A stretch of DNA of 64,000 nt from Alphaproteobacteria bacterium (GTDB lineage: Bacteria > Pseudomonadota > Alphaproteobacteria > JAUHZY01), in assembly GCA_030425825.1 (NCBI GenBank), contig JAUHZY010000001.1:1026834-1090833 (forward strand). The letters run 5' to 3'. Below the pieces are notes generated by a model. It was not told where the DNA came from. It ran no database searches and worked only from the letters and a program-made list of their open reading frames with translations. This document shows, piece by piece, positions 1 through 64,000 of this stretch. The position numbers and the translations under genes were made by a program. Within the stretch, counting starts at the first letter, position 1; every line of letters begins with the position of its first letter.

Positions 1-856
1 CCCATAAAACTGTCGCTACTGCAAGCCACAACATAATACCTCCATGTGTGAAAGACACGTCCTGCACAAATAAAAGCGTAAACAAGCGAATCAAAACATA
101 CATTGAGAGTTTTGTTAAAAGACCTGCAAACAATGCGCTGACACCATACCCTGTTGCCGCATAAGAAGATGGCAGCCAAAAACAGAAGGGGAAAATTGCA
201 GATTTCAAAACAAGGGAAACCATAAACAAAACACTAATAATTGTAACAATATTTGTTTGTTCAATTCTCGGCAGAACATGGGCTAAATGCGCCATATTCA
301 ATGTCCCTGTCAAACCATACAGCATAGCGACAGCCATCAAGAAAAGCATCGTTCCTACTAAATTCAAAATCAGGTACTTTACAAGACCTTCGATTTGTTT
401 CTTTGTGCTGCCAATCGAAAGTAAAGCAAAAGTCGAAATCAAAGTCACCTCGAACCAAACATACAGATTAAAGACATCTCCTGTTAAACAAGCACCAATA
501 ATCCCTGTTATAAGAAAATTATAAAAACTATAATAATGGCTCTCAATAAGTTTTGGTGGTGTTGAACGCAATGTAAAAACACCAACACAAAATGAAACAG
601 CTGTCACTGCAAGCACCATAATAGCGCTAAACAAATCTGCAACGAAAGTAATCCCAAAAGGCGCAGGCCAACTGGCCATTTGCATCATCACGATGCCGCC
701 CTCATAGACATTATTAAAAAGATACAGTGCTGCACAAAAACACACAGCTTGAAAGGTAATAAAAATTGCTTTTTTAATCGCAGAGTAGCGCGCAGGAACA
801 ATAAAAAGAATAATCGCAGCGATTAAAGAAGCAAGGAACGGGGCCATAATAATCAT
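1..856 (-). CDS. mnhD: Na+/H+ antiporter subunit D (Mrp/Mnh), 3' end cut by window edge
   Basis: Membrane subunit of the multi-subunit Mrp (Mnh) cation/proton antiporter, related to the proton-pumping subunits of complex I. About 285 codons are open from position 856 to the window edge, so the C-terminus is missing. The protein is strongly hydrophobic. The family signature is visible around residues 215-250, with a Lys-containing helix followed by FWLPSSYAATGYGVSALFAG and then LLTKLSMYVLIR. The start chosen is the ATG at 856, which overlaps the mnhC stop as ATGA; an in-frame ATG at 847 is the alternative. It is the fourth gene of mnhABCD. Subunits E, F and G are expected beyond the left edge. 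Confidence 0.9.
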   Translation of the reverse strand, partial: MIIMAPFLASLIAAIILFIVPARYSAIKKAIFITFQAVCFCAALYLFNNVYEGGIVMMQMASWPAPFGITFVADLFSAIMVLAVTAVSFCVGVFTLRSTPPKLIESHYYSFYNFLITGIIGACLTGDVFNLYVWFEVTLISTFALLSIGSTKKQIEGLVKYLILNLVGTMLFLMAVAMLYGLTGTLNMAHLAHVLPRIEQTNIVTIISVLFMVSLVLKSAIFPFCFWLPSSYAATGYGVSALFAGLLTKLSMYVLIRLFTLLFVQDVSFTHGGIMLWLAVATVLW

Positions 857-1203
857 TCGCTGTCCCTCCGGCGTCTAATACGCAAGACATTTATTGTTTG
901 TGACGTCTTATGTAGCCTCAAAATCGTCATGCATGTGAAGCTGAAAAAAGCAAAACCAATAACAATCGCTGTCAAAACAAGGGCCTGCGGCAAAGGGTTT
1001 GCAGCCACATCCATCAATACCTGGTCTTCAGGAATAATTGGAGGCATTCCTTCACGCAAGCGGCCCATTAGAAAAATAAGAAGATTAATCGTATTCGCAA
1101 AAAGAAGTGTTCCAAACATAAAACGAATCATGTGTGGACTCAGCAAAAGATAAAAGCTTGCTGCCGACAAAAAGCCAATCAAGAACGTTAGAAGAAGATG
1201 CAT
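853..1203 (-). CDS. mnhC: Na+/H+ antiporter subunit C (Mrp/Mnh)
   Basis: Small membrane subunit of the Mrp antiporter, homologous to NuoK of complex I. It has 116 residues and three predicted helices, close to the usual 110-115 for MnhC. The frame is open further upstream, but the ATG at 1203 is preceded by GGAG at a good distance and lies two bases after the mnhB stop, so I start it there. A conserved segment GTLLFANTINLLIFLMGRL lies in the middle helix, as in NuoK-type proteins. Its stop overlaps the mnhD start, which suggests translational coupling in mnhABCD. Confidence 0.92.
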   Translation of the reverse strand: MHLLLTFLIGFLSAASFYLLLSPHMIRFMFGTLLFANTINLLIFLMGRLREGMPPIIPEDQVLMDVAANPLPQALVLTAIVIGFAFFSFTCMTILRLHKTSQTINVLRIRRRRDSE

Positions 1204-1205
1204 GA

Positions 1206-1607
1206 TCAATGCTCCTCCATGACAAAAATTGTTTTCAAGCAACCTGAAACGACAATACAAAAAACGCCAAGGTCAAACAATACAGGCGTACCTAGCGGAA
1301 AGAAACTGAGAGATTTATCCCACATCCCCGTCATGAAATCGGCGCCTTGCAACAAAGGGATCATTCCACTGGAAACAACAAAAACAAAACCAAAAAACAT
1401 CAAAAGATTCAAATTAATAGGCAGCGCTTTATGCGCCTGCGCGACACCCAAAACAAGATTTAAAAGTGCAAAGCCCAACGTCATCATAAGGCCTGCGATA
1501 AAACCGCCGCCTGGCAAGTTATGCCCTCTGTATAAAAAGGTCAAAGAAAGCAAAACAAAAATCCAAAAAATAAACCTGACAAGGTAAGTGATAATCACAG
1601 AGTTCAT
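1206..1607 (-). CDS. mnhB: Na+/H+ antiporter subunit B (Mrp/Mnh)
   Basis: Membrane subunit B of the Mrp antiporter, 133 residues with about four helices. The family hallmark GHNLPGGGFIAGL sits near residues 28-40, after the first helix. The ATG overlaps the mnhA stop as TAATG, so the two genes are probably translationally coupled. Together with mnhA, mnhC and mnhD it would exchange cytoplasmic Na+ (or K+) for external protons, supporting pH and salt tolerance. B is a separate gene here, as in the seven-gene form of the system; the presence of E, F and G cannot be checked inside the window. Confidence 0.93.
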   Translation of the reverse strand: MNSVIITYLVRFIFWIFVLLSLTFLYRGHNLPGGGFIAGLMMTLGFALLNLVLGVAQAHKALPINLNLLMFFGFVFVVSSGMIPLLQGADFMTGMWDKSLSFFPLGTPVLFDLGVFCIVVSGCLKTIFVMEEH

Positions 1608-3802
1608 TATAACGTCGCCTTTCCTGGTTTAACCTTTAGAAGATTATATCCTGCAAGCGCTGCGATCCCAACAACGAGTGACTCACCGAGCGTATCAAAC
1701 CCTCTGAAATCAACAAGAATAACATTCACAACATTGCGACCATACGCTTTCAAATAGCTATTATTGAGGTAGAAGTCACTCACCATAAGATCAATGGGGA
1801 ATTTCAGAATCTCATAAACAATCGAAGAAACAATGACACCGAACATAATCGCAACGACAGCGTCCATTACCCTAAACTGCTGACGCAACAAAGGAAGGTG
1901 CTTTAGCATCAAAAGTGAAATAATAACAGAAAGTGCCTCAACCATAACCTGTGTCAAGGCCAAGTCAGGAGCGCCAAAAATCATAAACATCAGCGCAATA
2001 CACACACCTATTCCACCAAGGGCAGCAACAATCAAGAACCTAGATTGAGAAGACACCATCACAACAGCCATTGTGATTAAAAGACCTACTAAAGTAACCT
2101 GATATCCACCAATCTCAGAAAGAGAGATAACAATTTTCCCATCACCCCAACTTCCCAAAAGAGGATAGATTAAAATAACAAGAGCAAAGACAACAGCATA
2201 AAGCTGTGCAGATGGCGAGGAATACTGAACGCGACTCACAACAAAAGACGTAGCCTGCGAAAACGCAGCGATTGTCTTTTTAAAACAAACATCCCCACAC
2301 GCCTGGAAAAATTGGAAAAATGCATTTCTTTTATAAATGACAAAACCACCTATCAGATAGGTAAATGCACTTGCAAAAAGTGCAGGCGTTAAGCCATGCC
2401 ACAAATATAGTTTTGCACTATCCGAAATCATTGGATCGATAAAACCTGAAAGAGCCTTTGGTTTTATTCCAAAATACAAACCCAGCAGCGACAAAACTAA
2501 TGGAGAAAAACACAGTAGAAAACTTGAAGTAGCTTTTTTTCTTTTTCTGTTTTTTGATGTACGCAAGAAAGGTCTAATACCAACCAAGAAAGCAACCATC
2601 ATCATAATAGCGTTTGCAACAATGACGATAAACAAATAAGTAGGCGCAGAAGCAAAAGGTGACTTAAAGAAAGACTCATAAACAATTTCCTTAGAAATAA
2701 AACTAAAGAAAGGAATGAAGCCTGCCATAGCCAGCGCTAACAACACGCCAGAAATAGTCACCATACTTGGCCTGTAGCCATGCAGCTTGTTGATTTCACG
2801 ACTGCCAAACTTTTTGGCGTAAATACCAACCTGCAAAAACAACCCCGCCTTATAAAGCGCGTGCGCAATGATAAAAAGAAGGCAAGCTTGAATCGCAAGA
2901 CTGGATCCCAACCCTATCAATACAACCATCAATCCCAAAGAAGTAACTGTTGAATGCGCCAAAAGCATTTTCAAGTCTGTTGATTTAAAACTATTATAAC
3001 TCCCCACAAGAACTGTCAGGATGCCAGCTGACACTAAAGTTTCTTGCCATAAAGCTGTGCCGCCTAAAATAGGAGAAAAACGAAGAAGCAGATAAACACC
3101 CGCTTTTACCATTGTCGCAGAGTGTAAATATGCACTTGCAGGCGTTGGTGCAGCCATCGCCCCTGGCAGCCAAGAATGAAATGGGAACTGCGCTGACTTT
3201 GAAAAAGCACCCAAAAGAATCAAAGGTAGAAAGATAACGTAATGTGCGTTCGCTTTCAGCAAGTCACTCGCCTTCAAAAGGTCGGGGATGTAATATGACC
3301 CAGCAACACCAGCCATCAAAACAAAACCTACAAGCATAAACAGTCCGCCTAGGCCTGTAATAATTAGCGCTTTTAATGCCGCTTTTCTTGCTTTTTCCTC
3401 TTCATGGTTAAACCCAATCAAGAAAAATGATGTGATCCCTGTAAGCTCCCAGAAAATGAACAGCGAAATAAGATCATTTGCTAAAACCAAGCCCAACATT
3501 GAAACCATGAAAAGAAACAAGATCGTATAAAAACGGAAAACAGCTTCTTTTACACTTAAATACTGTGTCAAATATTGGAAAACAAGCGCACCAATTCCTG
3601 TAATAATTAAACAAAAGAAAAGAGATAACGCATCCAGCTTGAAAGAAAGAGAAAGACCTAAAGAACTTAAAAACTCATGGGACCAGAAAATCGTTTTTCC
3701 TGCCAAAACGCCACTAGCACTTTGAAAAAGGCATGCAAAAATTGTGGCACTTAACAATGCCAGTAACCAGCCACATAGTTGATGGAAAAACAGTTTATTC
3801 AT
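1607..3802 (-). CDS. mnhA: Na+/H+ antiporter subunit A (Mrp/Mnh)
   Basis: Largest Mrp antiporter subunit, homologous to NuoL, with about 731 residues. The NuoL-like core contains KSAQFPFHSWLPGAMAAPTP followed by SAYLHSATMVKAG, the proton-channel signature. After it comes an MbhD/DUF4040-like segment (GAPDLALTQVMVEALSV), then a C-terminal part with NVVNVILVDFRGFDTLGE that is typical of MnhA. The frame could begin at a TTG at 3820, but the first ATG is at 3802; neither has a clear ribosome-binding site. It heads mnhABCD and lies 39 bases after the glycosyltransferase stop, so it may be read from an upstream promoter. Confidence 0.93.
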   Translation of the reverse strand: MNKLFFHQLCGWLLALLSATIFACLFQSASGVLAGKTIFWSHEFLSSLGLSLSFKLDALSLFFCLIITGIGALVFQYLTQYLSVKEAVFRFYTILFLFMVSMLGLVLANDLISLFIFWELTGITSFFLIGFNHEEEKARKAALKALIITGLGGLFMLVGFVLMAGVAGSYYIPDLLKASDLLKANAHYVIFLPLILLGAFSKSAQFPFHSWLPGAMAAPTPASAYLHSATMVKAGVYLLLRFSPILGGTALWQETLVSAGILTVLVGSYNSFKSTDLKMLLAHSTVTSLGLMVVLIGLGSSLAIQACLLFIIAHALYKAGLFLQVGIYAKKFGSREINKLHGYRPSMVTISGVLLALAMAGFIPFFSFISKEIVYESFFKSPFASAPTYLFIVIVANAIMMMVAFLVGIRPFLRTSKNRKRKKATSSFLLCFSPLVLSLLGLYFGIKPKALSGFIDPMISDSAKLYLWHGLTPALFASAFTYLIGGFVIYKRNAFFQFFQACGDVCFKKTIAAFSQATSFVVSRVQYSSPSAQLYAVVFALVILIYPLLGSWGDGKIVISLSEIGGYQVTLVGLLITMAVVMVSSQSRFLIVAALGGIGVCIALMFMIFGAPDLALTQVMVEALSVIISLLMLKHLPLLRQQFRVMDAVVAIMFGVIVSSIVYEILKFPIDLMVSDFYLNNSYLKAYGRNVVNVILVDFRGFDTLGESLVVGIAALAGYNLLKVKPGKATL

Positions 3803-3841
3803 GGAAGACAATTTAGACAATTTTCATAGATGCCACAAGTT

Positions 3842-5545
3842 TTATTGATGTGAATATGGTGGGTTTTTATAGCTGTTGTGCGGAATAATCAAAAAGCCAC
3901 ATTTATGCAGCCAACAAAGCGTCATTTGCGCACGATGCTGCTTGAATCCTTGAAATAACTTTTTAACATCTAAGACCTTAGACTGCGGGTTATTTCTTAG
4001 GAAGCCTAATAATTTTAGCATCTCAGAATCATCAACAAACATGCTTTGAGAAAAATCGTTAAACTTTTGACGACGCATTTTTATGACATCTTCGTCACTA
4101 ACACCGTCAACAAGAGAAACGCTTGCATCATCGTGCATCAACGTTGTCGCATAGTGCTCAAAAATAACAAATGGATCATTTCGAACAGGCCAAATTGAAG
4201 AAGAACCATCTAACTTGCAAAGCTCATCCGCATGATTACGACGCTCGCTTAAATCAGCCCACAAGTCTTGATATGATTTAACAATATTTGACCAATCAAA
4301 AACCTCTTTTGCTCTTTTTCGTCCAGCCTCACCCATTTTCTTGCGAAGATCTGCATCGACCACCAGTTTTTCGAAAACATCTGCACAAACAGGCACATCC
4401 ACACCAACAACTTGAGACGAGTAACCAATATATCGGTCATAGGATAAAGTTTCTTCTGCATGTGATTGAGCCAACTTCATACCTTCGCCTGGTGGCGGCA
4501 TAACGGTTGGAACCACAAAACCGTCCACACCATCACGCACTGTTTCTCGATAACCATCCCAATCTGAAACAACAACTGGCAAACCAGCTGCCATCGCCTC
4601 AATAGGCACCAAACCAAAAGTCTCTTGAATATTATCAGAAAGCGAGCAAAAGATATCAGAAGCATGCCAGATACCTTCTCTGATTTCGGGCCTACGGCCA
4701 TCAATAAAGTGGTGCTTGACTGACGGCGCGTAGTTATGCGCACCCTCTTCAAAACCATCTTGAATGCCTTTATTTGCAAACCATCCTGCCTGGACCAAGT
4801 GAATTTTCTTTCCCGTTCTTTTGTGCACCTCTTCCAAAGCCATATACATCGGCAACGGGTGTGCTTTTGCATGATATGAAAGGCGACCAACGAACAAAAC
4901 AACGATGGCATCATCGTCTGCATTGATTTCTTTTCTAAACCGTGCTCTGTTTGCATCTATGTTTTGATTAAACTGCTCACAGTCAACACCCAAAGGAATA
5001 ATCGGAAGCTGTAAAGGGATATCTGGCTTTGACCCTATTCTTTGCTCTAAAAAATTTCCATAATCATCTAGCAAAACCTCAACCATCTTCTTGACTGAAT
5101 ATGATGTACAAATCAGCGCATCCCACGGCTGAACAGGAGATGTCAAAAACTCCCCCAAAGAATCCATAACACCGGACGAAGCTGTCGTGTGCGTCACACC
5201 ACAAATGCTGTATGCTCGCTGGTTATGAAATCGACGTCTCCATGCAAGATTCCCAACACCAGGTGCAGGGTAGTAAAGACAGCCAACATCTTCTAGATGA
5301 TTATGTGCAGCATGAGGAATCCATTTTAGCTTCTTCCCATGATTTGCGCCCAGCCACTGACTCGCCTGTGAACAGAAATATTTAAATTCAGATTCCAGAG
5401 CACTGTAGCAAGCAAATGTATCTACTTCTGCCGTTTGAATAAAAGCTTTTAAAAAGCCTTCGCCTGCAGCTTGCCTACCCATAAGCTTCTTTCCCGAAGT
5501 ACGATAACCATCAGGTGCATAGAAAATTGCAGCATTTTTTGACAT
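3842..5545 (-). CDS. Glycosyltransferase family 4 with extra C-terminal domain
   Basis: Predicted retaining GT-B glycosyltransferase (GT4), 567 residues, probably cytoplasmic. The second Rossmann half shows VVLFVGRLSYHAKAHP and then the donor-binding EX7E region ETFGLVPIEAMAAGLPVVVS, with both glutamates present. After the GT-B fold, about 130 residues form an acidic, probably helical C-terminal domain ending in a Leu/Cys-rich segment. I do not recognise that domain. Acceptor and sugar are unknown. The gene lies six bases after the HlyD-type adaptor gene of a type I secretion pair, so it may glycosylate the exported protein or make a secreted polymer; that is inference from position. GAGAGGA precedes the ATG. 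Confidence 0.8.
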   Translation of the reverse strand: MSKNAAIFYAPDGYRTSGKKLMGRQAAGEGFLKAFIQTAEVDTFACYSALESEFKYFCSQASQWLGANHGKKLKWIPHAAHNHLEDVGCLYYPAPGVGNLAWRRRFHNQRAYSICGVTHTTASSGVMDSLGEFLTSPVQPWDALICTSYSVKKMVEVLLDDYGNFLEQRIGSKPDIPLQLPIIPLGVDCEQFNQNIDANRARFRKEINADDDAIVVLFVGRLSYHAKAHPLPMYMALEEVHKRTGKKIHLVQAGWFANKGIQDGFEEGAHNYAPSVKHHFIDGRRPEIREGIWHASDIFCSLSDNIQETFGLVPIEAMAAGLPVVVSDWDGYRETVRDGVDGFVVPTVMPPPGEGMKLAQSHAEETLSYDRYIGYSSQVVGVDVPVCADVFEKLVVDADLRKKMGEAGRKRAKEVFDWSNIVKSYQDLWADLSERRNHADELCKLDGSSSIWPVRNDPFVIFEHYATTLMHDDASVSLVDGVSDEDVIKMRRQKFNDFSQSMFVDDSEMLKLLGFLRNNPQSKVLDVKKLFQGFKQHRAQMTLCWLHKCGFLIIPHNSYKNPPYSHQ

Positions 5546-5551
5546 AACAGC

Positions 5552-6922
5552 TTATTCCTCTCTGAAGGCGCGATCAAAGATTTGCCACATCGGGCCTAAA
5601 ATAGCCTCCAAGGCTGTTCTTTCGCCTGTTACGATCATGGCATCAACAGGCATACCAGGATAAAGTTCGATGTTTTTAAATTCTGCCAGCGATTCAGGAG
5701 AAGCCTCAATTTTTGCCAGGTAATAATTTCCTTGCCCATTTGGCATTGGCAGGGCATCTGCCGAAACATGAACAACCTTACCTTCAATCAAAGGCGTTGT
5801 TTTAAAGTTATATGCTGTAAACCTAAGTGATGCTTTTTGACCAGGATGTACCAAATCAATATCAACAGGTTTCACACGCGTTTCAACGATCAGCTTCTCG
5901 TCATCAGGCACAATGTCCATCAAAGGCTCGCTCCCACGAATCACACCACCAACGGTATGAACGTTAAGACCGACAACAACACCTGATGCAGGAGAACGAA
6001 TCTCGTTTTTTTCATAAATATCTTGTGCACTACGCACGCGCTCAGACAGTCCTGCAAGATTTGCTTGAACCTTATTAAGTTCATTGGCAACCTGTGTCGC
6101 AGCCTGGTCTTTCATAGATATAATTTGAAGCTTTGTCTCCTGAATAGACTGCTCCGCACGCGCACGAAAAGCCTTGTTCTGCCCCAAAGACCCTTGAATA
6201 AGTGCTTCGTGACGCTGCAGTGCAAGCAAACGAGACTGTCTCTCCAAGCCTTTATCAACAAGAATTTTAATGGAGCCCACTTCTTGGTTAATAAGCTCTA
6301 ATTGACGCTGATCAGATTTCTTTTGCGCCCCAAGAGCTGATATTTCCTCTTTAATTTGTTCAATTTTTTGTTCCAAGATTTCAACACGCCCAGCACCTGT
6401 TTTTTTACGAGACTCAAAAAGCTTTCTTTCACCCTCCATTACTTCCCAAATTTTTTCGTCATCTTTTTGTGCCAACAACTCTTGTGGGAATTTTATTTTA
6501 TCAAGATTATCACGCTCAGCAATAAGGCGTGCCTCTTGCGCAAGCAAAGAGTTATATTGTGTACGTGCCATTTGTAGACTTGAATCAGTTTGTGTCATAT
6601 CAAGGCGCAATAAAACCTGCCCCTTATGAACACGGGAACCTTCTTCAACAAGGATTTCATTAATAATACCGCCAGAGAAATGTTGAATTGTTTTTCTGTT
6701 TTTATCAACAGTCACAATACCTTTTGATAAAACTGCAGAATCAAGGGGTGCGTAGATTGACCACAACAAGAACCCTCCTAAAAAAACAAGAATACCTATG
6801 ATGCCAACAACAATAGGCCTTCTCCAATCTTCTTCTTCCTGCTTTTTACCTGGAAACAATCTGCCAAGAAGGCCTTTCGGTTGTGCGGGCTTCATAGCAC
6901 CACCTTCGATCATCATTGTCAT
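5552..6922 (-). CDS. HlyD-family type I secretion adaptor (membrane fusion protein)
   Basis: Periplasmic adaptor linking an inner-membrane ABC exporter to an outer-membrane TolC-type channel. It has 456 residues: a short cytoplasmic tail, one helix near residues 36-58, then biotinyl-lipoyl-like half-motifs (IQHFSGGIINEILVEEGSRV and IRSPASGVVVGLNV) flanking a long coiled coil, and a beta-barrel end with VKPVDIDLVHPGQKA. This is the PrtE/AprE branch. The ATG at 6922 directly follows the ATPase stop and has AAGGGAA upstream; an ATG at 6895 (residue 10) also has AAGGTGG before it and is a possible alternative start. No TolC gene or RTX-type substrate is in the window. Confidence 0.9.
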   Translation of the reverse strand: MTMMIEGGAMKPAQPKGLLGRLFPGKKQEEEDWRRPIVVGIIGILVFLGGFLLWSIYAPLDSAVLSKGIVTVDKNRKTIQHFSGGIINEILVEEGSRVHKGQVLLRLDMTQTDSSLQMARTQYNSLLAQEARLIAERDNLDKIKFPQELLAQKDDEKIWEVMEGERKLFESRKKTGAGRVEILEQKIEQIKEEISALGAQKKSDQRQLELINQEVGSIKILVDKGLERQSRLLALQRHEALIQGSLGQNKAFRARAEQSIQETKLQIISMKDQAATQVANELNKVQANLAGLSERVRSAQDIYEKNEIRSPASGVVVGLNVHTVGGVIRGSEPLMDIVPDDEKLIVETRVKPVDIDLVHPGQKASLRFTAYNFKTTPLIEGKVVHVSADALPMPNGQGNYYLAKIEASPESLAEFKNIELYPGMPVDAMIVTGERTALEAILGPMWQIFDRAFREE

Positions 6923-8770
6923 TTATATTGTTCCCTTCTTAGACAGAGGCGTTTGACCAATACCATCAGGCAGGTCTGTGTCAGCAGACATAAGGTCATA
7001 ATCAGATTTTTTCTCTAATGCTTTTTTCTGAGACATTTTTTGTTTTATTGCTTGAGGCGAGACAGCAGAAGAAACTTTCGCATTCTTTTGAGAAGACATA
7101 CTCATACGCTGCAAAACCTCATCACGAGGACCTGAGAGCGCAACCTTACCACCTTTGATATAAATAATTTTATCAACCATTTTTAGAATTTCTTTACGGT
7201 GAGAAACCAAAACAACTGTCACACCTTCTTTGCGAGCCCCCATGATAGCGCGCGCTAGTGCCGCCTCACCCTCTGCATCAAGGTTTGCATTTGGTTCATC
7301 CAAGACCATCATTTTAGGATTTCCATACAATGCGCGCGCTAAACCAATGCGCTGGCGCTGACCACCTGAAAGCTTTGCGCCACTGATCCCGATGTCAGTA
7401 TCATATCCTTTTGAAAACTTTAAGATCATTTCATGAACGCCTGCTTTTTGTGCAGCTTCAACAACTTTTTCTGGATCCTCATCATTCATACGTGCAATGT
7501 TTTGACGAACAGTTCCCGCAAAAAGCTCAACATTCTGAGGTAAATAGCCGACATACTGGCCCCGACTTTCTTGAGGCCATTGATAAATATCAGCACCATC
7601 TAAACGAATACAGCCTAATTGAGGCTTAATCACACCAACCATAAGCTTTGCGATTGTTGACTTTCCCGAGGCAGTTGCACCGATAATCGCCGTCACTTCG
7701 CCGGGCTCAATATCAAAAACAACCCTTGCAACAACAGGCTTCGATGCCTTTGGCGGTGTATAGGTTAACTTCTCTGCTGAAATGCGACCTTTGGGCTCAG
7801 GCAATGCCATCGCCGCGTTTTCATCAGGCGCACTTTCCAATAGTTTTTTTAATCGCTTATATGCATCTCTTGCCCCAACAACACCTTGCCAATTACTTAC
7901 CATCATCACAACAGGCGCTAGAATACGACTACTCATAATAAGTGCTGCAACCATGGCTCCAGGGTGAATTTTGTGGTCGATGATTAAAAGAGCACTAACC
8001 GAAACAACTAACAACTGTGCAATCATCTGAATACCGCGCGTTGTGACAGAGAAAGTAGAACTTATATCTGTCGCCTTCACTTTTGAAACACGCGCTTTTT
8101 TAACACTCTGCTGCCATGTTTTTAAAATACCAGGCATCATTCCCATCGCCATAATAACTTCAGCATTATCAATATTAGAGCGCGTATCTTTCATAACCCT
8201 CCAAGAATCTTCTTCTGATTCTTCTGAGGGTTTTTTTGTCATGAGTTCTGTCATGACAGCTAAGGTCAATAGCAGAAAAGCACCAACAAGCATCACGCCG
8301 CCAAGCACAGGGTGAATCATGAAAAAGATAAGAATAAAGAAAGGGAGCCACATCGAGTCCATAATTGAATAAAGTGACGAGCTTGATAAGAAACCCTTTA
8401 ATTGCGCAAGGTCCTTCATACCACGCGCCTCTCTTTCAGAGCCGGAATCCAGTGTTTTCAACAAATGACAACGGAATACTTCTTGCGAAAGTTCTCTGTC
8501 TATCTTCGCACCAACACGTGACATCGTCCTTGCGCGCATAACATCAATAAAAATCTGCATAATCAAAGCGCCGACAGAAATAATAACAAGCATCACAAGT
8601 GTCGGGATACTCTGAGAAGGAAGAACACGCTGAAAAATTTGCATCATCGCCAAAGGCGTCGCCAACATCATTAAGTTAGATAAAAAACTAAATAAGAAAA
8701 CAGCAACAAATGCCATACGACATTCTTTTAAGCTTTTCTTGACACTGGGCTTTTCGGGTTTTTTCGCCAT
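6923..8770 (-). CDS. Type I secretion ABC transporter ATPase/permease, PrtD family
   Basis: Inner-membrane ABC exporter of a type I secretion system, 615 residues. The N-terminal half is a transmembrane domain of up to six helices (about residues 20-310). The ATPase half has Walker A GATASGKST, the signature LSGGQRQRIGLARAL and Walker B MMVLDEPNANLD. A hydrophilic, probably disordered tail of about 60 residues follows. No peptidase C39 or CLD domain precedes the membrane part, which fits the PrtD/AprD type rather than HlyB. It starts the operon with the adaptor gene (zero-base gap) and the glycosyltransferase. The exported substrate is not identifiable here. Confidence 0.92.
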   Translation of the reverse strand: MAKKPEKPSVKKSLKECRMAFVAVFLFSFLSNLMMLATPLAMMQIFQRVLPSQSIPTLVMLVIISVGALIMQIFIDVMRARTMSRVGAKIDRELSQEVFRCHLLKTLDSGSEREARGMKDLAQLKGFLSSSSLYSIMDSMWLPFFILIFFMIHPVLGGVMLVGAFLLLTLAVMTELMTKKPSEESEEDSWRVMKDTRSNIDNAEVIMAMGMMPGILKTWQQSVKKARVSKVKATDISSTFSVTTRGIQMIAQLLVVSVSALLIIDHKIHPGAMVAALIMSSRILAPVVMMVSNWQGVVGARDAYKRLKKLLESAPDENAAMALPEPKGRISAEKLTYTPPKASKPVVARVVFDIEPGEVTAIIGATASGKSTIAKLMVGVIKPQLGCIRLDGADIYQWPQESRGQYVGYLPQNVELFAGTVRQNIARMNDEDPEKVVEAAQKAGVHEMILKFSKGYDTDIGISGAKLSGGQRQRIGLARALYGNPKMMVLDEPNANLDAEGEAALARAIMGARKEGVTVVLVSHRKEILKMVDKIIYIKGGKVALSGPRDEVLQRMSMSSQKNAKVSSAVSPQAIKQKMSQKKALEKKSDYDLMSADTDLPDGIGQTPLSKKGTI

Positions 8771-8922
8771 TAAATTCTCTACTAATTTATTGAATTGAAA
8801 ATAATTTTAAGACTAATTGTTTCCTTCTAAAAAGCATCAGGAATGCTCGCGAAAGTAAGATTCAAAAAAAATACAACACCTGGAAGATAAAGTCCAGATC
8901 CCATCATGAAAAAAGACTCTCT

Positions 8923-10218
8923 TTATATAGGTATTGTCACCGTCACGCGCAACCCCCCAAGGTCAGAATCTGAAAGCCAAACATCACCGCCATGTACGCG
9001 TGCAAAGTCACGTGCAATTGACAAACCAAGCCCCATTCCCCCTGTTTTTGTATTTCTTGAAGCTTCTAATCTAAAAAATGGCTTAAAAACATCTCCTCGC
9101 ATTTCTTCTGGAATGCCTGGACCATCGTCATCTATTATAACTTTTATAACATCTTTTTGCTGAAGAAGATTGACTTCTATTTTCTTTGCATGCTGCACGG
9201 CATTACCAATAAGGTTATTAAAGCATCGCTTCATACCAGTCACACGAAGGCTTAACTCACAGTCTTTTTGAACATCATAAACCAAGTTTATATTTGTTTG
9301 CCCTTTTTTGAACTGGTCAACAATTTCTTCCATAAAATCTAGTATATTAACATCAACAGACTCTTCTTCCCCCTCACCGCGCGCAAATGCCAAATAACCA
9401 TCTATCATTTCTTTCATTTCATCCAGGTCAACCTTCAGGCCTTTTGCAGCCTTTTTGTCTTTTAAAAGATCAACTTGTAAATTCATTCTGGTCAATGGCG
9501 TTCTTAAATCGTGAGAGACGCCCGCCAACATTTCTGTCCGTTGTGAAATTTGCCTTTGAATACGTCTTTTCATTCTATTGAACGCATTTCCAGCCTGCCT
9601 TACTTCCAGTGCACCTGACGCTTTAAAGACTTCTGTATCTTTCCCTTTTCCGAACTTATCCGCAGCATCTGCCAATTGTTTAATGGGACGGATTTGATTA
9701 CGCATAAAAAGTATGGCAACGCTGACAAGAACAAGAGAAGAGCCAATCATCCACATGACAAAAATATAAGTTGTCGAGCTAAATAAACGCTTTCGTGAAG
9801 CATGGACATGCAAAACACCTGCAGGCATCTGAATGGAAACTTGGGTCCATTCATGTGGTTCAATATCTATCGCAAATGGATAGTCAATCTTCTGCTTTAA
9901 AGCGTTTTGTAAATGGTGCTCTAAGTCTGTAGACAGCTCTTTACCTAGGGAAATTTCTCCAGCTGGAATGAATTTTGTTTTTAAATCTAGCTGCTCCCTT
10001 GCAATCAACCTAACTTTTGAAGAGTCAGGCACATGCTGAATAACATCTGTTAATAATGCAATATCACCAGCAAGGTTGCTGACAAGTTGACGCTTCATTG
10101 AAGCCCAGTGTCTCTCATAAAAAATAAGCAACACCACCAATTGCAACAAAATCAATGGCGTCACAATAATCATAAGAGAACGACCAAAAAGTGTTTTAGG
10201 AAGATAGCGTTTTATCAT
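8923..10218 (-). CDS. Sensor histidine kinase, EnvZ-like
   Basis: Membrane sensor kinase of 431 residues. Two helices (about 14-34 and 150-172) bracket a periplasmic sensor region of roughly 115 residues. A HAMP linker follows, then the dimerisation/phosphoacceptor motif AGVSHDLRTPLTRMN with His236. The ATPase lobe shows FNNLIGNAVQHAKK (N box), DDGPGIPEE and GGMGLGLSIARDFAR. It overlaps the response regulator gene by four bases (ATGA), so the pair is co-translated. The architecture resembles EnvZ. The stimulus and regulon cannot be inferred from the sequence. Confidence 0.92.
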   Translation of the reverse strand: MIKRYLPKTLFGRSLMIIVTPLILLQLVVLLIFYERHWASMKRQLVSNLAGDIALLTDVIQHVPDSSKVRLIAREQLDLKTKFIPAGEISLGKELSTDLEHHLQNALKQKIDYPFAIDIEPHEWTQVSIQMPAGVLHVHASRKRLFSSTTYIFVMWMIGSSLVLVSVAILFMRNQIRPIKQLADAADKFGKGKDTEVFKASGALEVRQAGNAFNRMKRRIQRQISQRTEMLAGVSHDLRTPLTRMNLQVDLLKDKKAAKGLKVDLDEMKEMIDGYLAFARGEGEEESVDVNILDFMEEIVDQFKKGQTNINLVYDVQKDCELSLRVTGMKRCFNNLIGNAVQHAKKIEVNLLQQKDVIKVIIDDDGPGIPEEMRGDVFKPFFRLEASRNTKTGGMGLGLSIARDFARVHGGDVWLSDSDLGGLRVTVTIPI

Positions 10219-10892
10219 ACTTTGAAAATATATCCTTTACCTCGAATCGTTTGTAAATAAATAGGATGCTTGGGATCTTGCTCTATTTTTTTACGCAAAC
10301 GGGTTACCTGAACATCAACAGCACGCTCATTATCTGTATCACCTAGGCAAGCCAGAAGCTCATCACGCGAAACCAGTCTATTTGGATTTTGTCCAAAAAA
10401 CCTTAAAAACTGCCTTTCAGATGTTGTCAGGTGAATAATGTCATCATGATATTTCAGCTCATCTTTTAAAATATCATATGTATGGGCCCCAAACCTTAGC
10501 ACTGTATTTTTGACCGAAGATGTTGAACGCTTCAAAAGATTTTTCAGACGCAGCAACAGTTCTTTTGGTTCAAACGGTTTTGGTAAATAGTCATCCGCCC
10601 CCATCGCAAGACCTTCAATCCTGTCTTCGGCCTCTCCCATCGCAGTTAACATCAAAACAGGTGTTGTCGCATTTTTTTCACGAAAATACTGCAAAAACTC
10701 TAACCCTGTTTCGCCAGGCATCATCACATCTAAAACAATAAGGTCAAAGGTTATAAGTTCTAATGTTTTTCTGGCATCTAAACTGCTTGCGGCAACGCTT
10801 ACAAGGAAGTCATTTTCTGTCAAATAATCATCTAAAAGATCGCGAAGTCTTTCATCATCATCAACAACAAGAATATGTGCCTGACGATCCAT
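10215..10892 (-). CDS. OmpR-family response regulator
   Basis: DNA-binding response regulator of 225 residues, partner of the adjacent histidine kinase. The receiver domain has the acidic pocket near residues 10-13, the phosphoacceptor Asp55 in DLIVLDVMMPGETG, and the conserved Lys in DDYLPKPFEPKELLLR. The C-terminal winged helix carries LTTSERQFLRFFGQNPNRLV and ends in TIRGKGYIF, typical of OmpR/PhoB proteins. The ATG is immediately adjacent to the ettA stop, so this pair may be transcribed from further upstream together with ettA. Confidence 0.94.
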   Translation of the reverse strand: MDRQAHILVVDDDERLRDLLDDYLTENDFLVSVAASSLDARKTLELITFDLIVLDVMMPGETGLEFLQYFREKNATTPVLMLTAMGEAEDRIEGLAMGADDYLPKPFEPKELLLRLKNLLKRSTSSVKNTVLRFGAHTYDILKDELKYHDDIIHLTTSERQFLRFFGQNPNRLVSRDELLACLGDTDNERAVDVQVTRLRKKIEQDPKHPIYLQTIRGKGYIFKV

Positions 10893-12572
10893 TTAGTTTC
10901 TCGTCAATCGCTTGTACTTGATGCGCTTAGGCTGATCAACATCATCTCCAAAGCGGCGGCGGCGGTCTTCCTCATACATTTCATAATTACCTTCAAACCA
11001 CTCTACATGGCTATCACCTTCGAAAGCCAAAATATGTGTTGCCAAGCGATCTAAAAACCAACGATCGTGACTGATAATAACAGCGCAACCTGCAAAGTCG
11101 TACAAAGCTTCTTCCAGCGCACGCAACGTATCAACATCCAAATCATTTGTCGGCTCATCCAGCAATAACACATTCGCACCTTTTTGCAGCATCTTTGCTA
11201 AATGCACCCGGTTTCTTTCACCGCCAGAAAGTTGTCCAACTTTCTTTTGTTGATCAGATCCACGAAAATTGAATGAAGAGCAATATGCACGCGAATTCAT
11301 TTTTTTACGACCAAGATCAATTTCGTCCAGTCCACCAGAAATTTCTTCCCACACATTTTTGTTGTCAGCAAGCGTATCACGCGATTGATCAACATAACCA
11401 AGAACAACTGTCTCACCGACTTTAAAGTCACCTTGATCTGGCTTTTCTTGGTCTGTGATCATCTTGAATAGCGTTGTTTTCCCAGCACCGTTCGGGCCGA
11501 TCACACCAACAATACCACCAGGTGGCAATTTAAAAGAAAGGTCATCAATTAACAAACGGTCACCAAACGCTTTCGAAAGGTTTTTGGCTTCGATAACTGT
11601 TCCGCCAAGACGCGGAGGTGGAGGCAAAACAATCTGCGCTGTTTTAGATGCTTCTTCCTTACTTTGTGCAAGCATCTCTTCATAAGAAGCAACACGCGCC
11701 TTCCCTTTTTTCTGACGGCCTTTTGCACCTGCGCGAATCCACTCAAGCTCTTCTTTCAGTGCTTTTTGACGACCTTCCTCTTGCTTGTTTTCAACATTCA
11801 TACGCTTTTGTTTTTGGTCCAACCATGCAGAATAATTACCCTCATAAGGAAATGCCTGACCACGATCTAACTCCAAAATCCAACCGGTAATGTTATCCAA
11901 GAAATAACGATCATGGGTAATGACCACAACTGTACCTTTATAATCTTGCAAGTGACGCTCTAACCACGCAACAGACTCTGCATCCAAATGGTTCGTTGGC
12001 TCATCTAGCAAAAGCATTTCTGGTTTTTGCAATAAAAGTTTACACAACGCAACACGACGACGCTCACCACCAGAAAGCTTTGTTACATCTGCACCAGCTG
12101 GCGGACAACGCAATGCATCCATCGCGATTTCAATCATACGATCAAGATCCCAGCCATCAACAGCATCTATTTTTTCTTGGTATTCAGCTTGCTCTGCCAG
12201 CAATGCATTCATCTCGTCATCAGACATAGGCTCAGCAAACCTTGCGCTTAACTCATTAAACTTTTCTATTAGATCTTTGATTTCAGAAAGACCTTCTGTC
12301 ACATTTTCTTGAACATTTTTTGAAGGGTCTAACTCAGGCTCTTGCGCAAGATAACCAACACGCACACCCGCGCCTGCCCAAGCTTCGCCTCCATATTCTT
12401 TTTCAAGACCAGCCATAATTTTAAGAAGTGTTGATTTACCTGTCCCGTTCGGGCCAATCACACCAATTTTTGCACCTGGCAAAAATGATAGTGTAACACC
12501 TTTTAAAACCTCTTTTCCTCCAGGATACGTTTTTGTAAGATCTTTTAAAACATAGGCATATTGTGTGGACAT
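10893..12572 (-). CDS. ettA: Energy-dependent translational throttle protein EttA (ABC-F)
   Basis: Cytoplasmic ABC-F ATPase of 559 residues that binds the ribosomal E site and gates early elongation according to ATP/ADP level (family knowledge). It has two nucleotide-binding domains and no membrane segments. Walker A motifs are [16 protein letters not shown] and [16 protein letters not shown], and signatures are [15 protein letters not shown] and [15 protein letters not shown]. The charged linker between the domains (about residues 250-320) contains the ribosome-interacting P-site tRNA motif region. Length matches EttA (about 555). The gene lies 13 bases from ligA and abuts the response-regulator gene. 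Confidence 0.95.
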
Positions 12573-12585
12573 AATGACTCCTTAA

Positions 12586-16309
<3,724 letters not shown>

Positions 16310-16323
16310 CACATACTTTGTTA

Positions 16324-17145
16324 TTAGCTTTTAGGCTTTTCCCAAACTTTCATAATCCATGCTGAATTAGACTTTCTCGGGACAACGCCAACATCTTGCA
16401 AAACCTTATAAGAATCCGCATACCAATCACTACCTGGGAAATTATAACCCAAAACTGCTGCAGTTGCTTGCGCTTCTTCAACAAGTCCAAGAGACAAGTA
16501 AGCTTCTGTCAAGCGGTGCAAAGCTTCTTCCGTATGAATTGTTGTTTGGTAATCTTCAATGACCTTTTGAAACCTATTTACCGCAGCAGCAAAATGGTGG
16601 CGCTTCAAATAAAATCTTCCAACATCCATTTCTTTTCCTGCTAGATAATTACGCGCAAGATCAACCTTCAGCAAGGCATCTTGGGCGTACTCCGTGTTTG
16701 GAAAGCGCTTGATAAGATCTGACAGCGCAGCCATCGCTTTCAGCGTTATTTCTTGGTCTTTTCGTACATCATTAATTTGGTCGTAATAACACAAAGCTTT
16801 TAAGTAATATGCGTAAGCTATATCTTCTGCTGCTCTATGCTCATTAATATAGCGATTCAACACAAGAATCGCATCATCATAAAGACTATCTTTATAATAT
16901 GCATAGGCCTTCATAATCGAAGCGTGTGAAGCAAGGTAAGAATGTGGAAACTGTGTTTCTATTCTGCTCAAGGCTTCACTTGCTTTTATATACTTCTTTT
17001 GACTGATTTGATTTTTGGAATGCTCAAAAAGGGCATCGGGCTGCATCTCGTCCACCACAGGGCCTGCAACCTTTTTTTCAGACACAGTACACGCAGCAAG
17101 AAAGCAAAACAGGATAAATATATGTAAACGAAAGACACTAACCAT
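16324..17145 (-). CDS. bamD: Outer membrane assembly lipoprotein BamD
   Basis: Lipoprotein of the BAM complex that folds beta-barrel proteins into the outer membrane, 273 residues. A lipoprotein signal peptide ends in the lipobox LAAC with Cys19. The mature part contains TPR-like repeats, for example YIKASEALSRIETQFPHS and YAYYLKALCYYDQIND, as in BamD/ComL. It lies between lpxC and recN, the usual alphaproteobacterial position. The gap to lpxC is 42 bases with no obvious terminator, so cotranscription with lpxC is likely. Confidence 0.94.
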   Translation of the reverse strand: MVSVFRLHIFILFCFLAACTVSEKKVAGPVVDEMQPDALFEHSKNQISQKKYIKASEALSRIETQFPHSYLASHASIMKAYAYYKDSLYDDAILVLNRYINEHRAAEDIAYAYYLKALCYYDQINDVRKDQEITLKAMAALSDLIKRFPNTEYAQDALLKVDLARNYLAGKEMDVGRFYLKRHHFAAAVNRFQKVIEDYQTTIHTEEALHRLTEAYLSLGLVEEAQATAAVLGYNFPGSDWYADSYKVLQDVGVVPRKSNSAWIMKVWEKPKS

Positions 17146-17187
17146 GCCATTTATATATATTAGATCACGGCAATCCAGAAGAGGAAA

Positions 17188-18111
17188 TTACAAATTATCG
17201 TAAAAATTATGATCTAAAGAGACACGACCCATCATTTCTGGACGTGGTGGCTCATAGCACCAGTTAGATGAATCTTTAAAAAGCTCTCTCAAAATAAGGT
17301 TGTTATAACGATGACCTGTTTTTGCACCTTCGAACTGACCAATAATTTGATGCCCTGCAAGATAGAGATCACCAACACAATCTAATATTTTATGAAGCAC
17401 GAACTCGTCATCAAAACGAAGCCCTTCTTCATTCATAATGCCATCAGATTCATCAACAACAATCGCATTCTCCAAAGAACCACCTTTTGCAAGCCCTGCA
17501 GACCTCATTTTTTCAACTTCATGAGAAAAACAAAACGTTCTCGCGGCAGACACCTGACGATTAAAACCTTCAGACGTAAAAGAAAACGCTTTTGATTGGT
17601 TTGTAATATCACTGCCAGGATATGCAATTGAAAGATTCACGCTGAAATCTTTTGCTGGCTTAAGCGTTGCCCAACCATTTGCATCTCTTACCTCAACAGG
17701 CTTTAGAACTTTGAGAACATGACGCTCAGCCGGCTGCTCATAAATACCTGCAGCAAGGATTGCTTTTACAAAAGGCTCAGAGCTACCATCCAAAATTGGC
17801 AACTCAGGTGCATTAACTTCAACCAATGCGTTATCAATCTCACACCCTGCGAAGGCTGCCATCAAGTGCTCAATTGTTGCAACAGAAACGTCATCTTCAT
17901 TACCAATAACGGTGCAAAGCCTTGTATCCACGACATTGTGCCACAACGCATCTATTTCATTATTGGTTTTTACATCCACACGCTTAAATGTGATGCCCGC
18001 ACCAACTTTTGCTGGCTTAACAACAACTGAAACCATTGCGCCAGAATGCAGACCAATACCATCAATTTTAACTTGATTTTTTAGTGTTTTTTGTTTTGTA
18101 TTCAACTGCAT
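17188..18111 (-). CDS. lpxC: UDP-3-O-acyl-N-acetylglucosamine deacetylase LpxC
   Basis: Zinc amidase catalysing the committed step of lipid A synthesis in the cytoplasm, 307 residues. Visible signatures are GIGLHSGAMV near the N-terminus, TIEHLMAAFAGCEIDN with the first zinc histidine, LPILDGSSEPFV, and HKILDCVGDLYLAGHQIIG with the zinc His/Asp pair. Length and both sandwich domains are normal. This confirms a lipopolysaccharide-bearing outer membrane. In many alphaproteobacteria ftsZ lies just upstream; here the upstream neighbour is the divergent rpsD, so the division cluster has been split. Confidence 0.97.
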   Translation of the reverse strand: MQLNTKQKTLKNQVKIDGIGLHSGAMVSVVVKPAKVGAGITFKRVDVKTNNEIDALWHNVVDTRLCTVIGNEDDVSVATIEHLMAAFAGCEIDNALVEVNAPELPILDGSSEPFVKAILAAGIYEQPAERHVLKVLKPVEVRDANGWATLKPAKDFSVNLSIAYPGSDITNQSKAFSFTSEGFNRQVSAARTFCFSHEVEKMRSAGLAKGGSLENAIVVDESDGIMNEEGLRFDDEFVLHKILDCVGDLYLAGHQIIGQFEGAKTGHRYNNLILRELFKDSSNWCYEPPRPEMMGRVSLDHNFYDNL

Positions 18112-18231
18112 TATCTTCTACCTGATCTTTCACTGTTAAGTTCTTGTTTATATCCTATAATGCTTGTTTTGTGAGGCTTCTACAAATCACTTATTGTTAC
18201 TATTTATTTCAATAAAAATTACAAATAAATC

Positions 18232-18260
18232 TTGCAAAGGCTTATTTCTTGCGTTATATT
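18232..18260 (+). promoter_or_regulatory. Sigma-70 promoter for rpsD
   Basis: TTGCAA at 18232-18237 and TATATT at 18255-18260 are separated by exactly 17 bases, which is close to consensus. Initiation near 18267 would leave a leader of about 60 bases before rpsD. The site lies in the 216-base gap between divergent lpxC and rpsD. Confidence 0.7.
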
Positions 18261-18327
18261 GCGCGACCTTGTTGCTTAAAAAGTGTACAAACTTAAAAGA
18301 AAACAATGAATTATAAGGATAAAAAAT

Positions 18328-18942
18328 ATGTCTAGACGCTTACAGTCTAAGTATAAAATTGATCGCAGACTTGGTGTAAACCTTTGGGGTCGCCCGAAAA
18401 GCCCTTTTAACAAGCGTGCTTACGGACCTGGTCTTCACGGTCAAAACTCTTCTAAGCCTTCTGATTACCGCATTCAGTTAATGGCAAAACAACAGCTAAA
18501 AGGATATTACGGCGAAATTACGGAAAAACAGTTCCGTCGCACATATGATGAAGCTGTTCGTCAAAAAGGTGATACAGGTGAAAACTTGGTTGGTTTGATG
18601 GAAACGCGCCTTGATGCCGCTGTTTACAGACTGAAATTTGTACCAACTGTTTTTGCTGCGCGCCAAGTTGTGAATCACGGTCACATCCTCGTAAATGGTA
18701 AAAAAGTAAATATTCCTTCTTACCGCTTAAAAGCTGGCGATGTTGTTGAAGTTAAAGCTTCTTCCCAACAAATGCCTCTTATTATGGAAGCAACTGCTTC
18801 TGCTGAGCGCGATATCCCTGAATATTGGGACTATGATGCAAAAGCAATGAAGGGGACGCTGGTAAGACGCCCATTATTACAAGACATTCCATACCCTGTA
18901 CAAATGGAACCAAATCTTGTGATCGAATTCTACTCTCGTTAA
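18328..18942 (+). CDS. rpsD: 30S ribosomal protein S4
   Basis: Primary 16S rRNA-binding protein of the small subunit, 204 residues, the usual length for alphaproteobacterial S4. It begins with a basic segment and has an S4 RNA-binding domain around residues 95-155 ([17 protein letters not shown], then [18 protein letters not shown]), and ends in VIEFYSR. The gene is single, with its own promoter upstream and an intrinsic terminator directly downstream, so it is not part of the alpha operon here. AAGGAT precedes the ATG. Confidence 0.98.
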
Positions 18943-18963
18943 GGCGAGACGAAATCACAAAAC

Positions 18964-18999
18964 AAAAAAGCCAGCTGTTTTATTTCAGCTGGCTTTTTT
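18964..18999 (+). terminator. Intrinsic terminator after rpsD
   Basis: A perfect inverted repeat AAAAAAGCCAGCTG / CAGCTGGCTTTTTT with an eight-base loop lies 21 bases after the rpsD stop and ends in a T tract. It is a strong Rho-independent terminator on the plus strand and, being A-flanked, could also work on the minus strand. Confidence 0.9.
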
Positions 19000-19068
19000 A
19001 TTATTCGCCTTGCTCAAATCATTATTTTTTTGATAGGCTGTCGCACACAAAATGAAAGAGGTTTTCTA

Positions 19069-20631
19069 ATGGTCTACTTCCCTACCTGGAAAAAAATTAC
19101 AACGCTGATCGTTATCCTTATGGGACTTTGGTATTCTCTCCCTAACTTCTTTTCTGAAAGTCAACTTGATACTCTTCCTTCATGGATGGCTAAAGAGCGT
19201 ATTAACCTAGGGTTAGACTTGCAAGGCGGTTCACATCTTTTATTAGAAATCGAACTTAAAGAAATCGAAAGTGAGTTAATCAGTATGACAGCAGACGCTG
19301 TTCGAACAACTCTTGCAGGAGAGAAAATTAGAACATCGCGCCCCCTTATTACAGGACGTAAAATTTCTTTCCAAATTCCTCAAAACAAAATTCAAGCTGC
19401 AAAAAAAGAAATCCGTGATATGGACCCTTTGCTAGCGCTGTCGATTGAAGGAAACAAACTGAATGTTGAAATACAAGATGATCAAATAAGGCAGCATAAA
19501 GAAAAGGCTGTTCAACAATCGATTGAAATCGTTCGCCGACGCATTGATGAAACAGGCACACGTGAACCAACCATCCAACGCCAAGGAGAAAGCCGCATTA
19601 TTGTCCAGCTCCCTGGTGTTTCGGACCCTGCACGCATCAAATCGCTCCTTGGAAAAACAGCACGCATGACCTTTCACATGGTTGACGACGGTGCAAAGTC
19701 AGCAGTAAGTGGCCGTGTAAAACCTGGGTATCAAGAACTTTTATCCGCTGATTCAGGATTAAGTGGTCAACCGCGCACACATATTATTCACAAACGCATT
19801 TTGGTAAATGGTGAAAACTTGAAAGATGCACAGGCTACTTTCCAACAAGGTGAGCCTGTTGTCAGCATGCGCTTTGATGCGATTGGCACAAGGCGCTTTG
19901 CAGATGCGACGAAAAAATATGTCGGACAACAATTTGCCATTGTTTTAGACGGCCAGATTATTAGTGCACCCGTTATCCGCGAGCCTATTTTAACAGGAAG
20001 TGGCGTTATTTCTGGCAGTTTCACGACAGAAGATGCTCAAGACCTCTCCCTTCTTTTGCGTGCAGGCGCATTACCGGCACCTCTTAATATCTTGGAGGAA
20101 AGAACAGTTGGGCCAGGACTTGGCGAAGACTCTGTCAAAGCTGGTGAATTCGCGAGCCTGCTTGCTTTTTCTTTGGTTCTTATTTTTATGGCAATCATCT
20201 ATAAACGCTTTGGAATTTATGCAGACATTGCCCTTTTGATTAACATGACACTTATTTTTGGTGCGTTATCTGCGTTACAAGCAACATTGACGCTACCTGG
20301 TATTGCCGGAATTGTTCTGACTATTGGAATGGCTGTAGATGCGAATGTGCTTATTTTCCAACGTATTAAAGAAGAGTCATTAAAAGGCCGCACACCGATT
20401 TCAGCAATTGATGTTGGCTACAGGCAAGCAACTGTGGCAATCTTTGATGCAAATCTAACAACTTTTATTTGCGCTTTACTCTTGTATGTTTTCGGCACAG
20501 GTCCTGTACGCGGCTTTGCTGTAACGCTTATTTTTGGGTTGGTAACTTCTATTTTCTGTGCCTTGATGGTGACACGCTTGCTTATTATCCGCTGGCTACG
20601 ATCAACAAAACCAAAAACATTACGCATTTAA
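19069..20631 (+). CDS. secD: Protein translocase subunit SecD
   Basis: Inner-membrane RND-like subunit that uses proton motive force to aid late steps of Sec export, 520 residues. It has one N-terminal helix, the family motif INLGLDLQGGSHLLLEIE, a large periplasmic P1 region, and five C-terminal helices with AGIVLTIGMAVDANVLIFQR. The frame is open upstream, but the ATG at 19069 has AGAGG seven bases before it and gives the usual N-terminus. The next gene is unrelated: neither yajC nor secF flanks it, although secD and secF are usually adjacent or fused. Confidence 0.96.
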   Translation: MVYFPTWKKITTLIVILMGLWYSLPNFFSESQLDTLPSWMAKERINLGLDLQGGSHLLLEIELKEIESELISMTADAVRTTLAGEKIRTSRPLITGRKISFQIPQNKIQAAKKEIRDMDPLLALSIEGNKLNVEIQDDQIRQHKEKAVQQSIEIVRRRIDETGTREPTIQRQGESRIIVQLPGVSDPARIKSLLGKTARMTFHMVDDGAKSAVSGRVKPGYQELLSADSGLSGQPRTHIIHKRILVNGENLKDAQATFQQGEPVVSMRFDAIGTRRFADATKKYVGQQFAIVLDGQIISAPVIREPILTGSGVISGSFTTEDAQDLSLLLRAGALPAPLNILEERTVGPGLGEDSVKAGEFASLLAFSLVLIFMAIIYKRFGIYADIALLINMTLIFGALSALQATLTLPGIAGIVLTIGMAVDANVLIFQRIKEESLKGRTPISAIDVGYRQATVAIFDANLTTFICALLLYVFGTGPVRGFAVTLIFGLVTSIFCALMVTRLLIIRWLRSTKPKTLRI

Positions 20632-20694
20632 ATAAAAGAAGTCACACATCACAGCCTCTTGCCATCTTCCCTAAAATCGGTGTAAAACGACTGA

Positions 20695-22590
20695 ATGTCT
20701 AATATCTTTCTATCTTTCTTTCGCGCGTATAGGCCACAAATTGCAGTAAGTCATGATGTTGTTATGGCGGCCCTGTCTTTTTTATTATCTCTGTATATCC
20801 GACTTGGTGAAGAAGTATTTACATACCCTGCTGATTTCATTTTTCTAGGGACACTTTTGTGGACAACAATCGCATTCATCGTTTGCCTTTCAACAGGTCT
20901 TTATCGTGGCATATGGCGTTACGCATCGATGAATGACCTGATGGGAATTTTGCGTGCAGCAACACTAACAACTCTTATCTTTTTACCTGTTTTGTTCATG
21001 TTAACAAGGCTAGATGCTTACCCACGATCTGTATTACTGGTCAATTGGTTTGTTTTTATCTTTTTATTGGGAAGCCCTCGCCTGGCTTACCGTATGATAA
21101 AAGACCGCAGCTTGTCACATATTTTTGAACGCGAAAAAAGCAATAAAATTCCCGTTCTCCTTGTTGGTGCCGACAATGAAGCTGAGCTGTTTATACGTGA
21201 AATGATGCGCAACCCGAACTCTAACTACAAAGTTGTGGGCCTGCTGGATGAAATGAACAATCGTGTTGGACAAAAAATTCATGGCATTCGTGTCATGGGC
21301 AATATTAGTGACCTCCCTCAAGCCGTTTCAAAGCTCAAACAAAAAAAAGAGTCCCCTCAGCGTATTCTTATTGTGCGCGACCACTTAAAAGGCGACGAAT
21401 TACGTCAACTCCTTAATATTTCTGATGACCTTGCTATTCCCGTTTCACGTATCCCACGTCTAACAGATTTTCTTGATAAAGTTGATCAAGCAATAGCTTT
21501 TCGACCAATTCCTGTTGAAGACCTTCTTGGGCGCCCTCAACATCCTCTTAATAAGGAGCTGATTCAAAGCTTTATTGCACAACAAAAAGTACTTATTACA
21601 GGCGCAGGAGGCAGCATTGGTTCAGAGCTTGTCAGGCAAGTTGCAGGGTTTTGTCCCGCGGAAATTTGCTTAGCTGACTGCAGTGAATATGCACTCTACC
21701 AAATCACACAAGAGTGCCATGAAGCCTTCCCAGAATTATCAATTCGCAGTGAGCTTTTAGACGTTCGCAACAAATCACGTGTTGACCAAACAATGAAAGC
21801 ATTCAAGCCTGATGTTGTATTTCATGCTGCAGCACTCAAGCATGTCCCAATTGTCGAAGCACAGCCTACAGAAGGCCTCATGACGAACACAGTTGGCACG
21901 ATCAATGTCGCGGATTGCTGCGTTACGCACAAAGTTCCACGCATGGTGATGATTTCAACGGATAAAGCCATCAACCCAACAAATGTTATGGGTGCAACAA
22001 AACGCCTAGCAGAACTGTACTGTCAGTCGCTTGATGTTGAAAACCATAAAACACAATTTGTAACTGTACGCTTTGGTAATGTCCTTGGGTCAAGTGGTTC
22101 TGTTGTTCCTCTTTTTCAACGTCAAATTGCTAAAGGCGGCCCCTTAACTGTTACGGACCCCAAAATCACACGTTACTTCATGACAATTCGTGAAGCTGTT
22201 TCACTTGTTTTGCAGGCATCATCTATGGATACACGCGAACAGGCAGGTAAGATTTATGTGTTAGACATGGGTGACCCTGTCAAAATTCATGACCTTGCAA
22301 AACAGATGATTCGCCTGGCAGGTTTCAAGCCAGAAATTGATATTAAAATTGAGTTCACGGGCCTACGACCTGGTGAGAAAATGTATGAAGAACTTTTCTA
22401 TGATTCAGAAGATCTAAACCCAACATCACATAATGCCATTTTATTGGCTGCACCAAACCAAATGTCACACAGCATGCTTTCGAAGAAAATGAAAACATTA
22501 CACAAAACAATTGAAAAAGGTGATGGACCAGGTGCGATAAAACTTTTAAAAGAGTTGGTCCCAGAATATCAAAATGGAAAGAAACAATAA
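20695..22590 (+). CDS. Membrane nucleotide-sugar 4,6-dehydratase/epimerase (CapD/FlaA1/WbpM type)
   Basis: Polysaccharide biosynthesis enzyme of 631 residues, probably acting on UDP-GlcNAc-type sugars at the inner membrane. Four N-terminal helices (about residues 12-120) precede a CoA-binding-like Rossmann domain ([20 protein letters not shown]). The catalytic SDR domain has [16 protein letters not shown] for NAD(P). Its active site is of the Met-x3-Lys type seen in WbpM/FlaA1 ([17 protein letters not shown]) rather than Tyr-x3-Lys. The product could feed O-antigen, capsule or flagellin glycan. The end touches purH (one-base gap), suggesting a shared transcript. Confidence 0.9.
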
Positions 22591-22591
22591 A

Positions 22592-24136
22592 ATGACACAA
22601 ATAAAAACGGCCCTTATTTCAGTTTCAGATAAGACACAAATTGAGGACCTCGGAAAGTTCCTTAACACTCAAAATATTAAAGTCCTTTCCACAGGAGGGT
22701 CAGCAAAAGCACTTCGTGCTGCTGGTGTTGATGTCACAGATGTATCAGACGTTACAGGCTTTCCCGAGATTATGGATGGACGCGTTAAAACATTGCATCC
22801 AAAAATTCATGGCGGATTACTTGCAAAACGCGACGATATGTCACACACAGATGCAATGGATGAACATGGCATTGGCGGCATTGATCTTTTAATCGTCAAC
22901 CTATATCCGTTCGAAGAGACTGTAAAAAGCGGTGCAGATTTTGAGACATGCATTGAAAACATTGATATTGGTGGGCCTGCAATGATTCGTGCCGCAGCAA
23001 AAAACCACAAATTTGTAACAACAATTACAGACCCAAAAGATTATAATGTCTTAAAAAAACAAATTGAATCTGGCAGTATCGCACAAGAGTTTAGCACGGC
23101 AATGGCTGTCAAAGCATTCAAACATACGGCAAGATACGACACAAAAATTTCATGCTGGATGCACAGCCAAACTGAAGACACATGGCCTGAAACACTTTTA
23201 TTTGGCCTAGATCAAAAACAGGTACTTAGATATGGCGAGAATCCGCATCAAGAAGCCGCTCTTTATGTCGACGGTACACAAGCTTACGGTGTAACCAACG
23301 CAACGCAACATCATGGTAAAGAGCTTTCTTATAATAACATTAATGATACCGATGCCGCATTTGAGCTTGTTGCAGAATTTGAATCTCCAGCGGTTGCCAT
23401 CATCAAGCATGCCAATCCATGTGGCGTAGCAATAGGAAAAACACAAAAAGAAGCCTATGAAAAAGCTTTACGCTGTGACCCTGTCAGTGCTTTTGGTGGT
23501 ATTATTGCTTTGAATCGCCCGCTTGACATTGAAACTGCAAGTTTAGTTTCGGAGCTTTTTGTCGAGGTGGTGATTGCGCCTAGTATCAATGAAGACGCTA
23601 TGGAGACCTTAAAGAAAAAGAAAAATATTCGCCTTCTGACAACGGGTGGCATGCCTGATATCAGTGAAAAAGGCTGGGCGACACGCTCTGTCAAAGGCGG
23701 TTATTTGATTCAATCAAAAGATAATGGTGTAATCACAAAGCAAGACCTTAAAACAGCTACAAAACGTGAACCAAGCGCAGAAGAAATCAGCGACATGATC
23801 TTCGCATGGAAAGTAGCAAAACATGTTAAATCAAATGCTATTGTTTACGCGAAAGATGGTGCAACAGTAGGTATCGGCGCAGGACAAATGAGTCGCGTCG
23901 ACTCTACAAAAGTTGCCGTACACAAAGCTGAATCCCAAGGCTTAGACCTCAAAGGATCAGTTGTCGCCAGTGATGCTTTCTTCCCGTTTGCAGATGGTTT
24001 GCTGAATGCTGCTGAAGCTGGTGTTTCTGCAGTTATTCAACCTGGCGGTTCTGTACGCGATGAAGAAGTGATTAAAGCTGCAAATGATAAAGGCCTATCA
24101 ATGGTGTTTACAGGCATGCGTCACTTCAGGCACTAA
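22592..24136 (+). CDS. purH: Bifunctional purine biosynthesis protein PurH
   Basis: AICAR formyltransferase/IMP cyclohydrolase, the last two steps of de novo IMP synthesis, 514 residues, cytoplasmic. The N-terminal MGS-like cyclohydrolase domain shows [14 protein letters not shown] and [17 protein letters not shown]. The formyltransferase half has [13 protein letters not shown] with the Lys-His pair, and ends with [20 protein letters not shown] and [14 protein letters not shown] start at the ATG at 22592, one base after the previous stop; an in-frame ATG at 22574 inside the upstream gene gives a six-residue non-homologous extension. Confidence 0.97.
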
Positions 24137-24140
24137 AAAC

Positions 24141-24320
24141 ATGTTTGATCCTTTTTTCGGTGAAATATTCGGCGTGATGGCCGCAACAATGACTATGCTG
24201 TCTGGCTTGCCACAAGCTGTCAAAACAATCCGAACAAAAAGTGCAAAAGACCTTTCATGGGGCACATGCCTTCTTCTTTTTTTCGGTGTCTTTTTCTGGT
24301 TTTTGTATGGTAAGACTTGA
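24141..24320 (+). pseudogene. SemiSWEET-like transporter, truncated after two of three helices
   Basis: The 59-residue product matches the start of the SemiSWEET sugar-transporter family. The first helix (EIFGVMAATMTMLSGLPQ) is followed by the conserved loop TIRTKSAKDLSWGT and a second helix ending in FFGVFFWFLYG. Family members have about 85-90 residues and a third helix needed for the three-helix bundle. Here a TGA comes four codons after helix two, and no other frame downstream encodes a helix. The stop lies inside the promoter of the following tRNA-Val. It begins four bases after purH and was probably its operon partner before losing its 3' end. Confidence 0.75.
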
Positions 24321-24345
24321 TCTCTAGATATTTCTCGCCTACAAT
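24317..24345 (+). promoter_or_regulatory. Promoter for tRNA-Val(GAC)
   Basis: TTGATC at 24317-24322 and TACAAT at 24340-24345 with a 17-base spacer. Initiation would fall about 10 bases before the mature 5' end of the tRNA. The -35 element overlaps the stop codon of the truncated SemiSWEET. Confidence 0.65.
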
Positions 24346-24362
24346 CCGCTTCCTTGATTCAC

Positions 24363-24437
24363 GGGTCTATAGCTCAGCGGGAGAGCGCTGCCTTGACATG
24401 GCAGAGGTCACTGGTTCAATCCCAGTTAGACCCACCA
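24363..24437 (+). tRNA. tRNA-Val (anticodon GAC)
   Basis: A complete cloverleaf of 75 bases including the encoded CCA. The acceptor stem GGGTCTA pairs with TAGACCC, the D arm contains AGCTCAGCGGGAGAGC, the anticodon loop is TTGACAT (GAC), and the T arm contains GGTTCAATCC. The discriminator base is A. Confidence 0.97.
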
Positions 24438-24504
24438 TTCCATATTTTACTTCCCAAAAGAGATTTATTCTGAAATTCTGTCCTTGGAAACATGAGGGAT
24501 GATG

Positions 24505-25458
24505 ATGGATTCTTTTACTTACTTTTTAGATAAAAAAGGTGGTGGCGAGAAAAGCACTGACCTTTTTAGTAAACCGAAAAAAAACACGATCAGCTGGCAC
24601 CATATATCACTGGACTGTGAAGAAGGGTTGTCATGGCTTCGTCAAACCAATCTAGACCCTGTTATCTTGGATGCTTTGTGTGAAGAGGAAACACGACCTA
24701 GGATTGCCGAATGGTCTCAGGACTCTTGCCTTATTATTTTGAGAGGTATCAATTTAAACGATGCAGCACAACCTGAGGATATGATTTCAGTCCGACTTTT
24801 TATTGAAAAAAATAGAATCATCAGCACATGGAAGCGCAAACTTAAAACAATTCGTATCATAGAAAACTCGCTGTCTTCTGGAACAGGGCCAAAATCAAGT
24901 GGTGAGTTTCTTAGCACGCTTGCAAAGCAACTTGCAGAAGTGATGTTCCCAACATTAACTGTTTTGTCAGAAAAAGCAGATACTTTGGAAGAAGAAGTTC
25001 TTGAAACACCAGACACAAAGTCGCGCCAGAAAATTATAGACTTACGAAAAGAGGTAATCTCTTACAGGCGTTACCTTCACCCTCAAAAAGATGTTCTACA
25101 GAAACTAAAAACATGTGAGCAAACATGGCTTGCGACTTATGACAAAAGAATTATCAGTGAAACATATGACAGAACAGCAATGTATTTAGAAGAAATGGAA
25201 GAGGCACGTGAAAGAACTCTTATTATCCAAGACGAATTACTCAATATCATCTCTGACAAATTGAATAAAAACACCTATTTTCTTTCAATCATAGCGGCTA
25301 TCTTTTTACCGCTTGGCTTCCTGACTGGGCTGTTGGGTGTTAATATTGCAGGGATGCCAGGCGCATCAGACCCTAACGCATTTTGGTATTTTTGTGTTGG
25401 ACTGACGGTGCTTGTCATTATCCAAACATATCTTTTTAAACGTATGAAACTATTTTAA
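24505..25458 (+). CDS. zntB: CorA-family zinc transporter ZntB
   Basis: Inner-membrane divalent-cation transporter, about 317 residues. The long cytoplasmic N-terminal domain (about 1-255, mostly helical, acidic) is followed by two C-terminal helices. The first ends in the pore motif GLLGVNIAGMPG; GVN with GMPG is the ZntB variant of the CorA GMN signature. Three ATG codons in a row lie at 24499-24507; GAGGG is best spaced from the third, so I start at 24505. It follows a tRNA gene and ends at a strong terminator. Zinc is inferred from subfamily membership; the direction of transport is not decided by sequence. Confidence 0.85.
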   Translation: MDSFTYFLDKKGGGEKSTDLFSKPKKNTISWHHISLDCEEGLSWLRQTNLDPVILDALCEEETRPRIAEWSQDSCLIILRGINLNDAAQPEDMISVRLFIEKNRIISTWKRKLKTIRIIENSLSSGTGPKSSGEFLSTLAKQLAEVMFPTLTVLSEKADTLEEEVLETPDTKSRQKIIDLRKEVISYRRYLHPQKDVLQKLKTCEQTWLATYDKRIISETYDRTAMYLEEMEEARERTLIIQDELLNIISDKLNKNTYFLSIIAAIFLPLGFLTGLLGVNIAGMPGASDPNAFWYFCVGLTVLVIIQTYLFKRMKLF

Positions 25459-25461
25459 GAA

Positions 25462-25490
25462 AGGCTTCCAGCTTTAGAAACTGGAAGCCT
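25462..25490. terminator. Bidirectional intrinsic terminator between convergent genes
   Basis: A perfect 10-base inverted repeat AGGCTTCCAG / CTGGAAGCCT with a nine-base loop lies between the ends of zntB (plus) and the outer-membrane protein gene (minus). A T-rich tract (GTGTTCTTTTTT) follows on the plus strand and TTCTT on the minus strand, so it can serve both. Confidence 0.88.
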
Positions 25491-25504
25491 GTGTTCTTTT
25501 TTAT

Positions 25505-26518
25505 TTAGAAAGCATATTGCCACCCCAACATAAAACGCATATCCGTTTCAAGTTGTGGACCATCAAGGTCTTGATAAATTGGCATACCAACTTCCAAGGC
25601 AAGACGTTGGCTCTTCATTGCACCTTCTGGCGCAATAAAGTTAAGGCCGACAAGAGCATCTATGCGTTCACCGCCACGCAGATCTGTTCGCGCAGTTGGT
25701 GTCATCATAGGGTTTAAGTCTGCATCAGCCCCTTCAATGTCTGACCATTTTTTCCCATCAAGTCTTGCTGAAATACTAACAGTGTTATTCAACTTCTTTG
25801 CACCCCAAGCCGTCATGTTATACTCATGGCCTAAACGATAATTTTCATCATTCTCACCTGTGCGAAATGTTGCAGCAGCTTGACCACCCCATGACCAATC
25901 ATTCAAATGGCGAACATATGTGATGCCTAAAATAGGATCATAAGTTCCAGAGCCCAGCTGCATGGGGTACGGCAACTTCTGATTTGCAACCATTGGAGTA
26001 TCATCGCGTTCATTTGTTGATCCTGTTGGTAAGCTTAGGCCCAAATTTAAGTGGACTTTTTCACTATCCCTAACAGGTTTTGAAGAAGCCACCTTATCGT
26101 AAAGCTTATAAAGTGCTGTAAGCTTTAGGTCACCAAAACCAGAGGATGATGTTTTAAATCTTGCACCTATGCGATTAACAATTGTCATGTCTTTCTCAAT
26201 ATACGGAATCATCGCCATGACTGTTACGTCATCACTATAACCATACATTGCACCAAACATATGCATGTCCATTGTCATTTTTTCTGGTGCCATCATAAAC
26301 TGACTCAAAACGTCAGATGTCGGAACACTGTCTGTGCCGCGGCGGTTCCCCTTCATATTCATAGCCCCATAACGGTAGGATAACATCCATTCTCCTTCGT
26401 TATGCCTGTGATCACCCATTACACCCAAAGGCGCATGGCTATCAGGAAGAGGAATGCTATCTGCAAATGCAGGTGCGCTGAGGCACAAAAATGCCATAGA
26501 TAAAATAAGTTTTTTCAT
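25505..26518 (-). CDS. Outer-membrane transporter-like protein (phenol MetA-pathway family)
   Basis: Exported protein of 337 residues with a clear signal peptide (cleavage after APAFA, about residue 19). The mature part alternates short beta strands and ends in an aromatic residue (GWQYAF), as outer-membrane barrels do. The start of the mature protein, PLGVMGDHRHNEGEWMLSYR, and Met-rich stretches (MMAPEKMTMDMHMFGAM) fit a group of alpha-type outer-membrane proteins usually annotated with the MetA-pathway family. In my recollection that group often lies near copper-related genes. Neighbours here are DUF2946, a nitroreductase and a His-rich peptide. The substrate is unknown; Met and His richness suggests a role with metals, which is inference. 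Confidence 0.65.
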   Translation of the reverse strand: MKKLILSMAFLCLSAPAFADSIPLPDSHAPLGVMGDHRHNEGEWMLSYRYGAMNMKGNRRGTDSVPTSDVLSQFMMAPEKMTMDMHMFGAMYGYSDDVTVMAMIPYIEKDMTIVNRIGARFKTSSSGFGDLKLTALYKLYDKVASSKPVRDSEKVHLNLGLSLPTGSTNERDDTPMVANQKLPYPMQLGSGTYDPILGITYVRHLNDWSWGGQAAATFRTGENDENYRLGHEYNMTAWGAKKLNNTVSISARLDGKKWSDIEGADADLNPMMTPTARTDLRGGERIDALVGLNFIAPEGAMKSQRLALEVGMPIYQDLDGPQLETDMRFMLGWQYAF

Positions 26519-26546
26519 TTTTTTCTCCTATAAAAAAAACTTTTGC

Positions 26547-26561
26547 TGTGCATCATGCACA
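26547..26561. promoter_or_regulatory. 15-base perfect palindrome before the outer-membrane protein gene
   Basis: TGTGCAT-C-ATGCACA lies 29-43 bases upstream of the start at 26518 and 26 bases after the DUF2946 stop. It could be an operator. On the minus strand it is followed by GCAAAAG and eight T residues, so it could instead form a weak terminator or attenuator for DUF2946. The sequence does not decide between these. Confidence 0.45.
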
Positions 26562-26586
26562 AAAATTTAAAAAGTGTTTTGAGGTA

Positions 26587-26934
26587 TTAGGAGAAAAAAG
26601 GGGGCGCACGTGGTGGCTTGATTGTGTCCTTACGATAGACGAAATGCTCTCCAAGCAAATAAAAGCTGAAAGAGAAGAGCAATAAAACAAAAGTTATTGC
26701 GACTTCGGCGCTTGGTGAAATATCTGGCTTGTAAGTTGAACCAATAAAACATAAAGGACAATGTGGCCCTTCTTGCTTGTTACTTTGTTCATGCTGGGCA
26801 GCGCCATGATGCTGATGCGCAAATTCGTCTAATGTTGGTGGAGAATACTGAGCGCCTTGTGTAAACAAAACAGGCGCAAGGCTTTGCAGTAAAAAGGCAA
26901 TCAGAATAAATGAAAAAGAAAGTTGTCTTAGCAT
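26587..26934 (-). CDS. DUF2946-type membrane protein with HCPLC motif
   Basis: Small membrane protein of 115 residues. It has an N-terminal helix (about 4-24), a His-rich extracytoplasmic stretch (FAHQHHGAAQHEQ), the motif HCPLC near residue 67, a second helix, and a C-terminal PPRAPP segment. This layout matches the DUF2946 family, whose HCxxC-like motif and frequent location beside copper genes suggest metal handling; no function is established. The reading frame is open far upstream in nitroreductase sequence, but the ATG at 26934 with GAGAAAG before it gives the family N-terminus. It lies seven bases after the nitroreductase stop. Confidence 0.75.
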   Translation of the reverse strand: MLRQLSFSFILIAFLLQSLAPVLFTQGAQYSPPTLDEFAHQHHGAAQHEQSNKQEGPHCPLCFIGSTYKPDISPSAEVAITFVLLLFSFSFYLLGEHFVYRKDTIKPPRAPPFFS

Positions 26935-26941
26935 GCTTTCT

Positions 26942-27544
26942 CTAGAACTTGTCTTGAATGACCATTTGGTTATAAGGCAAAATGTTGAGTTTTGGATGTG
27001 GCTCTGCAGAACGCTTACCAACAGCAACAAACATTGAAATAAGATGATCTTTTGGTAAGTTGATAAGCTGACCAACTGCATCGAAGTCAAACCCATCCAT
27101 TGGACATGTGTCATATCCCATACCTTGCGCTGCAAGCATCAATGTCTGCGCAGCCATGCCACAAGATCTTAACGCTTCGTCACGTTGCACTTGTGGTTTT
27201 CCATCATAATATCCCTTAATCGCAGGCAAAAGAAAATCTTGTGCTTGCTGACCTGATGCTGCCCAATACCTAAAAGGCTCTTTCTTCCAGGCTTTCATAT
27301 CTGCACACACCACAACAAGAAGAGAGCTGTCCGTGACCTGCGCTTGCCCCCATGAAACTGCGCGAATCTTTTCACGTAAAGACGCGTCTTGGACCAAAAC
27401 AAAACGACAATGTTGAATATTAAAAGCTGAAGGCGCTAAGCGCACAAGCGACATAAGCTCTTCAATTTCTGAAGACTCTATTTGGTGGCTTGAGTCAAAC
27501 TGCTTAATTGCACGACGGTTTTTTATTGCATCAGAAATTTTCAT
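26942..27544 (-). CDS. Nitroreductase family protein
   Basis: FMN-dependent NAD(P)H oxidoreductase of the NfsB type, 200 residues, cytoplasmic. The N-terminal NRRAIKQFDSSHQ provides the phosphate-contacting Arg, followed by LVRLAPSAFNIQHCRFVLVQD. The C-terminal half has GMGYDTCPMDGFDFDAVG and ISMFVAVGKR. Length is typical for a homodimeric flavoprotein. Physiological substrate cannot be inferred. It is first of three minus-strand genes leading into DUF2946 and the outer-membrane protein; the upstream His-rich gene ends in a terminator, so it probably has a separate promoter. Confidence 0.9.
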   Translation of the reverse strand: MKISDAIKNRRAIKQFDSSHQIESSEIEELMSLVRLAPSAFNIQHCRFVLVQDASLREKIRAVSWGQAQVTDSSLLVVVCADMKAWKKEPFRYWAASGQQAQDFLLPAIKGYYDGKPQVQRDEALRSCGMAAQTLMLAAQGMGYDTCPMDGFDFDAVGQLINLPKDHLISMFVAVGKRSAEPHPKLNILPYNQMVIQDKF

Positions 27545-27604
27545 GATTTATTCCTCATTAATAATAATGAAGCTACCTTATAAACTACCCAACAAAAAGC
27601 CAAC

Positions 27605-27633
27605 AAAAAAAGGCGCCAGAAACAACTGGCACC
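27605..27633 (-). terminator. Intrinsic terminator of the His-rich peptide gene
   Basis: On the minus strand GGTGCCAG and CTGGCGCC form an eight-pair stem (one G-U) with a six-base loop, directly followed by seven T residues at 27611-27605. It starts 27 bases after the stop at 27660, so it closes the small His-rich gene and separates it from the nitroreductase. Confidence 0.85.
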
Positions 27634-27659
27634 TCCCTTTATTTATCGTCACAACATTC

Positions 27660-27797
27660 CTAATGGTGACCATCGCACTCTTCATGATGTTCTTCAGCAT
27701 AATGAGGATCATCACAATGATTCTCAGCCGATGCCAGAACATCTGAAATGGTAAAAAAACTCACTGCGAAGAGGATTATAAATAGATATTACTTCAT
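27660..27797 (-). pseudogene. Small His-rich exported peptide, stop at codon 3
   Basis: The frame reads Met-Lys-stop-Tyr and then a complete exported peptide: a hydrophobic segment YLFIILFAVSFFTISDVLA acting as signal peptide, and a mature part with AENHCDDPHYAEEHHEECDG ending in His-His. The mature 22 residues hold six His, two Cys and many acids, a likely metal-binding tail. GGAG precedes the ATG at the right distance and a strong terminator follows, so the locus is built like a real gene. TAA at 27791-27789 is one base from AAA (Lys), which would give a normal MKK signal start. It is a recent nonsense mutation or a sequence error; a GTG 11 codons in could start only a weak remnant. Confidence 0.7.
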
Positions 27798-27817
27798 GTT
27801 CTTAATCTCCAAAAATA

Positions 27818-27833
27818 AGGGTTGAAAAACCCT
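27818..27833. promoter_or_regulatory. Hairpin with U tract just before the His-rich peptide gene
   Basis: AGGGTT-GAAA-AACCCT is a perfect six-base stem with a tetraloop. On the minus strand it is followed by TATTTTT and then at once by the GGAG of the His-rich gene. It therefore looks like an intrinsic terminator placed in the leader (attenuator), 21 bases upstream of the ATG. Confidence 0.5.
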
Positions 27834-27892
27834 AACCAATGTACTTCAATTAACATCTACTTGCTAAATTTGTAAACATTTTGAGACAACCT

Positions 27893-28420
27893 ATGGGACA
27901 TACATTAACACAATATTCAACTGATGGTTTTTGGCATCAGTTTAACGATAAAAAAATCTACCACTCTCATCACCGGATTGAGGGAATTGGGAAAGTTTCT
28001 CTTCTATTTTCTAATGATGATGAACTATTGTGTGTATTCCACAAAGGACGTATTTCTAAACCGTTAAAAAACGTTAATACAGAACAAAACCAAGCGAAAG
28101 GTGAGACGTTATTCACGAAGCTAATTAATAATGAGGACCTTAAATTGGTTACCATTGGAACAAATTTTCAAAACAGCGTTTGGAAAGAGCTTTTAAAGAT
28201 TCCAAACGGTTCAACCGTTACATATCATGATATTGCAAAAAGAATAAAGCGGCCCAAAGCATATAGGGCTGTCGCAAATGCCGTCGGTGCAAACCCTATT
28301 TCTGTGACAATTCCTTGTCATCGTGTTTTACGAACAGGTGGCGGCATTGGTGGGTTCGGCTGGGGACTTCCCGCGAAAAGAGTTCTTCTAAAGCGTGAAG
28401 GCATCACCATTCAAGAATAA
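27893..28420 (+). CDS. ogt: Methylated-DNA--protein-cysteine methyltransferase
   Basis: Suicide repair enzyme that removes alkyl groups from O6-methylguanine, 175 residues. The C-terminal domain has [20 protein letters not shown], the helix-turn-helix with the Arg finger in [13 protein letters not shown], and the active site IPCHRVL with Cys142. The N-terminal 80 residues are a shortened accessory domain. An in-frame TTG at 27881 is possible; I use the ATG at 27893. Its 3' end overlaps the convergent tdh by 17 bases. No AraC-type Ada domain is present, so it is an Ogt-type protein. Confidence 0.93.
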
Positions 28421-29429
28421 TTTTTCCTGAATTACCTGATGCCATTGTTTCAAAGCCTTTTTGAAAGTCATCAATCGGGAATTTATGTGTAATAATTGAC
28501 GAAATATCAAGACCACCCTGGATCATAGAACTCATCTTATACCATGTTTCATACATTTCGCGGCCGTAAATTCCTTTAATTAAAAGGCCTTTGAAAATCA
28601 CATCATTCCAATCAATCGTCGTATTTTCAGGCGGAATACCCATCAAAGAAACCTTTCCACCATGATTCATCACACGTAATAAATCTCGAAAGCCGCTAGG
28701 ATTTCCCGACATTTCAAGGCCAACATCAAAGCCTTCCGTCATACCAAGATCCGACATAACATCTTCTAATTTTTCATTCGCGACATTAACCGCACGTGTA
28801 ACCGCACCCATTTTACGTGCTAAATCAAGACGGTATTCATTCACATCACTAATAACAACATATCGTGCACCTGCATATTTACAAATCGCCGTCGCCATAA
28901 TGCCAATCGGCCCTGCACCCGTAATTAAAACGTCCTCTCCGACTAGATCAAAAGACAACGCCGTATGAGTCGCATTACCAAAAGGATCAAAAATGGAAGC
29001 AAGATCATCAGAAATATTATCTGGAATTTTGTAAACATTTGTCGCAGGCAGCGCAAAATACTCTGCAAATGCACCAACTGTGTCATACCCAACACCAACT
29101 GTGTTTTTACAAAGATGACGTTTCCCAGCACGACAATTACGGCAATACCCACAAACAAGATGTCCTTCACCTGAAACACGATCTCCGACAGCAAACCCTT
29201 CAACATGCGACCCAACTTCAACAATTGTCCCAACATATTCATGACCTGTCACAAGTGGTACAGGAACAGTCTTTTGTGCCCAATCATCCCAATGATAAAT
29301 GTGCATATCCGTCCCGCAAATAGCCGTTTTCTTGATTTTTATAAGAACATCATTTGGACCAATTTCAGGCTCTGGCACATCATCCATCCAAATCCCAGGT
29401 TCGGCATATTTTTTAACAAGTGCTTTCAT
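28404..29429 (-). CDS. tdh: L-threonine 3-dehydrogenase
   Basis: Zinc-dependent alcohol-dehydrogenase family enzyme oxidising threonine to 2-amino-3-ketobutyrate with NAD+, 341 residues. The catalytic zinc region [16 protein letters not shown] and [12 protein letters not shown] and the structural four-Cys loop ([15 protein letters not shown]) are intact. The Rossmann motif is [11 protein letters not shown]. Length matches E. coli Tdh (341). GAGGAGC precedes the ATG. It is the last gene of kbl-eamA-tdh; its product is the substrate of Kbl, giving glycine and acetyl-CoA. Confidence 0.97.
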
Positions 29430-29443
29430 CTGCTGCTCCTCTT

Positions 29444-30325
29444 TTATCCTTCAAAATCGACAATATTTGGCCTTCTAATAACAACAAAAGCCACCCCTAT
29501 AATCATTAATATAGTTCCCCAAATAATACTCTCTGTTACCACCTCGCCTAATAAAAGTATGCCTGCGAACACACCAATCACAGGGACAAAAAGCGTCAAA
29601 GGTGCGATTGCTTCAATAGGGTTGCGCGCAAGCAAATATCCCCAAAGGGAATGTGCAAAAATTGACGTTAAACAAATATAAAGAAGCGAACCTATCGAAT
29701 ATAAATCTGCTGTCAAAACAGCCTCCAACTGATTTTCTTCAAGCCAAAAAGAAAAAGGCACCATCATAGGAAAAGCAAACAGACAAATCCATGCTGTTAA
29801 CGCAAAAGGATTTATGGCTCCTGCCGCCTTCAACTGAAGACTATAGACAGAAAGAAAAAAAGCGCCACCTATCATGGCGAAAAAAGAAAAAGAGTTGTTA
29901 ATACTGTTGGGTGTTCCCATTAAAATAACGGAGCCAATAATGGCAATTATAACGCCCAAGCCGCTTCGCCACCCTACCTTCTCTTTAAAAAAAACAATCC
30001 CAAGCAACAAAGAGAAGGCGACGTGCAATTGCATTGCAACAATACCAACTGAGGCATCAAGTCCAGCTGCTAAGCTCCAGAACATAAGACCTAAATGAAG
30101 TACCGCAAAAACGAAAGAAATAGAAATGATGGACTTCACAGGAATTGGAGGCTTCCTAAAAAAGGGCAAAAGAATGGCGGAAACAATTGCAAACCTTAAA
30201 AGCAAAGTGGTAAAGGGCGCAAAGTGTGTGGCAGCAGATTTTGAAAAAACAAAGTTGAGCCCCCAAAGAACAACAACGACACAGGCCAATAGATAGTGCT
30301 GTGGCGAAACGGGAGCTTTTGCCAT
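29444..30325 (-). CDS. EamA/DMT-family permease inserted between kbl and tdh
   Basis: Inner-membrane drug/metabolite transporter of 293 residues with about ten helices in two EamA repeats. Family features include [20 protein letters not shown] at the start and conserved Pro/Gly in [20 protein letters not shown] in the second repeat. The ATG overlaps the kbl stop as TAATG and tdh follows 14 bases after its stop, so all three are one operon. The position suggests export or import of threonine, glycine or a related amino acid; that is inference, as EamA substrates cannot be read from sequence. Confidence 0.88.
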
Positions 30326-31527
30326 TACGCCGCCTTCTCTCCAATAACACCCAGCTCACGACCAACCTTCTCAAAAACAGAAATTGCTTGGTCTATTTGC
30401 TCTTTTGAATGCGCAGCAGACATCTGGGTACGTATTCTAGCCTGGCCTTGCGGCACAACAGGATAAGAAAATCCAACGACATAAATGCCTTCTTCCAGCA
30501 TACGGTCAGCCATTTGACTCGCTAATTTTGCATCGCCCAACATGACGGGGATAATCGCATGCTCACCTGGCACAAGCGTAAACCCAAGAGCCGTCATTTT
30601 TTCGCGGAAATATGTTGCATTATCATTTAGCTTTTTGATGAGACCGCTATCTGATGCAAGCATCTCCAGAACTTTTATTGACGCAGCAACAATGGCTGGC
30701 GCCAAAGAGTTAGAAAACAAATAAGGACGTGAACGTTGACGCAACCACTCCACAATTTCTTTGCGACCAGATGTATAGCCACCTGATGCGCCTCCAAGTG
30801 CTTTTCCAAGCGTCCCTGTGACGATATCAACACGATCTTGAACACCAAAGTGTTCGGGCGTTCCCGCACCTGTTGGCCCTGTGAATCCAACAGCATGAGA
30901 ATCATCAACCATCACCATTGCATCATACTTTTCTGCCAAATCACAAATTGCTGGAAGGTTTGCAATAATACCATCCATTGAAAACACGCCATCTGTTGCA
31001 ATAAGACGGAAGCGCGCATCCTGTGACTCTTTCAATTTTTCTTCTAAATCAGCCATGTCATTATTTTTGTAACGATAACGTGCAGCTTTACAAAGGCGCA
31101 CACCATCAATAATGCTGGCATGATTCAATGCATCACTGATAATTGCATCTTCTTTTCCAAGGATGGTTTCAAACAAACCTGTATTTGCATCAAAACAAGA
31201 GGAATATAAAATCGTATCATCTGTTTTAAGATAGGTACTGATGTTACGCTCAAGTGTTTTATGTTGATCTTGTGTCCCGCAAATAAAACGAACGGATGCC
31301 ATCCCAAAGCCATATTTGTCAAGCGCATCTTGCGCTGCTTTAACAACATCTGGATGATTAGCAAGGCCCAAATAGTTATTTGCACAGAAATTAAGAACCT
31401 TACTTGGCCCTTCAACATCAATGCCAGCATTTTGTGATGATGTGATAAGACGTTCACCCTTATAAAGACCATCTTCTTTTACTTGGTTAATTTGTTCTGA
31501 TAGAAAGTTTAAGAATTTTTGTGTCAT
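30325..31527 (-). CDS. kbl: Glycine C-acetyltransferase (2-amino-3-ketobutyrate CoA ligase)
   Basis: PLP enzyme of the alpha-oxoamine synthase family, 400 residues, cleaving 2-amino-3-ketobutyrate with CoA to glycine and acetyl-CoA. Visible are [59 protein letters not shown] with the PLP-pairing Asp, and the Lys of [15 protein letters not shown]. Length is as in E. coli Kbl (398). GAGGGGG lies before the ATG. It heads the operon with an EamA permease and tdh. Confidence 0.96.
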
Positions 31528-31558
31528 TTTGTTGCCCCCTCAAGACTGTGAGAAAACA

Positions 31559-31588
31559 ACTATATCACTAGATTTTTAAATTTTGCAA
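31559..31588 (-). promoter_or_regulatory. Promoter for the kbl-eamA-tdh operon
   Basis: On the minus strand TTGCAA (31588-31583) and TATAGT (31564-31559) are 18 bases apart, in the 79-base gap before kbl. The leader would be about 25 bases long. Confidence 0.6.
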
Positions 31589-31606
31589 GAAAGACGTGCA
31601 GATGTA

Positions 31607-32689
31607 TTATTTCGTCTTACTTTTGGGAAGCTGACTGATCCTTTCAAGCTTTTGAAATGCCGTCTTTGGTATATTTGCTTGATGAATGATGTCGTCAGAA
31701 ACACGCGTACGGTCAACAAAAATACTTGTGTCATAAAATACGCGACTTGAAATACCCTGCATAAATTCTTGGTCTAGCTGCGACAACTCATCAACCAACC
31801 CACCGGCATTATTTGTATTTATTTGCGTTCCAGATGTAATGTTTGCACGCTCAAAAATATCATGCATCTTTGAATATTCTTGTATCAGCTTGTCGACAGA
31901 CTCCTTAATCGCCTCAACACGCTTATTATGATAAACAATATTACCTTCTTCATCACGATAGCTTTTTAAAACATTGTCTAAATAGTCAAGCGCATCACCC
32001 CCCAAAAATGTTTCACCATTCGCAGAAGGTCTCGAATACCCTTGCCCATCAATAATGTAATGCGCGGCTTGCACGGGCGTTAGGCCAATTGCTGCCAGAG
32101 GGCTTTTTTCGTTGATTGCAGCTGTCAAAGCAGGTACTTGTCTTCCGTCTTTTGCCTCTGTCATAACAAGTTGAAGTTTATACAGCCCAAAATCGTCCTT
32201 CTTACCGCCTTTCAAAGCTGTAAGAGGTTTATTATTTCCACCATTAAGCAAAACATTAAAATCAATTTCTACAGGCAAATCACCAAGCTCACGTGTCGCG
32301 AAGGCACTCATACCACTATGAAAGTCTGACTTTTCTAGTGTAACATTAAGCCCATCTGCATACCCACCATCAGTAAGCGCATCTTCCATACCAGCATAAA
32401 GCCCTGTATTATGGATGCCCACTTCATCATTATACGTTCCACTAAATTCCCAATCACCTGCTGCATAGACATTCATAGCAACCTCTGACCCATGCAACAC
32501 AACACGCTCATTAGGAAGCTGACTTTTTCCCTTAATATCACTATGATTATGAATCACAGAAGCATACCCAAAAAAGTTCACCTGATCTTTGCCTGCTTGG
32601 GACAACAGGTCACCATATTGGTTTAAAACTTTGTGGAGATCAGACCACCTATACGCTTCGGCAAGAACATTTTTATTTTCAGAGGACAT
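31607..32689 (-). CDS. Hypothetical protein, 360 residues, family not recognised
   Basis: I do not recognise this protein. It is soluble in appearance, with no signal peptide or helix long enough to span a membrane. The first 30 residues look helical (SDLHKVLNQYGDLLSQAG). Residues 35-170 look like a mixed or beta-rich domain with many Gly, Asn and Asp (VVLHGSEVAMNVYAAGDWEF, IDFNVLLNGGNN). The region 235-300 looks helical (YLDNVLKSYRDEEGN, VDKLIQEYSKMHDIFERA). The C-terminus is basic (LPKSKTK). It has its own promoter-like sequence upstream and AAAAGG before the ATG, and lies between grxC and kbl on the same strand. It could be an effector-like or lineage-specific protein; this is a guess. Confidence 0.75.
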   Translation of the reverse strand: MSSENKNVLAEAYRWSDLHKVLNQYGDLLSQAGKDQVNFFGYASVIHNHSDIKGKSQLPNERVVLHGSEVAMNVYAAGDWEFSGTYNDEVGIHNTGLYAGMEDALTDGGYADGLNVTLEKSDFHSGMSAFATRELGDLPVEIDFNVLLNGGNNKPLTALKGGKKDDFGLYKLQLVMTEAKDGRQVPALTAAINEKSPLAAIGLTPVQAAHYIIDGQGYSRPSANGETFLGGDALDYLDNVLKSYRDEEGNIVYHNKRVEAIKESVDKLIQEYSKMHDIFERANITSGTQINTNNAGGLVDELSQLDQEFMQGISSRVFYDTSIFVDRTRVSDDIIHQANIPKTAFQKLERISQLPKSKTK

Positions 32690-32716
32690 AATGCAACCTT
32701 TTCCACTTGGGCCGCT

Positions 32717-32745
32717 ATCGTATCCTAAAAAGACACCTTAATCAA
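32717..32745 (-). promoter_or_regulatory. Promoter for the 360-residue unknown gene
   Basis: TTGATT (32745-32740) and TACGAT (32722-32717) on the minus strand are 17 bases apart. The -35 element overlaps the grxC stop codon. The transcript would start about 20 bases before the ATG at 32689. Confidence 0.5.
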
Positions 32746-32992
32746 GAAGCTTATCTAGACCATCAGCTTTGTTAAGGGCATCTAAATCATCAAACCCACC
32801 AACATGCATATCACCAATGAAGATTTGTGGAACGGTTTTTCGGCCACCGGATTTTTTAACCAGTGCGATACGCGCCTCTTGATCACCAGAAACATCAACT
32901 TCTTCGAACGCAACACCTTTGTTCTTAAGTAAATTCTTTGCCTTGGTGCAATAAGGGCAATAATCTGTTGTATATACAAAAACCTGTTTCAT
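32738..32992 (-). CDS. grxC: Glutaredoxin 3
   Basis: Cytoplasmic thiol-disulfide oxidoreductase using glutathione, 84 residues. The dithiol active site CPYC lies at residues 12-15. KTVPQIFIGDMHVGGFDDL holds the cis-Pro and glutathione-binding segment. AGAGGAG precedes the ATG, which is four bases after the upstream ABC-transporter stop. The genome also encodes GshA and GshB within this window, which supply its reductant. Confidence 0.96.
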   Translation of the reverse strand: MKQVFVYTTDYCPYCTKAKNLLKNKGVAFEEVDVSGDQEARIALVKKSGGRKTVPQIFIGDMHVGGFDDLDALNKADGLDKLLD

Positions 32993-32996
32993 AAGT

Positions 32997-34796
32997 TTAC
33001 TCCTCTAAATCAAATTGTAGCTTGGCAAGCCTTTTATAAACGCCATTTCTTGAAATTAATTCTTCGTGGGTTCCGCTATCAACGATGCACCCTTTATCAA
33101 AGACCAAGATCTTATCAACCTTCTTCACGGTTGCCAATCTGTGCGCAATAATAAGCGTTGTTCTGTTGTGCATCAGCTTTTTAAAAGCTTGATAAACATA
33201 GCGCTCGTTTTCGGCATCCAATGCCGATGTCGCTTCATCAAGCAGCAAAACCGTTGGGTCTTTTAAAATAGCGCGGGCAATTGCAACACGCTGTTTTTGT
33301 CCACCAGAAAGACGTGTGCCTTTTTCTCCAACAAATGTTTCCATACCATCTGGAAAACGCTCAACAAACTCTGTCATTTGCGCGGCATCTGCTGCTGCAA
33401 AAATCTCTTCTGATGTTGCATCAGGCTTCGCAAAACGAAGGTTTTCATAAAGCGTCGTTGAAAAAATCATGGGGTCTTGTGCAACCAGCCCTATTTTCTG
33501 GCGCAAAGCACGTGGATCCAGCTGCCTTAGATTATGGTGATCAAACTTAACTTGTCCTAACGTTGGATCATAAAAACGTAATAAAAGCTGGAAAACCGTT
33601 GTTTTTCCTGCACCGCTGGGGCCAACAACTGCAATTTTTTCTCCTGGGTTAATCGTAAAGTCAACATCCCTTAGAACAGGCAGATCAGGTAAAGAAGGGT
33701 AAGAAAAAGAAACCTTGTCAAACATCAAGTGGCCTTTGCTGTCTTCAATATCTATCGGCTTTTCAACTGTGATGATTTCTGGTGTTTCTTCTAAAATTTC
33801 AACAAGACGGTCCATTGCGCCGGCAGCACGTTGAAGGTCGCCATAAACATCACTGATGGAAGCCATCCCGCTGGCCATTAAGATGGCATAAAAAAGGAAA
33901 GACACAAGCTGTCCCGAAGAAATCTGACCAAGAAAAACAGAGTGCCCACCTTGCCACAAAACAAAGCAAACTCCTCCAAAAACAAGCAGCAAAACGATTA
34001 CGATCATCAATGCTCGCTGGCGCACACGTTGAATCGCTGCATCAAAAGTACGCTCAACATACTCACCAAAAAACATACGACTTCTATCTTCATGACAAAA
34101 AGCTTGAACTGTTCGAATACCATTCAAGCTTTCGTCAATGTAAGCACTAACATCTGCCAAGCACTCTTGCGTATTACGTGAAAACCCACGTACTTTTTTA
34201 CCAAGAAAAATAATTGGCACCAGAATAAAGGGCACGATTAAAAACAGTGTTGCTGTTAGCTTAAAACTTGTTAAAAAAAGCATGGCCAAACTACCAAAAA
34301 CGATAAAAGCGTTACGAAGTGCAATGGGAATAGCTGTTCCAACAACCGTTTGCACAAGAGATGTATCAACTGTGAGACGTGAAATAATCTCACCTGTTTT
34401 CGTTGTTTCAAAAAAACCCGGATTCAAGCCCAATACCTTTGAAAAAACATCTTTGCGAATATCTGCAATGACACGCTCACCTACCCAAGAAACAAGAAAG
34501 TACCTTGCGTAACTTGCAATGGCCAACACAACAATAAGACCGCCAAAAACCATCACTGCATGATCAAGAGCATCTGTGGTCTCTCCTAAGAATCCTTGGT
34601 CAACCAAATGTCGAATGCCATGGCCTATGAAAAGCACAGACCCTGATGCCACAAAAAGCGAAACCAGTGCGCAAACAACAACAGGCATATATTTTTTAAG
34701 ATATGGAAATAAGAACGTCAAAATAGAGAGCTTCTTTGACATTGGCCTGGAAGATTTAGTTTTTAAGTCTGAAGATGAAGGTTCACGAAATGACAT
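32997..34796 (-). CDS. ABC exporter, MsbA-like fused permease/ATPase
   Basis: Half-transporter of 599 residues: six helices (about 30-330) and an ATPase with Walker A GPSGAGKTTVFQLLL, signature LSGGQKQRVAIARAI and Walker B VLLLDEATSALDAEN. It fits the MsbA-related exporter group common in alphaproteobacteria. Substrate could be lipid or drug; true MsbA (lipid A flippase) cannot be distinguished by motif reading. It lies three bases after cyaY and four bases before grxC, in a compact minus-strand run beginning at the FMN reductase. Confidence 0.88.
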   Translation of the reverse strand: MSFREPSSSDLKTKSSRPMSKKLSILTFLFPYLKKYMPVVVCALVSLFVASGSVLFIGHGIRHLVDQGFLGETTDALDHAVMVFGGLIVVLAIASYARYFLVSWVGERVIADIRKDVFSKVLGLNPGFFETTKTGEIISRLTVDTSLVQTVVGTAIPIALRNAFIVFGSLAMLFLTSFKLTATLFLIVPFILVPIIFLGKKVRGFSRNTQECLADVSAYIDESLNGIRTVQAFCHEDRSRMFFGEYVERTFDAAIQRVRQRALMIVIVLLLVFGGVCFVLWQGGHSVFLGQISSGQLVSFLFYAILMASGMASISDVYGDLQRAAGAMDRLVEILEETPEIITVEKPIDIEDSKGHLMFDKVSFSYPSLPDLPVLRDVDFTINPGEKIAVVGPSGAGKTTVFQLLLRFYDPTLGQVKFDHHNLRQLDPRALRQKIGLVAQDPMIFSTTLYENLRFAKPDATSEEIFAAADAAQMTEFVERFPDGMETFVGEKGTRLSGGQKQRVAIARAILKDPTVLLLDEATSALDAENERYVYQAFKKLMHNRTTLIIAHRLATVKKVDKILVFDKGCIVDSGTHEELISRNGVYKRLAKLQFDLEE

Positions 34797-34799
34797 TGT

Positions 34800-35108
34800 T
34801 TAAAGTACGGATTTTAGTTCATTGAATAGTAGAGACTCTAGTTCATTCTGAGTTCGGATACAAATCCATTTCTTTTCTGCATCCTGGTATTTGTAATGCG
34901 TTCCACTTGAAAGTGGTGAAGACATCCAAATTTCTTGGTTTGGCAGATGTCGATTCAAAAGAAATGTCCTACCATCTTCAAGTTTAATATTTAAAATACC
35001 GTCATTAAACTCGAGATCTTCAAGGTCATCGTCATACATTTCTTCAACTTGCTCAAAAATCTTCTCAAGATAGGATGTTACAAAAGTTTCAAATTCAGAT
35101 TCATTCAT
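34800..35108 (-). CDS. cyaY: Frataxin-like iron-sulfur assembly protein CyaY
   Basis: Small acidic protein of 102 residues that modulates cysteine desulfurase IscS and binds iron. The N-terminal helix is acidic (EQVEEMYDDDLEDLEFNDG), followed by the beta sheet with the signature NRHLPNQEIWMSSPLSSGTH. Length matches bacterial frataxins. It is two bases after an FMN reductase gene and three bases before an ABC exporter. Confidence 0.93.
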   Translation of the reverse strand: MNESEFETFVTSYLEKIFEQVEEMYDDDLEDLEFNDGILNIKLEDGRTFLLNRHLPNQEIWMSSPLSSGTHYKYQDAEKKWICIRTQNELESLLFNELKSVL

Positions 35109-35110
35109 GG

Positions 35111-35692
35111 CTACATTCCAAAAGGATAACGTTTAAGATTCATAATTTCAGGCTGTCGTACAGAGGTAAGTGCATGCGCATAAGCACCGAGGACATTTAA
35201 TGCTAGAGTGATACGGCCACGAATACTTTTATCTTCATCACTTACAGAAGACTCTTCATTTAAAACATCTGCGACATTTCGAACAATAACATGATCGGGT
35301 GTATAGCAAATTTTACTATTTTTATAACTGCTCATACGCAATTCTGCAATTGGATAAGCGCCATTAATGCCTGCCGAAACACCTACAAGCGTTCCAGGCT
35401 TATGGGCAAGCTCATGACCCAACAATAAAAAGAAGTTTTTAAGACCTGATGGGACCATACCATTCCACTCAGGCGCAATAATAACAGCACCGTCACATGA
35501 CTCTAGAGATTGCGATATTTTTTCCCACCCTTCAGGCTTCTTAGATTGGTCCCAAAGATGCAAGGGGTTATCTGCAAGGTCTAGAAAAAAAACATCATGT
35601 CCCTCTCGTTCTAATTCTTTTTGTATATAGCCTCCTACCTTAGAGCTTTGAGACTGCGGCCGGTGACTGCCCGAGACGATTGCAAATTTCAT
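35111..35692 (-). CDS. NADPH-dependent FMN reductase family protein
   Basis: Flavodoxin-fold reductase of 193 residues. The flavin phosphate loop is IVSGSHRPQSQSSKVGG at the N-terminus, and APEWNGMVPSGLKNFF is the typical second flavin-contacting segment. Such enzymes reduce quinones, azo compounds or metals; the substrate is unknown. GGGGGAAA precedes the ATG. It heads the run FMN reductase-cyaY-ABC exporter-grxC and is divergent from tlyA across 58 bases. Confidence 0.9.
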   Translation of the reverse strand: MKFAIVSGSHRPQSQSSKVGGYIQKELEREGHDVFFLDLADNPLHLWDQSKKPEGWEKISQSLESCDGAVIIAPEWNGMVPSGLKNFFLLLGHELAHKPGTLVGVSAGINGAYPIAELRMSSYKNSKICYTPDHVIVRNVADVLNEESSVSDEDKSIRGRITLALNVLGAYAHALTSVRQPEIMNLKRYPFGM

Positions 35693-35750
35693 TGATTTCC
35701 CCCATGATAACTGAAATTCTTCTCTCTAAATATAACCTTGAATTGAGAAA

Positions 35751-36518
35751 ATGCCAGAATCTAAAAAGAAAAAACTGAAAAAACGTGCTGATATTCTTCT
35801 TTTTGAGCAAGGACTCGCAAAAAGCCGCTCACATGCGGGAGCATTAATTATGAGCGGAAATGTTGTTGCTGCAGACAAAAGAGTTGATAAAGCAGGACAA
35901 CTTCTTCCTGCAGATGCAGTGCTTCGCGTCAAAGGAAAAGGGCATGAATGGGTCTCGCGTGGTGGCATGAAACTGGATCATGCGATCAAAATAATAAAGC
36001 CCGACCTTGATAATACAACTTGTATAGATGTGGGGTCTTCAACGGGTGGCTTTACAGATGTCTTGCTGAAAAATGGTGCAAAAAAGGTCTTTGCAGTAGA
36101 TGTCGGCACAGGACAACTTGACTGGCAATTGAGAAATGATGAGCGTGTTGTTGTGATGGAAAAAACAAACGCACGCTACTTAACAAAGGAAATGATTCCT
36201 GATCCGATTGACCTTGTTGTCTGCGATGCCAGCTTCATCAGCCTAAAAACCGTTTTACCCGCAGCTTTATCTTTGACAAAAGAAACAGCTTTATTAATCG
36301 CCTTGATCAAACCACAATTTGAAGCTGGACGCGAAAATATTGGCAAAAATGGTGTTGTTACAGACCCTGAAGTTCACCAAAATGTCTGTGACAATATAAA
36401 AACATGGCTCGATGATACCATTGACGACTGGAATACTGTTGATATTCTGCAAAGCCCAGTCACAGGACCGAAAGGAAATGTTGAATTTCTTTTAATTGCC
36501 AAAAAAAATGCTGCATAA
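35751..36518 (+). CDS. tlyA: TlyA-family rRNA 2'-O-methyltransferase
   Basis: SAM-dependent ribose methyltransferase of 255 residues acting on 16S and/or 23S rRNA. A basic N-terminus (about 1-15) precedes the S4 RNA-binding domain (LLFEQGLAKSRSHAGALIMS). The FtsJ-like fold has the SAM loop CIDVGSSTGGFTDVLLKNGA and DVGTGQLDWQLRNDERVVV. LIKPQFEAGRENIGKNGVV is a conserved TlyA segment. No strong ribosome-binding site is seen. Confidence 0.93.
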   Translation: MPESKKKKLKKRADILLFEQGLAKSRSHAGALIMSGNVVAADKRVDKAGQLLPADAVLRVKGKGHEWVSRGGMKLDHAIKIIKPDLDNTTCIDVGSSTGGFTDVLLKNGAKKVFAVDVGTGQLDWQLRNDERVVVMEKTNARYLTKEMIPDPIDLVVCDASFISLKTVLPAALSLTKETALLIALIKPQFEAGRENIGKNGVVTDPEVHQNVCDNIKTWLDDTIDDWNTVDILQSPVTGPKGNVEFLLIAKKNAA

Positions 36519-36597
36519 TAGTAAGATCAACATCAATTCTACTTGACAAAATGGCACCCATCAGATGAATTGTTGGAATATTGTTTGGACTTAATGC

Positions 36598-37860
36598 ATG
36601 CATAAAAATTTTATAACTCTTCTTTTTGCGCTTTTATTGTCATTGACAGCCTTTAATGCACAGGCTGCCAGGCAAATTCCTTTGGACCAAACCATCACGC
36701 CCACATGGGAAACTAAAACCACATTTTTCATGCATGATGACATTTACCACTTCCTAAAAGATGCGGGCGTAAAGACGAACGAAATCGCAAACATTTCTGA
36801 CCTTATAGAAAAATATACAGATTCTTCAAACCTAAGAATCGGACAAAGAATATCTCTAAACTTCAATGAAGACAATCAGTTAGCAAGCATCATCATACCC
36901 TCAGACTCAGTGACTGATCTGACCATCGTCAGGGGCTCAAATGGCAAGTTTGATGCTGTTCCTGTTGATACACCCTACATAAGAAATATTGTTTATAAAA
37001 AGGGCAAGGTTAAATCGAGCCTGATAAAATCAGCTTTTAAAATGGATGTACCAAAACCTATTGTCTATCATTACACAAAAGCATTTGATCAAGTCGTTAA
37101 CTTTCGTCGCGATATTATTGCCAATGATGAATTTGAGATCCTGTATGAAGAGAAAATCCCTCGGGTAGAGTATCTTGACAAAGCATCTTCGTCATTCCGT
37201 CAGGACAGTATTTTATACGCATCTATAACCGCAAAAGGTGATAAAAAAGAGCTTTTCTATTTTGCAACGCCTAGTGGTGAAAAAGGGTTTTTTGACCAAA
37301 CAGGCGAAAAAGTCCAAAGAACAATCAACGTACACCCTGTCAATGCACGAAGAATTTCTTCCTATTTCGGATGGCGCAAGCACCCTATCTTTAAAAGAAA
37401 GATTTTCCACAGTGGTGTTGACTTTGCCGCGCCACACGGCACACCAGTTCGTGCTGCAGGTGGCGGAGAAATTGCCTATATTGGGTGGAACAAAGGGTAT
37501 GGGAAGTATATAAAAATTCGACACAACTACACATACAGCACAGCCTACGGACACCTAAGCCGTTTTGCAAAAAGTCTAAAGCGTGGAAGCACTATCAAAA
37601 AAGGGCAAGTTATTGCATATGTTGGATCAACTGGCTATTCAACTGGTCCACACCTGCACTTTGAGCTTAAGAAGCATGACAAAGCTGTCAACCCGCTGAA
37701 AACAAAAGTTCCTAAAACAGTTGAAAAACTGAAAGGGAAAGACCTAGAAAACTTTAAGCTTGCAACAGTTGCCGTGTTCTCACAAGTCGCACAATTAAAT
37801 GGTTCAGAAGGCAAAAAACTTGCCAAAGAGTCTGGACTTCAAACAGTTCAAGCAAAGTAA
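36598..37860 (+). CDS. Exported M23-family peptidoglycan endopeptidase
   Basis: Zinc metallopeptidase of 420 residues, probably cleaving peptide cross-links in the periplasm. A signal peptide ends near FNAQA (residues 1-23). The next 230 residues form a LysM-like/OapA-like and inhibitory region as in MepM/ShyA proteins. The catalytic M23 domain has HSGVDFAAPHGTPV with the first zinc His and Asp, and GPHLHFELKK with the HxH pair. The C-terminal 45 residues are helical. It is followed after two bases by murI, so both wall genes are likely one operon. Confidence 0.92.
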   Translation: MHKNFITLLFALLLSLTAFNAQAARQIPLDQTITPTWETKTTFFMHDDIYHFLKDAGVKTNEIANISDLIEKYTDSSNLRIGQRISLNFNEDNQLASIIIPSDSVTDLTIVRGSNGKFDAVPVDTPYIRNIVYKKGKVKSSLIKSAFKMDVPKPIVYHYTKAFDQVVNFRRDIIANDEFEILYEEKIPRVEYLDKASSSFRQDSILYASITAKGDKKELFYFATPSGEKGFFDQTGEKVQRTINVHPVNARRISSYFGWRKHPIFKRKIFHSGVDFAAPHGTPVRAAGGGEIAYIGWNKGYGKYIKIRHNYTYSTAYGHLSRFAKSLKRGSTIKKGQVIAYVGSTGYSTGPHLHFELKKHDKAVNPLKTKVPKTVEKLKGKDLENFKLATVAVFSQVAQLNGSEGKKLAKESGLQTVQAK

Positions 37861-37862
37861 AA

Positions 37863-38666
37863 ATGAAAATTGGTGTTTATGATTCTGGTCTTGGTGGACT
37901 TTTCATCCTCAAGTCACTGAAAGAGAGTCTGCCCGATTATGATTATTTGTTTCTGGGTGACACATTACACGTCCCTTATGGTGACAAGTCTCCAGAAATT
38001 CTTTATCAGCTTGCACAAAAATCAGTGGACTATTTGTTTCAGAATGACTGTCAAATCATTATCACTGCCAGCAATACGATTTCAGCTCTCGCCTTAAAGA
38101 AACTACAACGCGAATATTTACCACAACACTATCCTGACAGACGGATTTTAGGCGTCATTGTTCCAACTTTGGAAGAGGCTATAGAACAAAATCCTTCAAG
38201 AATGGGGCTTATCGCAACAAATGCGACGATCGAATCCAATGTCTATAAAAAAGAACTCCTCAAAAAAACACCTGACTTAAAGCTTTTTCAGCAAGCAACC
38301 CCCCTACTTGTACCGCTTGTTGAAAATAATGACATAGAAACACTTAAGATAGTTATAAAGAAATACCTAGAGCCTTTAGCACAAAATAACATTGATAGCT
38401 TATTGCTTGGGTGTACACACTACATAGCTTTAAAGCCTTTGATAAAAGAGTTTTATGGAGATAAATCACCCAATATTATATCTCAAGACGACTTTCTCCC
38501 TAAAAAACTGGCTCAATATTTAAAGAAACACACTCACTTTGAAAAAAAGATCGGCAAAAATTCATCATTAGATTTTCGTATTACAAATCCATCTCCTCTT
38601 TACCGCAGAAGAATTAAATCCATTTATGGGGAACAGCTTTCATTCCAGGTGGTTTCTTATTTTTAA
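37863..38666 (+). CDS. murI: Glutamate racemase with Cys-to-Ser change at one catalytic site
   Basis: Member of the Asp/Glu racemase family that supplies D-glutamate for peptidoglycan, 267 residues. The N-terminal VYDSGLGGLFILKSL and the second catalytic motif LLLGCTHY (Cys184) are normal. The first catalytic motif, normally A-C-N-T, reads ITASNTIS with Ser70 (codon AGC; Cys would be TGC). Both cysteines act as acid/base pair in known enzymes, so racemisation may be weak or one-sided. The gene is otherwise intact and lies two bases after the M23 peptidase gene. It may still be the cell's D-glutamate source. Confidence 0.88.
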   Translation: MKIGVYDSGLGGLFILKSLKESLPDYDYLFLGDTLHVPYGDKSPEILYQLAQKSVDYLFQNDCQIIITASNTISALALKKLQREYLPQHYPDRRILGVIVPTLEEAIEQNPSRMGLIATNATIESNVYKKELLKKTPDLKLFQQATPLLVPLVENNDIETLKIVIKKYLEPLAQNNIDSLLLGCTHYIALKPLIKEFYGDKSPNIISQDDFLPKKLAQYLKKHTHFEKKIGKNSSLDFRITNPSPLYRRRIKSIYGEQLSFQVVSYF

Positions 38667-38748
38667 AAAGCCCTAAAATCTATAAGGAAATTTTTTCCTA
38701 CTAAATCCTTTACGCAGGGTTATAAATTTCGTAATAATATGTCTTATC

Positions 38749-38777
38749 TTGTAGTAGTTACGTCCTGGATCTACTGT
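38749..38777 (+). promoter_or_regulatory. Possible promoter for the fliF operon
   Basis: TTGTAG at 38749 and TACTGT at 38772 with a 17-base spacer lie 24 bases before the fliF ATG. No sigma-54 or sigma-28 consensus was seen in the 134-base gap. This is a moderate match only. Confidence 0.35.
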
Positions 38778-38800
38778 ATATTGAGTTTGGAGGCATTTTA

Positions 38801-40465
38801 ATGGGAGCACTAGGTGAGATTTTTAAATCTGTTGGCGCCACCCGTCTCTTAGCCGTTGGAATGGTTCTCATCGGATTTATTGGCTTCTTTATCTTTCTTG
38901 CAACCAAGTTTTCGTCGTCAGAAATGGCACTCTTATACAGCGAGATCGATCAAAGCGAAAGTAGCGCTGTTGTTTCTAAACTTGAAGAAATGGGCGTGCC
39001 TTATCAGTTAGGCGGCAACGGAACACGTATTATGGTCCCAGCTGACCAAGTTTTACGCCTACGACTTGCTATGACAGAAGATGGGCTTGTTTCTCCAGAA
39101 GGCGGCACAGGATATGAACTTTTCGATGAAGATGACAAGCTTGTTACCAGTCAATTTGTTCAAAATATTAACCACCTACGCGCACTAGAAGGCGAACTTT
39201 CAAGAACAATTCAGAAGATTGGCCCTGTTCGTGGCGCACGTGTTCATCTTGTTTTACCGCAACGTGAGCTTTTCAGTAAAAACAAACAACCACCCTCAGC
39301 TTCTATTGTTATTAAAACAAAAGGGCGCAACAAAATGTCTCCTGCCAATGTTCAAGCGATCCAACATCTTGTTGCTGCGGCTGTACCAGGGCTTACACCC
39401 GAAAATGTCTCTGTTGTTGACCACCAAGGAAACTTGCTTGCAAAAGGGATCGAAGAACAAACCCTAAGTGCCCATGCCACAACGTCTGAAGAGCTGCGCA
39501 TAAACCATGAAAACAGACTAGTCTTCGAGATAGAACAGCTTGTGGGCAATATCGTAGGACATGGAAAGGTACGCGCAGAAGTCTCTGCAGACCTAGACCT
39601 GGATCGCATTACAGAAGAATCTGAAATCTACGACCCAGAAGGCCAAGTCGTACGATCAACAACCGTGATGGAAGAAACAAACCAATCTGAGAATAAGGAA
39701 CAACCTCCCGTTACTGTCCAACAAAACATTCCCGAAGGCGTTGAGACGACAGATGCCGAGTTTGGTATGTCAAATGAATCCTCACGCGTTGAAGAAGTAA
39801 CAAACTTTGAAATTTCAAGAACAGTTAAAAGCTACGTCAAAGAAACAGGCGTTGTGCGAAGACTGTCTGTTGCCGTTCTGATTGATGGCCTTTATCCAGT
39901 CGACGAAGAAGGTGTGAAAACCTATGAACCACGCGATGAAGAACAATTAAAAAAGATCGAAGAACTTATTAAATCAGCTGTAGGCTATGACGAAGAAAGA
40001 GGTGATCAAATTAAGGTCATCAACATGCAATTCGCCTCTCTGGACGAAAACATTGAGGAAGAGCAAACAATTTTTGGTATGTCGACCGAAGAAGTTATGG
40101 AAATGTTCCAGGTGATTGTCTTGGGTATTGTTGGTATTTTATTCCTTATCTTGATTGTTCGCCCACTTGTGAAAAGGCTTGTTGAAACAATTCCAACAGC
40201 AGCAACACAAGCTCAACTTCTTACATCTCAACTAGCTGCCATCGACGAAAGAGCCGCGATGATGGGGCCGGAAGGTCTGCCAATGCTTACTGGTGCGGAC
40301 GGCGCTGCAATTCCAGAAGCAGACTTTGATTCAATGATTGATATCGGGCGTGTTGAAGGTAAAGTCCGCGCATCCTCTATCAAGAAAGTTGGAGAGATTA
40401 TTGAACGTCACACAGATGAATCCGTTTCAATTATTCGAAACTGGATCTACCAAGATTTAGAATAG
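38801..40465 (+). CDS. fliF: Flagellar MS-ring protein FliF
   Basis: Forms the membrane MS ring on which the flagellar export gate and switch are built, 554 residues. An N-terminal helix (about 16-36) precedes ring-building motifs with MALLYSEIDQSESSAVVSKL and ARVHLVLPQRELFSKNK. A second helix (about 425-448) leads to the cytoplasmic tail, whose end SIIRNWIYQDLE binds FliG. GGAGG precedes the ATG. It heads fliF-fliG-fliH-fliN. Confidence 0.96.
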   Translation: MGALGEIFKSVGATRLLAVGMVLIGFIGFFIFLATKFSSSEMALLYSEIDQSESSAVVSKLEEMGVPYQLGGNGTRIMVPADQVLRLRLAMTEDGLVSPEGGTGYELFDEDDKLVTSQFVQNINHLRALEGELSRTIQKIGPVRGARVHLVLPQRELFSKNKQPPSASIVIKTKGRNKMSPANVQAIQHLVAAAVPGLTPENVSVVDHQGNLLAKGIEEQTLSAHATTSEELRINHENRLVFEIEQLVGNIVGHGKVRAEVSADLDLDRITEESEIYDPEGQVVRSTTVMEETNQSENKEQPPVTVQQNIPEGVETTDAEFGMSNESSRVEEVTNFEISRTVKSYVKETGVVRRLSVAVLIDGLYPVDEEGVKTYEPRDEEQLKKIEELIKSAVGYDEERGDQIKVINMQFASLDENIEEEQTIFGMSTEEVMEMFQVIVLGIVGILFLILIVRPLVKRLVETIPTAATQAQLLTSQLAAIDERAAMMGPEGLPMLTGADGAAIPEADFDSMIDIGRVEGKVRASSIKKVGEIIERHTDESVSIIRNWIYQDLE

Positions 40466-40474
40466 GCAGGGTAC

Positions 40475-41500
40475 ATGGCTGAAGAAAAAGAAGAAGAAGT
40501 ATCATATAACTCCCTGACAGGACTTAAAAAAGCTGCTGTTTTTCTTTTATCAATTGGTGAAGACCATACGGCACGCCTTTTTGCAATGATGGATGATGCT
40601 GAGATCAAAGAAGTCTCCCAGGCAATGGCATCACTTGGAATGGTTAACGCCAGCACAGTTGAGAAGATTTTCGTCGAGTTTGTAGAACAAATATCTGGCA
40701 CGGGGTCACTGATGGGGTCATTCGACAGCACAGAACGACTTCTTGCAAAAGTTCTTGATGGTGAGCGTGTCGGCGACATCATGGATGAAATTCGAGGTCC
40801 CGCAGGTCGTACAATGTGGGATAAACTTGGAAACGTTAACGAAGAAGTGCTCGGCAACTATCTTAGAAACGAATACCCGCAAACTGTTGCTGTTGTTCTC
40901 ACCAAAATTAAAGCCGACCACGCTGGACGTGTCTTAGCATCTCTTCCTGAAAACCTTTCCTCTGAAGTTATCATTCGTATGTTGCGCATGGAAAATGTCC
41001 AGAAAGAGGTTTTAAATGACGTTGAAAGAACACTTAGAACAGAGTTTATGAGTAACCTTGCGCGCACATCAAAACGTGACCCTCATGAAATGATGGCAGA
41101 CATTTTCAACAGCCTGGATCGTGAAACAGAAGGACGCTTTATGAGTGCGTTAGAAGAACGCGAAAAAGACTCTGCTGAAAAAATTCGTGCGCTTATGTTC
41201 ACGTTTGAAGACCTTTCAAGGCTTGATTCTGCTGGCGTACAAACGCTTCTACGCAGTTTTGACAAGTCTAAATTACCGATTGCATTAAAAGGCTGCACTG
41301 ATGAATTAAGAGAGCTATTCTTTGGCAACATGTCTGAACGTGCAGCAAAAATTCTTCAAGAAGATATGGAAAACATGGGGCCTGTACGCCTTAAAGAGGT
41401 TGAAGAAGCGCAATATGAAGCTGTTCAACTTGCAAAAGACCTCTCTGAAAAAGGTGAGATTGTTATTCCTGATGGTGAAGATGAAAAACTTATCTACTAA
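40475..41500 (+). CDS. fliG: Flagellar motor switch protein FliG
   Basis: Rotor protein coupling stator force to rotation, 341 residues. The N-terminal domain ([20 protein letters not shown]) binds FliF, the middle domain has [20 protein letters not shown] with the EHPQ-like motif changed to EYPQ, and the C-terminal domain carries the charged torque helix ([20 protein letters not shown]). Spacing to fliF is nine bases. The region is complete and the length normal. Confidence 0.96.
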
Positions 41501-41528
41501 TCATTTTTAAAAAGGTACTGGAAATATC

Positions 41529-42362
41529 GTGGCAGAGATCAAGAAATTCGTGTTCTCTCGCTCTTTCGACAAAGGAGCGATAGGTGCAGAAAAGAAAAAA
41601 AGTGCCGTTGAAGAGCCGCCACCGCCACCAACCTTTTCGGAAGAAGAGCTAGAGCAAGCAAAGCAAGATGCATATAATGCTGGTCTACAAGAAGGTGAAA
41701 AAGCCGGCTTCGAAAAAGGCTTAGAAGAGGCACGCAAAGAGCCTAACACAACCTTAGCCACCCTCCTTCCTGATATAAGTGATAAACTTGCCGCCCTCAT
41801 TGAACAAGAAACGCAAAGATGGGAAATACTGGCAGAAGAATCTATAACGCTAACACATAAGGTTATACAAAAAACGCTTCCAAACTTTTATGAAAAAAAT
41901 GGCCTGCAAGAGCTTGAAGACAGCCTAGAAAAAACATTGTCAACACTTTCGCAACTACCAGGACTAAGCATTTCGTTGGCAGAAGAAGACTTTGAGGTCA
42001 TGGAACAAAAAATATCAGAGCTCTGCGAAAACATCGGTATAAAAGAAAAAATATCTATCTCTAAAGACAAAAACCTTGAAACAGGTGACTGTAAAATATT
42101 TTGGAGTGATGGCGGAATAGAACACTATATGAAAAATAAGTGGAAAGAGATTGAGTTAATCTTGAATAGAAGCGGTTCTAATAATATGATGGATGATAGA
42201 GACTTGGATGACTCTGAAGAAAATATTTCTGAAGAAACGCCTTCTAAGGCCGCTGTCCCGCCCGAAAATGGGGAAAAAGACAGCTTGCCAGAAGAAGTCG
42301 AAACACCTGAAGAGTCTGAAGATAGCTCCGATATTTCATCGGATGAAGAAAAAGGCGAATAA
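41529..42362 (+). CDS. fliH: FliH-like flagellar assembly protein with long acidic tail
   Basis: Predicted regulator of the export ATPase FliI, 277 residues from a GTG start at 41529. The N-terminus has a proline run, then the FliH-type helix with regular Gly spacing (AYNAGLQEGEKAGFEKGLEE), followed by an E/V-ATPase stalk-like domain (about 80-200). The last 60 residues are acidic and Ser-rich (for example EEVETPEESEDSSDISSDEE), beyond the usual FliH end. It sits between fliG and fliN as expected. The acidic tail is unusual and resembles the acidic N-terminus of the adjacent FliN. Confidence 0.8.
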   Translation: MAEIKKFVFSRSFDKGAIGAEKKKSAVEEPPPPPTFSEEELEQAKQDAYNAGLQEGEKAGFEKGLEEARKEPNTTLATLLPDISDKLAALIEQETQRWEILAEESITLTHKVIQKTLPNFYEKNGLQELEDSLEKTLSTLSQLPGLSISLAEEDFEVMEQKISELCENIGIKEKISISKDKNLETGDCKIFWSDGGIEHYMKNKWKEIELILNRSGSNNMMDDRDLDDSEENISEETPSKAAVPPENGEKDSLPEEVETPEESEDSSDISSDEEKGE

Positions 42363-42364
42363 AA

Positions 42365-42751
42365 ATGGCTGATGAAGAAACGGAAAACCAAGAAGAACAA
42401 ACGCCAGAAGCTGAAGCAGCCGAAGGTGATGAAAAAGGCGTTGAGTTAGATGAGTTTGATCAAGAGGACGCCCCCTCAGAAGCGCCGGCCAACATATCAC
42501 ATGCATCTGACCTAGAAGCTGTTTATGATATTCCTGTACAGATTTCAGCCGTTTTAGGGAAGGCACAAATGCCTGTGAACCAACTTTTGAAGCTGGGACG
42601 TGGAGCTGTCGTCGAGCTTGACAGAAAAGTTGGTGAATCTATTGATATATATGTAAATAATAGACTTGTCGCACGTGGCGAGCTTGTGATTGTTGATGAC
42701 AGGCTTGGTATCACAATGACAGAAATCATTAAATCTTCACAAAATATTTAA
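42365..42751 (+). CDS. fliN: Flagellar motor switch protein FliN
   Basis: C-ring protein of 128 residues. The first 45 residues are acidic and disordered. The C-terminal SpoA domain starts with YDIPVQISAVLGKAQMPVNQ and contains LKLGRGAVVELDRKVGE and RGELVIVDDRLGITMTEII. It follows fliH by two bases and ends the flagellar block, after which rplM has its own promoter. fliM and the rest of the flagellar genes must lie elsewhere. Confidence 0.93.
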   Translation: MADEETENQEEQTPEAEAAEGDEKGVELDEFDQEDAPSEAPANISHASDLEAVYDIPVQISAVLGKAQMPVNQLLKLGRGAVVELDRKVGESIDIYVNNRLVARGELVIVDDRLGITMTEIIKSSQNI

Positions 42752-42758
42752 TTTACTA

Positions 42759-42787
42759 TTGACGCACCACCTTCATTAGGGTACATA
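42759..42787 (+). promoter_or_regulatory. Promoter for rplM-rpsI
   Basis: TTGACG at 42759 and TACATA at 42782, spacer 17 bases, lie in the gap between fliN and rplM. The -35 region (TTGACGCACC) is repeated before the dsbA-like gene. Confidence 0.6.
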
Positions 42788-42829
42788 TTCCTGCTCCGAT
42801 TTATTTTGAGTAGAGATGGTATAATAAAA

Positions 42830-43297
42830 ATGAAAACATATTCTGCAAAGCCTAGCGAAGTTGAAGCAAACTGGCATTTGATTGACGCCGAAGGTGTAAC
42901 ACTTGGTCGTCTCGCATCACTTGTTGCGATTAAACTTCGTGGAAAGCATAAAGTAACTTTCACACCTCACATTGACTGTGGTGACCACGTTGTTATCATC
43001 AACGCTGAGAAAGTTGTTCTAACTGGTAAAAAACGCACTGATAAGAAGTTTTTTTGGCACACTGGATACCCTGGTGGAATCAAAGAAAGAACGATGGAAC
43101 ACCTTTTGGAAGGCAACCATCCTGAGCGCGTTGTTAAAAAAGCTGTTGAGCGCATGATGCCAAAAGGCCCTCTCGGTCGTCAGCAGTTCTCTAAACTTCG
43201 TGTTTACCCTGGGGCTGAACACCCTCACCAAGCGCAAGAGCCACAGGTGATTGACATGGGTAAGCTAAATGAAAAAAACACAAGACATGCAGGATAA
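42830..43297 (+). CDS. rplM: 50S ribosomal protein L13
   Basis: Early-assembling large-subunit protein, 155 residues. The core shows [37 protein letters not shown] and [20 protein letters not shown], all diagnostic of L13. The frame opens upstream at a TTG, but the ATG at 42830 gives the normal MKTYSAKP start. It is followed by rpsI in the universal L13-S9 order. Confidence 0.98.
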
Positions 43298-43301
43298 AAA
43301 A

Positions 43302-43763
43302 ATGGGTCTAGAAACATTACAAGAAGTCGCAGAACAAAATGAAGAAACGACTGTTTACGAACAGCAACTTGATGAACAAGGCCGTTCTTATGCGACAGGA
43401 AAAAGAAAAGATTCTATCGCCCGCGTTTGGGTTAAGCCTGGAAAAGGCTCTGTTACAATTAATGGCAAAGATATTACAAAATACTTTGCCCGCGAAACAT
43501 ATCAATTTTTGATTGATCAACCTTTTAAAGTCGCAGAACGCCAAGGTCAATTTGACGTGGTCTGCACGGTAACGGGTGGCGGTCTTTCAGGTCAAGCTGG
43601 CGCCGTAAAGCATGGTATTAGCCTTGCTTTAACACGTTATGAGCCTGCGCTTCGTTCTCCACTGAAAAAAGCAGGGTTCTTGACACGCGACACACGTGTT
43701 GTTGAACGTAAGAAATATGGTCGCGCGAAAGCACGCCGTAGCTTCCAGTTCTCTAAACGTTAG
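43302..43763 (+). CDS. rpsI: 30S ribosomal protein S9
   Basis: Small-subunit head protein, 153 residues. A short acidic N-terminal extension (about 1-30) typical of alphaproteobacteria precedes the core [20 protein letters not shown]. The C-terminal tail ends [11 protein letters not shown], which reaches the P site. Earlier in-frame ATG codons (43269, 43287) lie within rplM; I choose 43302 because AGGAT is seven bases upstream and it follows the rplM stop by four bases. Confidence 0.97.
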
Positions 43764-43790
43764 TTATTTTCTTTAATTAAGCAGTATTCT

Positions 43791-43820
43791 TTGACGCACC
43801 CAAAGTCTATCCTGTATGCT
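43791..43820 (+). promoter_or_regulatory. Promoter for the dsbA-like/aroQ/accBC run
   Basis: TTGACG at 43791 and TATGCT at 43815, spacer 18 bases, in the 83-base gap after rpsI. The leader is about 20 bases and contains GAGAGGA before the ATG. Confidence 0.55.
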
Positions 43821-43846
43821 CTGCGAGGATATGAGAGGATTAAATT

Positions 43847-44566
43847 ATGCGCTGTTTACTAACCTTACTACTTTTAAGTTTTGCATTTGCAGGAAATGCT
43901 TTTGCGCAAACAGATTCTGCTGAGCTTAATCAAAAAATTGAGTCTTACATTCTAGAAAACCCAGAAACAATCTTAAAATCGCTTGAAAAATACCAAATCA
44001 AGCAAGCAAAAGAACAACTTTCTCAGGCACAAAAAATCCTGCTGACAGAAAAAAAAGCCATTTTCTCAAGTAAAACGTCTCCTGTTTTGGGAAACAAAAA
44101 TGGCGATGTAACAGTTGTTGAATTCTCTGACTACCAATGCCCTTATTGCAAACAGACAGCTTTGGTATTGCAGAAAATTTTACAGCAAGACAAAAACGTC
44201 AAAGTCATCCTTAAAGAGCTTCCCGTTCTTGGTAAAAATTCTATTATTGCAGCTGCGGCAGCACTTGCAGCAAATGATCAAGGAAAATACGAAGAATATC
44301 ACTTTGCACTCATGCAAAACCGCCTTCCTTTAAGTGAAGGATACCTGCTGCAGCTAGCACAAAATCTAGGATTAAACCTTGATAAGTTCAAAGAAGATCT
44401 TATCAGCGAGAAAAATAAAAAAGAGATACAAGCAAACCTAGAGCTTGCTCAACGTCTTGGCGTACGTGGTACCCCCGGCTTTATTATTGGAGAACAAATT
44501 TTCAGAGGGGCTTTAGATAAAAAGCAACTTGAAACAGCAATTGAAACGGTAAGAAAAGGTCACTAA
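43847..44566 (+). CDS. Periplasmic DsbA-family thiol oxidoreductase (Com1-like)
   Basis: Exported thioredoxin-fold protein of 239 residues. A signal peptide ends at GNAFA (residue 20). A helical stretch (20-75) precedes the fold with active site YQCPYCKQ (Cys98, Cys101) and the cis-Pro loop VRGTPGFIIG. CPYC and the helical N-terminal extension fit the BdbD/Com1-like DsbA group that oxidises or isomerises exported proteins. It lies six bases before aroQ in a plus-strand run to accC, an arrangement seen in other alphaproteobacteria. Confidence 0.9.
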   Translation: MRCLLTLLLLSFAFAGNAFAQTDSAELNQKIESYILENPETILKSLEKYQIKQAKEQLSQAQKILLTEKKAIFSSKTSPVLGNKNGDVTVVEFSDYQCPYCKQTALVLQKILQQDKNVKVILKELPVLGKNSIIAAAAALAANDQGKYEEYHFALMQNRLPLSEGYLLQLAQNLGLNLDKFKEDLISEKNKKEIQANLELAQRLGVRGTPGFIIGEQIFRGALDKKQLETAIETVRKGH

Positions 44567-44571
44567 CTGCT

Positions 44572-45003
44572 ATGAAAGCCCTTTTAATCAATGGTCCTAA
44601 CCTAAATATGCTTGGTCAAAGAGAAGAAAGTGTATACGGCAGCACGACCCTCAATGAGATTGAAAAATCCTGTGTTCAACATGCAAAGTCTTTAAATATC
44701 GCCCTCGACTGCTATCAAAGCAATCATGAGGGAGATATTATTGAAACTATTCACCAGGCCAAAGAAAACTATGAGGCGATCCTTATCAATGCAGGCGCTT
44801 TTACACATACATCTGTTGCGATTCATGATGCCTTAAGAATATTTGAGGGTAAAATTGTAGAAATTCATATGTCAAACACCTATGCACGAGAGTCTTTTCG
44901 TCATAAATCCTTTATTTCTCCTGTTGCAACAGGTATATTATGTGGTTTTGGAGAAAGAACATATCTTCTTGCGCTTGATGCGCTATGTGAAGAACGTAAG
45001 TAA
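44572..45003 (+). CDS. aroQ: 3-dehydroquinate dehydratase, type II
   Basis: Third step of the shikimate pathway, 143 residues forming a dodecamer of flavodoxin-like subunits. The active-site loop LINGPNLNMLGQREESVYG contains the catalytic Arg and Tyr; INAGAFTHTSVAIHDAL and IVEIHMSNTYARESFRHKS supply the substrate-binding and His residues. All are intact. It precedes accB by 24 bases. Confidence 0.97.
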   Translation: MKALLINGPNLNMLGQREESVYGSTTLNEIEKSCVQHAKSLNIALDCYQSNHEGDIIETIHQAKENYEAILINAGAFTHTSVAIHDALRIFEGKIVEIHMSNTYARESFRHKSFISPVATGILCGFGERTYLLALDALCEERK

Positions 45004-45027
45004 ACTTATAATTTAAGGAAGTAAACA

Positions 45028-45468
45028 ATGTCAGACTTTGATGAAGAAGTTGTCAGAAAATTGGCAAACCTGCTTGATGAAACGGGACTTACAGATATTG
45101 AGATTGAAACAGATGGCCTACGTGTCAAAGTTGGCCGAAATGTAACCACTAATATCACGTCTGCTGCGCCTACGGCAACACATGTACAAGCGGCATCTCC
45201 TGTTGCTGAAATTGCACCAAGCCTTGAAGACCACCCTGGCGCTGTTAAGTCACCTATGGTTGGAACAGCCTATCATGCAAGTGATCCTGACTCAGAGCCT
45301 TTTATCTCTGTTGGTGATCAGGTTTCTGTTGGGCAAACACTGTTTATTATCGAAGCTATGAAAGTTATGAACCCTATCAAAGCGACTGCTGGTGGCACGG
45401 TGAAGGAAATTTTGGTACAAAACGGTCAGCCTGTTGAATTTAACGAAGTATTGGTCATTGTTGAATAA
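45028..45468 (+). CDS. accB: Biotin carboxyl carrier protein of acetyl-CoA carboxylase
   Basis: Carrier of the first fatty-acid synthesis step, 146 residues. The N-terminal helical part (1-40) and an Ala/Pro linker precede the biotinyl domain with [11 protein letters not shown], biotin on Lys112. The stop overlaps the accC start by one base (TAATG), coupling the two subunits. Length is normal. Confidence 0.97.
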
Positions 45469-46844
45469 TGTTTGAAAAAGTTCTTATCGCAAATCGAGGT
45501 GAAATTGCCTTGCGTATTTATCGCGCTTGTCGCGAAATGGGCATTGGTACTGTTGCCGTACACTCCACAGAAGATCAACATGCTATGCACGTACGCCTTG
45601 CAGATGAAGCGGTCTGCATTGGCCCTGCAGCATCGGCTGAAAGCTACCTTAACATTCCTGCCATTCTATCAGCAGCGACTGTCACAAATACGGATGCCAT
45701 TCATCCTGGTGTTGGCTTTTTGTCTGAGAACGAAAACTTCGCAACAATGGTCGAAGAGCATGGCTTTACTTTTATTGGCCCTTCCGCTGATCACATTCGC
45801 CTTATGGGTGACAAAATAACAGCGAAAGATGCTATGAAAGAGCGTGGCGTTCCTGTTGTTCCTGGCTCTGATGAAGCGATTTCAACATTTGAAGAAGCGA
45901 AGAAAATTGCAGCAGAAACAGGCTACCCCCTCTTAATCAAGGCATCTGGTGGTGGTGGCGGACGCGGCATGCAAATCGTTGAAGATGAAAGCCGCTTGGA
46001 AGAGGCTTTAAATATTGCACAACGCGAAGCAGAAATGTTTTTTGGAAATAAAGAAGTTTTTATTGAAAAATACCTTTTAAACCCACGTCACATTGAAATT
46101 CAGATTCTGGCAGATGGGCAAGGTGGTGTTATTCACCTTGGTGAACGCGACTGTTCAATTCAACGTAGACACCAAAAATTAATTGAAGAAGCACCCTCTC
46201 CTGCATTAAATGCTGAGATGCGTGAGAAAATCGGCACTTTATGTGTTAATGCTGTACGCGACCTTGGCTATAAAGGCGCAGGTACACTTGAGTTTCTTTA
46301 CTCTAATGGCGAATTCTTTTTTATTGAAATGAACACACGGATCCAAGTTGAGCACCCTGTTTCAGAAATGATTACTGGTGTTGACCTTATTCGTGAACAA
46401 ATTCGCATCGCAAGCGGTTCAAAGCTTTCAATTACACAAGATGACATCGTCTTTAATGGACACGCTATCGAATGTCGCATTAATGCCGAAAATCCACGTA
46501 CATTTATGCCATCACCTGGAACAATTGGTGATTACCATATTCCTGGCGGCCTTGGTGTTCGCGTTGATTCAGCGCTTTATGCGGGATATAAAATCCCTTC
46601 TCACTATGACTCTTTGGTTTCAAAACTGATTGTGCATGGAAAAACAAGAAATGAATGTATCATGCGCCTAAACCGCGCATTAAAGGAGTATGTCATCAGC
46701 GGTATTGAAACAACAATCCCTCTACAAAGCGATGTAATTAATCATGCAGACTTCTTAAATGGTCATTATAATGTTCATTGGTTGGAAGCATACTTGAAGT
46801 CACTAGAAGAAGCTGAGTCTAACTTAGAAGATAGTGCTGCGTAA
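45468..46844 (+). CDS. accC: Biotin carboxylase subunit of acetyl-CoA carboxylase
   Basis: ATP-grasp enzyme carboxylating the biotin of AccB, 458 residues. It starts with KVLIANRGEIALRIYRACRE, has the flexible glycine loop KASGGGGGRGMQIV, and catalytic segments GERDCSIQRRHQKLIEE and FIEMNTRIQVEHPVSEMITG. Complete and of normal length. Its end faces the convergent unknown gene at 46858, 13 bases away, with no strong terminator between them. Confidence 0.98.
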   Translation: MFEKVLIANRGEIALRIYRACREMGIGTVAVHSTEDQHAMHVRLADEAVCIGPAASAESYLNIPAILSAATVTNTDAIHPGVGFLSENENFATMVEEHGFTFIGPSADHIRLMGDKITAKDAMKERGVPVVPGSDEAISTFEEAKKIAAETGYPLLIKASGGGGGRGMQIVEDESRLEEALNIAQREAEMFFGNKEVFIEKYLLNPRHIEIQILADGQGGVIHLGERDCSIQRRHQKLIEEAPSPALNAEMREKIGTLCVNAVRDLGYKGAGTLEFLYSNGEFFFIEMNTRIQVEHPVSEMITGVDLIREQIRIASGSKLSITQDDIVFNGHAIECRINAENPRTFMPSPGTIGDYHIPGGLGVRVDSALYAGYKIPSHYDSLVSKLIVHGKTRNECIMRLNRALKEYVISGIETTIPLQSDVINHADFLNGHYNVHWLEAYLKSLEEAESNLEDSAA

Positions 46845-46857
46845 AAGAATTATAAGC

Positions 46858-48195
46858 TTAAGCAACATCTCTACCAGCAGCCTCTATAAGGCGCTTGGCA
46901 TGGATACTAGGGTTTTCAATCGCAGTTCTTTCACCACGTGTTCCCATGACTGAAGATATATGTCCTGCATTATCATAACTTGCTCCATACACTAATCCAC
47001 TAGCACCAGGTACATTTGAAGCAACATTTTCCCAAAACTTACTAACATCATTCAGTGATGTTGGCATTTTAATAGGGTCTTTCCCACGGATCTTACGAAA
47101 TGCATTTGTTACAAAGTTAGAAACCTTAAGAAGTGATTTATCAAGACCGATAGATTCACCAAACTTCTGGAACAAATTACCACAAACTAAACTTCCTAAA
47201 ATTGCAGCTCCTATCACAACTGGTATTGCAACAACACCAGACAAACCAAGCGCAACTGTTACTGCACTTCCCGCAGCACCGACACCTAAAGATCCCATTG
47301 TTGATCCAACCATATTAAGAGCAACACCAGCTTGACCTGTTATTAACGTCGCACCAAGAACACCAATAGTTGTCAACATGAAGGGGCTTGTTAAAGCGCT
47401 AATAGATTTAAAAACAATTCCTGCGCCACCAACGCTTCTTAGGACACCATTTCCTTTACCAGAAAGAAGGCCTGATCCAAACTTTCTCATAATCTTGAAA
47501 GATCTCATATGAGAAGCTGGAACTCTTACGTTGTCTTTATTATGTACCATTTGGTGCTGAATAGCTTCAAAAAGCTTCTTTGCATTACTATTTTTGCTTG
47601 CAAGCTTTCCTAACGTAGTACCACGCATGTCATTTTTAATAATAGCATAAAGGTTTCTATCCTTTGGATCCAAAAGATGTCCATTTAACTTAATCCACCT
47701 TTTAAGATCATGCCCTGTCATCCCAATGATATAAACATCGTCAAAGAAACCCATATCTCTTTCTTTTGGTATAAGTTTTGGCGTGAAATGGCTTCTTAAA
47801 GCACCGATTAAACCACCAGCAGCGCCTGCAACACCAATATTAGCAAGACCAAACTGATCATTTTCAAGCACACCACCAATAAGTTTCTTAAAGGCTGTTG
47901 GGTCTTCTTCGTACATTTTACGAAGCTCAAGTACTGGACCAAAATGTTTTTCAATTTGAGATTTATTATGTGGACTAGCTTTAGCAGCGTCTTCCAACAA
48001 TTTAATGATCTGAGCACCATTTTTAGAAGCAATTTGAGATTTAACAGTTAGCTTATCAAGCCCTGTCATTTTCGTTAACCAACTTAAGTCCGCACCCCAT
48101 ACATCAAGATCACCATCAACCATGTAAGTTTGCGTCTCGCGCCTCATCTGGCTTGAAAAGATATGTGGTAAAAGTGATGCTAACATAAGTGCCAT
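46858..48195 (-). CDS. Hypothetical Gly/Ala-rich protein, possible membrane-inserting protein
   Basis: I do not recognise this 445-residue protein. It lacks a clear cleavable signal peptide. Residues 1-115 are mostly helical and charged, and 117-133 form a short Gly/Ala stretch (GVAGAAGGLIGAL). Residues 271-339 are hydrophobic with regular Gly and Ala (IGVLGATLITGQAG, VAIPVVIGAAILGSLV), resembling glycine-zipper hairpins of membrane-inserting proteins. The C-terminus is polar. A near-consensus promoter and a GGAGGAG ribosome-binding site suggest strong expression. It occupies the place where aat is often found between accC and the DUF2155 gene in related bacteria. Toxin, translocator or structural protein are all possible. 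Confidence 0.72.
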   Translation of the reverse strand: MALMLASLLPHIFSSQMRRETQTYMVDGDLDVWGADLSWLTKMTGLDKLTVKSQIASKNGAQIIKLLEDAAKASPHNKSQIEKHFGPVLELRKMYEEDPTAFKKLIGGVLENDQFGLANIGVAGAAGGLIGALRSHFTPKLIPKERDMGFFDDVYIIGMTGHDLKRWIKLNGHLLDPKDRNLYAIIKNDMRGTTLGKLASKNSNAKKLFEAIQHQMVHNKDNVRVPASHMRSFKIMRKFGSGLLSGKGNGVLRSVGGAGIVFKSISALTSPFMLTTIGVLGATLITGQAGVALNMVGSTMGSLGVGAAGSAVTVALGLSGVVAIPVVIGAAILGSLVCGNLFQKFGESIGLDKSLLKVSNFVTNAFRKIRGKDPIKMPTSLNDVSKFWENVASNVPGASGLVYGASYDNAGHISSVMGTRGERTAIENPSIHAKRLIEAAGRDVA

Positions 48196-48219
48196 TAAGT
48201 TTTCTCCTCCGTTCTACAT

Positions 48220-48248
48220 ATTATAGCAAATATTAGCCTAATTGGCAA
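48220..48248 (-). promoter_or_regulatory. Near-consensus promoter of the Gly/Ala-rich unknown gene
   Basis: On the minus strand TTGCCA (48248-48243) and TATAAT (48225-48220) are 17 bases apart. GGAGGAG follows within a leader of about 18 bases. It is the best sigma-70 match I found in the window. Confidence 0.75.
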
Positions 48249-48308
48249 CAGCACCAAAACCCTTAATGAAAGCTGCATAGAGGAATAAATCGAGATAAAT
48301 TAGAAAAG

Positions 48309-48818
48309 TTATTGAGAATCAGAGGGAGAAATTGTTTCTTCTTTGACCTCTTCGGAAAAACAGTCTGTCAGCCAAATATCTAATGTCGGATGCTGAAGCG
48401 CAGACAGGGCAGGGCTTGAAGCGAACATCCATCCTTTAAAAAGTTCTCTATTTTCCGACTTTATATCATGTATTTCAAGAAATACGGCACTTTCTGGCAT
48501 TTCCTCTGGCGGTTTTTTCTGGCAAGACCTTACCGTAATCTCTAAACCATGAAATGTTATTTTAGAACCTACAGGGACATTAAAATCTTCTATGCGGGCC
48601 GTTACCTTATCAAGGCCGCGCAAAACAGCCACATCCTTCTCCAAGGTGTTTTTAGAAGACTTTTTGACAGGATCAAGGCTAGCAGGCTCGTTTTCGCCAC
48701 TTTTCTTAAGTTCTGACTCCATTTCCCTTAATAAGTCTTCAAGGAAAAGGTCTTGTGCCACTAAAGGAGAAGAAAGAATGCTCCAACAAGCTAGAAAAAT
48801 AAGAAAATATTTATACAT
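48309..48818 (-). CDS. DUF2155 domain protein, exported
   Basis: Exported protein of 169 residues with a signal peptide (about 1-21, cleaved near VAQ). After a charged stretch, the DUF2155 domain (about 65-155) has VTARIEDFNVPVGSKITFHG, VRSCQKKPPEE and FKGWMFASSPALSALQHP, the family hallmark, ending in DIWLTDC. Function is not established. The ATG overlaps the mlaD stop by one base. In alphaproteobacteria it regularly sits with the complex I NDUFA12-type gene and mlaD, as here. Confidence 0.9.
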   Translation of the reverse strand: MYKYFLIFLACWSILSSPLVAQDLFLEDLLREMESELKKSGENEPASLDPVKKSSKNTLEKDVAVLRGLDKVTARIEDFNVPVGSKITFHGLEITVRSCQKKPPEEMPESAVFLEIHDIKSENRELFKGWMFASSPALSALQHPTLDIWLTDCFSEEVKEETISPSDSQ

Positions 48819-49279
48819 TATTGAGAAGCGTTTGTGTTATTGCCACTAGAAAACATAAACTTAGATAACATTTGAATCAAATTCACAGAAGGCTGCGTAT
48901 ACACAATACTGCCACCAGGTGTCAGGTATTCTTCTTCTGCACCAGGGACAAGAGCCAAATAGTGACCACCAAGTAGTCCTTCTGTTGAAATTTGTGCCAC
49001 TGTATCAGTCGGCAGCTTAATATCATCGCTCACTGAGATCTCTAATTTTGCTTGATATGTATCTGTATTCAAAGAAATATTTTTGATCTTACCAATTTTA
49101 ATACCACTCATACGCACTTCCATGCCTTGAGATAAGCCATCAACACGATCAAATGAGGCGAAAACAGAATACCCACTATCTGTCGCAACATCACCTCGAT
49201 TATACGCAAAAGCAAGAAAACCAATTGCAACAAGCAGCACAACGCCACCAAAAAATGTTTCTATATATGTTTTTTTCAT
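48818..49279 (-). CDS. mlaD: MlaD-type phospholipid transport protein
   Basis: Periplasmic substrate-binding subunit of the Mla system that keeps outer-membrane lipid asymmetry, 153 residues. One N-terminal helix (about 8-26) anchors it, and a single MCE domain follows with DRVDGLSQGMEVRMSGIKIG and ISTEGLLGGHYLALVPGAEE. The length is that of MlaD rather than multi-MCE proteins. mlaE and mlaF are not adjacent, so the ABC parts lie elsewhere. Confidence 0.93.
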   Translation of the reverse strand: MKKTYIETFFGGVVLLVAIGFLAFAYNRGDVATDSGYSVFASFDRVDGLSQGMEVRMSGIKIGKIKNISLNTDTYQAKLEISVSDDIKLPTDTVAQISTEGLLGGHYLALVPGAEEEYLTPGGSIVYTQPSVNLIQMLSKFMFSSGNNTNASQ

Positions 49280-49288
49280 CTTTATTTC

Positions 49289-49633
49289 CTATTTAGGCTG
49301 CCAAGATTCGTAATCACCCATCACTTTTGGGCGCTCTCCACCTTTCAGCGGGTGTGCATCAGGTTGATAGGCTTGCGTTGTGCCTGTTAAGTTCTGCTGG
49401 TGAGGCTTTTGCCATTTATGAACCATTGTTGATGCTGGTATATTATCAGTTACACGATGAAGCCAGGCATGCCAAAGTGGAGGCACCTTCGAAGCTTCCT
49501 CTTTCCCTGAGTGAATCACCCAACGACGCTCAACTTGATTTCCACGCGATGCTGTATAATAAGTATTTCCATACTCATCACGCCCGACCTTCTTCCCAAA
49601 CAACATTGTATAGATACGAATTCCAAACTGCAT
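49289..49633 (-). CDS. NDUFA12-type subunit of NADH:ubiquinone oxidoreductase
   Basis: Accessory complex I protein (17.2 kDa type, shared by alphaproteobacteria and mitochondria), 114 residues. VGRDEYGNTYYTASRG and ERRWVIHSGKEEASKVPPLW with HAWLHRVTDNIP are the diagnostic core; the C-terminus is polar and Pro-rich. A longer frame exists, but the ATG at 49633 has GGGGAG eight bases upstream. It heads NDUFA12-mlaD-DUF2155. Presence supports the alphaproteobacterial assignment and aerobic respiration. Confidence 0.94.
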   Translation of the reverse strand: MQFGIRIYTMLFGKKVGRDEYGNTYYTASRGNQVERRWVIHSGKEEASKVPPLWHAWLHRVTDNIPASTMVHKWQKPHQQNLTGTTQAYQPDAHPLKGGERPKVMGDYESWQPK

Positions 49634-49708
49634 AACATCGCTCCCCAAGAATCTTCTTTAAAAAATACTGGCTTCCGCCATGAAAAACAAGAATTGATTT
49701 AGCTACAG

Positions 49709-51091
49709 CTATAAAGACTCTAAGAAAGTGATGAGTTGACGTCTTTCATCTTTGTTCATCTTCATGAAAGATTGCTTTGAGCTCTGCGCTTCGCCGCCAT
49801 GCCATAAGATGGCTTCTTCAAGGTTTCTTGCACGCCCATCGTGCAAAAGCGTTGTATGGCGATTAACTGTTTTGACCAGCCCAATACCCCATAATGGCGG
49901 TGTACGCCATTCTCTACCGTTTGCTTGAAAATCAGGGCGATGATCTGCTAGCCCTTCCCCCATATCATGCAACAACAAATCCGTGAATGGTTGAATATCT
50001 TGGAAAGCAACCTGTTTTAAAGCGTGATCCCCTGTTTTCATTGTAGGGCGATGACAACTCGAACACTTTGCTTTTACAAAAAGCTTTGCACCCGCTTGGA
50101 CATTTGGGTCATCAAGGTGACGACGCGCAGGGACAGCAAGCGTTTGTAGATAAAACACCATTCTATCCAATTGCATGTCCGACATTTCAGGTACGCCGCC
50201 ATGCTTTGCATTCTGACAAGACTTCTGAATGTCAGGACAGTTCTGGTTTTTATTAAGTGATGTCGTAATGCCAATATCACCTACGGCAGCACCAGCAGAC
50301 TGCTCTTCAACTGTCACAGCATTTGCCTTCCAACCAAATCGACCTAGCGCCTCTTTGTTCTTTGTAGGACTCCAGACACGATTAGGGCGCCCAGAAATAC
50401 CATCACCATCAACATCATCAATATCAGAAAATGATAAAATCGTCTCTTCAGGAATGGCTTCTAATAGACCCATTCCATAAACTACAGGCGCAACACGTGG
50501 TGAGAAAAGCGCATCGTCGAGTGAACCAAACTTTAGATCTTTAAATGTATAAATAGGATGGCGAAGACTATAGGTTTCGCCGTCTGGATAAACGCCAGGA
50601 ACTTCTTCATAAGTTACTTCTGCGCGCCCTTCAACAGGAACAGATAAAATAGAACGGTCATTCAGCTGGCCACCATAATGAGGGTGTGGTTTTGGCCCAC
50701 CAAACTTATCTTGACCAACAACACTTAAACGAATCAACATCGAAGCCATTGCTTCTTGACGGTCTTTTGGAGGACGACCACGACCATCTTTAAAATGACA
50801 ACCTGAACAAGACACACGATTAAAGGTCGGGCCTAAGCCATCCAAGCTGGTGACCGACGCAGGCGCTGTCACCCAATTTGTGTTAAACATTTTATTACCA
50901 AATGTGAACTTTCTTAAGTCTTCGACAGATAAGTTCGGCGCAGGCTTTGCAAACGCCTCGCGAGAGGTATTAAACACAGTGGTATCACCACCAGAAAGCG
51001 GTGAGTCCAAAACAAAAGTGTCCTCTGAAGGCGTAAAGGTTATAAATAACGCGACCAGAAGACACAAAAAAACAATAAAATATTTATGCAT
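49709..51091 (-). CDS. Di-heme oxidoreductase (DHOR/DUF1111 family), exported cytochrome c
   Basis: Exported protein of 460 residues with an N-terminal hydrophobic signal/anchor (about 4-20). Two c-type heme sites are present: CSGCH at 95-99 and CSSCH at 343-347. SLDGLGPTFNRVSCSGCH and the conserved Asp-rich loop DVDGDGISGRPNRVW are typical of the DHOR family. It is the last gene of porin-imelysin-DHOR, an association seen in iron-regulated imelysin operons. Probably a periplasmic oxidase or thiol-linked electron carrier serving iron acquisition; the exact reaction is unknown. Confidence 0.9.
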   Translation of the reverse strand: MHKYFIVFLCLLVALFITFTPSEDTFVLDSPLSGGDTTVFNTSREAFAKPAPNLSVEDLRKFTFGNKMFNTNWVTAPASVTSLDGLGPTFNRVSCSGCHFKDGRGRPPKDRQEAMASMLIRLSVVGQDKFGGPKPHPHYGGQLNDRSILSVPVEGRAEVTYEEVPGVYPDGETYSLRHPIYTFKDLKFGSLDDALFSPRVAPVVYGMGLLEAIPEETILSFSDIDDVDGDGISGRPNRVWSPTKNKEALGRFGWKANAVTVEEQSAGAAVGDIGITTSLNKNQNCPDIQKSCQNAKHGGVPEMSDMQLDRMVFYLQTLAVPARRHLDDPNVQAGAKLFVKAKCSSCHRPTMKTGDHALKQVAFQDIQPFTDLLLHDMGEGLADHRPDFQANGREWRTPPLWGIGLVKTVNRHTTLLHDGRARNLEEAILWHGGEAQSSKQSFMKMNKDERRQLITFLESL

Positions 51092-51100
51092 TAGAGCAAT

Positions 51101-52270
51101 TTAATCCATCAAAAGCTGCGCATCAACTCCTAAAGCTTTTCCTGCTTGGACAAAAAGCTTTGCTTGTGCTTGCAACGAAGCGATTGCCTTTTCCATTTTC
51201 TGACGTGGCTCACTTGATGGCGCTGTCGCAAGAACTTCTCTATCAATCGGCGCAGGCAACGCTGCTATTGTTTTTTCCGTTTGATCAAGCTGCATCGCAA
51301 TTTTACCTGCAAGACTTGAATCAATTGTCATTAACAACTCATGCAAGCTGGCACCTTTGTAATCATCATATTTTGCGAAATATACATTCTTGATACCTTT
51401 CGCATTATAGATAAAGTCATTATGCGTGTTGTCACTAAAACAAGAATGCTCATCCTCTTGATCACCACTATCTAAGGCTGTTGCCATTCTTTCTGAAGCA
51501 AGCTCAAACCCACTTAACGTTGCAAGGCTTGTCAGTATCTTGGCTAAAGCTTCTTTCTGTGGCATAGCAGAAAAAACAACGGCATAACTATGCTCAGTCG
51601 GTGCCCAGCTTTTTACAAGAAAAGCAAGATCATCAACCAAAACATCTGTGACCGTTTTCAAATAAACACGACGCCTTTCGTTCACAAGATTACCCGCTAG
51701 ATAGTCAGATGCAGGGCGATTTCCAGGACCACTTAAAGATAAATCTTGCCCCCACAAAAGAAACTCAATCGCATGATATCCTGTTGAAACGTCTGCTTCG
51801 TCAGAAGCTTGGTTCAAACCCTTGATAGATGAAACAGTAAGAGGCTTTGAAGCATCCTGAACAATCCCTGATGCCGCATTTCCACGCACGTAATCGATGT
51901 AAGCTTCGTTAAGAGGCCATGCATTCAGGCGCCCCTCTGGACCTTCTGTTCCTTGCTCTTCGTTTACAAAGTCAATTGGACCTTCATAAAAACGAAATGC
52001 TTCTGTTTCAGAGTAAGGGTTCCTGGCAACAAGCCAAGCTTCCTTAGCAGCCTTCATTGTTGCTTCATTTGGATTAGCAAGAAATGTGTTAATTGCATTT
52101 TGCATTACTTTTGCTGCATCAAAAGCTTGCTTGTAGTTTTTATAAACAAGCTCACTGTAGCTTACGATTTGAGGCCTAGCATCGTAAGAAGGTGCCTTGT
52201 TATTCTGGAATAACACAACACCTCCTATGATCACCAGAACAAGAGCTATAAATAGGTTCTTTTTCTGCAT
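51101..52270 (-). CDS. Imelysin family protein (predicted iron-regulated periplasmic protein)
   Basis: Helical periplasmic protein of 389 residues with an N-terminal signal/anchor (about 4-22). The imelysin motif GYHAIEFLLWGQDLSL (GxHAIE) is intact, preceded by GPEGRLNAWPLNEAYIDYV. Imelysins (IrpA/EfeO-like, M75) are linked to iron or heme uptake; proteolytic activity is doubtful. It lies nine bases upstream of the di-heme protein gene and 18 bases after the porin gene, in one minus-strand operon under Fur-like sites. Confidence 0.9.
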   Translation of the reverse strand: MQKKNLFIALVLVIIGGVVLFQNNKAPSYDARPQIVSYSELVYKNYKQAFDAAKVMQNAINTFLANPNEATMKAAKEAWLVARNPYSETEAFRFYEGPIDFVNEEQGTEGPEGRLNAWPLNEAYIDYVRGNAASGIVQDASKPLTVSSIKGLNQASDEADVSTGYHAIEFLLWGQDLSLSGPGNRPASDYLAGNLVNERRRVYLKTVTDVLVDDLAFLVKSWAPTEHSYAVVFSAMPQKEALAKILTSLATLSGFELASERMATALDSGDQEDEHSCFSDNTHNDFIYNAKGIKNVYFAKYDDYKGASLHELLMTIDSSLAGKIAMQLDQTEKTIAALPAPIDREVLATAPSSEPRQKMEKAIASLQAQAKLFVQAGKALGVDAQLLMD

Positions 52271-52288
52271 GAGGTTTATCCTTTATCC

Positions 52289-53422
52289 TTAAAAGTCGTA
52301 AGCATAACGCGCAAGCGCACCAATGGTATCAGTTTGAACACCAGCTTCTTCTACATCCTTGAAGCCAACCTCTAAAGAAAGACCATTGTCAAAGGTGTAT
52401 CCGCCCGAAACCTGCGTTAGGTTGTCATCGATCTCACCACCACCATTTAGGTCTGTTTCACGATCTGTCATCGCAATTGTGACATTCCAGTTTTCATCAA
52501 TACGCGCAATCAAACTTGCCGTCATATAAGTGCGATCATCTAAACCGCCTTCAAAGTTATCAATGTCAGCATATTCAAGCAGCATATCTGCTTCAACACG
52601 ACTCGTGACAGGAACAACATACCTCAAAGAAGCTGCCATACCTTTTTCGTCATCACCGATAACATCTGCATCACCTTTTGCAAGATGACGATATCCTAAG
52701 TGATAAGAAAGACCTTTTGTACCACCTAAGTTTTCACCATCAAGCGAAACGGCATAAGATGAAAAGTCTTCCGTGTTCCCAGCGCCACCATCTGATTTTT
52801 TAACACGACCTCTATCCGTAATTTTGGACTGTGTTAGAAAGCTTGTATCTGTGTAAAATGTGCTTGCCGACAAAGTGTGGGTTGCATTTTTCTGGCCTTC
52901 CATTGTGTAAGAACCACCAAAACCTAGCTTTTCTGTAATTTCATAGTCTTCGGCAAAGTCTTCACCCCAAACACCACGGAAATCCCAAGCTGTTCCAAAT
53001 CCTGGATTAAACTTACCAGCAAAAACACTCCAATTATCTTTTGTATAATTTACTTTTAACTCTTCAAAAAAAGCACCTTCGTTATCAACAAACAGGTCTT
53101 CACCCGGCGCACCATCTTGAACTGGCTCAACAACAAGAACACCATCTACTGAGATATTTGGCGTGAACTGAACAGTTGGCGCAACTTCAATACGACCAAA
53201 TGTATTGTTGCGCTCATTATTTGGATCATCAGAGCTTGTGCCTTCTTCGATTTGAAATTCTGTAACAACTTCTGCTGAAAACTTTGGAAATGCAGAAGAA
53301 GACTTACCTGAATTTGTTGCGCTTTCAGCGCCACCTGCTATTGCATAACTTGGCGACAACAACAATGCGCCACCCATCAAGCCAATCGTTACCAGACGGC
53401 TTACTTTTGCTTTTTGTAACAT
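52289..53422 (-). CDS. Outer-membrane porin-like protein of the imelysin operon
   Basis: Exported beta-barrel protein of 377 residues. A signal peptide (about 1-29, cleaved near AIAGG) is followed by alternating strands such as SAEVVTEFQIEEG and LRYVVPVTSRVEADMLLEYA, and the last residue is Phe (ARYAYDF), the usual barrel insertion signal. The mature protein is acidic. It resembles general OprP/porin-like barrels; specificity is unknown. It is the first gene after two Fur-like operators, so it probably admits an iron-containing ligand for the imelysin pair. Confidence 0.75.
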   Translation of the reverse strand: MLQKAKVSRLVTIGLMGGALLLSPSYAIAGGAESATNSGKSSSAFPKFSAEVVTEFQIEEGTSSDDPNNERNNTFGRIEVAPTVQFTPNISVDGVLVVEPVQDGAPGEDLFVDNEGAFFEELKVNYTKDNWSVFAGKFNPGFGTAWDFRGVWGEDFAEDYEITEKLGFGGSYTMEGQKNATHTLSASTFYTDTSFLTQSKITDRGRVKKSDGGAGNTEDFSSYAVSLDGENLGGTKGLSYHLGYRHLAKGDADVIGDDEKGMAASLRYVVPVTSRVEADMLLEYADIDNFEGGLDDRTYMTASLIARIDENWNVTIAMTDRETDLNGGGEIDDNLTQVSGGYTFDNGLSLEVGFKDVEEAGVQTDTIGALARYAYDF

Positions 53423-53451
53423 TTAGGAACTCCACTAAGTTATTTTATGAA

Positions 53452-53470
53452 ACTAATAGTCATTATTAGT
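53452..53470. promoter_or_regulatory. Fur-like operator 1 (perfect 7-5-7 palindrome)
   Basis: On the minus strand ACTAATA-ATGAC-TATTAGT is a perfect inverted repeat of 19 bases. It overlaps the -10 element of the porin promoter and lies 30-48 bases before the porin ATG, a classic repressor position. Its size and AT-rich form fit Fur/Irr-type sites, which agrees with the imelysin operon it precedes. Confidence 0.6.
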
Positions 53471-53496
53471 ATAGGCAACAACTCTTACAGCGACAA
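53468..53496 (-). promoter_or_regulatory. Promoter of the porin-imelysin-diheme operon
   Basis: TTGTCG (53496-53491) and TATACT (53473-53468) on the minus strand, 17 bases apart. The -10 overlaps operator 1 by three bases. A second candidate, TTGTTG-17-TATTAG, lies a little downstream inside the same operator. Confidence 0.55.
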
Positions 53497-53513
53497 AAAA
53501 CCTCCGTCAAGAA

Positions 53514-53532
53514 GAAATTAATAATTATTATC
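53514..53532. promoter_or_regulatory. Fur-like operator 2
   Basis: The minus-strand 19-mer GATAATAATTATTAATTTC matches the classical Fur consensus GATAATGATAATCATTATC at 14 of 19 positions. It contains the 12-base palindrome TAATAATTATTA (53519-53530). It lies about 20 bases upstream of the -35 element of the porin promoter. Confidence 0.5.
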
Positions 53533-53547
53533 ATTTGTGAAAAGCGT

Positions 53548-55290
53548 TTATTTAAAATCGAATAAAGTATCTTGATTACCAATAACATGACGTTCGTGCC
53601 AAAGCCCGTAAAACAAAAGAAACCATATCATTGACATATTTTTCTTATCCATGCTCTCTAACAATAGGGAAAGATTTTTCTCATTTGTGATTTCTGCAAT
53701 ACCTTTTTGGCTTCTTAAGAAATGAGCGACCTCTCCTTTTCTTGCTAGAATCCAGTCCGCAACAGGTACTGTGAATCCTCTTTTCTTTGTAAAAGGTTGG
53801 CTTTGAGGAAAGTTTTTATCAAGCCATGTTTTTGGTAATATTTTTCCTATCTTTTTTGATATTTTAAATGACTTTGGAAGATGAAAAGCGAAATCAAAAA
53901 CATTTTTATCCAAAAATGGTGTGCGTCCCTCTAAGCCAAATGCCATCAAACAACGATCCAGTTTTGTTAACAGCCCATGCGCAAGCCAGTCTTGCATGTC
54001 AAGCCATTGAATTCTCTGAAGGGAATCAATGTTGTGTTTTGCAATAGATTTTTCTTGTTCATTGATATGCTTACGCCAATCTCGGAGAGGCAGTGTTAAA
54101 ACATCTGATTTATCAAAAACGCCCTTAGAACGAATTTTGCGACCACCCAACCATTTAGGGCGTAGCGCACGACGGTAACGGCCATATCCAGCAAAAAGCT
54201 CGTCTCCCCCTTCTCCACAAAGAACCACTTTCAAATCTTTTGATGCTTCTTCTGCCATTTTTAATGTTGGCAACATCGCATAATCAATCACAGGGTCATC
54301 TGCAACCTCAACAGCTTTGGGCAAAAGCCGCCAGAAATCCTTTTCTGTAAATATAATTTCTTGGTGATCTGCGCCCATTTCTTTAGCTAGCATTGCTGCA
54401 TGAGAGCGCTCGTCATGAACTGTGCCTTCCTGAAACCCAACAGTATATGTTTTGAGGCGTGAAGACATATTAGCTTCCATTAACTTAAGAAGAATTGCAC
54501 TATCAACACCGCCAGATAAGAAAAGACCATACTCAACATCGCTCCGCTGATGAAAGATAACCGACTCTTTCATCACATCACCAAACAAAGACAAAGCATC
54601 AGCTGATGATGGTATTTCTTCGGAATGCCGCATTTCTAAAGGCGTTACAAATTGTTGAACAAGCCTCCCTTTCTCTACGACCAATGTTTCACCTGGAAGA
54701 ACCCTGTAAATGCCATCAAAAAGTGTTTTCTGGCCACAAATAAACTGGGTTTGTAAAAGTTCTACCAACGCATTCTTGTTCACAGATGGCTTAGCTTCAC
54801 CAGAAGCAATAATAGCACGTGGCTCTGATCCGAAAACAAATGAAGATGCCGCTTGATGATAATAAAGAGGTTTAATACCAAAGGAATCACGACTAATAAC
54901 AAGACGCTCTGTTTTTGGGTCGAACAGAGCAATGGCATACATCCCACGCAAGTGTTTTGTAAAATTCAATCCATATTTTTGATAAAGAGGGAGAAGAACC
55001 TCACAGTCTGAACCTGTTTTAAATGGATAATCTGGAAACTGCTTTCTTAGTTCAGGTGAATTATAAATCTCGCCGTTAGCAATAAGAATTTGCTTGCTCT
55101 CATCTTGGAATGGCTGATGACCACCCTCAACGTCCATAATAGAAAGTCGCGTATGCGCCATCCCAACAGCGCCTTGAATAAGAATATCACTTTCATCAGG
55201 GCCACGGTGATTAAGCGATACCGCCATATTGCTAAGCTGCTTTTTCTTCAAAGCACCCGAAGACAACATGAGCCCAGCAATCCCGCACAT
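53548..55290 (-). CDS. asnB: Asparagine synthase (glutamine-hydrolysing)
   Basis: Cytoplasmic enzyme of 580 residues making asparagine (or an amidated sugar/peptide) from aspartate, ATP and glutamine. The start MCGIAGLM places Cys2 as the glutaminase nucleophile; NHRGPDESDI and IANGEIYNSPELRK follow. The synthetase half has the pyrophosphate loop FLSGGVDSAILLKLM. A GTG two codons upstream would hide Cys2, so the ATG at 55290 is used, with AGGAAT before it. In polysaccharide or amidotransferase loci such proteins may have other substrates; here it stands alone with its own promoter. Confidence 0.93.
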   Translation of the reverse strand: MCGIAGLMLSSGALKKKQLSNMAVSLNHRGPDESDILIQGAVGMAHTRLSIMDVEGGHQPFQDESKQILIANGEIYNSPELRKQFPDYPFKTGSDCEVLLPLYQKYGLNFTKHLRGMYAIALFDPKTERLVISRDSFGIKPLYYHQAASSFVFGSEPRAIIASGEAKPSVNKNALVELLQTQFICGQKTLFDGIYRVLPGETLVVEKGRLVQQFVTPLEMRHSEEIPSSADALSLFGDVMKESVIFHQRSDVEYGLFLSGGVDSAILLKLMEANMSSRLKTYTVGFQEGTVHDERSHAAMLAKEMGADHQEIIFTEKDFWRLLPKAVEVADDPVIDYAMLPTLKMAEEASKDLKVVLCGEGGDELFAGYGRYRRALRPKWLGGRKIRSKGVFDKSDVLTLPLRDWRKHINEQEKSIAKHNIDSLQRIQWLDMQDWLAHGLLTKLDRCLMAFGLEGRTPFLDKNVFDFAFHLPKSFKISKKIGKILPKTWLDKNFPQSQPFTKKRGFTVPVADWILARKGEVAHFLRSQKGIAEITNEKNLSLLLESMDKKNMSMIWFLLFYGLWHERHVIGNQDTLFDFK

Positions 55291-55323
55291 AAACACATTC
55301 CTGAAAAAATTGAAGAATGCCTA

Positions 55324-55352
55324 TTGATACTTTATTTCAGCGATAGACACAA
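55324..55352 (-). promoter_or_regulatory. Promoter of asnB
   Basis: TTGTGT (55352-55347) and TATCAA (55329-55324) on the minus strand, 17 bases apart, 34-62 bases before the asnB ATG. The rest of the 281-base gap toward 55572 shows no other gene. Confidence 0.5.
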
Positions 55353-55537
55353 GTAGGAGAAAACAGACAAACAAAGCCAGAGGTAGATAGAAACAGGAAA
55401 ATTGAAATTTTAAGAAAAATGGTGGGCAACGATTTAGTTTTCACGAACACCACAAATTTGTTGGGTGAACTTTATAAAATTTGGAAACTTCTACAATAGA
55501 TTCAAAAATGAAGTGCCATTCAATACTTCTTCTTTTA

Positions 55538-55562
55538 CATTGGTAGTGGTTTACAACCAATG
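55538..55562 (+). promoter_or_regulatory. Leader hairpin touching the ribosome-binding site of the HEPN module
   Basis: CATTGGT (55538-55544) and ACCAATG (55556-55562) form a perfect seven-base stem with an 11-base loop. The last stem base is the first G of GGAGG (55562-55566), the ribosome-binding site of the gene at 55572. The structure could restrict ribosome access or serve as a binding site for an autoregulator. Confidence 0.5.
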
Positions 55563-55571
55563 GAGGAAGCC

Positions 55572-55748
55572 ATGAAAATTAACTATGACAAATACTTGAA
55601 AAAACTTGAAGCTTTACCTTGGCCTGAAGAGGATAAAAGAAAAGCAATTCAAGAGTTGTTCGGTATTACACAAGCCGTCTATGATCAATTAGTCAAAGAA
55701 ATGAACAGAGACGAGCCTGATAAAAAGGCGATTTGGAATTGTGAATAA
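55572..55748 (+). CDS. Small hypothetical protein upstream of the HEPN-like gene
   Basis: A 58-residue charged protein of unknown family. It looks helical throughout (YDKYLKKLEALPWPEEDKRK, then FGITQAVYDQLVKEM) with a Trp and a Cys near the end (AIWNCE). The start at 55572 is favoured by GGAGGAAGCC directly upstream; an ATG at 55560 lies inside the leader hairpin. Its stop overlaps a GTG start of the next gene (GTGAATAA), so the two may be co-translated. Small helical partner plus HEPN-like protein resembles toxin-antitoxin or defence pairs, but there is no direct evidence. Confidence 0.7.
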   Translation: MKINYDKYLKKLEALPWPEEDKRKAIQELFGITQAVYDQLVKEMNRDEPDKKAIWNCE

Positions 55749-56946
55749 CTGGCGAATAAAAGATACAATGACAAAAATTCAGAAGATATTGGGTGAAATC
55801 GTTAAAAAATCACCCAAAAGTCAAGAAAACAGCGCAAACTATTGGTTAAGTTCATCCGAATGGACAGAACTTCTGGGGACTTTAGAGTCTGATAAACGCT
55901 ATAGTGTTTTCGAGAATCACTTACAATATTTAGGAAATGGTGGATCACAAGTTTCAATCTTCTATCTGGCAGACTGGTTAGTCAGGCGATCACTTAATAT
56001 TGGTGTAGATGATGCTGTTTCAGAGCTCGAAGACTATCTTAATACTTCAGAAGTTACAGTGCATCAAACTATGTTGTTGGCAAATGTTTTACTGGACGAC
56101 TCTTGCAACGGTTTTAAGTTTTGTAATGGAGTTAAGATAATTGAAGGTAGTGAAATTCCCAACAGTAGGGTTTCAAAATCAATAAGCACAACAAAATTTG
56201 GACTTGCGTTACCGCTTCCGCGTATCGGAGCAATTCTAATAAGGGGTTACCAACAAAAAATTGTTCATGTACCTAATACTATTAATGAAACAAAGGCGCC
56301 CATAGAAAGAGATATTATTGAGTCAATAAATAACGATCTGTTTGATACTAAAGCATGCCTGGTTCTTGGCAGATCAGGCGACTACGACATTCAAAGCATT
56401 GCCGTTGGCACTGTCGCACCCGACTCTGCCCCCTTCATTCAGTCAGTTTCTGGATGGAGTCTTCAACCACAGAGAAGATCAAATTTGGCCCCAGAATTAA
56501 TAAAGTTTGATGTTTCAAGAGCCAATAAAATACTTAAGAAGTTCAAAGATTTAGACACAGATTTTAAAACTCAATTGAAACTTTCAATCGAAAGACTGAA
56601 TGGGTATTACTCAGGAAGCTCTTGGGTAGACAAGGAAATTGACCTTAGAGTCTGCCTAGAATCCATATTTCTAAGTGATAATGACCAAAACGAGTTGCGG
56701 AAAACTCTTTCTATTCGAGCTGCTCTTTTTCTTGGCACAAACCTAGAAGAAAAGAAACAAATCCAAGCAACCATGAAAACAGCGTATGATGTTACATCAA
56801 AATCAATTCATACTGGAAAGGTTTCTTTCAATAAAAAGAAGGACAAAGAAGTTCCCATAGCCGCAAAATATGCCAAACAAGCGATCATTAAGCTGATAGA
56901 AAAGGGGCCTATAAATTGGCGAAAACTAGAGTTATCCCCTAATTAG
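55741..56946 (+). CDS. Apea-like HEPN domain protein
   Basis: Protein of 401 residues from GTG at 55741, or 392 from ATG at 55768. The N-terminal 240 residues are not recognised. The C-terminal part (about 258-390) has the pattern of Apea-like HEPN proteins: an all-helical fold with ERLNGYYSGSSWVDKEIDLR, CLESIFLSDNDQNELRKTLS, IRAALFLG, and the end motif AYDVTSKSIHTG. In that family the end motif normally reads R-S-K-x-V-H; here the Arg is Thr352 while His357 remains, so RNase activity may be lost or altered. It follows a 58-residue gene and stops 23 bases before a tRNA gene. Domain call by pattern reading only. Confidence 0.7.
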   Translation: MNNWRIKDTMTKIQKILGEIVKKSPKSQENSANYWLSSSEWTELLGTLESDKRYSVFENHLQYLGNGGSQVSIFYLADWLVRRSLNIGVDDAVSELEDYLNTSEVTVHQTMLLANVLLDDSCNGFKFCNGVKIIEGSEIPNSRVSKSISTTKFGLALPLPRIGAILIRGYQQKIVHVPNTINETKAPIERDIIESINNDLFDTKACLVLGRSGDYDIQSIAVGTVAPDSAPFIQSVSGWSLQPQRRSNLAPELIKFDVSRANKILKKFKDLDTDFKTQLKLSIERLNGYYSGSSWVDKEIDLRVCLESIFLSDNDQNELRKTLSIRAALFLGTNLEEKKQIQATMKTAYDVTSKSIHTGKVSFNKKKDKEVPIAAKYAKQAIIKLIEKGPINWRKLELSPN

Positions 56947-56969
56947 TCATGACATTAAAAAGTAGGGAA

Positions 56970-57045
56970 TGGTGGGCGATGAGAGATTTGAACTCCCGAC
57001 CTCCTCGGTGTAAACGAGATGCTCTACCAGCTGAGCTAATCGCCC
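56970..57045 (-). tRNA. tRNA-Val (anticodon TAC)
   Basis: A complete 76-base tRNA on the minus strand including CCA. Acceptor GGGCGAT pairs with ATCGCCC, the D arm has AGCTCAGCTGGTAGAGC, the anticodon loop is TTTACAC (TAC), and the T loop contains GTTCAAATC. Its 3' end faces the end of the HEPN-like gene, a typical position for inserted DNA, although no repeated tRNA end was seen on the far side. Confidence 0.97.
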
Positions 57046-57065
57046 TTAATCATTTGGGAAAGGGG

Positions 57066-57094
57066 ACATTACTGTAAAAAAAATCCCCTGACAA
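57066..57094 (-). promoter_or_regulatory. Promoter for tRNA-Val(TAC)
   Basis: TTGTCA (57094-57089) and TAATGT (57071-57066) on the minus strand, 17 bases apart. It lies directly after the HU-gene terminator and about 20 bases before the tRNA 5' end. Confidence 0.6.
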
Positions 57095-57154
57095 GAAAAA
57101 ACCCTCTGATTGATGCACATAAATAAACATACATTCAAAAAGAGGGTTTTTCTT
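57093..57154 (-). terminator. Long-loop intrinsic terminator after the HU gene
   Basis: AAGAAAAACCCTCT and AGAGGGTTTTTTCTT form a 14-base near-perfect inverted repeat around a 33-base AT-rich loop, 27 bases after the HU stop, ending in a T tract on the minus strand. The unusually long loop lowers certainty about efficiency. Confidence 0.65.
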
Positions 57155-57181
57155 AAAGCATAAAAGCAATAAAAACTGTTT

Positions 57182-57454
57182 TTAGTTAACAGCTTCTACA
57201 AGTGCTTTACCAGGCTTGAACTTAGGACGTTTCGACGCTGGGATTTTAATTTTCTCACCAGTGCGTGGGTTACGGCCTTCAGTTGCAGCGCGTTGTACAA
57301 CGCTGAACGTACCAAAACCAACAAGACGAACATCGCCGCCACTTTTCAAAGAACCCGTAACTGATTCGATAACTGCATCAACAGCTCTTGCTGCATCAGC
57401 TTTAGAAAGACCAGACTTCTCAGCAACTGCTGTAACTAATTCATTTTTATTCAC
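57182..57454 (-). CDS. HU-family nucleoid DNA-binding protein
   Basis: Histone-like protein of 90 residues that bends and compacts DNA as a dimer. NKNELVTAVAEKSGLSKADA forms the helical base; GFGTFSVVQRAATEGRNPRT with the Pro of the DNA-embracing arm follows, and the end KPKFKPGK is typical. The start is GTG at 57454 with GGGAG upstream; the open frame extends 17 codons further but without homology. It has its own promoter and terminator. Confidence 0.97.
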   Translation of the reverse strand: MNKNELVTAVAEKSGLSKADAARAVDAVIESVTGSLKSGGDVRLVGFGTFSVVQRAATEGRNPRTGEKIKIPASKRPKFKPGKALVEAVN

Positions 57455-57528
57455 GAGACAAACTCCCTTGGTTGAACAAATCCACCGCACTTTTTCTGTG
57501 GGCATGCGGAAAACCCAAAGACAGACTA

Positions 57529-57558
57529 CAATTAGCAGAGCTTCACAGCGTCTTGCAA
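57529..57558 (-). promoter_or_regulatory. Promoter of the HU gene
   Basis: TTGCAA (57558-57553) and TAATTG (57534-57529) on the minus strand, spacer 18 bases, about 75 bases before the GTG start. The resulting leader is fairly long. Confidence 0.5.
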
Positions 57559-57586
57559 GGGTTTTTCAAAAAAAAATGAAGTTTTT

Positions 57587-58213
57587 TTACTTTATTGGGA
57601 AAATGTTCTCAATAAAACCATAGTCGTAATAACCTAAACGCGCCAACGGCTTAGCTTTTGCAGTATTAACTTTACCATCTTCGATGAGTTCATCACTGAT
57701 GTGAATTCCTACAATTTCTCCCAAAATAAGATGCGTTGGACGATTTTTATCATTTGATGGCAACTGAATCGTTTGCAAGTATTTACCCTCTGCTTGCACA
57801 GGAGACTCCTTGATACGCGGTGGAGATACAAGCTTAGAAGGCACCTTTGTTAAGCCGACATACTCAACTTCGTCCTCACCATATGGCAGCATATCTCCTG
57901 ACTTTTTGACCTGATCTTTTAAATCATATGTTGCAAGGTTAAAAACAAACTCACCTGTTTCTTCTATATTTCTCTGTGTGTCTTTCCGAGGATCATCACT
58001 GTTTTCACGAAAATCAGGTCCTGTGCCAAAAACAATTATTGGTGGGTCGCCTGCAACAATATTAAAAAAACTATATGGTGCCAAATTTACCCTTCCTTGG
58101 GCATCCATGGTTGTAAACCACCCAATGGGACGCGGGACAAATAAGTTTTTTAAGGGATTATGTGGCAGCCCATGGTTCCCGCCTTTTGGTCCTTTACCAG
58201 GTTCATAAAACAT
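57587..58213 (-). CDS. Flavin reductase-like (FMN-binding split barrel) protein
   Basis: Protein of 208 residues of the flavin reductase-like domain family, binding FMN in a split beta barrel. Early signature PLKNLFVPRPIGWFTTMD and LAPYSFFNIVAGDPPIIVFG; later ETGEFVFNLATYDLKDQV and THLILGEIVGIHISDE. These features match the YwrF/DUF-type flavoprotein group rather than a specific monooxygenase reductase. Substrate unknown. It is divergent from bolA with 41 bases between starts. Confidence 0.9.
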   Translation of the reverse strand: MFYEPGKGPKGGNHGLPHNPLKNLFVPRPIGWFTTMDAQGRVNLAPYSFFNIVAGDPPIIVFGTGPDFRENSDDPRKDTQRNIEETGEFVFNLATYDLKDQVKKSGDMLPYGEDEVEYVGLTKVPSKLVSPPRIKESPVQAEGKYLQTIQLPSNDKNRPTHLILGEIVGIHISDELIEDGKVNTAKAKPLARLGYYDYGFIENIFPIK

Positions 58214-58254
58214 GCTATCTCCTGCTTAGTTTTTTCCAGGAGAAGGTAAAACCA

Positions 58255-58476
58255 ATGTCAAAACAAGAAAAAATTGAACAAGCTCTAGGGGCACAGTTCC
58301 CAGAAGATGATATAAGCGTCACAGATTACGCAGGTGATGGAGACCACTTTACAATCAAAATTACCTCGAAAAAATTTAAAGGCATGGGTCTTGTACAGCG
58401 TCAACGCCTTGTGAATGAAGCGCTAAAAAAAGTTGACGAAGATGTGCACGCTTATCAGTTTGATCTAAAAGACTGA
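58255..58476 (+). CDS. BolA/IbaG family protein
   Basis: Small protein of 73 residues with the BolA fold, which works with monothiol glutaredoxins in iron-sulfur trafficking. Recognisable are ISVTDYAGDGDHFTIKITSK and GMGLVQRQRLVNEALKK with the helix-turn segment; the conserved His of BolA is in GDHF. The frame opens upstream at 58162, but the ATG at 58255 with CAGGAGAAGG before it gives the usual length. Its end overlaps the convergent gshA by 12 bases. Confidence 0.92.
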   Translation: MSKQEKIEQALGAQFPEDDISVTDYAGDGDHFTIKITSKKFKGMGLVQRQRLVNEALKKVDEDVHAYQFDLKD

Positions 58477-59817
58477 ATGATCCAAAATATAATCCTTGAA
58501 AGAATCCGGCGTATATTTTTCGCGCGCATGCTCTGCTGGGCTTTTTCCTGTTTCAAGCAACCTCGCCAGAGGATCCAACATTTTTGATTCGTTTTTACAA
58601 TCTCCTGTCGGCACACGCCTATTAAGGCCCTCGCGCGCGATCTTGAACATTTCTTGCAACACTTCTTGGATTGTCGTGTGTGCAAAGCCATCTTGAAGTT
58701 TTGACTGTGGTGAAAGGTGATCTAAATCGACAAAGTTTTCTTTAGAAAACTGCCTAAGATATTCTTGTGCACCTGCCAAAGACTGTTCATCATAAAACAG
58801 CCCAACCCAAAAAGCCGTCAGCGAAGCAATATGCTCTAGCGTTGGTAAAATATCAGCACCACGAAGCTCTAAATGTCTTTTGGATCTGACTGATGGGAAA
58901 AGCGTCGTTAGGTGATTTTCCCAATCTGCCATTGTCGCCTCAAGACCCAATTTACCATCAAAAATATCTTGGAAAGGCGCAAAACCTGTCTCAAGAACCT
59001 TCCCTTCTCTAGACATGAAAATGCTTGGCACCGCCATTGCATAATCAACATATCGCTCAAACTTCATGTCAGGATCAAGGCCAAATGAAAGATAATCACA
59101 CCTTGCAGCATCAGTGTCTTGCCAAATACGCTGACGATAACAAAGATCGCTCTTAACCTCACCGCCATGAAATGGTGAATTCGCACACAAGACTGTTATA
59201 AAAGGCTGCAAAGCCAATCCTACATAAAACTTAGCGCGCATATCTTCTTCACTTTTATAATCAAGGTTAACATGAATACATGCCGAATTCGTCATCATTT
59301 CAGGCCCTAAACCTTTTTGCTGCAAAAGTCTTTGCCGCAAGATTTTATAACGATCGCGCGCAATAATTAGCTGATTCGTCGGAAATTCCATTGGCCAAAC
59401 ACCTACCAATGTCATACCAAATCCTAAATCTTTTCCGATTTCTTTTAGATTTCCTGTATATTTGAGCATTGCTTGGTAAATATCACATACATTTTCATAG
59501 GCACCTGTTGAAAGCTCAATCTGTCCTCCTGGCTCAAAATGAATAAAAGAGGAGCCATCCGTCGCAGAGATAACGCGACCATTTTCTTCGATTAACTTCC
59601 ATCCATGTCGCCTATGTAGTTCTTGCAAGACTTGTGGCAATGTGACAAGGCCATCATCATACTGAAGCCTTCTCATCGTTTTCTTACAATAAAGAAATGC
59701 CTCAAACTCAACACCAATCCGATGATCTTGTGACTCTTTTCCACCTTCGTGAAAGTAATCCACAAGCTGCTGATAGTCTGTCAGCTTTTCTGTTGAGTCA
59801 AATGCGATACCTGACAT
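58465..59817 (-). CDS. gshA: Glutamate--cysteine ligase, plant/alphaproteobacterial type
   Basis: First enzyme of glutathione synthesis, 450 residues. It is of the GCS2/plant form found in alphaproteobacteria: HRIGVEFEAFLYCKKTMRRL at the start, SSFIHFEPGGQIELSTGAYE with catalytic Glu, MMTNSACIHVNLDYKSEED, and SKRHLELRGADILP. All motifs are intact. It is followed by gshB 22 bases upstream on the same strand (gshB-gshA transcript order), so the pathway is encoded in one unit. Confidence 0.96.
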   Translation of the reverse strand: MSGIAFDSTEKLTDYQQLVDYFHEGGKESQDHRIGVEFEAFLYCKKTMRRLQYDDGLVTLPQVLQELHRRHGWKLIEENGRVISATDGSSFIHFEPGGQIELSTGAYENVCDIYQAMLKYTGNLKEIGKDLGFGMTLVGVWPMEFPTNQLIIARDRYKILRQRLLQQKGLGPEMMTNSACIHVNLDYKSEEDMRAKFYVGLALQPFITVLCANSPFHGGEVKSDLCYRQRIWQDTDAARCDYLSFGLDPDMKFERYVDYAMAVPSIFMSREGKVLETGFAPFQDIFDGKLGLEATMADWENHLTTLFPSVRSKRHLELRGADILPTLEHIASLTAFWVGLFYDEQSLAGAQEYLRQFSKENFVDLDHLSPQSKLQDGFAHTTIQEVLQEMFKIAREGLNRRVPTGDCKNESKMLDPLARLLETGKSPAEHAREKYTPDSFKDYILDHSVF

Positions 59818-59839
59818 ATTTCCAACCTTTGTATTTTAT

Positions 59840-60778
59840 TTATGAAAGCTTCTTTTCTACCTTGTCCCACAAGATCGACTTTGCATTAATATTTCCGAGA
59901 TCTTCTAGCAAAGAAAAACCGACAGGACTTGTGACATTAATCTCTGTCACTTTGTCACCAATCACATCAAGGCCACAAATCATAATATTTTTTTCTTGAA
60001 GCTTAGGAATAATAAAATCGCATATTTCCTTATCTTGTTCAGACAGGTCAACGAAATGAACACTGCCTCCTCTTTTAATATTTTTTCTGAAGTCTTGGTT
60101 TGATTTCCTCAGAACGGCGCCTAAAGGTTCACCATCAATAATAAAAATCCTTTTATCTCCATCCTCAGAAGCGGGAAGGTACTCCTGCAAAATAGAAGGG
60201 CCGTCAAATGTTTTTTCATGCACCTCTAAGAGAGCATTCAGGTTAACATCTGAAGCATCCATCAATAACACACCGTCCCCACCATAAGCATATAATGGCT
60301 TGAGGACCGCCTTACCATTCTGCTTGATAAAATCAATTTTCATCTCTTTATCATGCGTTATTAATGTTTTGGGGAAACACGCATCTGTCATAAAAAATGG
60401 ATAGAGTTTCTCATAAAAATTCTTCACCCAAAAAGGATCATTAATAATAAGCACATCATCTGAGATTAATGAAAGTAAAGTCATTTGCGTAATATAATTG
60501 ATATCAAATCCATCCATACGCACAAAGATAACATCCAAATCTGTTAGATCTGTTTTCAAAGTACGCACCACCTGCACCGCTTGAGAGTCGGGGTTCAAGT
60601 CCAAAACATCCGCAACACAAGCAACAGAGTTATTGTTGAAAATGATTTTATCAGGGTGCAAATGATAGATTTCATGACCTCTGATTGCAGCCTCAATAAG
60701 AATTGTGTTTGAGCAAACATGCTCAGGAGATAAAAAACCACCTTTGATAAATTCTTGCTTTAGAAAACCGACCTTCAT
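59840..60778 (-). CDS. gshB: Glutathione synthase
   Basis: ATP-grasp ligase joining gamma-glutamylcysteine and glycine, 312 residues. The N-terminal domain has VRMDGFDINYITQMTLLSLI, the ATP-grasp part KAVLKPLYAYGGDGVLLMDA, and the C-terminal IMICGLDVIGDKVTEINVTS with metal-binding Asn. The length fits bacterial GshB. It precedes gshA on the minus strand. Confidence 0.95.
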   Translation of the reverse strand: MKVGFLKQEFIKGGFLSPEHVCSNTILIEAAIRGHEIYHLHPDKIIFNNNSVACVADVLDLNPDSQAVQVVRTLKTDLTDLDVIFVRMDGFDINYITQMTLLSLISDDVLIINDPFWVKNFYEKLYPFFMTDACFPKTLITHDKEMKIDFIKQNGKAVLKPLYAYGGDGVLLMDASDVNLNALLEVHEKTFDGPSILQEYLPASEDGDKRIFIIDGEPLGAVLRKSNQDFRKNIKRGGSVHFVDLSEQDKEICDFIIPKLQEKNIMICGLDVIGDKVTEINVTSPVGFSLLEDLGNINAKSILWDKVEKKLS

Positions 60779-60798
60779 TTAACACCCACGCTAATTTG

Positions 60799-61263
60799 TT
60801 ACCAAGGAGAATAACTATACGTAGATAGCTGACCTTTTGTCCAGTTAGAAGGACCGCTGTGCAACCCTCTCATTTGACCATTTTGATCAAAAGAAGCAGT
60901 TGTTGGCATCTGGACCAATCCATAAGCAGCGATAAAATCTTGCAGAGGATCGACATGAACCTGCGAAGAAATCAAGCGTCCTTGTGGATCTTTTGTAATT
61001 TCAATGACGCAATTACGGCAATCATAATTCCATAAATTTGCAATAACGGGCGTTCCTCTTAGATGCCCCATCTTACGAATTTGCCCTGCACGATCTACAT
61101 AAAAAGCCGATGAAATACGCTTTACAGGTTGCGACATATAATAAGATTCTGAAGAATTTGGTTGGTTTTGGCTAGGGTATGCAGGTGGCTTTATAACGCC
61201 AGCTTTTACAATAGCGGCATTTAGAAAAACCAAGAAAAGAAGTATTAGAGCCATACGTATCAT
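60799..61263 (-). CDS. Short exported thioredoxin-like protein (compressed TlpA type)
   Basis: Exported protein of 154 residues with a signal peptide (about 1-21). The pattern of TlpA-like thioredoxins is visible: GTPVIANLWNYDCRNCVIEI with a redox pair Cys82-Cys85 in DCRNC, and the cis-Pro loop LVQMPTTASFDQNGQMRGLH. The segment between the two (about 30 residues) is much shorter than in ordinary TlpA. It may be a reduced fold or a divergent family. The neighbour on the same strand is gshB, and the gene may share that transcript (20-base gap). Confidence 0.6.
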   Translation of the reverse strand: MIRMALILLFLVFLNAAIVKAGVIKPPAYPSQNQPNSSESYYMSQPVKRISSAFYVDRAGQIRKMGHLRGTPVIANLWNYDCRNCVIEITKDPQGRLISSQVHVDPLQDFIAAYGLVQMPTTASFDQNGQMRGLHSGPSNWTKGQLSTYSYSPW

Positions 61264-61355
61264 AGATTTAAGTATCTCTTATTTAGTACGTGTCTCAAAA
61301 GAAATTATCAACGCTTTACAATGCAAGGTGACCTCATGTTGTTTAAAAACAATTC

Positions 61356-61384
61356 TTGACCCATATGCGAAATCACTTTAATTC
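61356..61384 (+). promoter_or_regulatory. Promoter for the LptM-like lipoprotein gene
   Basis: TTGACC at 61356 and TAATTC at 61379 with a 17-base spacer. Initiation near 61391 would leave about three bases before the ATG at 61394, and no ribosome-binding site is seen, so the mRNA may be leaderless. Confidence 0.45.
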
Positions 61385-61393
61385 TTAAATATC

Positions 61394-61501
61394 ATGTTAA
61401 AAAAGATTTTCACCTGCCTTTTAGTTCTTGTTTTCTTTTCACCGCTGGTTTCATGTGGTAAAAGAAAAGCACCTGTCGCGGTATATTCATCAAACGGATA
61501 G
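61394..61501 (+). CDS. Small LptM-like lipoprotein
   Basis: A 35-residue lipoprotein. The signal peptide ends in the lipobox LVSCGKRK with Cys21, and the mature peptide is only 15 residues (CGKRKAPVAVYSSNG). C-G-x-(K)-x-x-P right after the lipobox recalls LptM (YifL), a tiny lipoprotein that assists maturation of the LPS transport barrel LptD. Similarity rests on this short motif. It is followed five bases later by an exported protein gene. Confidence 0.6.
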   Translation: MLKKIFTCLLVLVFFSPLVSCGKRKAPVAVYSSNG

Positions 61502-61506
61502 AATCA

Positions 61507-61959
61507 ATGAAAACACTCTTCTCACTTCTTCTTATTTTTTCAGCATTTCTTTCTTCTGCAAATGCACAAGATGTCTTCTCACTAGCGGTCTGTGACAACC
61601 CTCGCGGCAAAACGTTTTACTATGATCCTCAAAAAACTGAAGGAGATCAGAAGTTTTTAGACGTTGTTGATGAAGGCTATATCAACGATCCGCCCTCTTT
61701 CATTATTGATACACGCGATCCTTCAATTGTCTTTGTCAAATGGGGGCAAAAAGAATCTAAGGCAGATATTTTGTCTGAGAAAATTGATGCACAAGGCTTT
61801 TACGAGCGTATCACAGCTGTTGAAGCTGAAACAAACTATGCGTGGACATATAGTCTTTATCCAAAAGATGGGATTGTGTTTATCTCACGCCAAGGAAACT
61901 CAAACAAAGATGTGAACGCGCTAAGCTCAAATTTCTTTGCTTTTTGCGATTTTCAATAA
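61507..61959 (+). CDS. Exported hypothetical protein, 150 residues
   Basis: I do not recognise this protein. A signal peptide ends near SSANA (residues 1-20). The mature part is mixed alpha/beta with many Asp and aromatic residues (FSLAVCDNPRGKTFYYDP, FIIDTRDPSIVFVKWGQKE, IVFISRQGNSNKD) and ends with Cys before the last three residues; with Cys in AVCDN it could form one disulfide. It follows the LptM-like gene by five bases with GGAT as a weak ribosome-binding site, so both are probably one transcript. Confidence 0.75.
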   Translation: MKTLFSLLLIFSAFLSSANAQDVFSLAVCDNPRGKTFYYDPQKTEGDQKFLDVVDEGYINDPPSFIIDTRDPSIVFVKWGQKESKADILSEKIDAQGFYERITAVEAETNYAWTYSLYPKDGIVFISRQGNSNKDVNALSSNFFAFCDFQ

Positions 61960-61962
61960 GCG

Positions 61963-63507
61963 TTACTTTTCTTTTGATTTCGCTTGATGGCTTTCCCAAG
62001 CAGTCTTATTAAGGCCCGCAAAGTCATGTTCTCTTAATTTTCCAACAAGGGCTGCCGTAAATTTTTCAGTAGACGACACAAGCTGGCCACCTTGAAGGTG
62101 TCTGCCCTGTATACCCATTGCAAGCCAGTTTGGGAAGAATTTCAGCTCCTCTTTTGTCAATTTACGTCCAAAGTTCTCGATAAACGGCCCGATAAATCCT
62201 TCAAAAGCCTCAGGCCATGCTTGACCTTTTTGCGTGCCAATAGTCCCTAGTTGATACGCATTAGTAGGAACCAACATAGAAGATTCAAAAACTTCCAGGG
62301 CACGACCCCAAACAGAGTTTTTAGGTATCGGCACACCCTCTTTTTTATAATTTAAAAGATCTTTTATATGTGGAAAAAGCTGGGATGAAAAATCAAGTGA
62401 GGATCTTCTTGGGAAAAAGCTTGGTGAATGATTAATCGTTACAGCAGAGACATTTCGACCCAATTTTGTCACTGGCTTTTCGAATGTTGTCGTCACATAA
62501 TTGCGTGAGCGAATCCTGTTTTTATCATCTGTTGTATCGGCTGTCACATCGCCAATAAAGGCAATATCTTGGAATTTTTTAAGTTTTTCATCTGTGACAA
62601 ATGGCGAACAAGCAACGTTACTGAAAGTGCAGTTAAATATTAATTGAAACTTCTCTATCCCCTGAAGGCCATCATCTCTTTGTTTTGAAACTGTTTCTTC
62701 CCTTCCCCAACGAACAACAGGCAACTGCTGATTTTCTGAAAGATATTGGTTCAGATCATTTACAAAATTCATTACACCGTTTGCTGAACGACCTTTTTGT
62801 CCGCCAAGAACCAGCGTGTCAGGAACACCATTCCCTTTATTTTGATCCACTCTTTTCTCTATTGCCTGCTTAACAAGGTCGGCGATAACAGGTAAAAAAT
62901 CTTCCTTTTTATCATACGAAAAAGAAGAAAAGCGTGGCACATATGGATATTGCCGCGACGCTTTTTTGGCCCACTGATACACCGTCATTGCAGCTGTTGC
63001 ATACCCAGCACTTTCACCAAACGCTGCAACTCTTTTTCCTTGTTCATCAACCAAATATTCTAAATCTAATAGCAGCGACCCACTACCTGGGTAACTTAAA
63101 TAAGGAGACTGCTTATCTGGTGCAAAACCAAACCTCATTAAGCGCTTCCAAGCTTCATCCTGACCTTTAAAACTGTGATCAAAATAAACAAAAACCTGAT
63201 TCTTAAGTGGATACTTTGGATCAGAAAGGTCTTTGTCTTCAATTTCCTTCACACCCAGTATAACTGCATTCTCATAAGCTGGATCTTCTTTCCACTCTTG
63301 TGGGTCTATAAGCTTGAAGTTGTCAGGGTTTCCGTTTTTACCTACAGAATCTACATATTCTTGGTCTTTAAAAATACGGTCTGCCCATTTCGCAACAGCA
63401 ATTTTATGACCATCTCGAGTTAATTTTGCAACTTGCGCAGGCGTCAAAGCTGTTCTTTTTTCATGCTCTAAAGTTTCTTCTCTTAGAACAAGATCTATTT
63501 GTTTCAT
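61963..63507 (-). CDS. Saccharopine dehydrogenase-like protein, extended C-terminus
   Basis: Protein of 514 residues matching the AlaDH/PNT-fold lysine-forming saccharopine dehydrogenase (Lys1 type, about 370 residues). Shared patterns are LREETLEHEKRTALTPAQVA, GVKEIEDKDL with the catalytic Lys, YFDHSFKGQ with the catalytic His, DLEYLVDEQGKRVAAFGESA and NHSPSFFPRRSSLDFSSQLF. The dinucleotide loop, LGGQKGRSANGV, differs from the usual GALGRCGSGA. The last 100 or so residues exceed the family. It may work in lysine synthesis or breakdown, or have another amino-acid substrate. It is convergent with the exported unknown gene. Confidence 0.78.
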   Translation of the reverse strand: MKQIDLVLREETLEHEKRTALTPAQVAKLTRDGHKIAVAKWADRIFKDQEYVDSVGKNGNPDNFKLIDPQEWKEDPAYENAVILGVKEIEDKDLSDPKYPLKNQVFVYFDHSFKGQDEAWKRLMRFGFAPDKQSPYLSYPGSGSLLLDLEYLVDEQGKRVAAFGESAGYATAAMTVYQWAKKASRQYPYVPRFSSFSYDKKEDFLPVIADLVKQAIEKRVDQNKGNGVPDTLVLGGQKGRSANGVMNFVNDLNQYLSENQQLPVVRWGREETVSKQRDDGLQGIEKFQLIFNCTFSNVACSPFVTDEKLKKFQDIAFIGDVTADTTDDKNRIRSRNYVTTTFEKPVTKLGRNVSAVTINHSPSFFPRRSSLDFSSQLFPHIKDLLNYKKEGVPIPKNSVWGRALEVFESSMLVPTNAYQLGTIGTQKGQAWPEAFEGFIGPFIENFGRKLTKEELKFFPNWLAMGIQGRHLQGGQLVSSTEKFTAALVGKLREHDFAGLNKTAWESHQAKSKEK

Positions 63508-63538
63508 ATTTATGTTTTCTCCTAAAGATCAATTATCT

Positions 63539-64000
63539 TTAAAGAAAACCCACCGTTTTTTCAAGGGAAACCTCTGATATTTCTTCAGGCTTTAACTTTC
63601 CCAGCTTAAAAGGACCATATTCCAGACGTATCAAACGACTGACCTGGAGACCCGCAAACGCCATTAATTTTCTAATTTCGCGGTTTTTACCTTCATGCAG
63701 TGTCATTTGTATCCAGTTATTTTTTCTGTTTTTCTGAACTTCTTTAAGGTTCATTTTCACAGGCTGATAAGATACACCATTAACCTTCGTCCCTTTTTCA
63801 ATTTGCTTGAGACGATCTAAGTTTACTTCTCCAAAAACACGCACGCGATAAACACGAGGAAGTTTTGTTTTTGGATGCTCTAGCTTTCGCGCTAATGCAC
63901 CATCATTTGTCAGCAACAAAAGGCCTTCCGAGTTTAAATCAAGACGACCAACCGAAATCACACGCCCCATATCCTCTGGCAGATGCTGAAAAACTGTTGG
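63539..64000 (-). CDS. RsuA/RluB-family pseudouridine synthase, 5' end cut by window edge
   Basis: rRNA pseudouridine synthase of the RsuA/RluB/RluE/RluF group. The visible part starts PTVFQHLPEDMGRVISVGRL, which is inside the protein, so its N-terminal S4 domain and start lie beyond the window. The catalytic Asp is in VGRLDLNSEGLLLLTNDG, followed by LPRVYRVRVFGEVNL and TLHEGKNREIRKLMAFAG. The stop at 63539 gives the normal C-terminus. RluB cannot be separated from relatives here. Confidence 0.9.
   Translation of the reverse strand, partial: PTVFQHLPEDMGRVISVGRLDLNSEGLLLLTNDGALARKLEHPKTKLPRVYRVRVFGEVNLDRLKQIEKGTKVNGVSYQPVKMNLKEVQKNRKNNWIQMTLHEGKNREIRKLMAFAGLQVSRLIRLEYGPFKLGKLKPEEISEVSLEKTVGFL

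What the first reader, a model, noticed from the sequence alone, without database searches (positions are those of the whole stretch)
27660..27797. His-rich exported peptide gene with an in-frame ochre codon at position 3
The gene has a ribosome-binding site, signal peptide, compact His/Cys/acid-rich tail and terminator, yet codon 3 is TAA where AAA (Lys) would give a normal MKK start. It is a very young loss-of-function mutation, a sequence error, or something deliberate such as readthrough or re-initiation. TAA is an ordinary stop elsewhere in the window. A metal-binding exported peptide of about 40 residues beside a DUF2946 protein is itself poorly described.
Basis: partly seen in the sequence, partly recalled or inferred. 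Interest (0 to 1): 0.6.

Follow-up and report, generated by a model that had tools for sequence, protein, structure and literature searches.

The report
Disabled gene for His-rich exported peptide
A tiny gene for a secreted, metal-binding-looking peptide is interrupted by a stop codon at its third codon, and perhaps by a second one near its end, so it is most likely a recently inactivated gene rather than a new kind of translation trick; the copper-sensor gene next to it looks like a clear example of a known switch.

Summary
On the minus strand, 27797-27660 reads MK*YLFIILFAVSFFTISDVLASA|ENHCDDPHYAEEHHEECDGHH*, with GGAG 9 nt upstream and a strong terminator downstream. The tail (16 of 21 residues H/C/D/E, six His) is unique in 1.2 Mb of real DNA read in six frames and is not approached in 30 simulated windows, so the frame is, or recently was, coding. 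TAA ends 43 of the 54 longest frames in the window, and no typed tRNA gene in the genome reads UAA or UAG. Downstream restart would lose the signal peptide. A second nonsense mutation is therefore likely.

Best explanation: a recently inactivated, lineage-specific gene for an exported metal-binding peptide. A base error in the assembly is the main rival. Readthrough or regulation is unlikely but not excluded. No relative was found, and no other genome of this order is held, so conservation could not be tested.

The nearby DUF2946 gene is not "poorly described": it meets the CruR/CutF sequence criteria (CPLC-46 residues-RAPP), and its last codons pair with the downstream outer-membrane gene's Shine-Dalgarno sequence.

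The parts
27660..27797 (-). disrupted gene for a His/Cys/acid-rich exported peptide (MK*...DGHH*)
27789..27791 (-). in-frame TAA at codon 3
27807..27810 (-). GGAG, Shine-Dalgarno-like, 9 nt before the ATG
   Evidence: by eye
27726..27797 (-). signal-peptide-like region, read through the TAA (MK-x-YLFIILFAVSFFTISDVLASA)
   Evidence: by eye; no predictor run
27663..27725 (-). mature tail ENHCDDPHYAEEHHEECDGHH, 16 of 21 residues H/C/D/E
27639..27659 (-). in-frame continuation after the TAG: ECCDDK then TAA; likely former C-terminus
   Evidence: 1 of 1,015 TAG triplets in the window
27602..27643 (-). intrinsic terminator, 18-pair stem, loop of 6
27818..27833 (-). small hairpin followed by a T-rich run in the 5' leader; role unknown, possibly chance
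26942..27544 (-). nitroreductase-family gene
   Evidence: PF00881 E 8.2e-33
26587..26934 (-). DUF2946 protein, CruR/CutF-like (CPLC, 46 residues, RAPP)
25505..26518 (-). outer-membrane protein (Phenol_MetA_deg family), presumed target of the DUF2946 switch
26588..26599 (-). anti-Shine-Dalgarno arm inside the last codons of the DUF2946 gene
26519..26530 (-). Shine-Dalgarno arm of the outer-membrane gene (TAGGAGAAAAAA), paired with 26588-26599

Best explanation
This is a small, lineage-specific gene for a Sec-exported peptide whose His/Cys/acidic tail would bind metal ions in the periplasm. It has been inactivated recently by a nonsense substitution at codon 3. A second nonsense change (TAG at codon 46), which cuts off an original ECCDDK end, is likely too. 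Ribosomes that start at the ATG would make only Met-Lys and release, so no exported peptide is made. Shown: the frame, the stops, the tail's extreme composition, the terminator, the ordinary use of TAA and the lack of a typed suppressor tRNA. Inferred: export, metal binding, former function, and that the loss is recent.
For: The tail composition is far outside chance, so the frame was probably selected until recently. TAA and TAG are ordinary stops in this genome. None of the ARAGORN-typed tRNAs of the genome has a UUA or CUA anticodon. The ECCDDK continuation after TAG occurs once in 1,015 TAG triplets and ends in TAA at the foot of the terminator stem, which suggests two disabling changes. 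There is no other copy in the genome.
Against: Apart from the stops, the gene is intact (Shine-Dalgarno sequence, signal-like region, tail, terminator), which needs either a very recent loss or a base error. The ECCDDK argument was made after seeing it. No relative was found, so neither the ancestral state nor past selection can be shown directly.
Confidence: 0.6

Rival explanations
1. The TAA is a base error in the assembly, or one allele of a mixed population, and the gene is intact with TAG as its true stop.
For: Everything else about the gene is intact. The genome is in 11 contigs and is the only one held of its order, so the base is not confirmed independently. One base change is enough.
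Against: Single-base errors in finished contigs are rare (general knowledge). The likely second in-frame stop followed by ECCDDK is not explained by one error.
Confidence: 0.25
2. The TAA is functional: it is read through at low level, or the MK* start-stop and the His-rich frame act as a metal-responsive leader in front of the terminator and the nitroreductase-DUF2946-outer-membrane genes.
For: The frame is preserved after the stop. A strong terminator begins 16 nt after the TAG, upstream of genes that include a CruR/CutF-like leader gene.
Against: No suppressor tRNA was found. The predicted fold shows the terminator forming on its own, with no competing antiterminator. The peptide has no Pro-rich stalling motif. 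There is no Rfam match and no conservation evidence.
Confidence: 0.08
3. Translation restarts downstream of the TAA and makes a shortened, cytoplasmic His-rich peptide.
For: An in-frame GTG at 27764 gives a 34-residue frame.
Against: It has no Shine-Dalgarno sequence and loses most of the hydrophobic stretch, so the product would not be exported.
Confidence: 0.04
4. The frame is chance and never coded.
For: No relative was found in about 780 sampled genomes of the class and phylum, or in plasmids, phages or viral contigs.
Against: The tail composition is unique in 1.21 Mb in six frames and never approached in simulations, and it sits behind a start, a Shine-Dalgarno sequence and a signal-like stretch and before a terminator.
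Confidence: 0.03

Closest known systems
CutF/CruR-type copper-responsive upstream ORFs (DUF2946, PF11162)
   Same: Short exported metal-binding peptide gene near copper-linked genes; a true DUF2946 member lies two genes downstream.
   Different: The His-rich peptide has no CXXC/CXXXC motif, no RAPP or other Pro-rich C-terminus and no DUF2946 match, and is separated from the next gene by a terminator.
Small His-rich exported metal-binding peptides in general
   Same: Signal-like N-terminus and a His/Cys/Asp/Glu tail.
   Different: No sequence relative was found; Pfam and NCBIfam give no significant match.
Nonsense-inactivated bacterial pseudogenes
   Same: In-frame stop early in an otherwise recognisable gene; probably a second stop near the end.
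   Different: Very short gene with all expression signals still in place; no intact orthologue is known to prove the loss.

Membership tests
Nonsense pseudogene | in-frame stop in a frame that was coding | tested here: met
   TAA at codon 3; tail composition far outside chance
Nonsense pseudogene | stop is not recoded in this organism | tested here: met
   TAA ends 43 of 54 long frames; no UUA or CUA anticodon tRNA among those typed
Nonsense pseudogene | intact orthologue in relatives | tested here: inconclusive
   no relative found; no other genome of the same order held
CutF/CruR-like leader gene (for the His-rich peptide) | Pro-rich C-terminal stalling motif | tested here: not met
   only one Pro in the tail; ends DGHH or ECCDDK
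CutF/CruR-like leader gene (for the His-rich peptide) | DUF2946 profile match | tested here: not met
   no Pfam match to PF11162 at E up to 10; the genome has a single DUF2946 match, at 26587-26934
CruR/CutF (for the DUF2946 protein 26587-26934) | CXXC and RAPP motifs at conserved spacing of about 45 | tested here: met
   CPLC, 46 residues, RAPP; compare PMC9426467
CruR/CutF (for the DUF2946 protein 26587-26934) | stem-loop that hides the Shine-Dalgarno sequence of the next gene (CutF type) | tested here: met
   predicted 12-pair stem, z -3.24; Shine-Dalgarno paired with probability 1.00 against mean 0.19 for control segments
CruR/CutF (for the DUF2946 protein 26587-26934) | copper response of the downstream gene | not testable with these tools
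   needs an experiment
Programmed readthrough | suppressor tRNA or conserved stop plus downstream frame in relatives | tested here: inconclusive
   no suppressor tRNA; no relatives to test the second part

The most novel reading that the evidence does not exclude
The stop at codon 3 is kept on purpose: a start-stop (MK*) with rare readthrough or stop-coupled regulation of a metal-binding exported peptide that sits in front of a terminator and of genes that include a CruR/CutF-like leader gene.
Probability: 0.04. Interest if true: 0.75.

Novelty: new member of a known kind. Interest (0 to 1): 0.2.

Why it matters
If the gene is a fresh loss of function, it is an ordinary event. Its use is as a caution that short, real genes can be missed or misread because of one base, and as a pointer to a metal-homeostasis neighbourhood whose DUF2946 gene carries a clear CutF-like switch: the codons just after the stalling motif form the strand predicted to hide the next gene's ribosome-binding site.

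Tried and rejected
Recoding of TAA: rejected, because TAA is the main stop in the window and no suppressor tRNA was found; the 35th tRNA match (L124) was not typed by ARAGORN and looks by eye like a 3' tRNA fragment. Frameshifting around the stop: rejected, because neither other frame gives a signal peptide followed by an open tail. Downstream restart at GTG 27764: unlikely. Chance frame: rejected by composition tests. Relatives of the peptide: searched in its own genome, in 385 sampled genomes of the class by protein and by degenerate DNA pattern, in 398 of the phylum, and in plasmids, phages and viral contigs. The best foreign hit (L134, E 0.001) is a differently built charged exported protein and is taken as a compositional match. 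The genome-contig scan with the nitroreductase returned 80 loci; none has a comparable peptide. Attenuator reading: no competing structure in the predicted fold.

Full report
Observation. The minus strand at 27797-27660 reads MK*YLFIILFAVSFFTISDVLASAENHCDDPHYAEEHHEECDGHH*. GGAG lies 9 nt before the ATG. A strong intrinsic terminator lies at 27643-27602 (-25 kcal/mol, z -7.9, none of 200 shuffles as stable). The signal peptide was judged by eye, since no predictor was available.

Is it more than chance? The 21-residue tail has 16 H/C/D/E residues, six of them His. In 30 first-order Markov copies of the window, the best 21-residue stretch in any frame has 9 to 12. The frame is or was coding.

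The stops. TAA ends 43, TAG 7 and TGA 4 of the 54 open frames of at least 150 codons in the window (a few of these frames are shadows of genes, which does not change the picture). The genome has 35 tRNA matches. ARAGORN typed 34 of them, and none has a UUA or CUA anticodon. The last, at L124, looks by eye like a 3' tRNA fragment. So no recoding is indicated.

A second stop. After the TAG the frame runs GAA TGT TGT GAC GAT AAA TAA, that is ECCDDK*, with the TAA at the foot of the terminator stem. Of 1,015 TAG triplets in the window on both strands, only this one is followed by six open codons with at least five of H/C/D/E. The test was thought of after seeing the sequence, so it is suggestive, not proof. 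It points to an original peptide of 52 residues with two nonsense changes, which a single base error would not explain.

Relatives. The genome is the only one held of its family and order; its purH protein is at most 65% identical to the best of the class sample. The peptide was not found in 385 genomes of the class or 398 of the phylum, by degenerate DNA pattern in the class, or in plasmids, phages and viral contigs. The best foreign hit (E 0.001, L134) is a longer protein of different build. Pfam and NCBIfam give nothing significant.

Mechanism. Most likely (0.6) this is a recently inactivated gene for an exported metal-binding peptide: ribosomes release after Met-Lys. A base error or minority allele comes next (0.25). 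Regulated readthrough or a leader function (0.08) lacks a suppressor tRNA, a Pro-rich stalling motif and a competing RNA structure. Restart at GTG 27764 (0.04) would lose the signal peptide.

Surroundings. The order on the minus strand is: peptide, terminator, nitroreductase (PF00881), DUF2946 protein, outer-membrane protein (PF13557). A methylguanine-DNA-methyltransferase-like gene is divergent on the plus strand (27881-28420). DUF2946 proteins are no longer undescribed. CruR of Bordetella senses copper through CXXC and stalls at RAPP (PMC9426467). CutF of Rhodobacter controls a stem-loop that hides the Shine-Dalgarno sequence of the next gene (PMC9973294).

The DUF2946 protein here has CPLC and RAPP 46 residues apart, within the published spacing. 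The codons just after RAPP (TTTTTTCTCCTA, 26599-26588) pair over 12 bases with TAGGAGAAAAAA (26530-26519), the Shine-Dalgarno region of the outer-membrane gene (z -3.24). In 13 DUF2946 cassettes tested (this one and 12 of other genomes of the class), the mean probability that the next gene's Shine-Dalgarno sequence pairs with the end of the DUF2946 gene is 0.80, against 0.27 for 36-base segments taken upstream. The next gene was chosen by a simple rule, and loci without a clear one were left out. A stalled ribosome at RAPP would cover this strand and free the site. This fits the published CutF model and is a new member of a known kind; copper response was not tested.

The His-rich peptide itself is not a CutF/CruR member: it has no Pro-rich C-terminus and no DUF2946 match. 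A functional link to the cassette is possible because both look metal-related, but it is not shown.

Noticed in passing
window 26587-26934 and 26519-26530: CruR/CutF-like DUF2946 gene whose last codons (after RAPP) form a predicted 12-pair stem with the Shine-Dalgarno region of the downstream outer-membrane gene; similar pairing recurs in most of 12 other DUF2946 cassettes of the class (mean 0.80 with the window's own included, against 0.27 for controls).
   Followed up: partly
L175 and L180: Relatives of the outer-membrane protein (52% and 39% identity) lie in the same loci as DUF2946 genes in other genomes of the class, so the pair recurs.
   Followed up: partly
window 26942-27544: The nitroreductase's best matches in genome contigs (55-63% identity) are mostly Methylophilaceae and other distant groups, which may point to horizontal transfer; no tree was built.
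   Followed up: no
L124 (own genome, C2:340020-340083): A 3' tRNA fragment without a recognisable 5' half, perhaps a remnant of an integration event.
   Followed up: no
window 27818-27833: Small hairpin followed by a T-rich run just before the Shine-Dalgarno sequence of the peptide gene; could be a weak leader element or chance.
   Followed up: no
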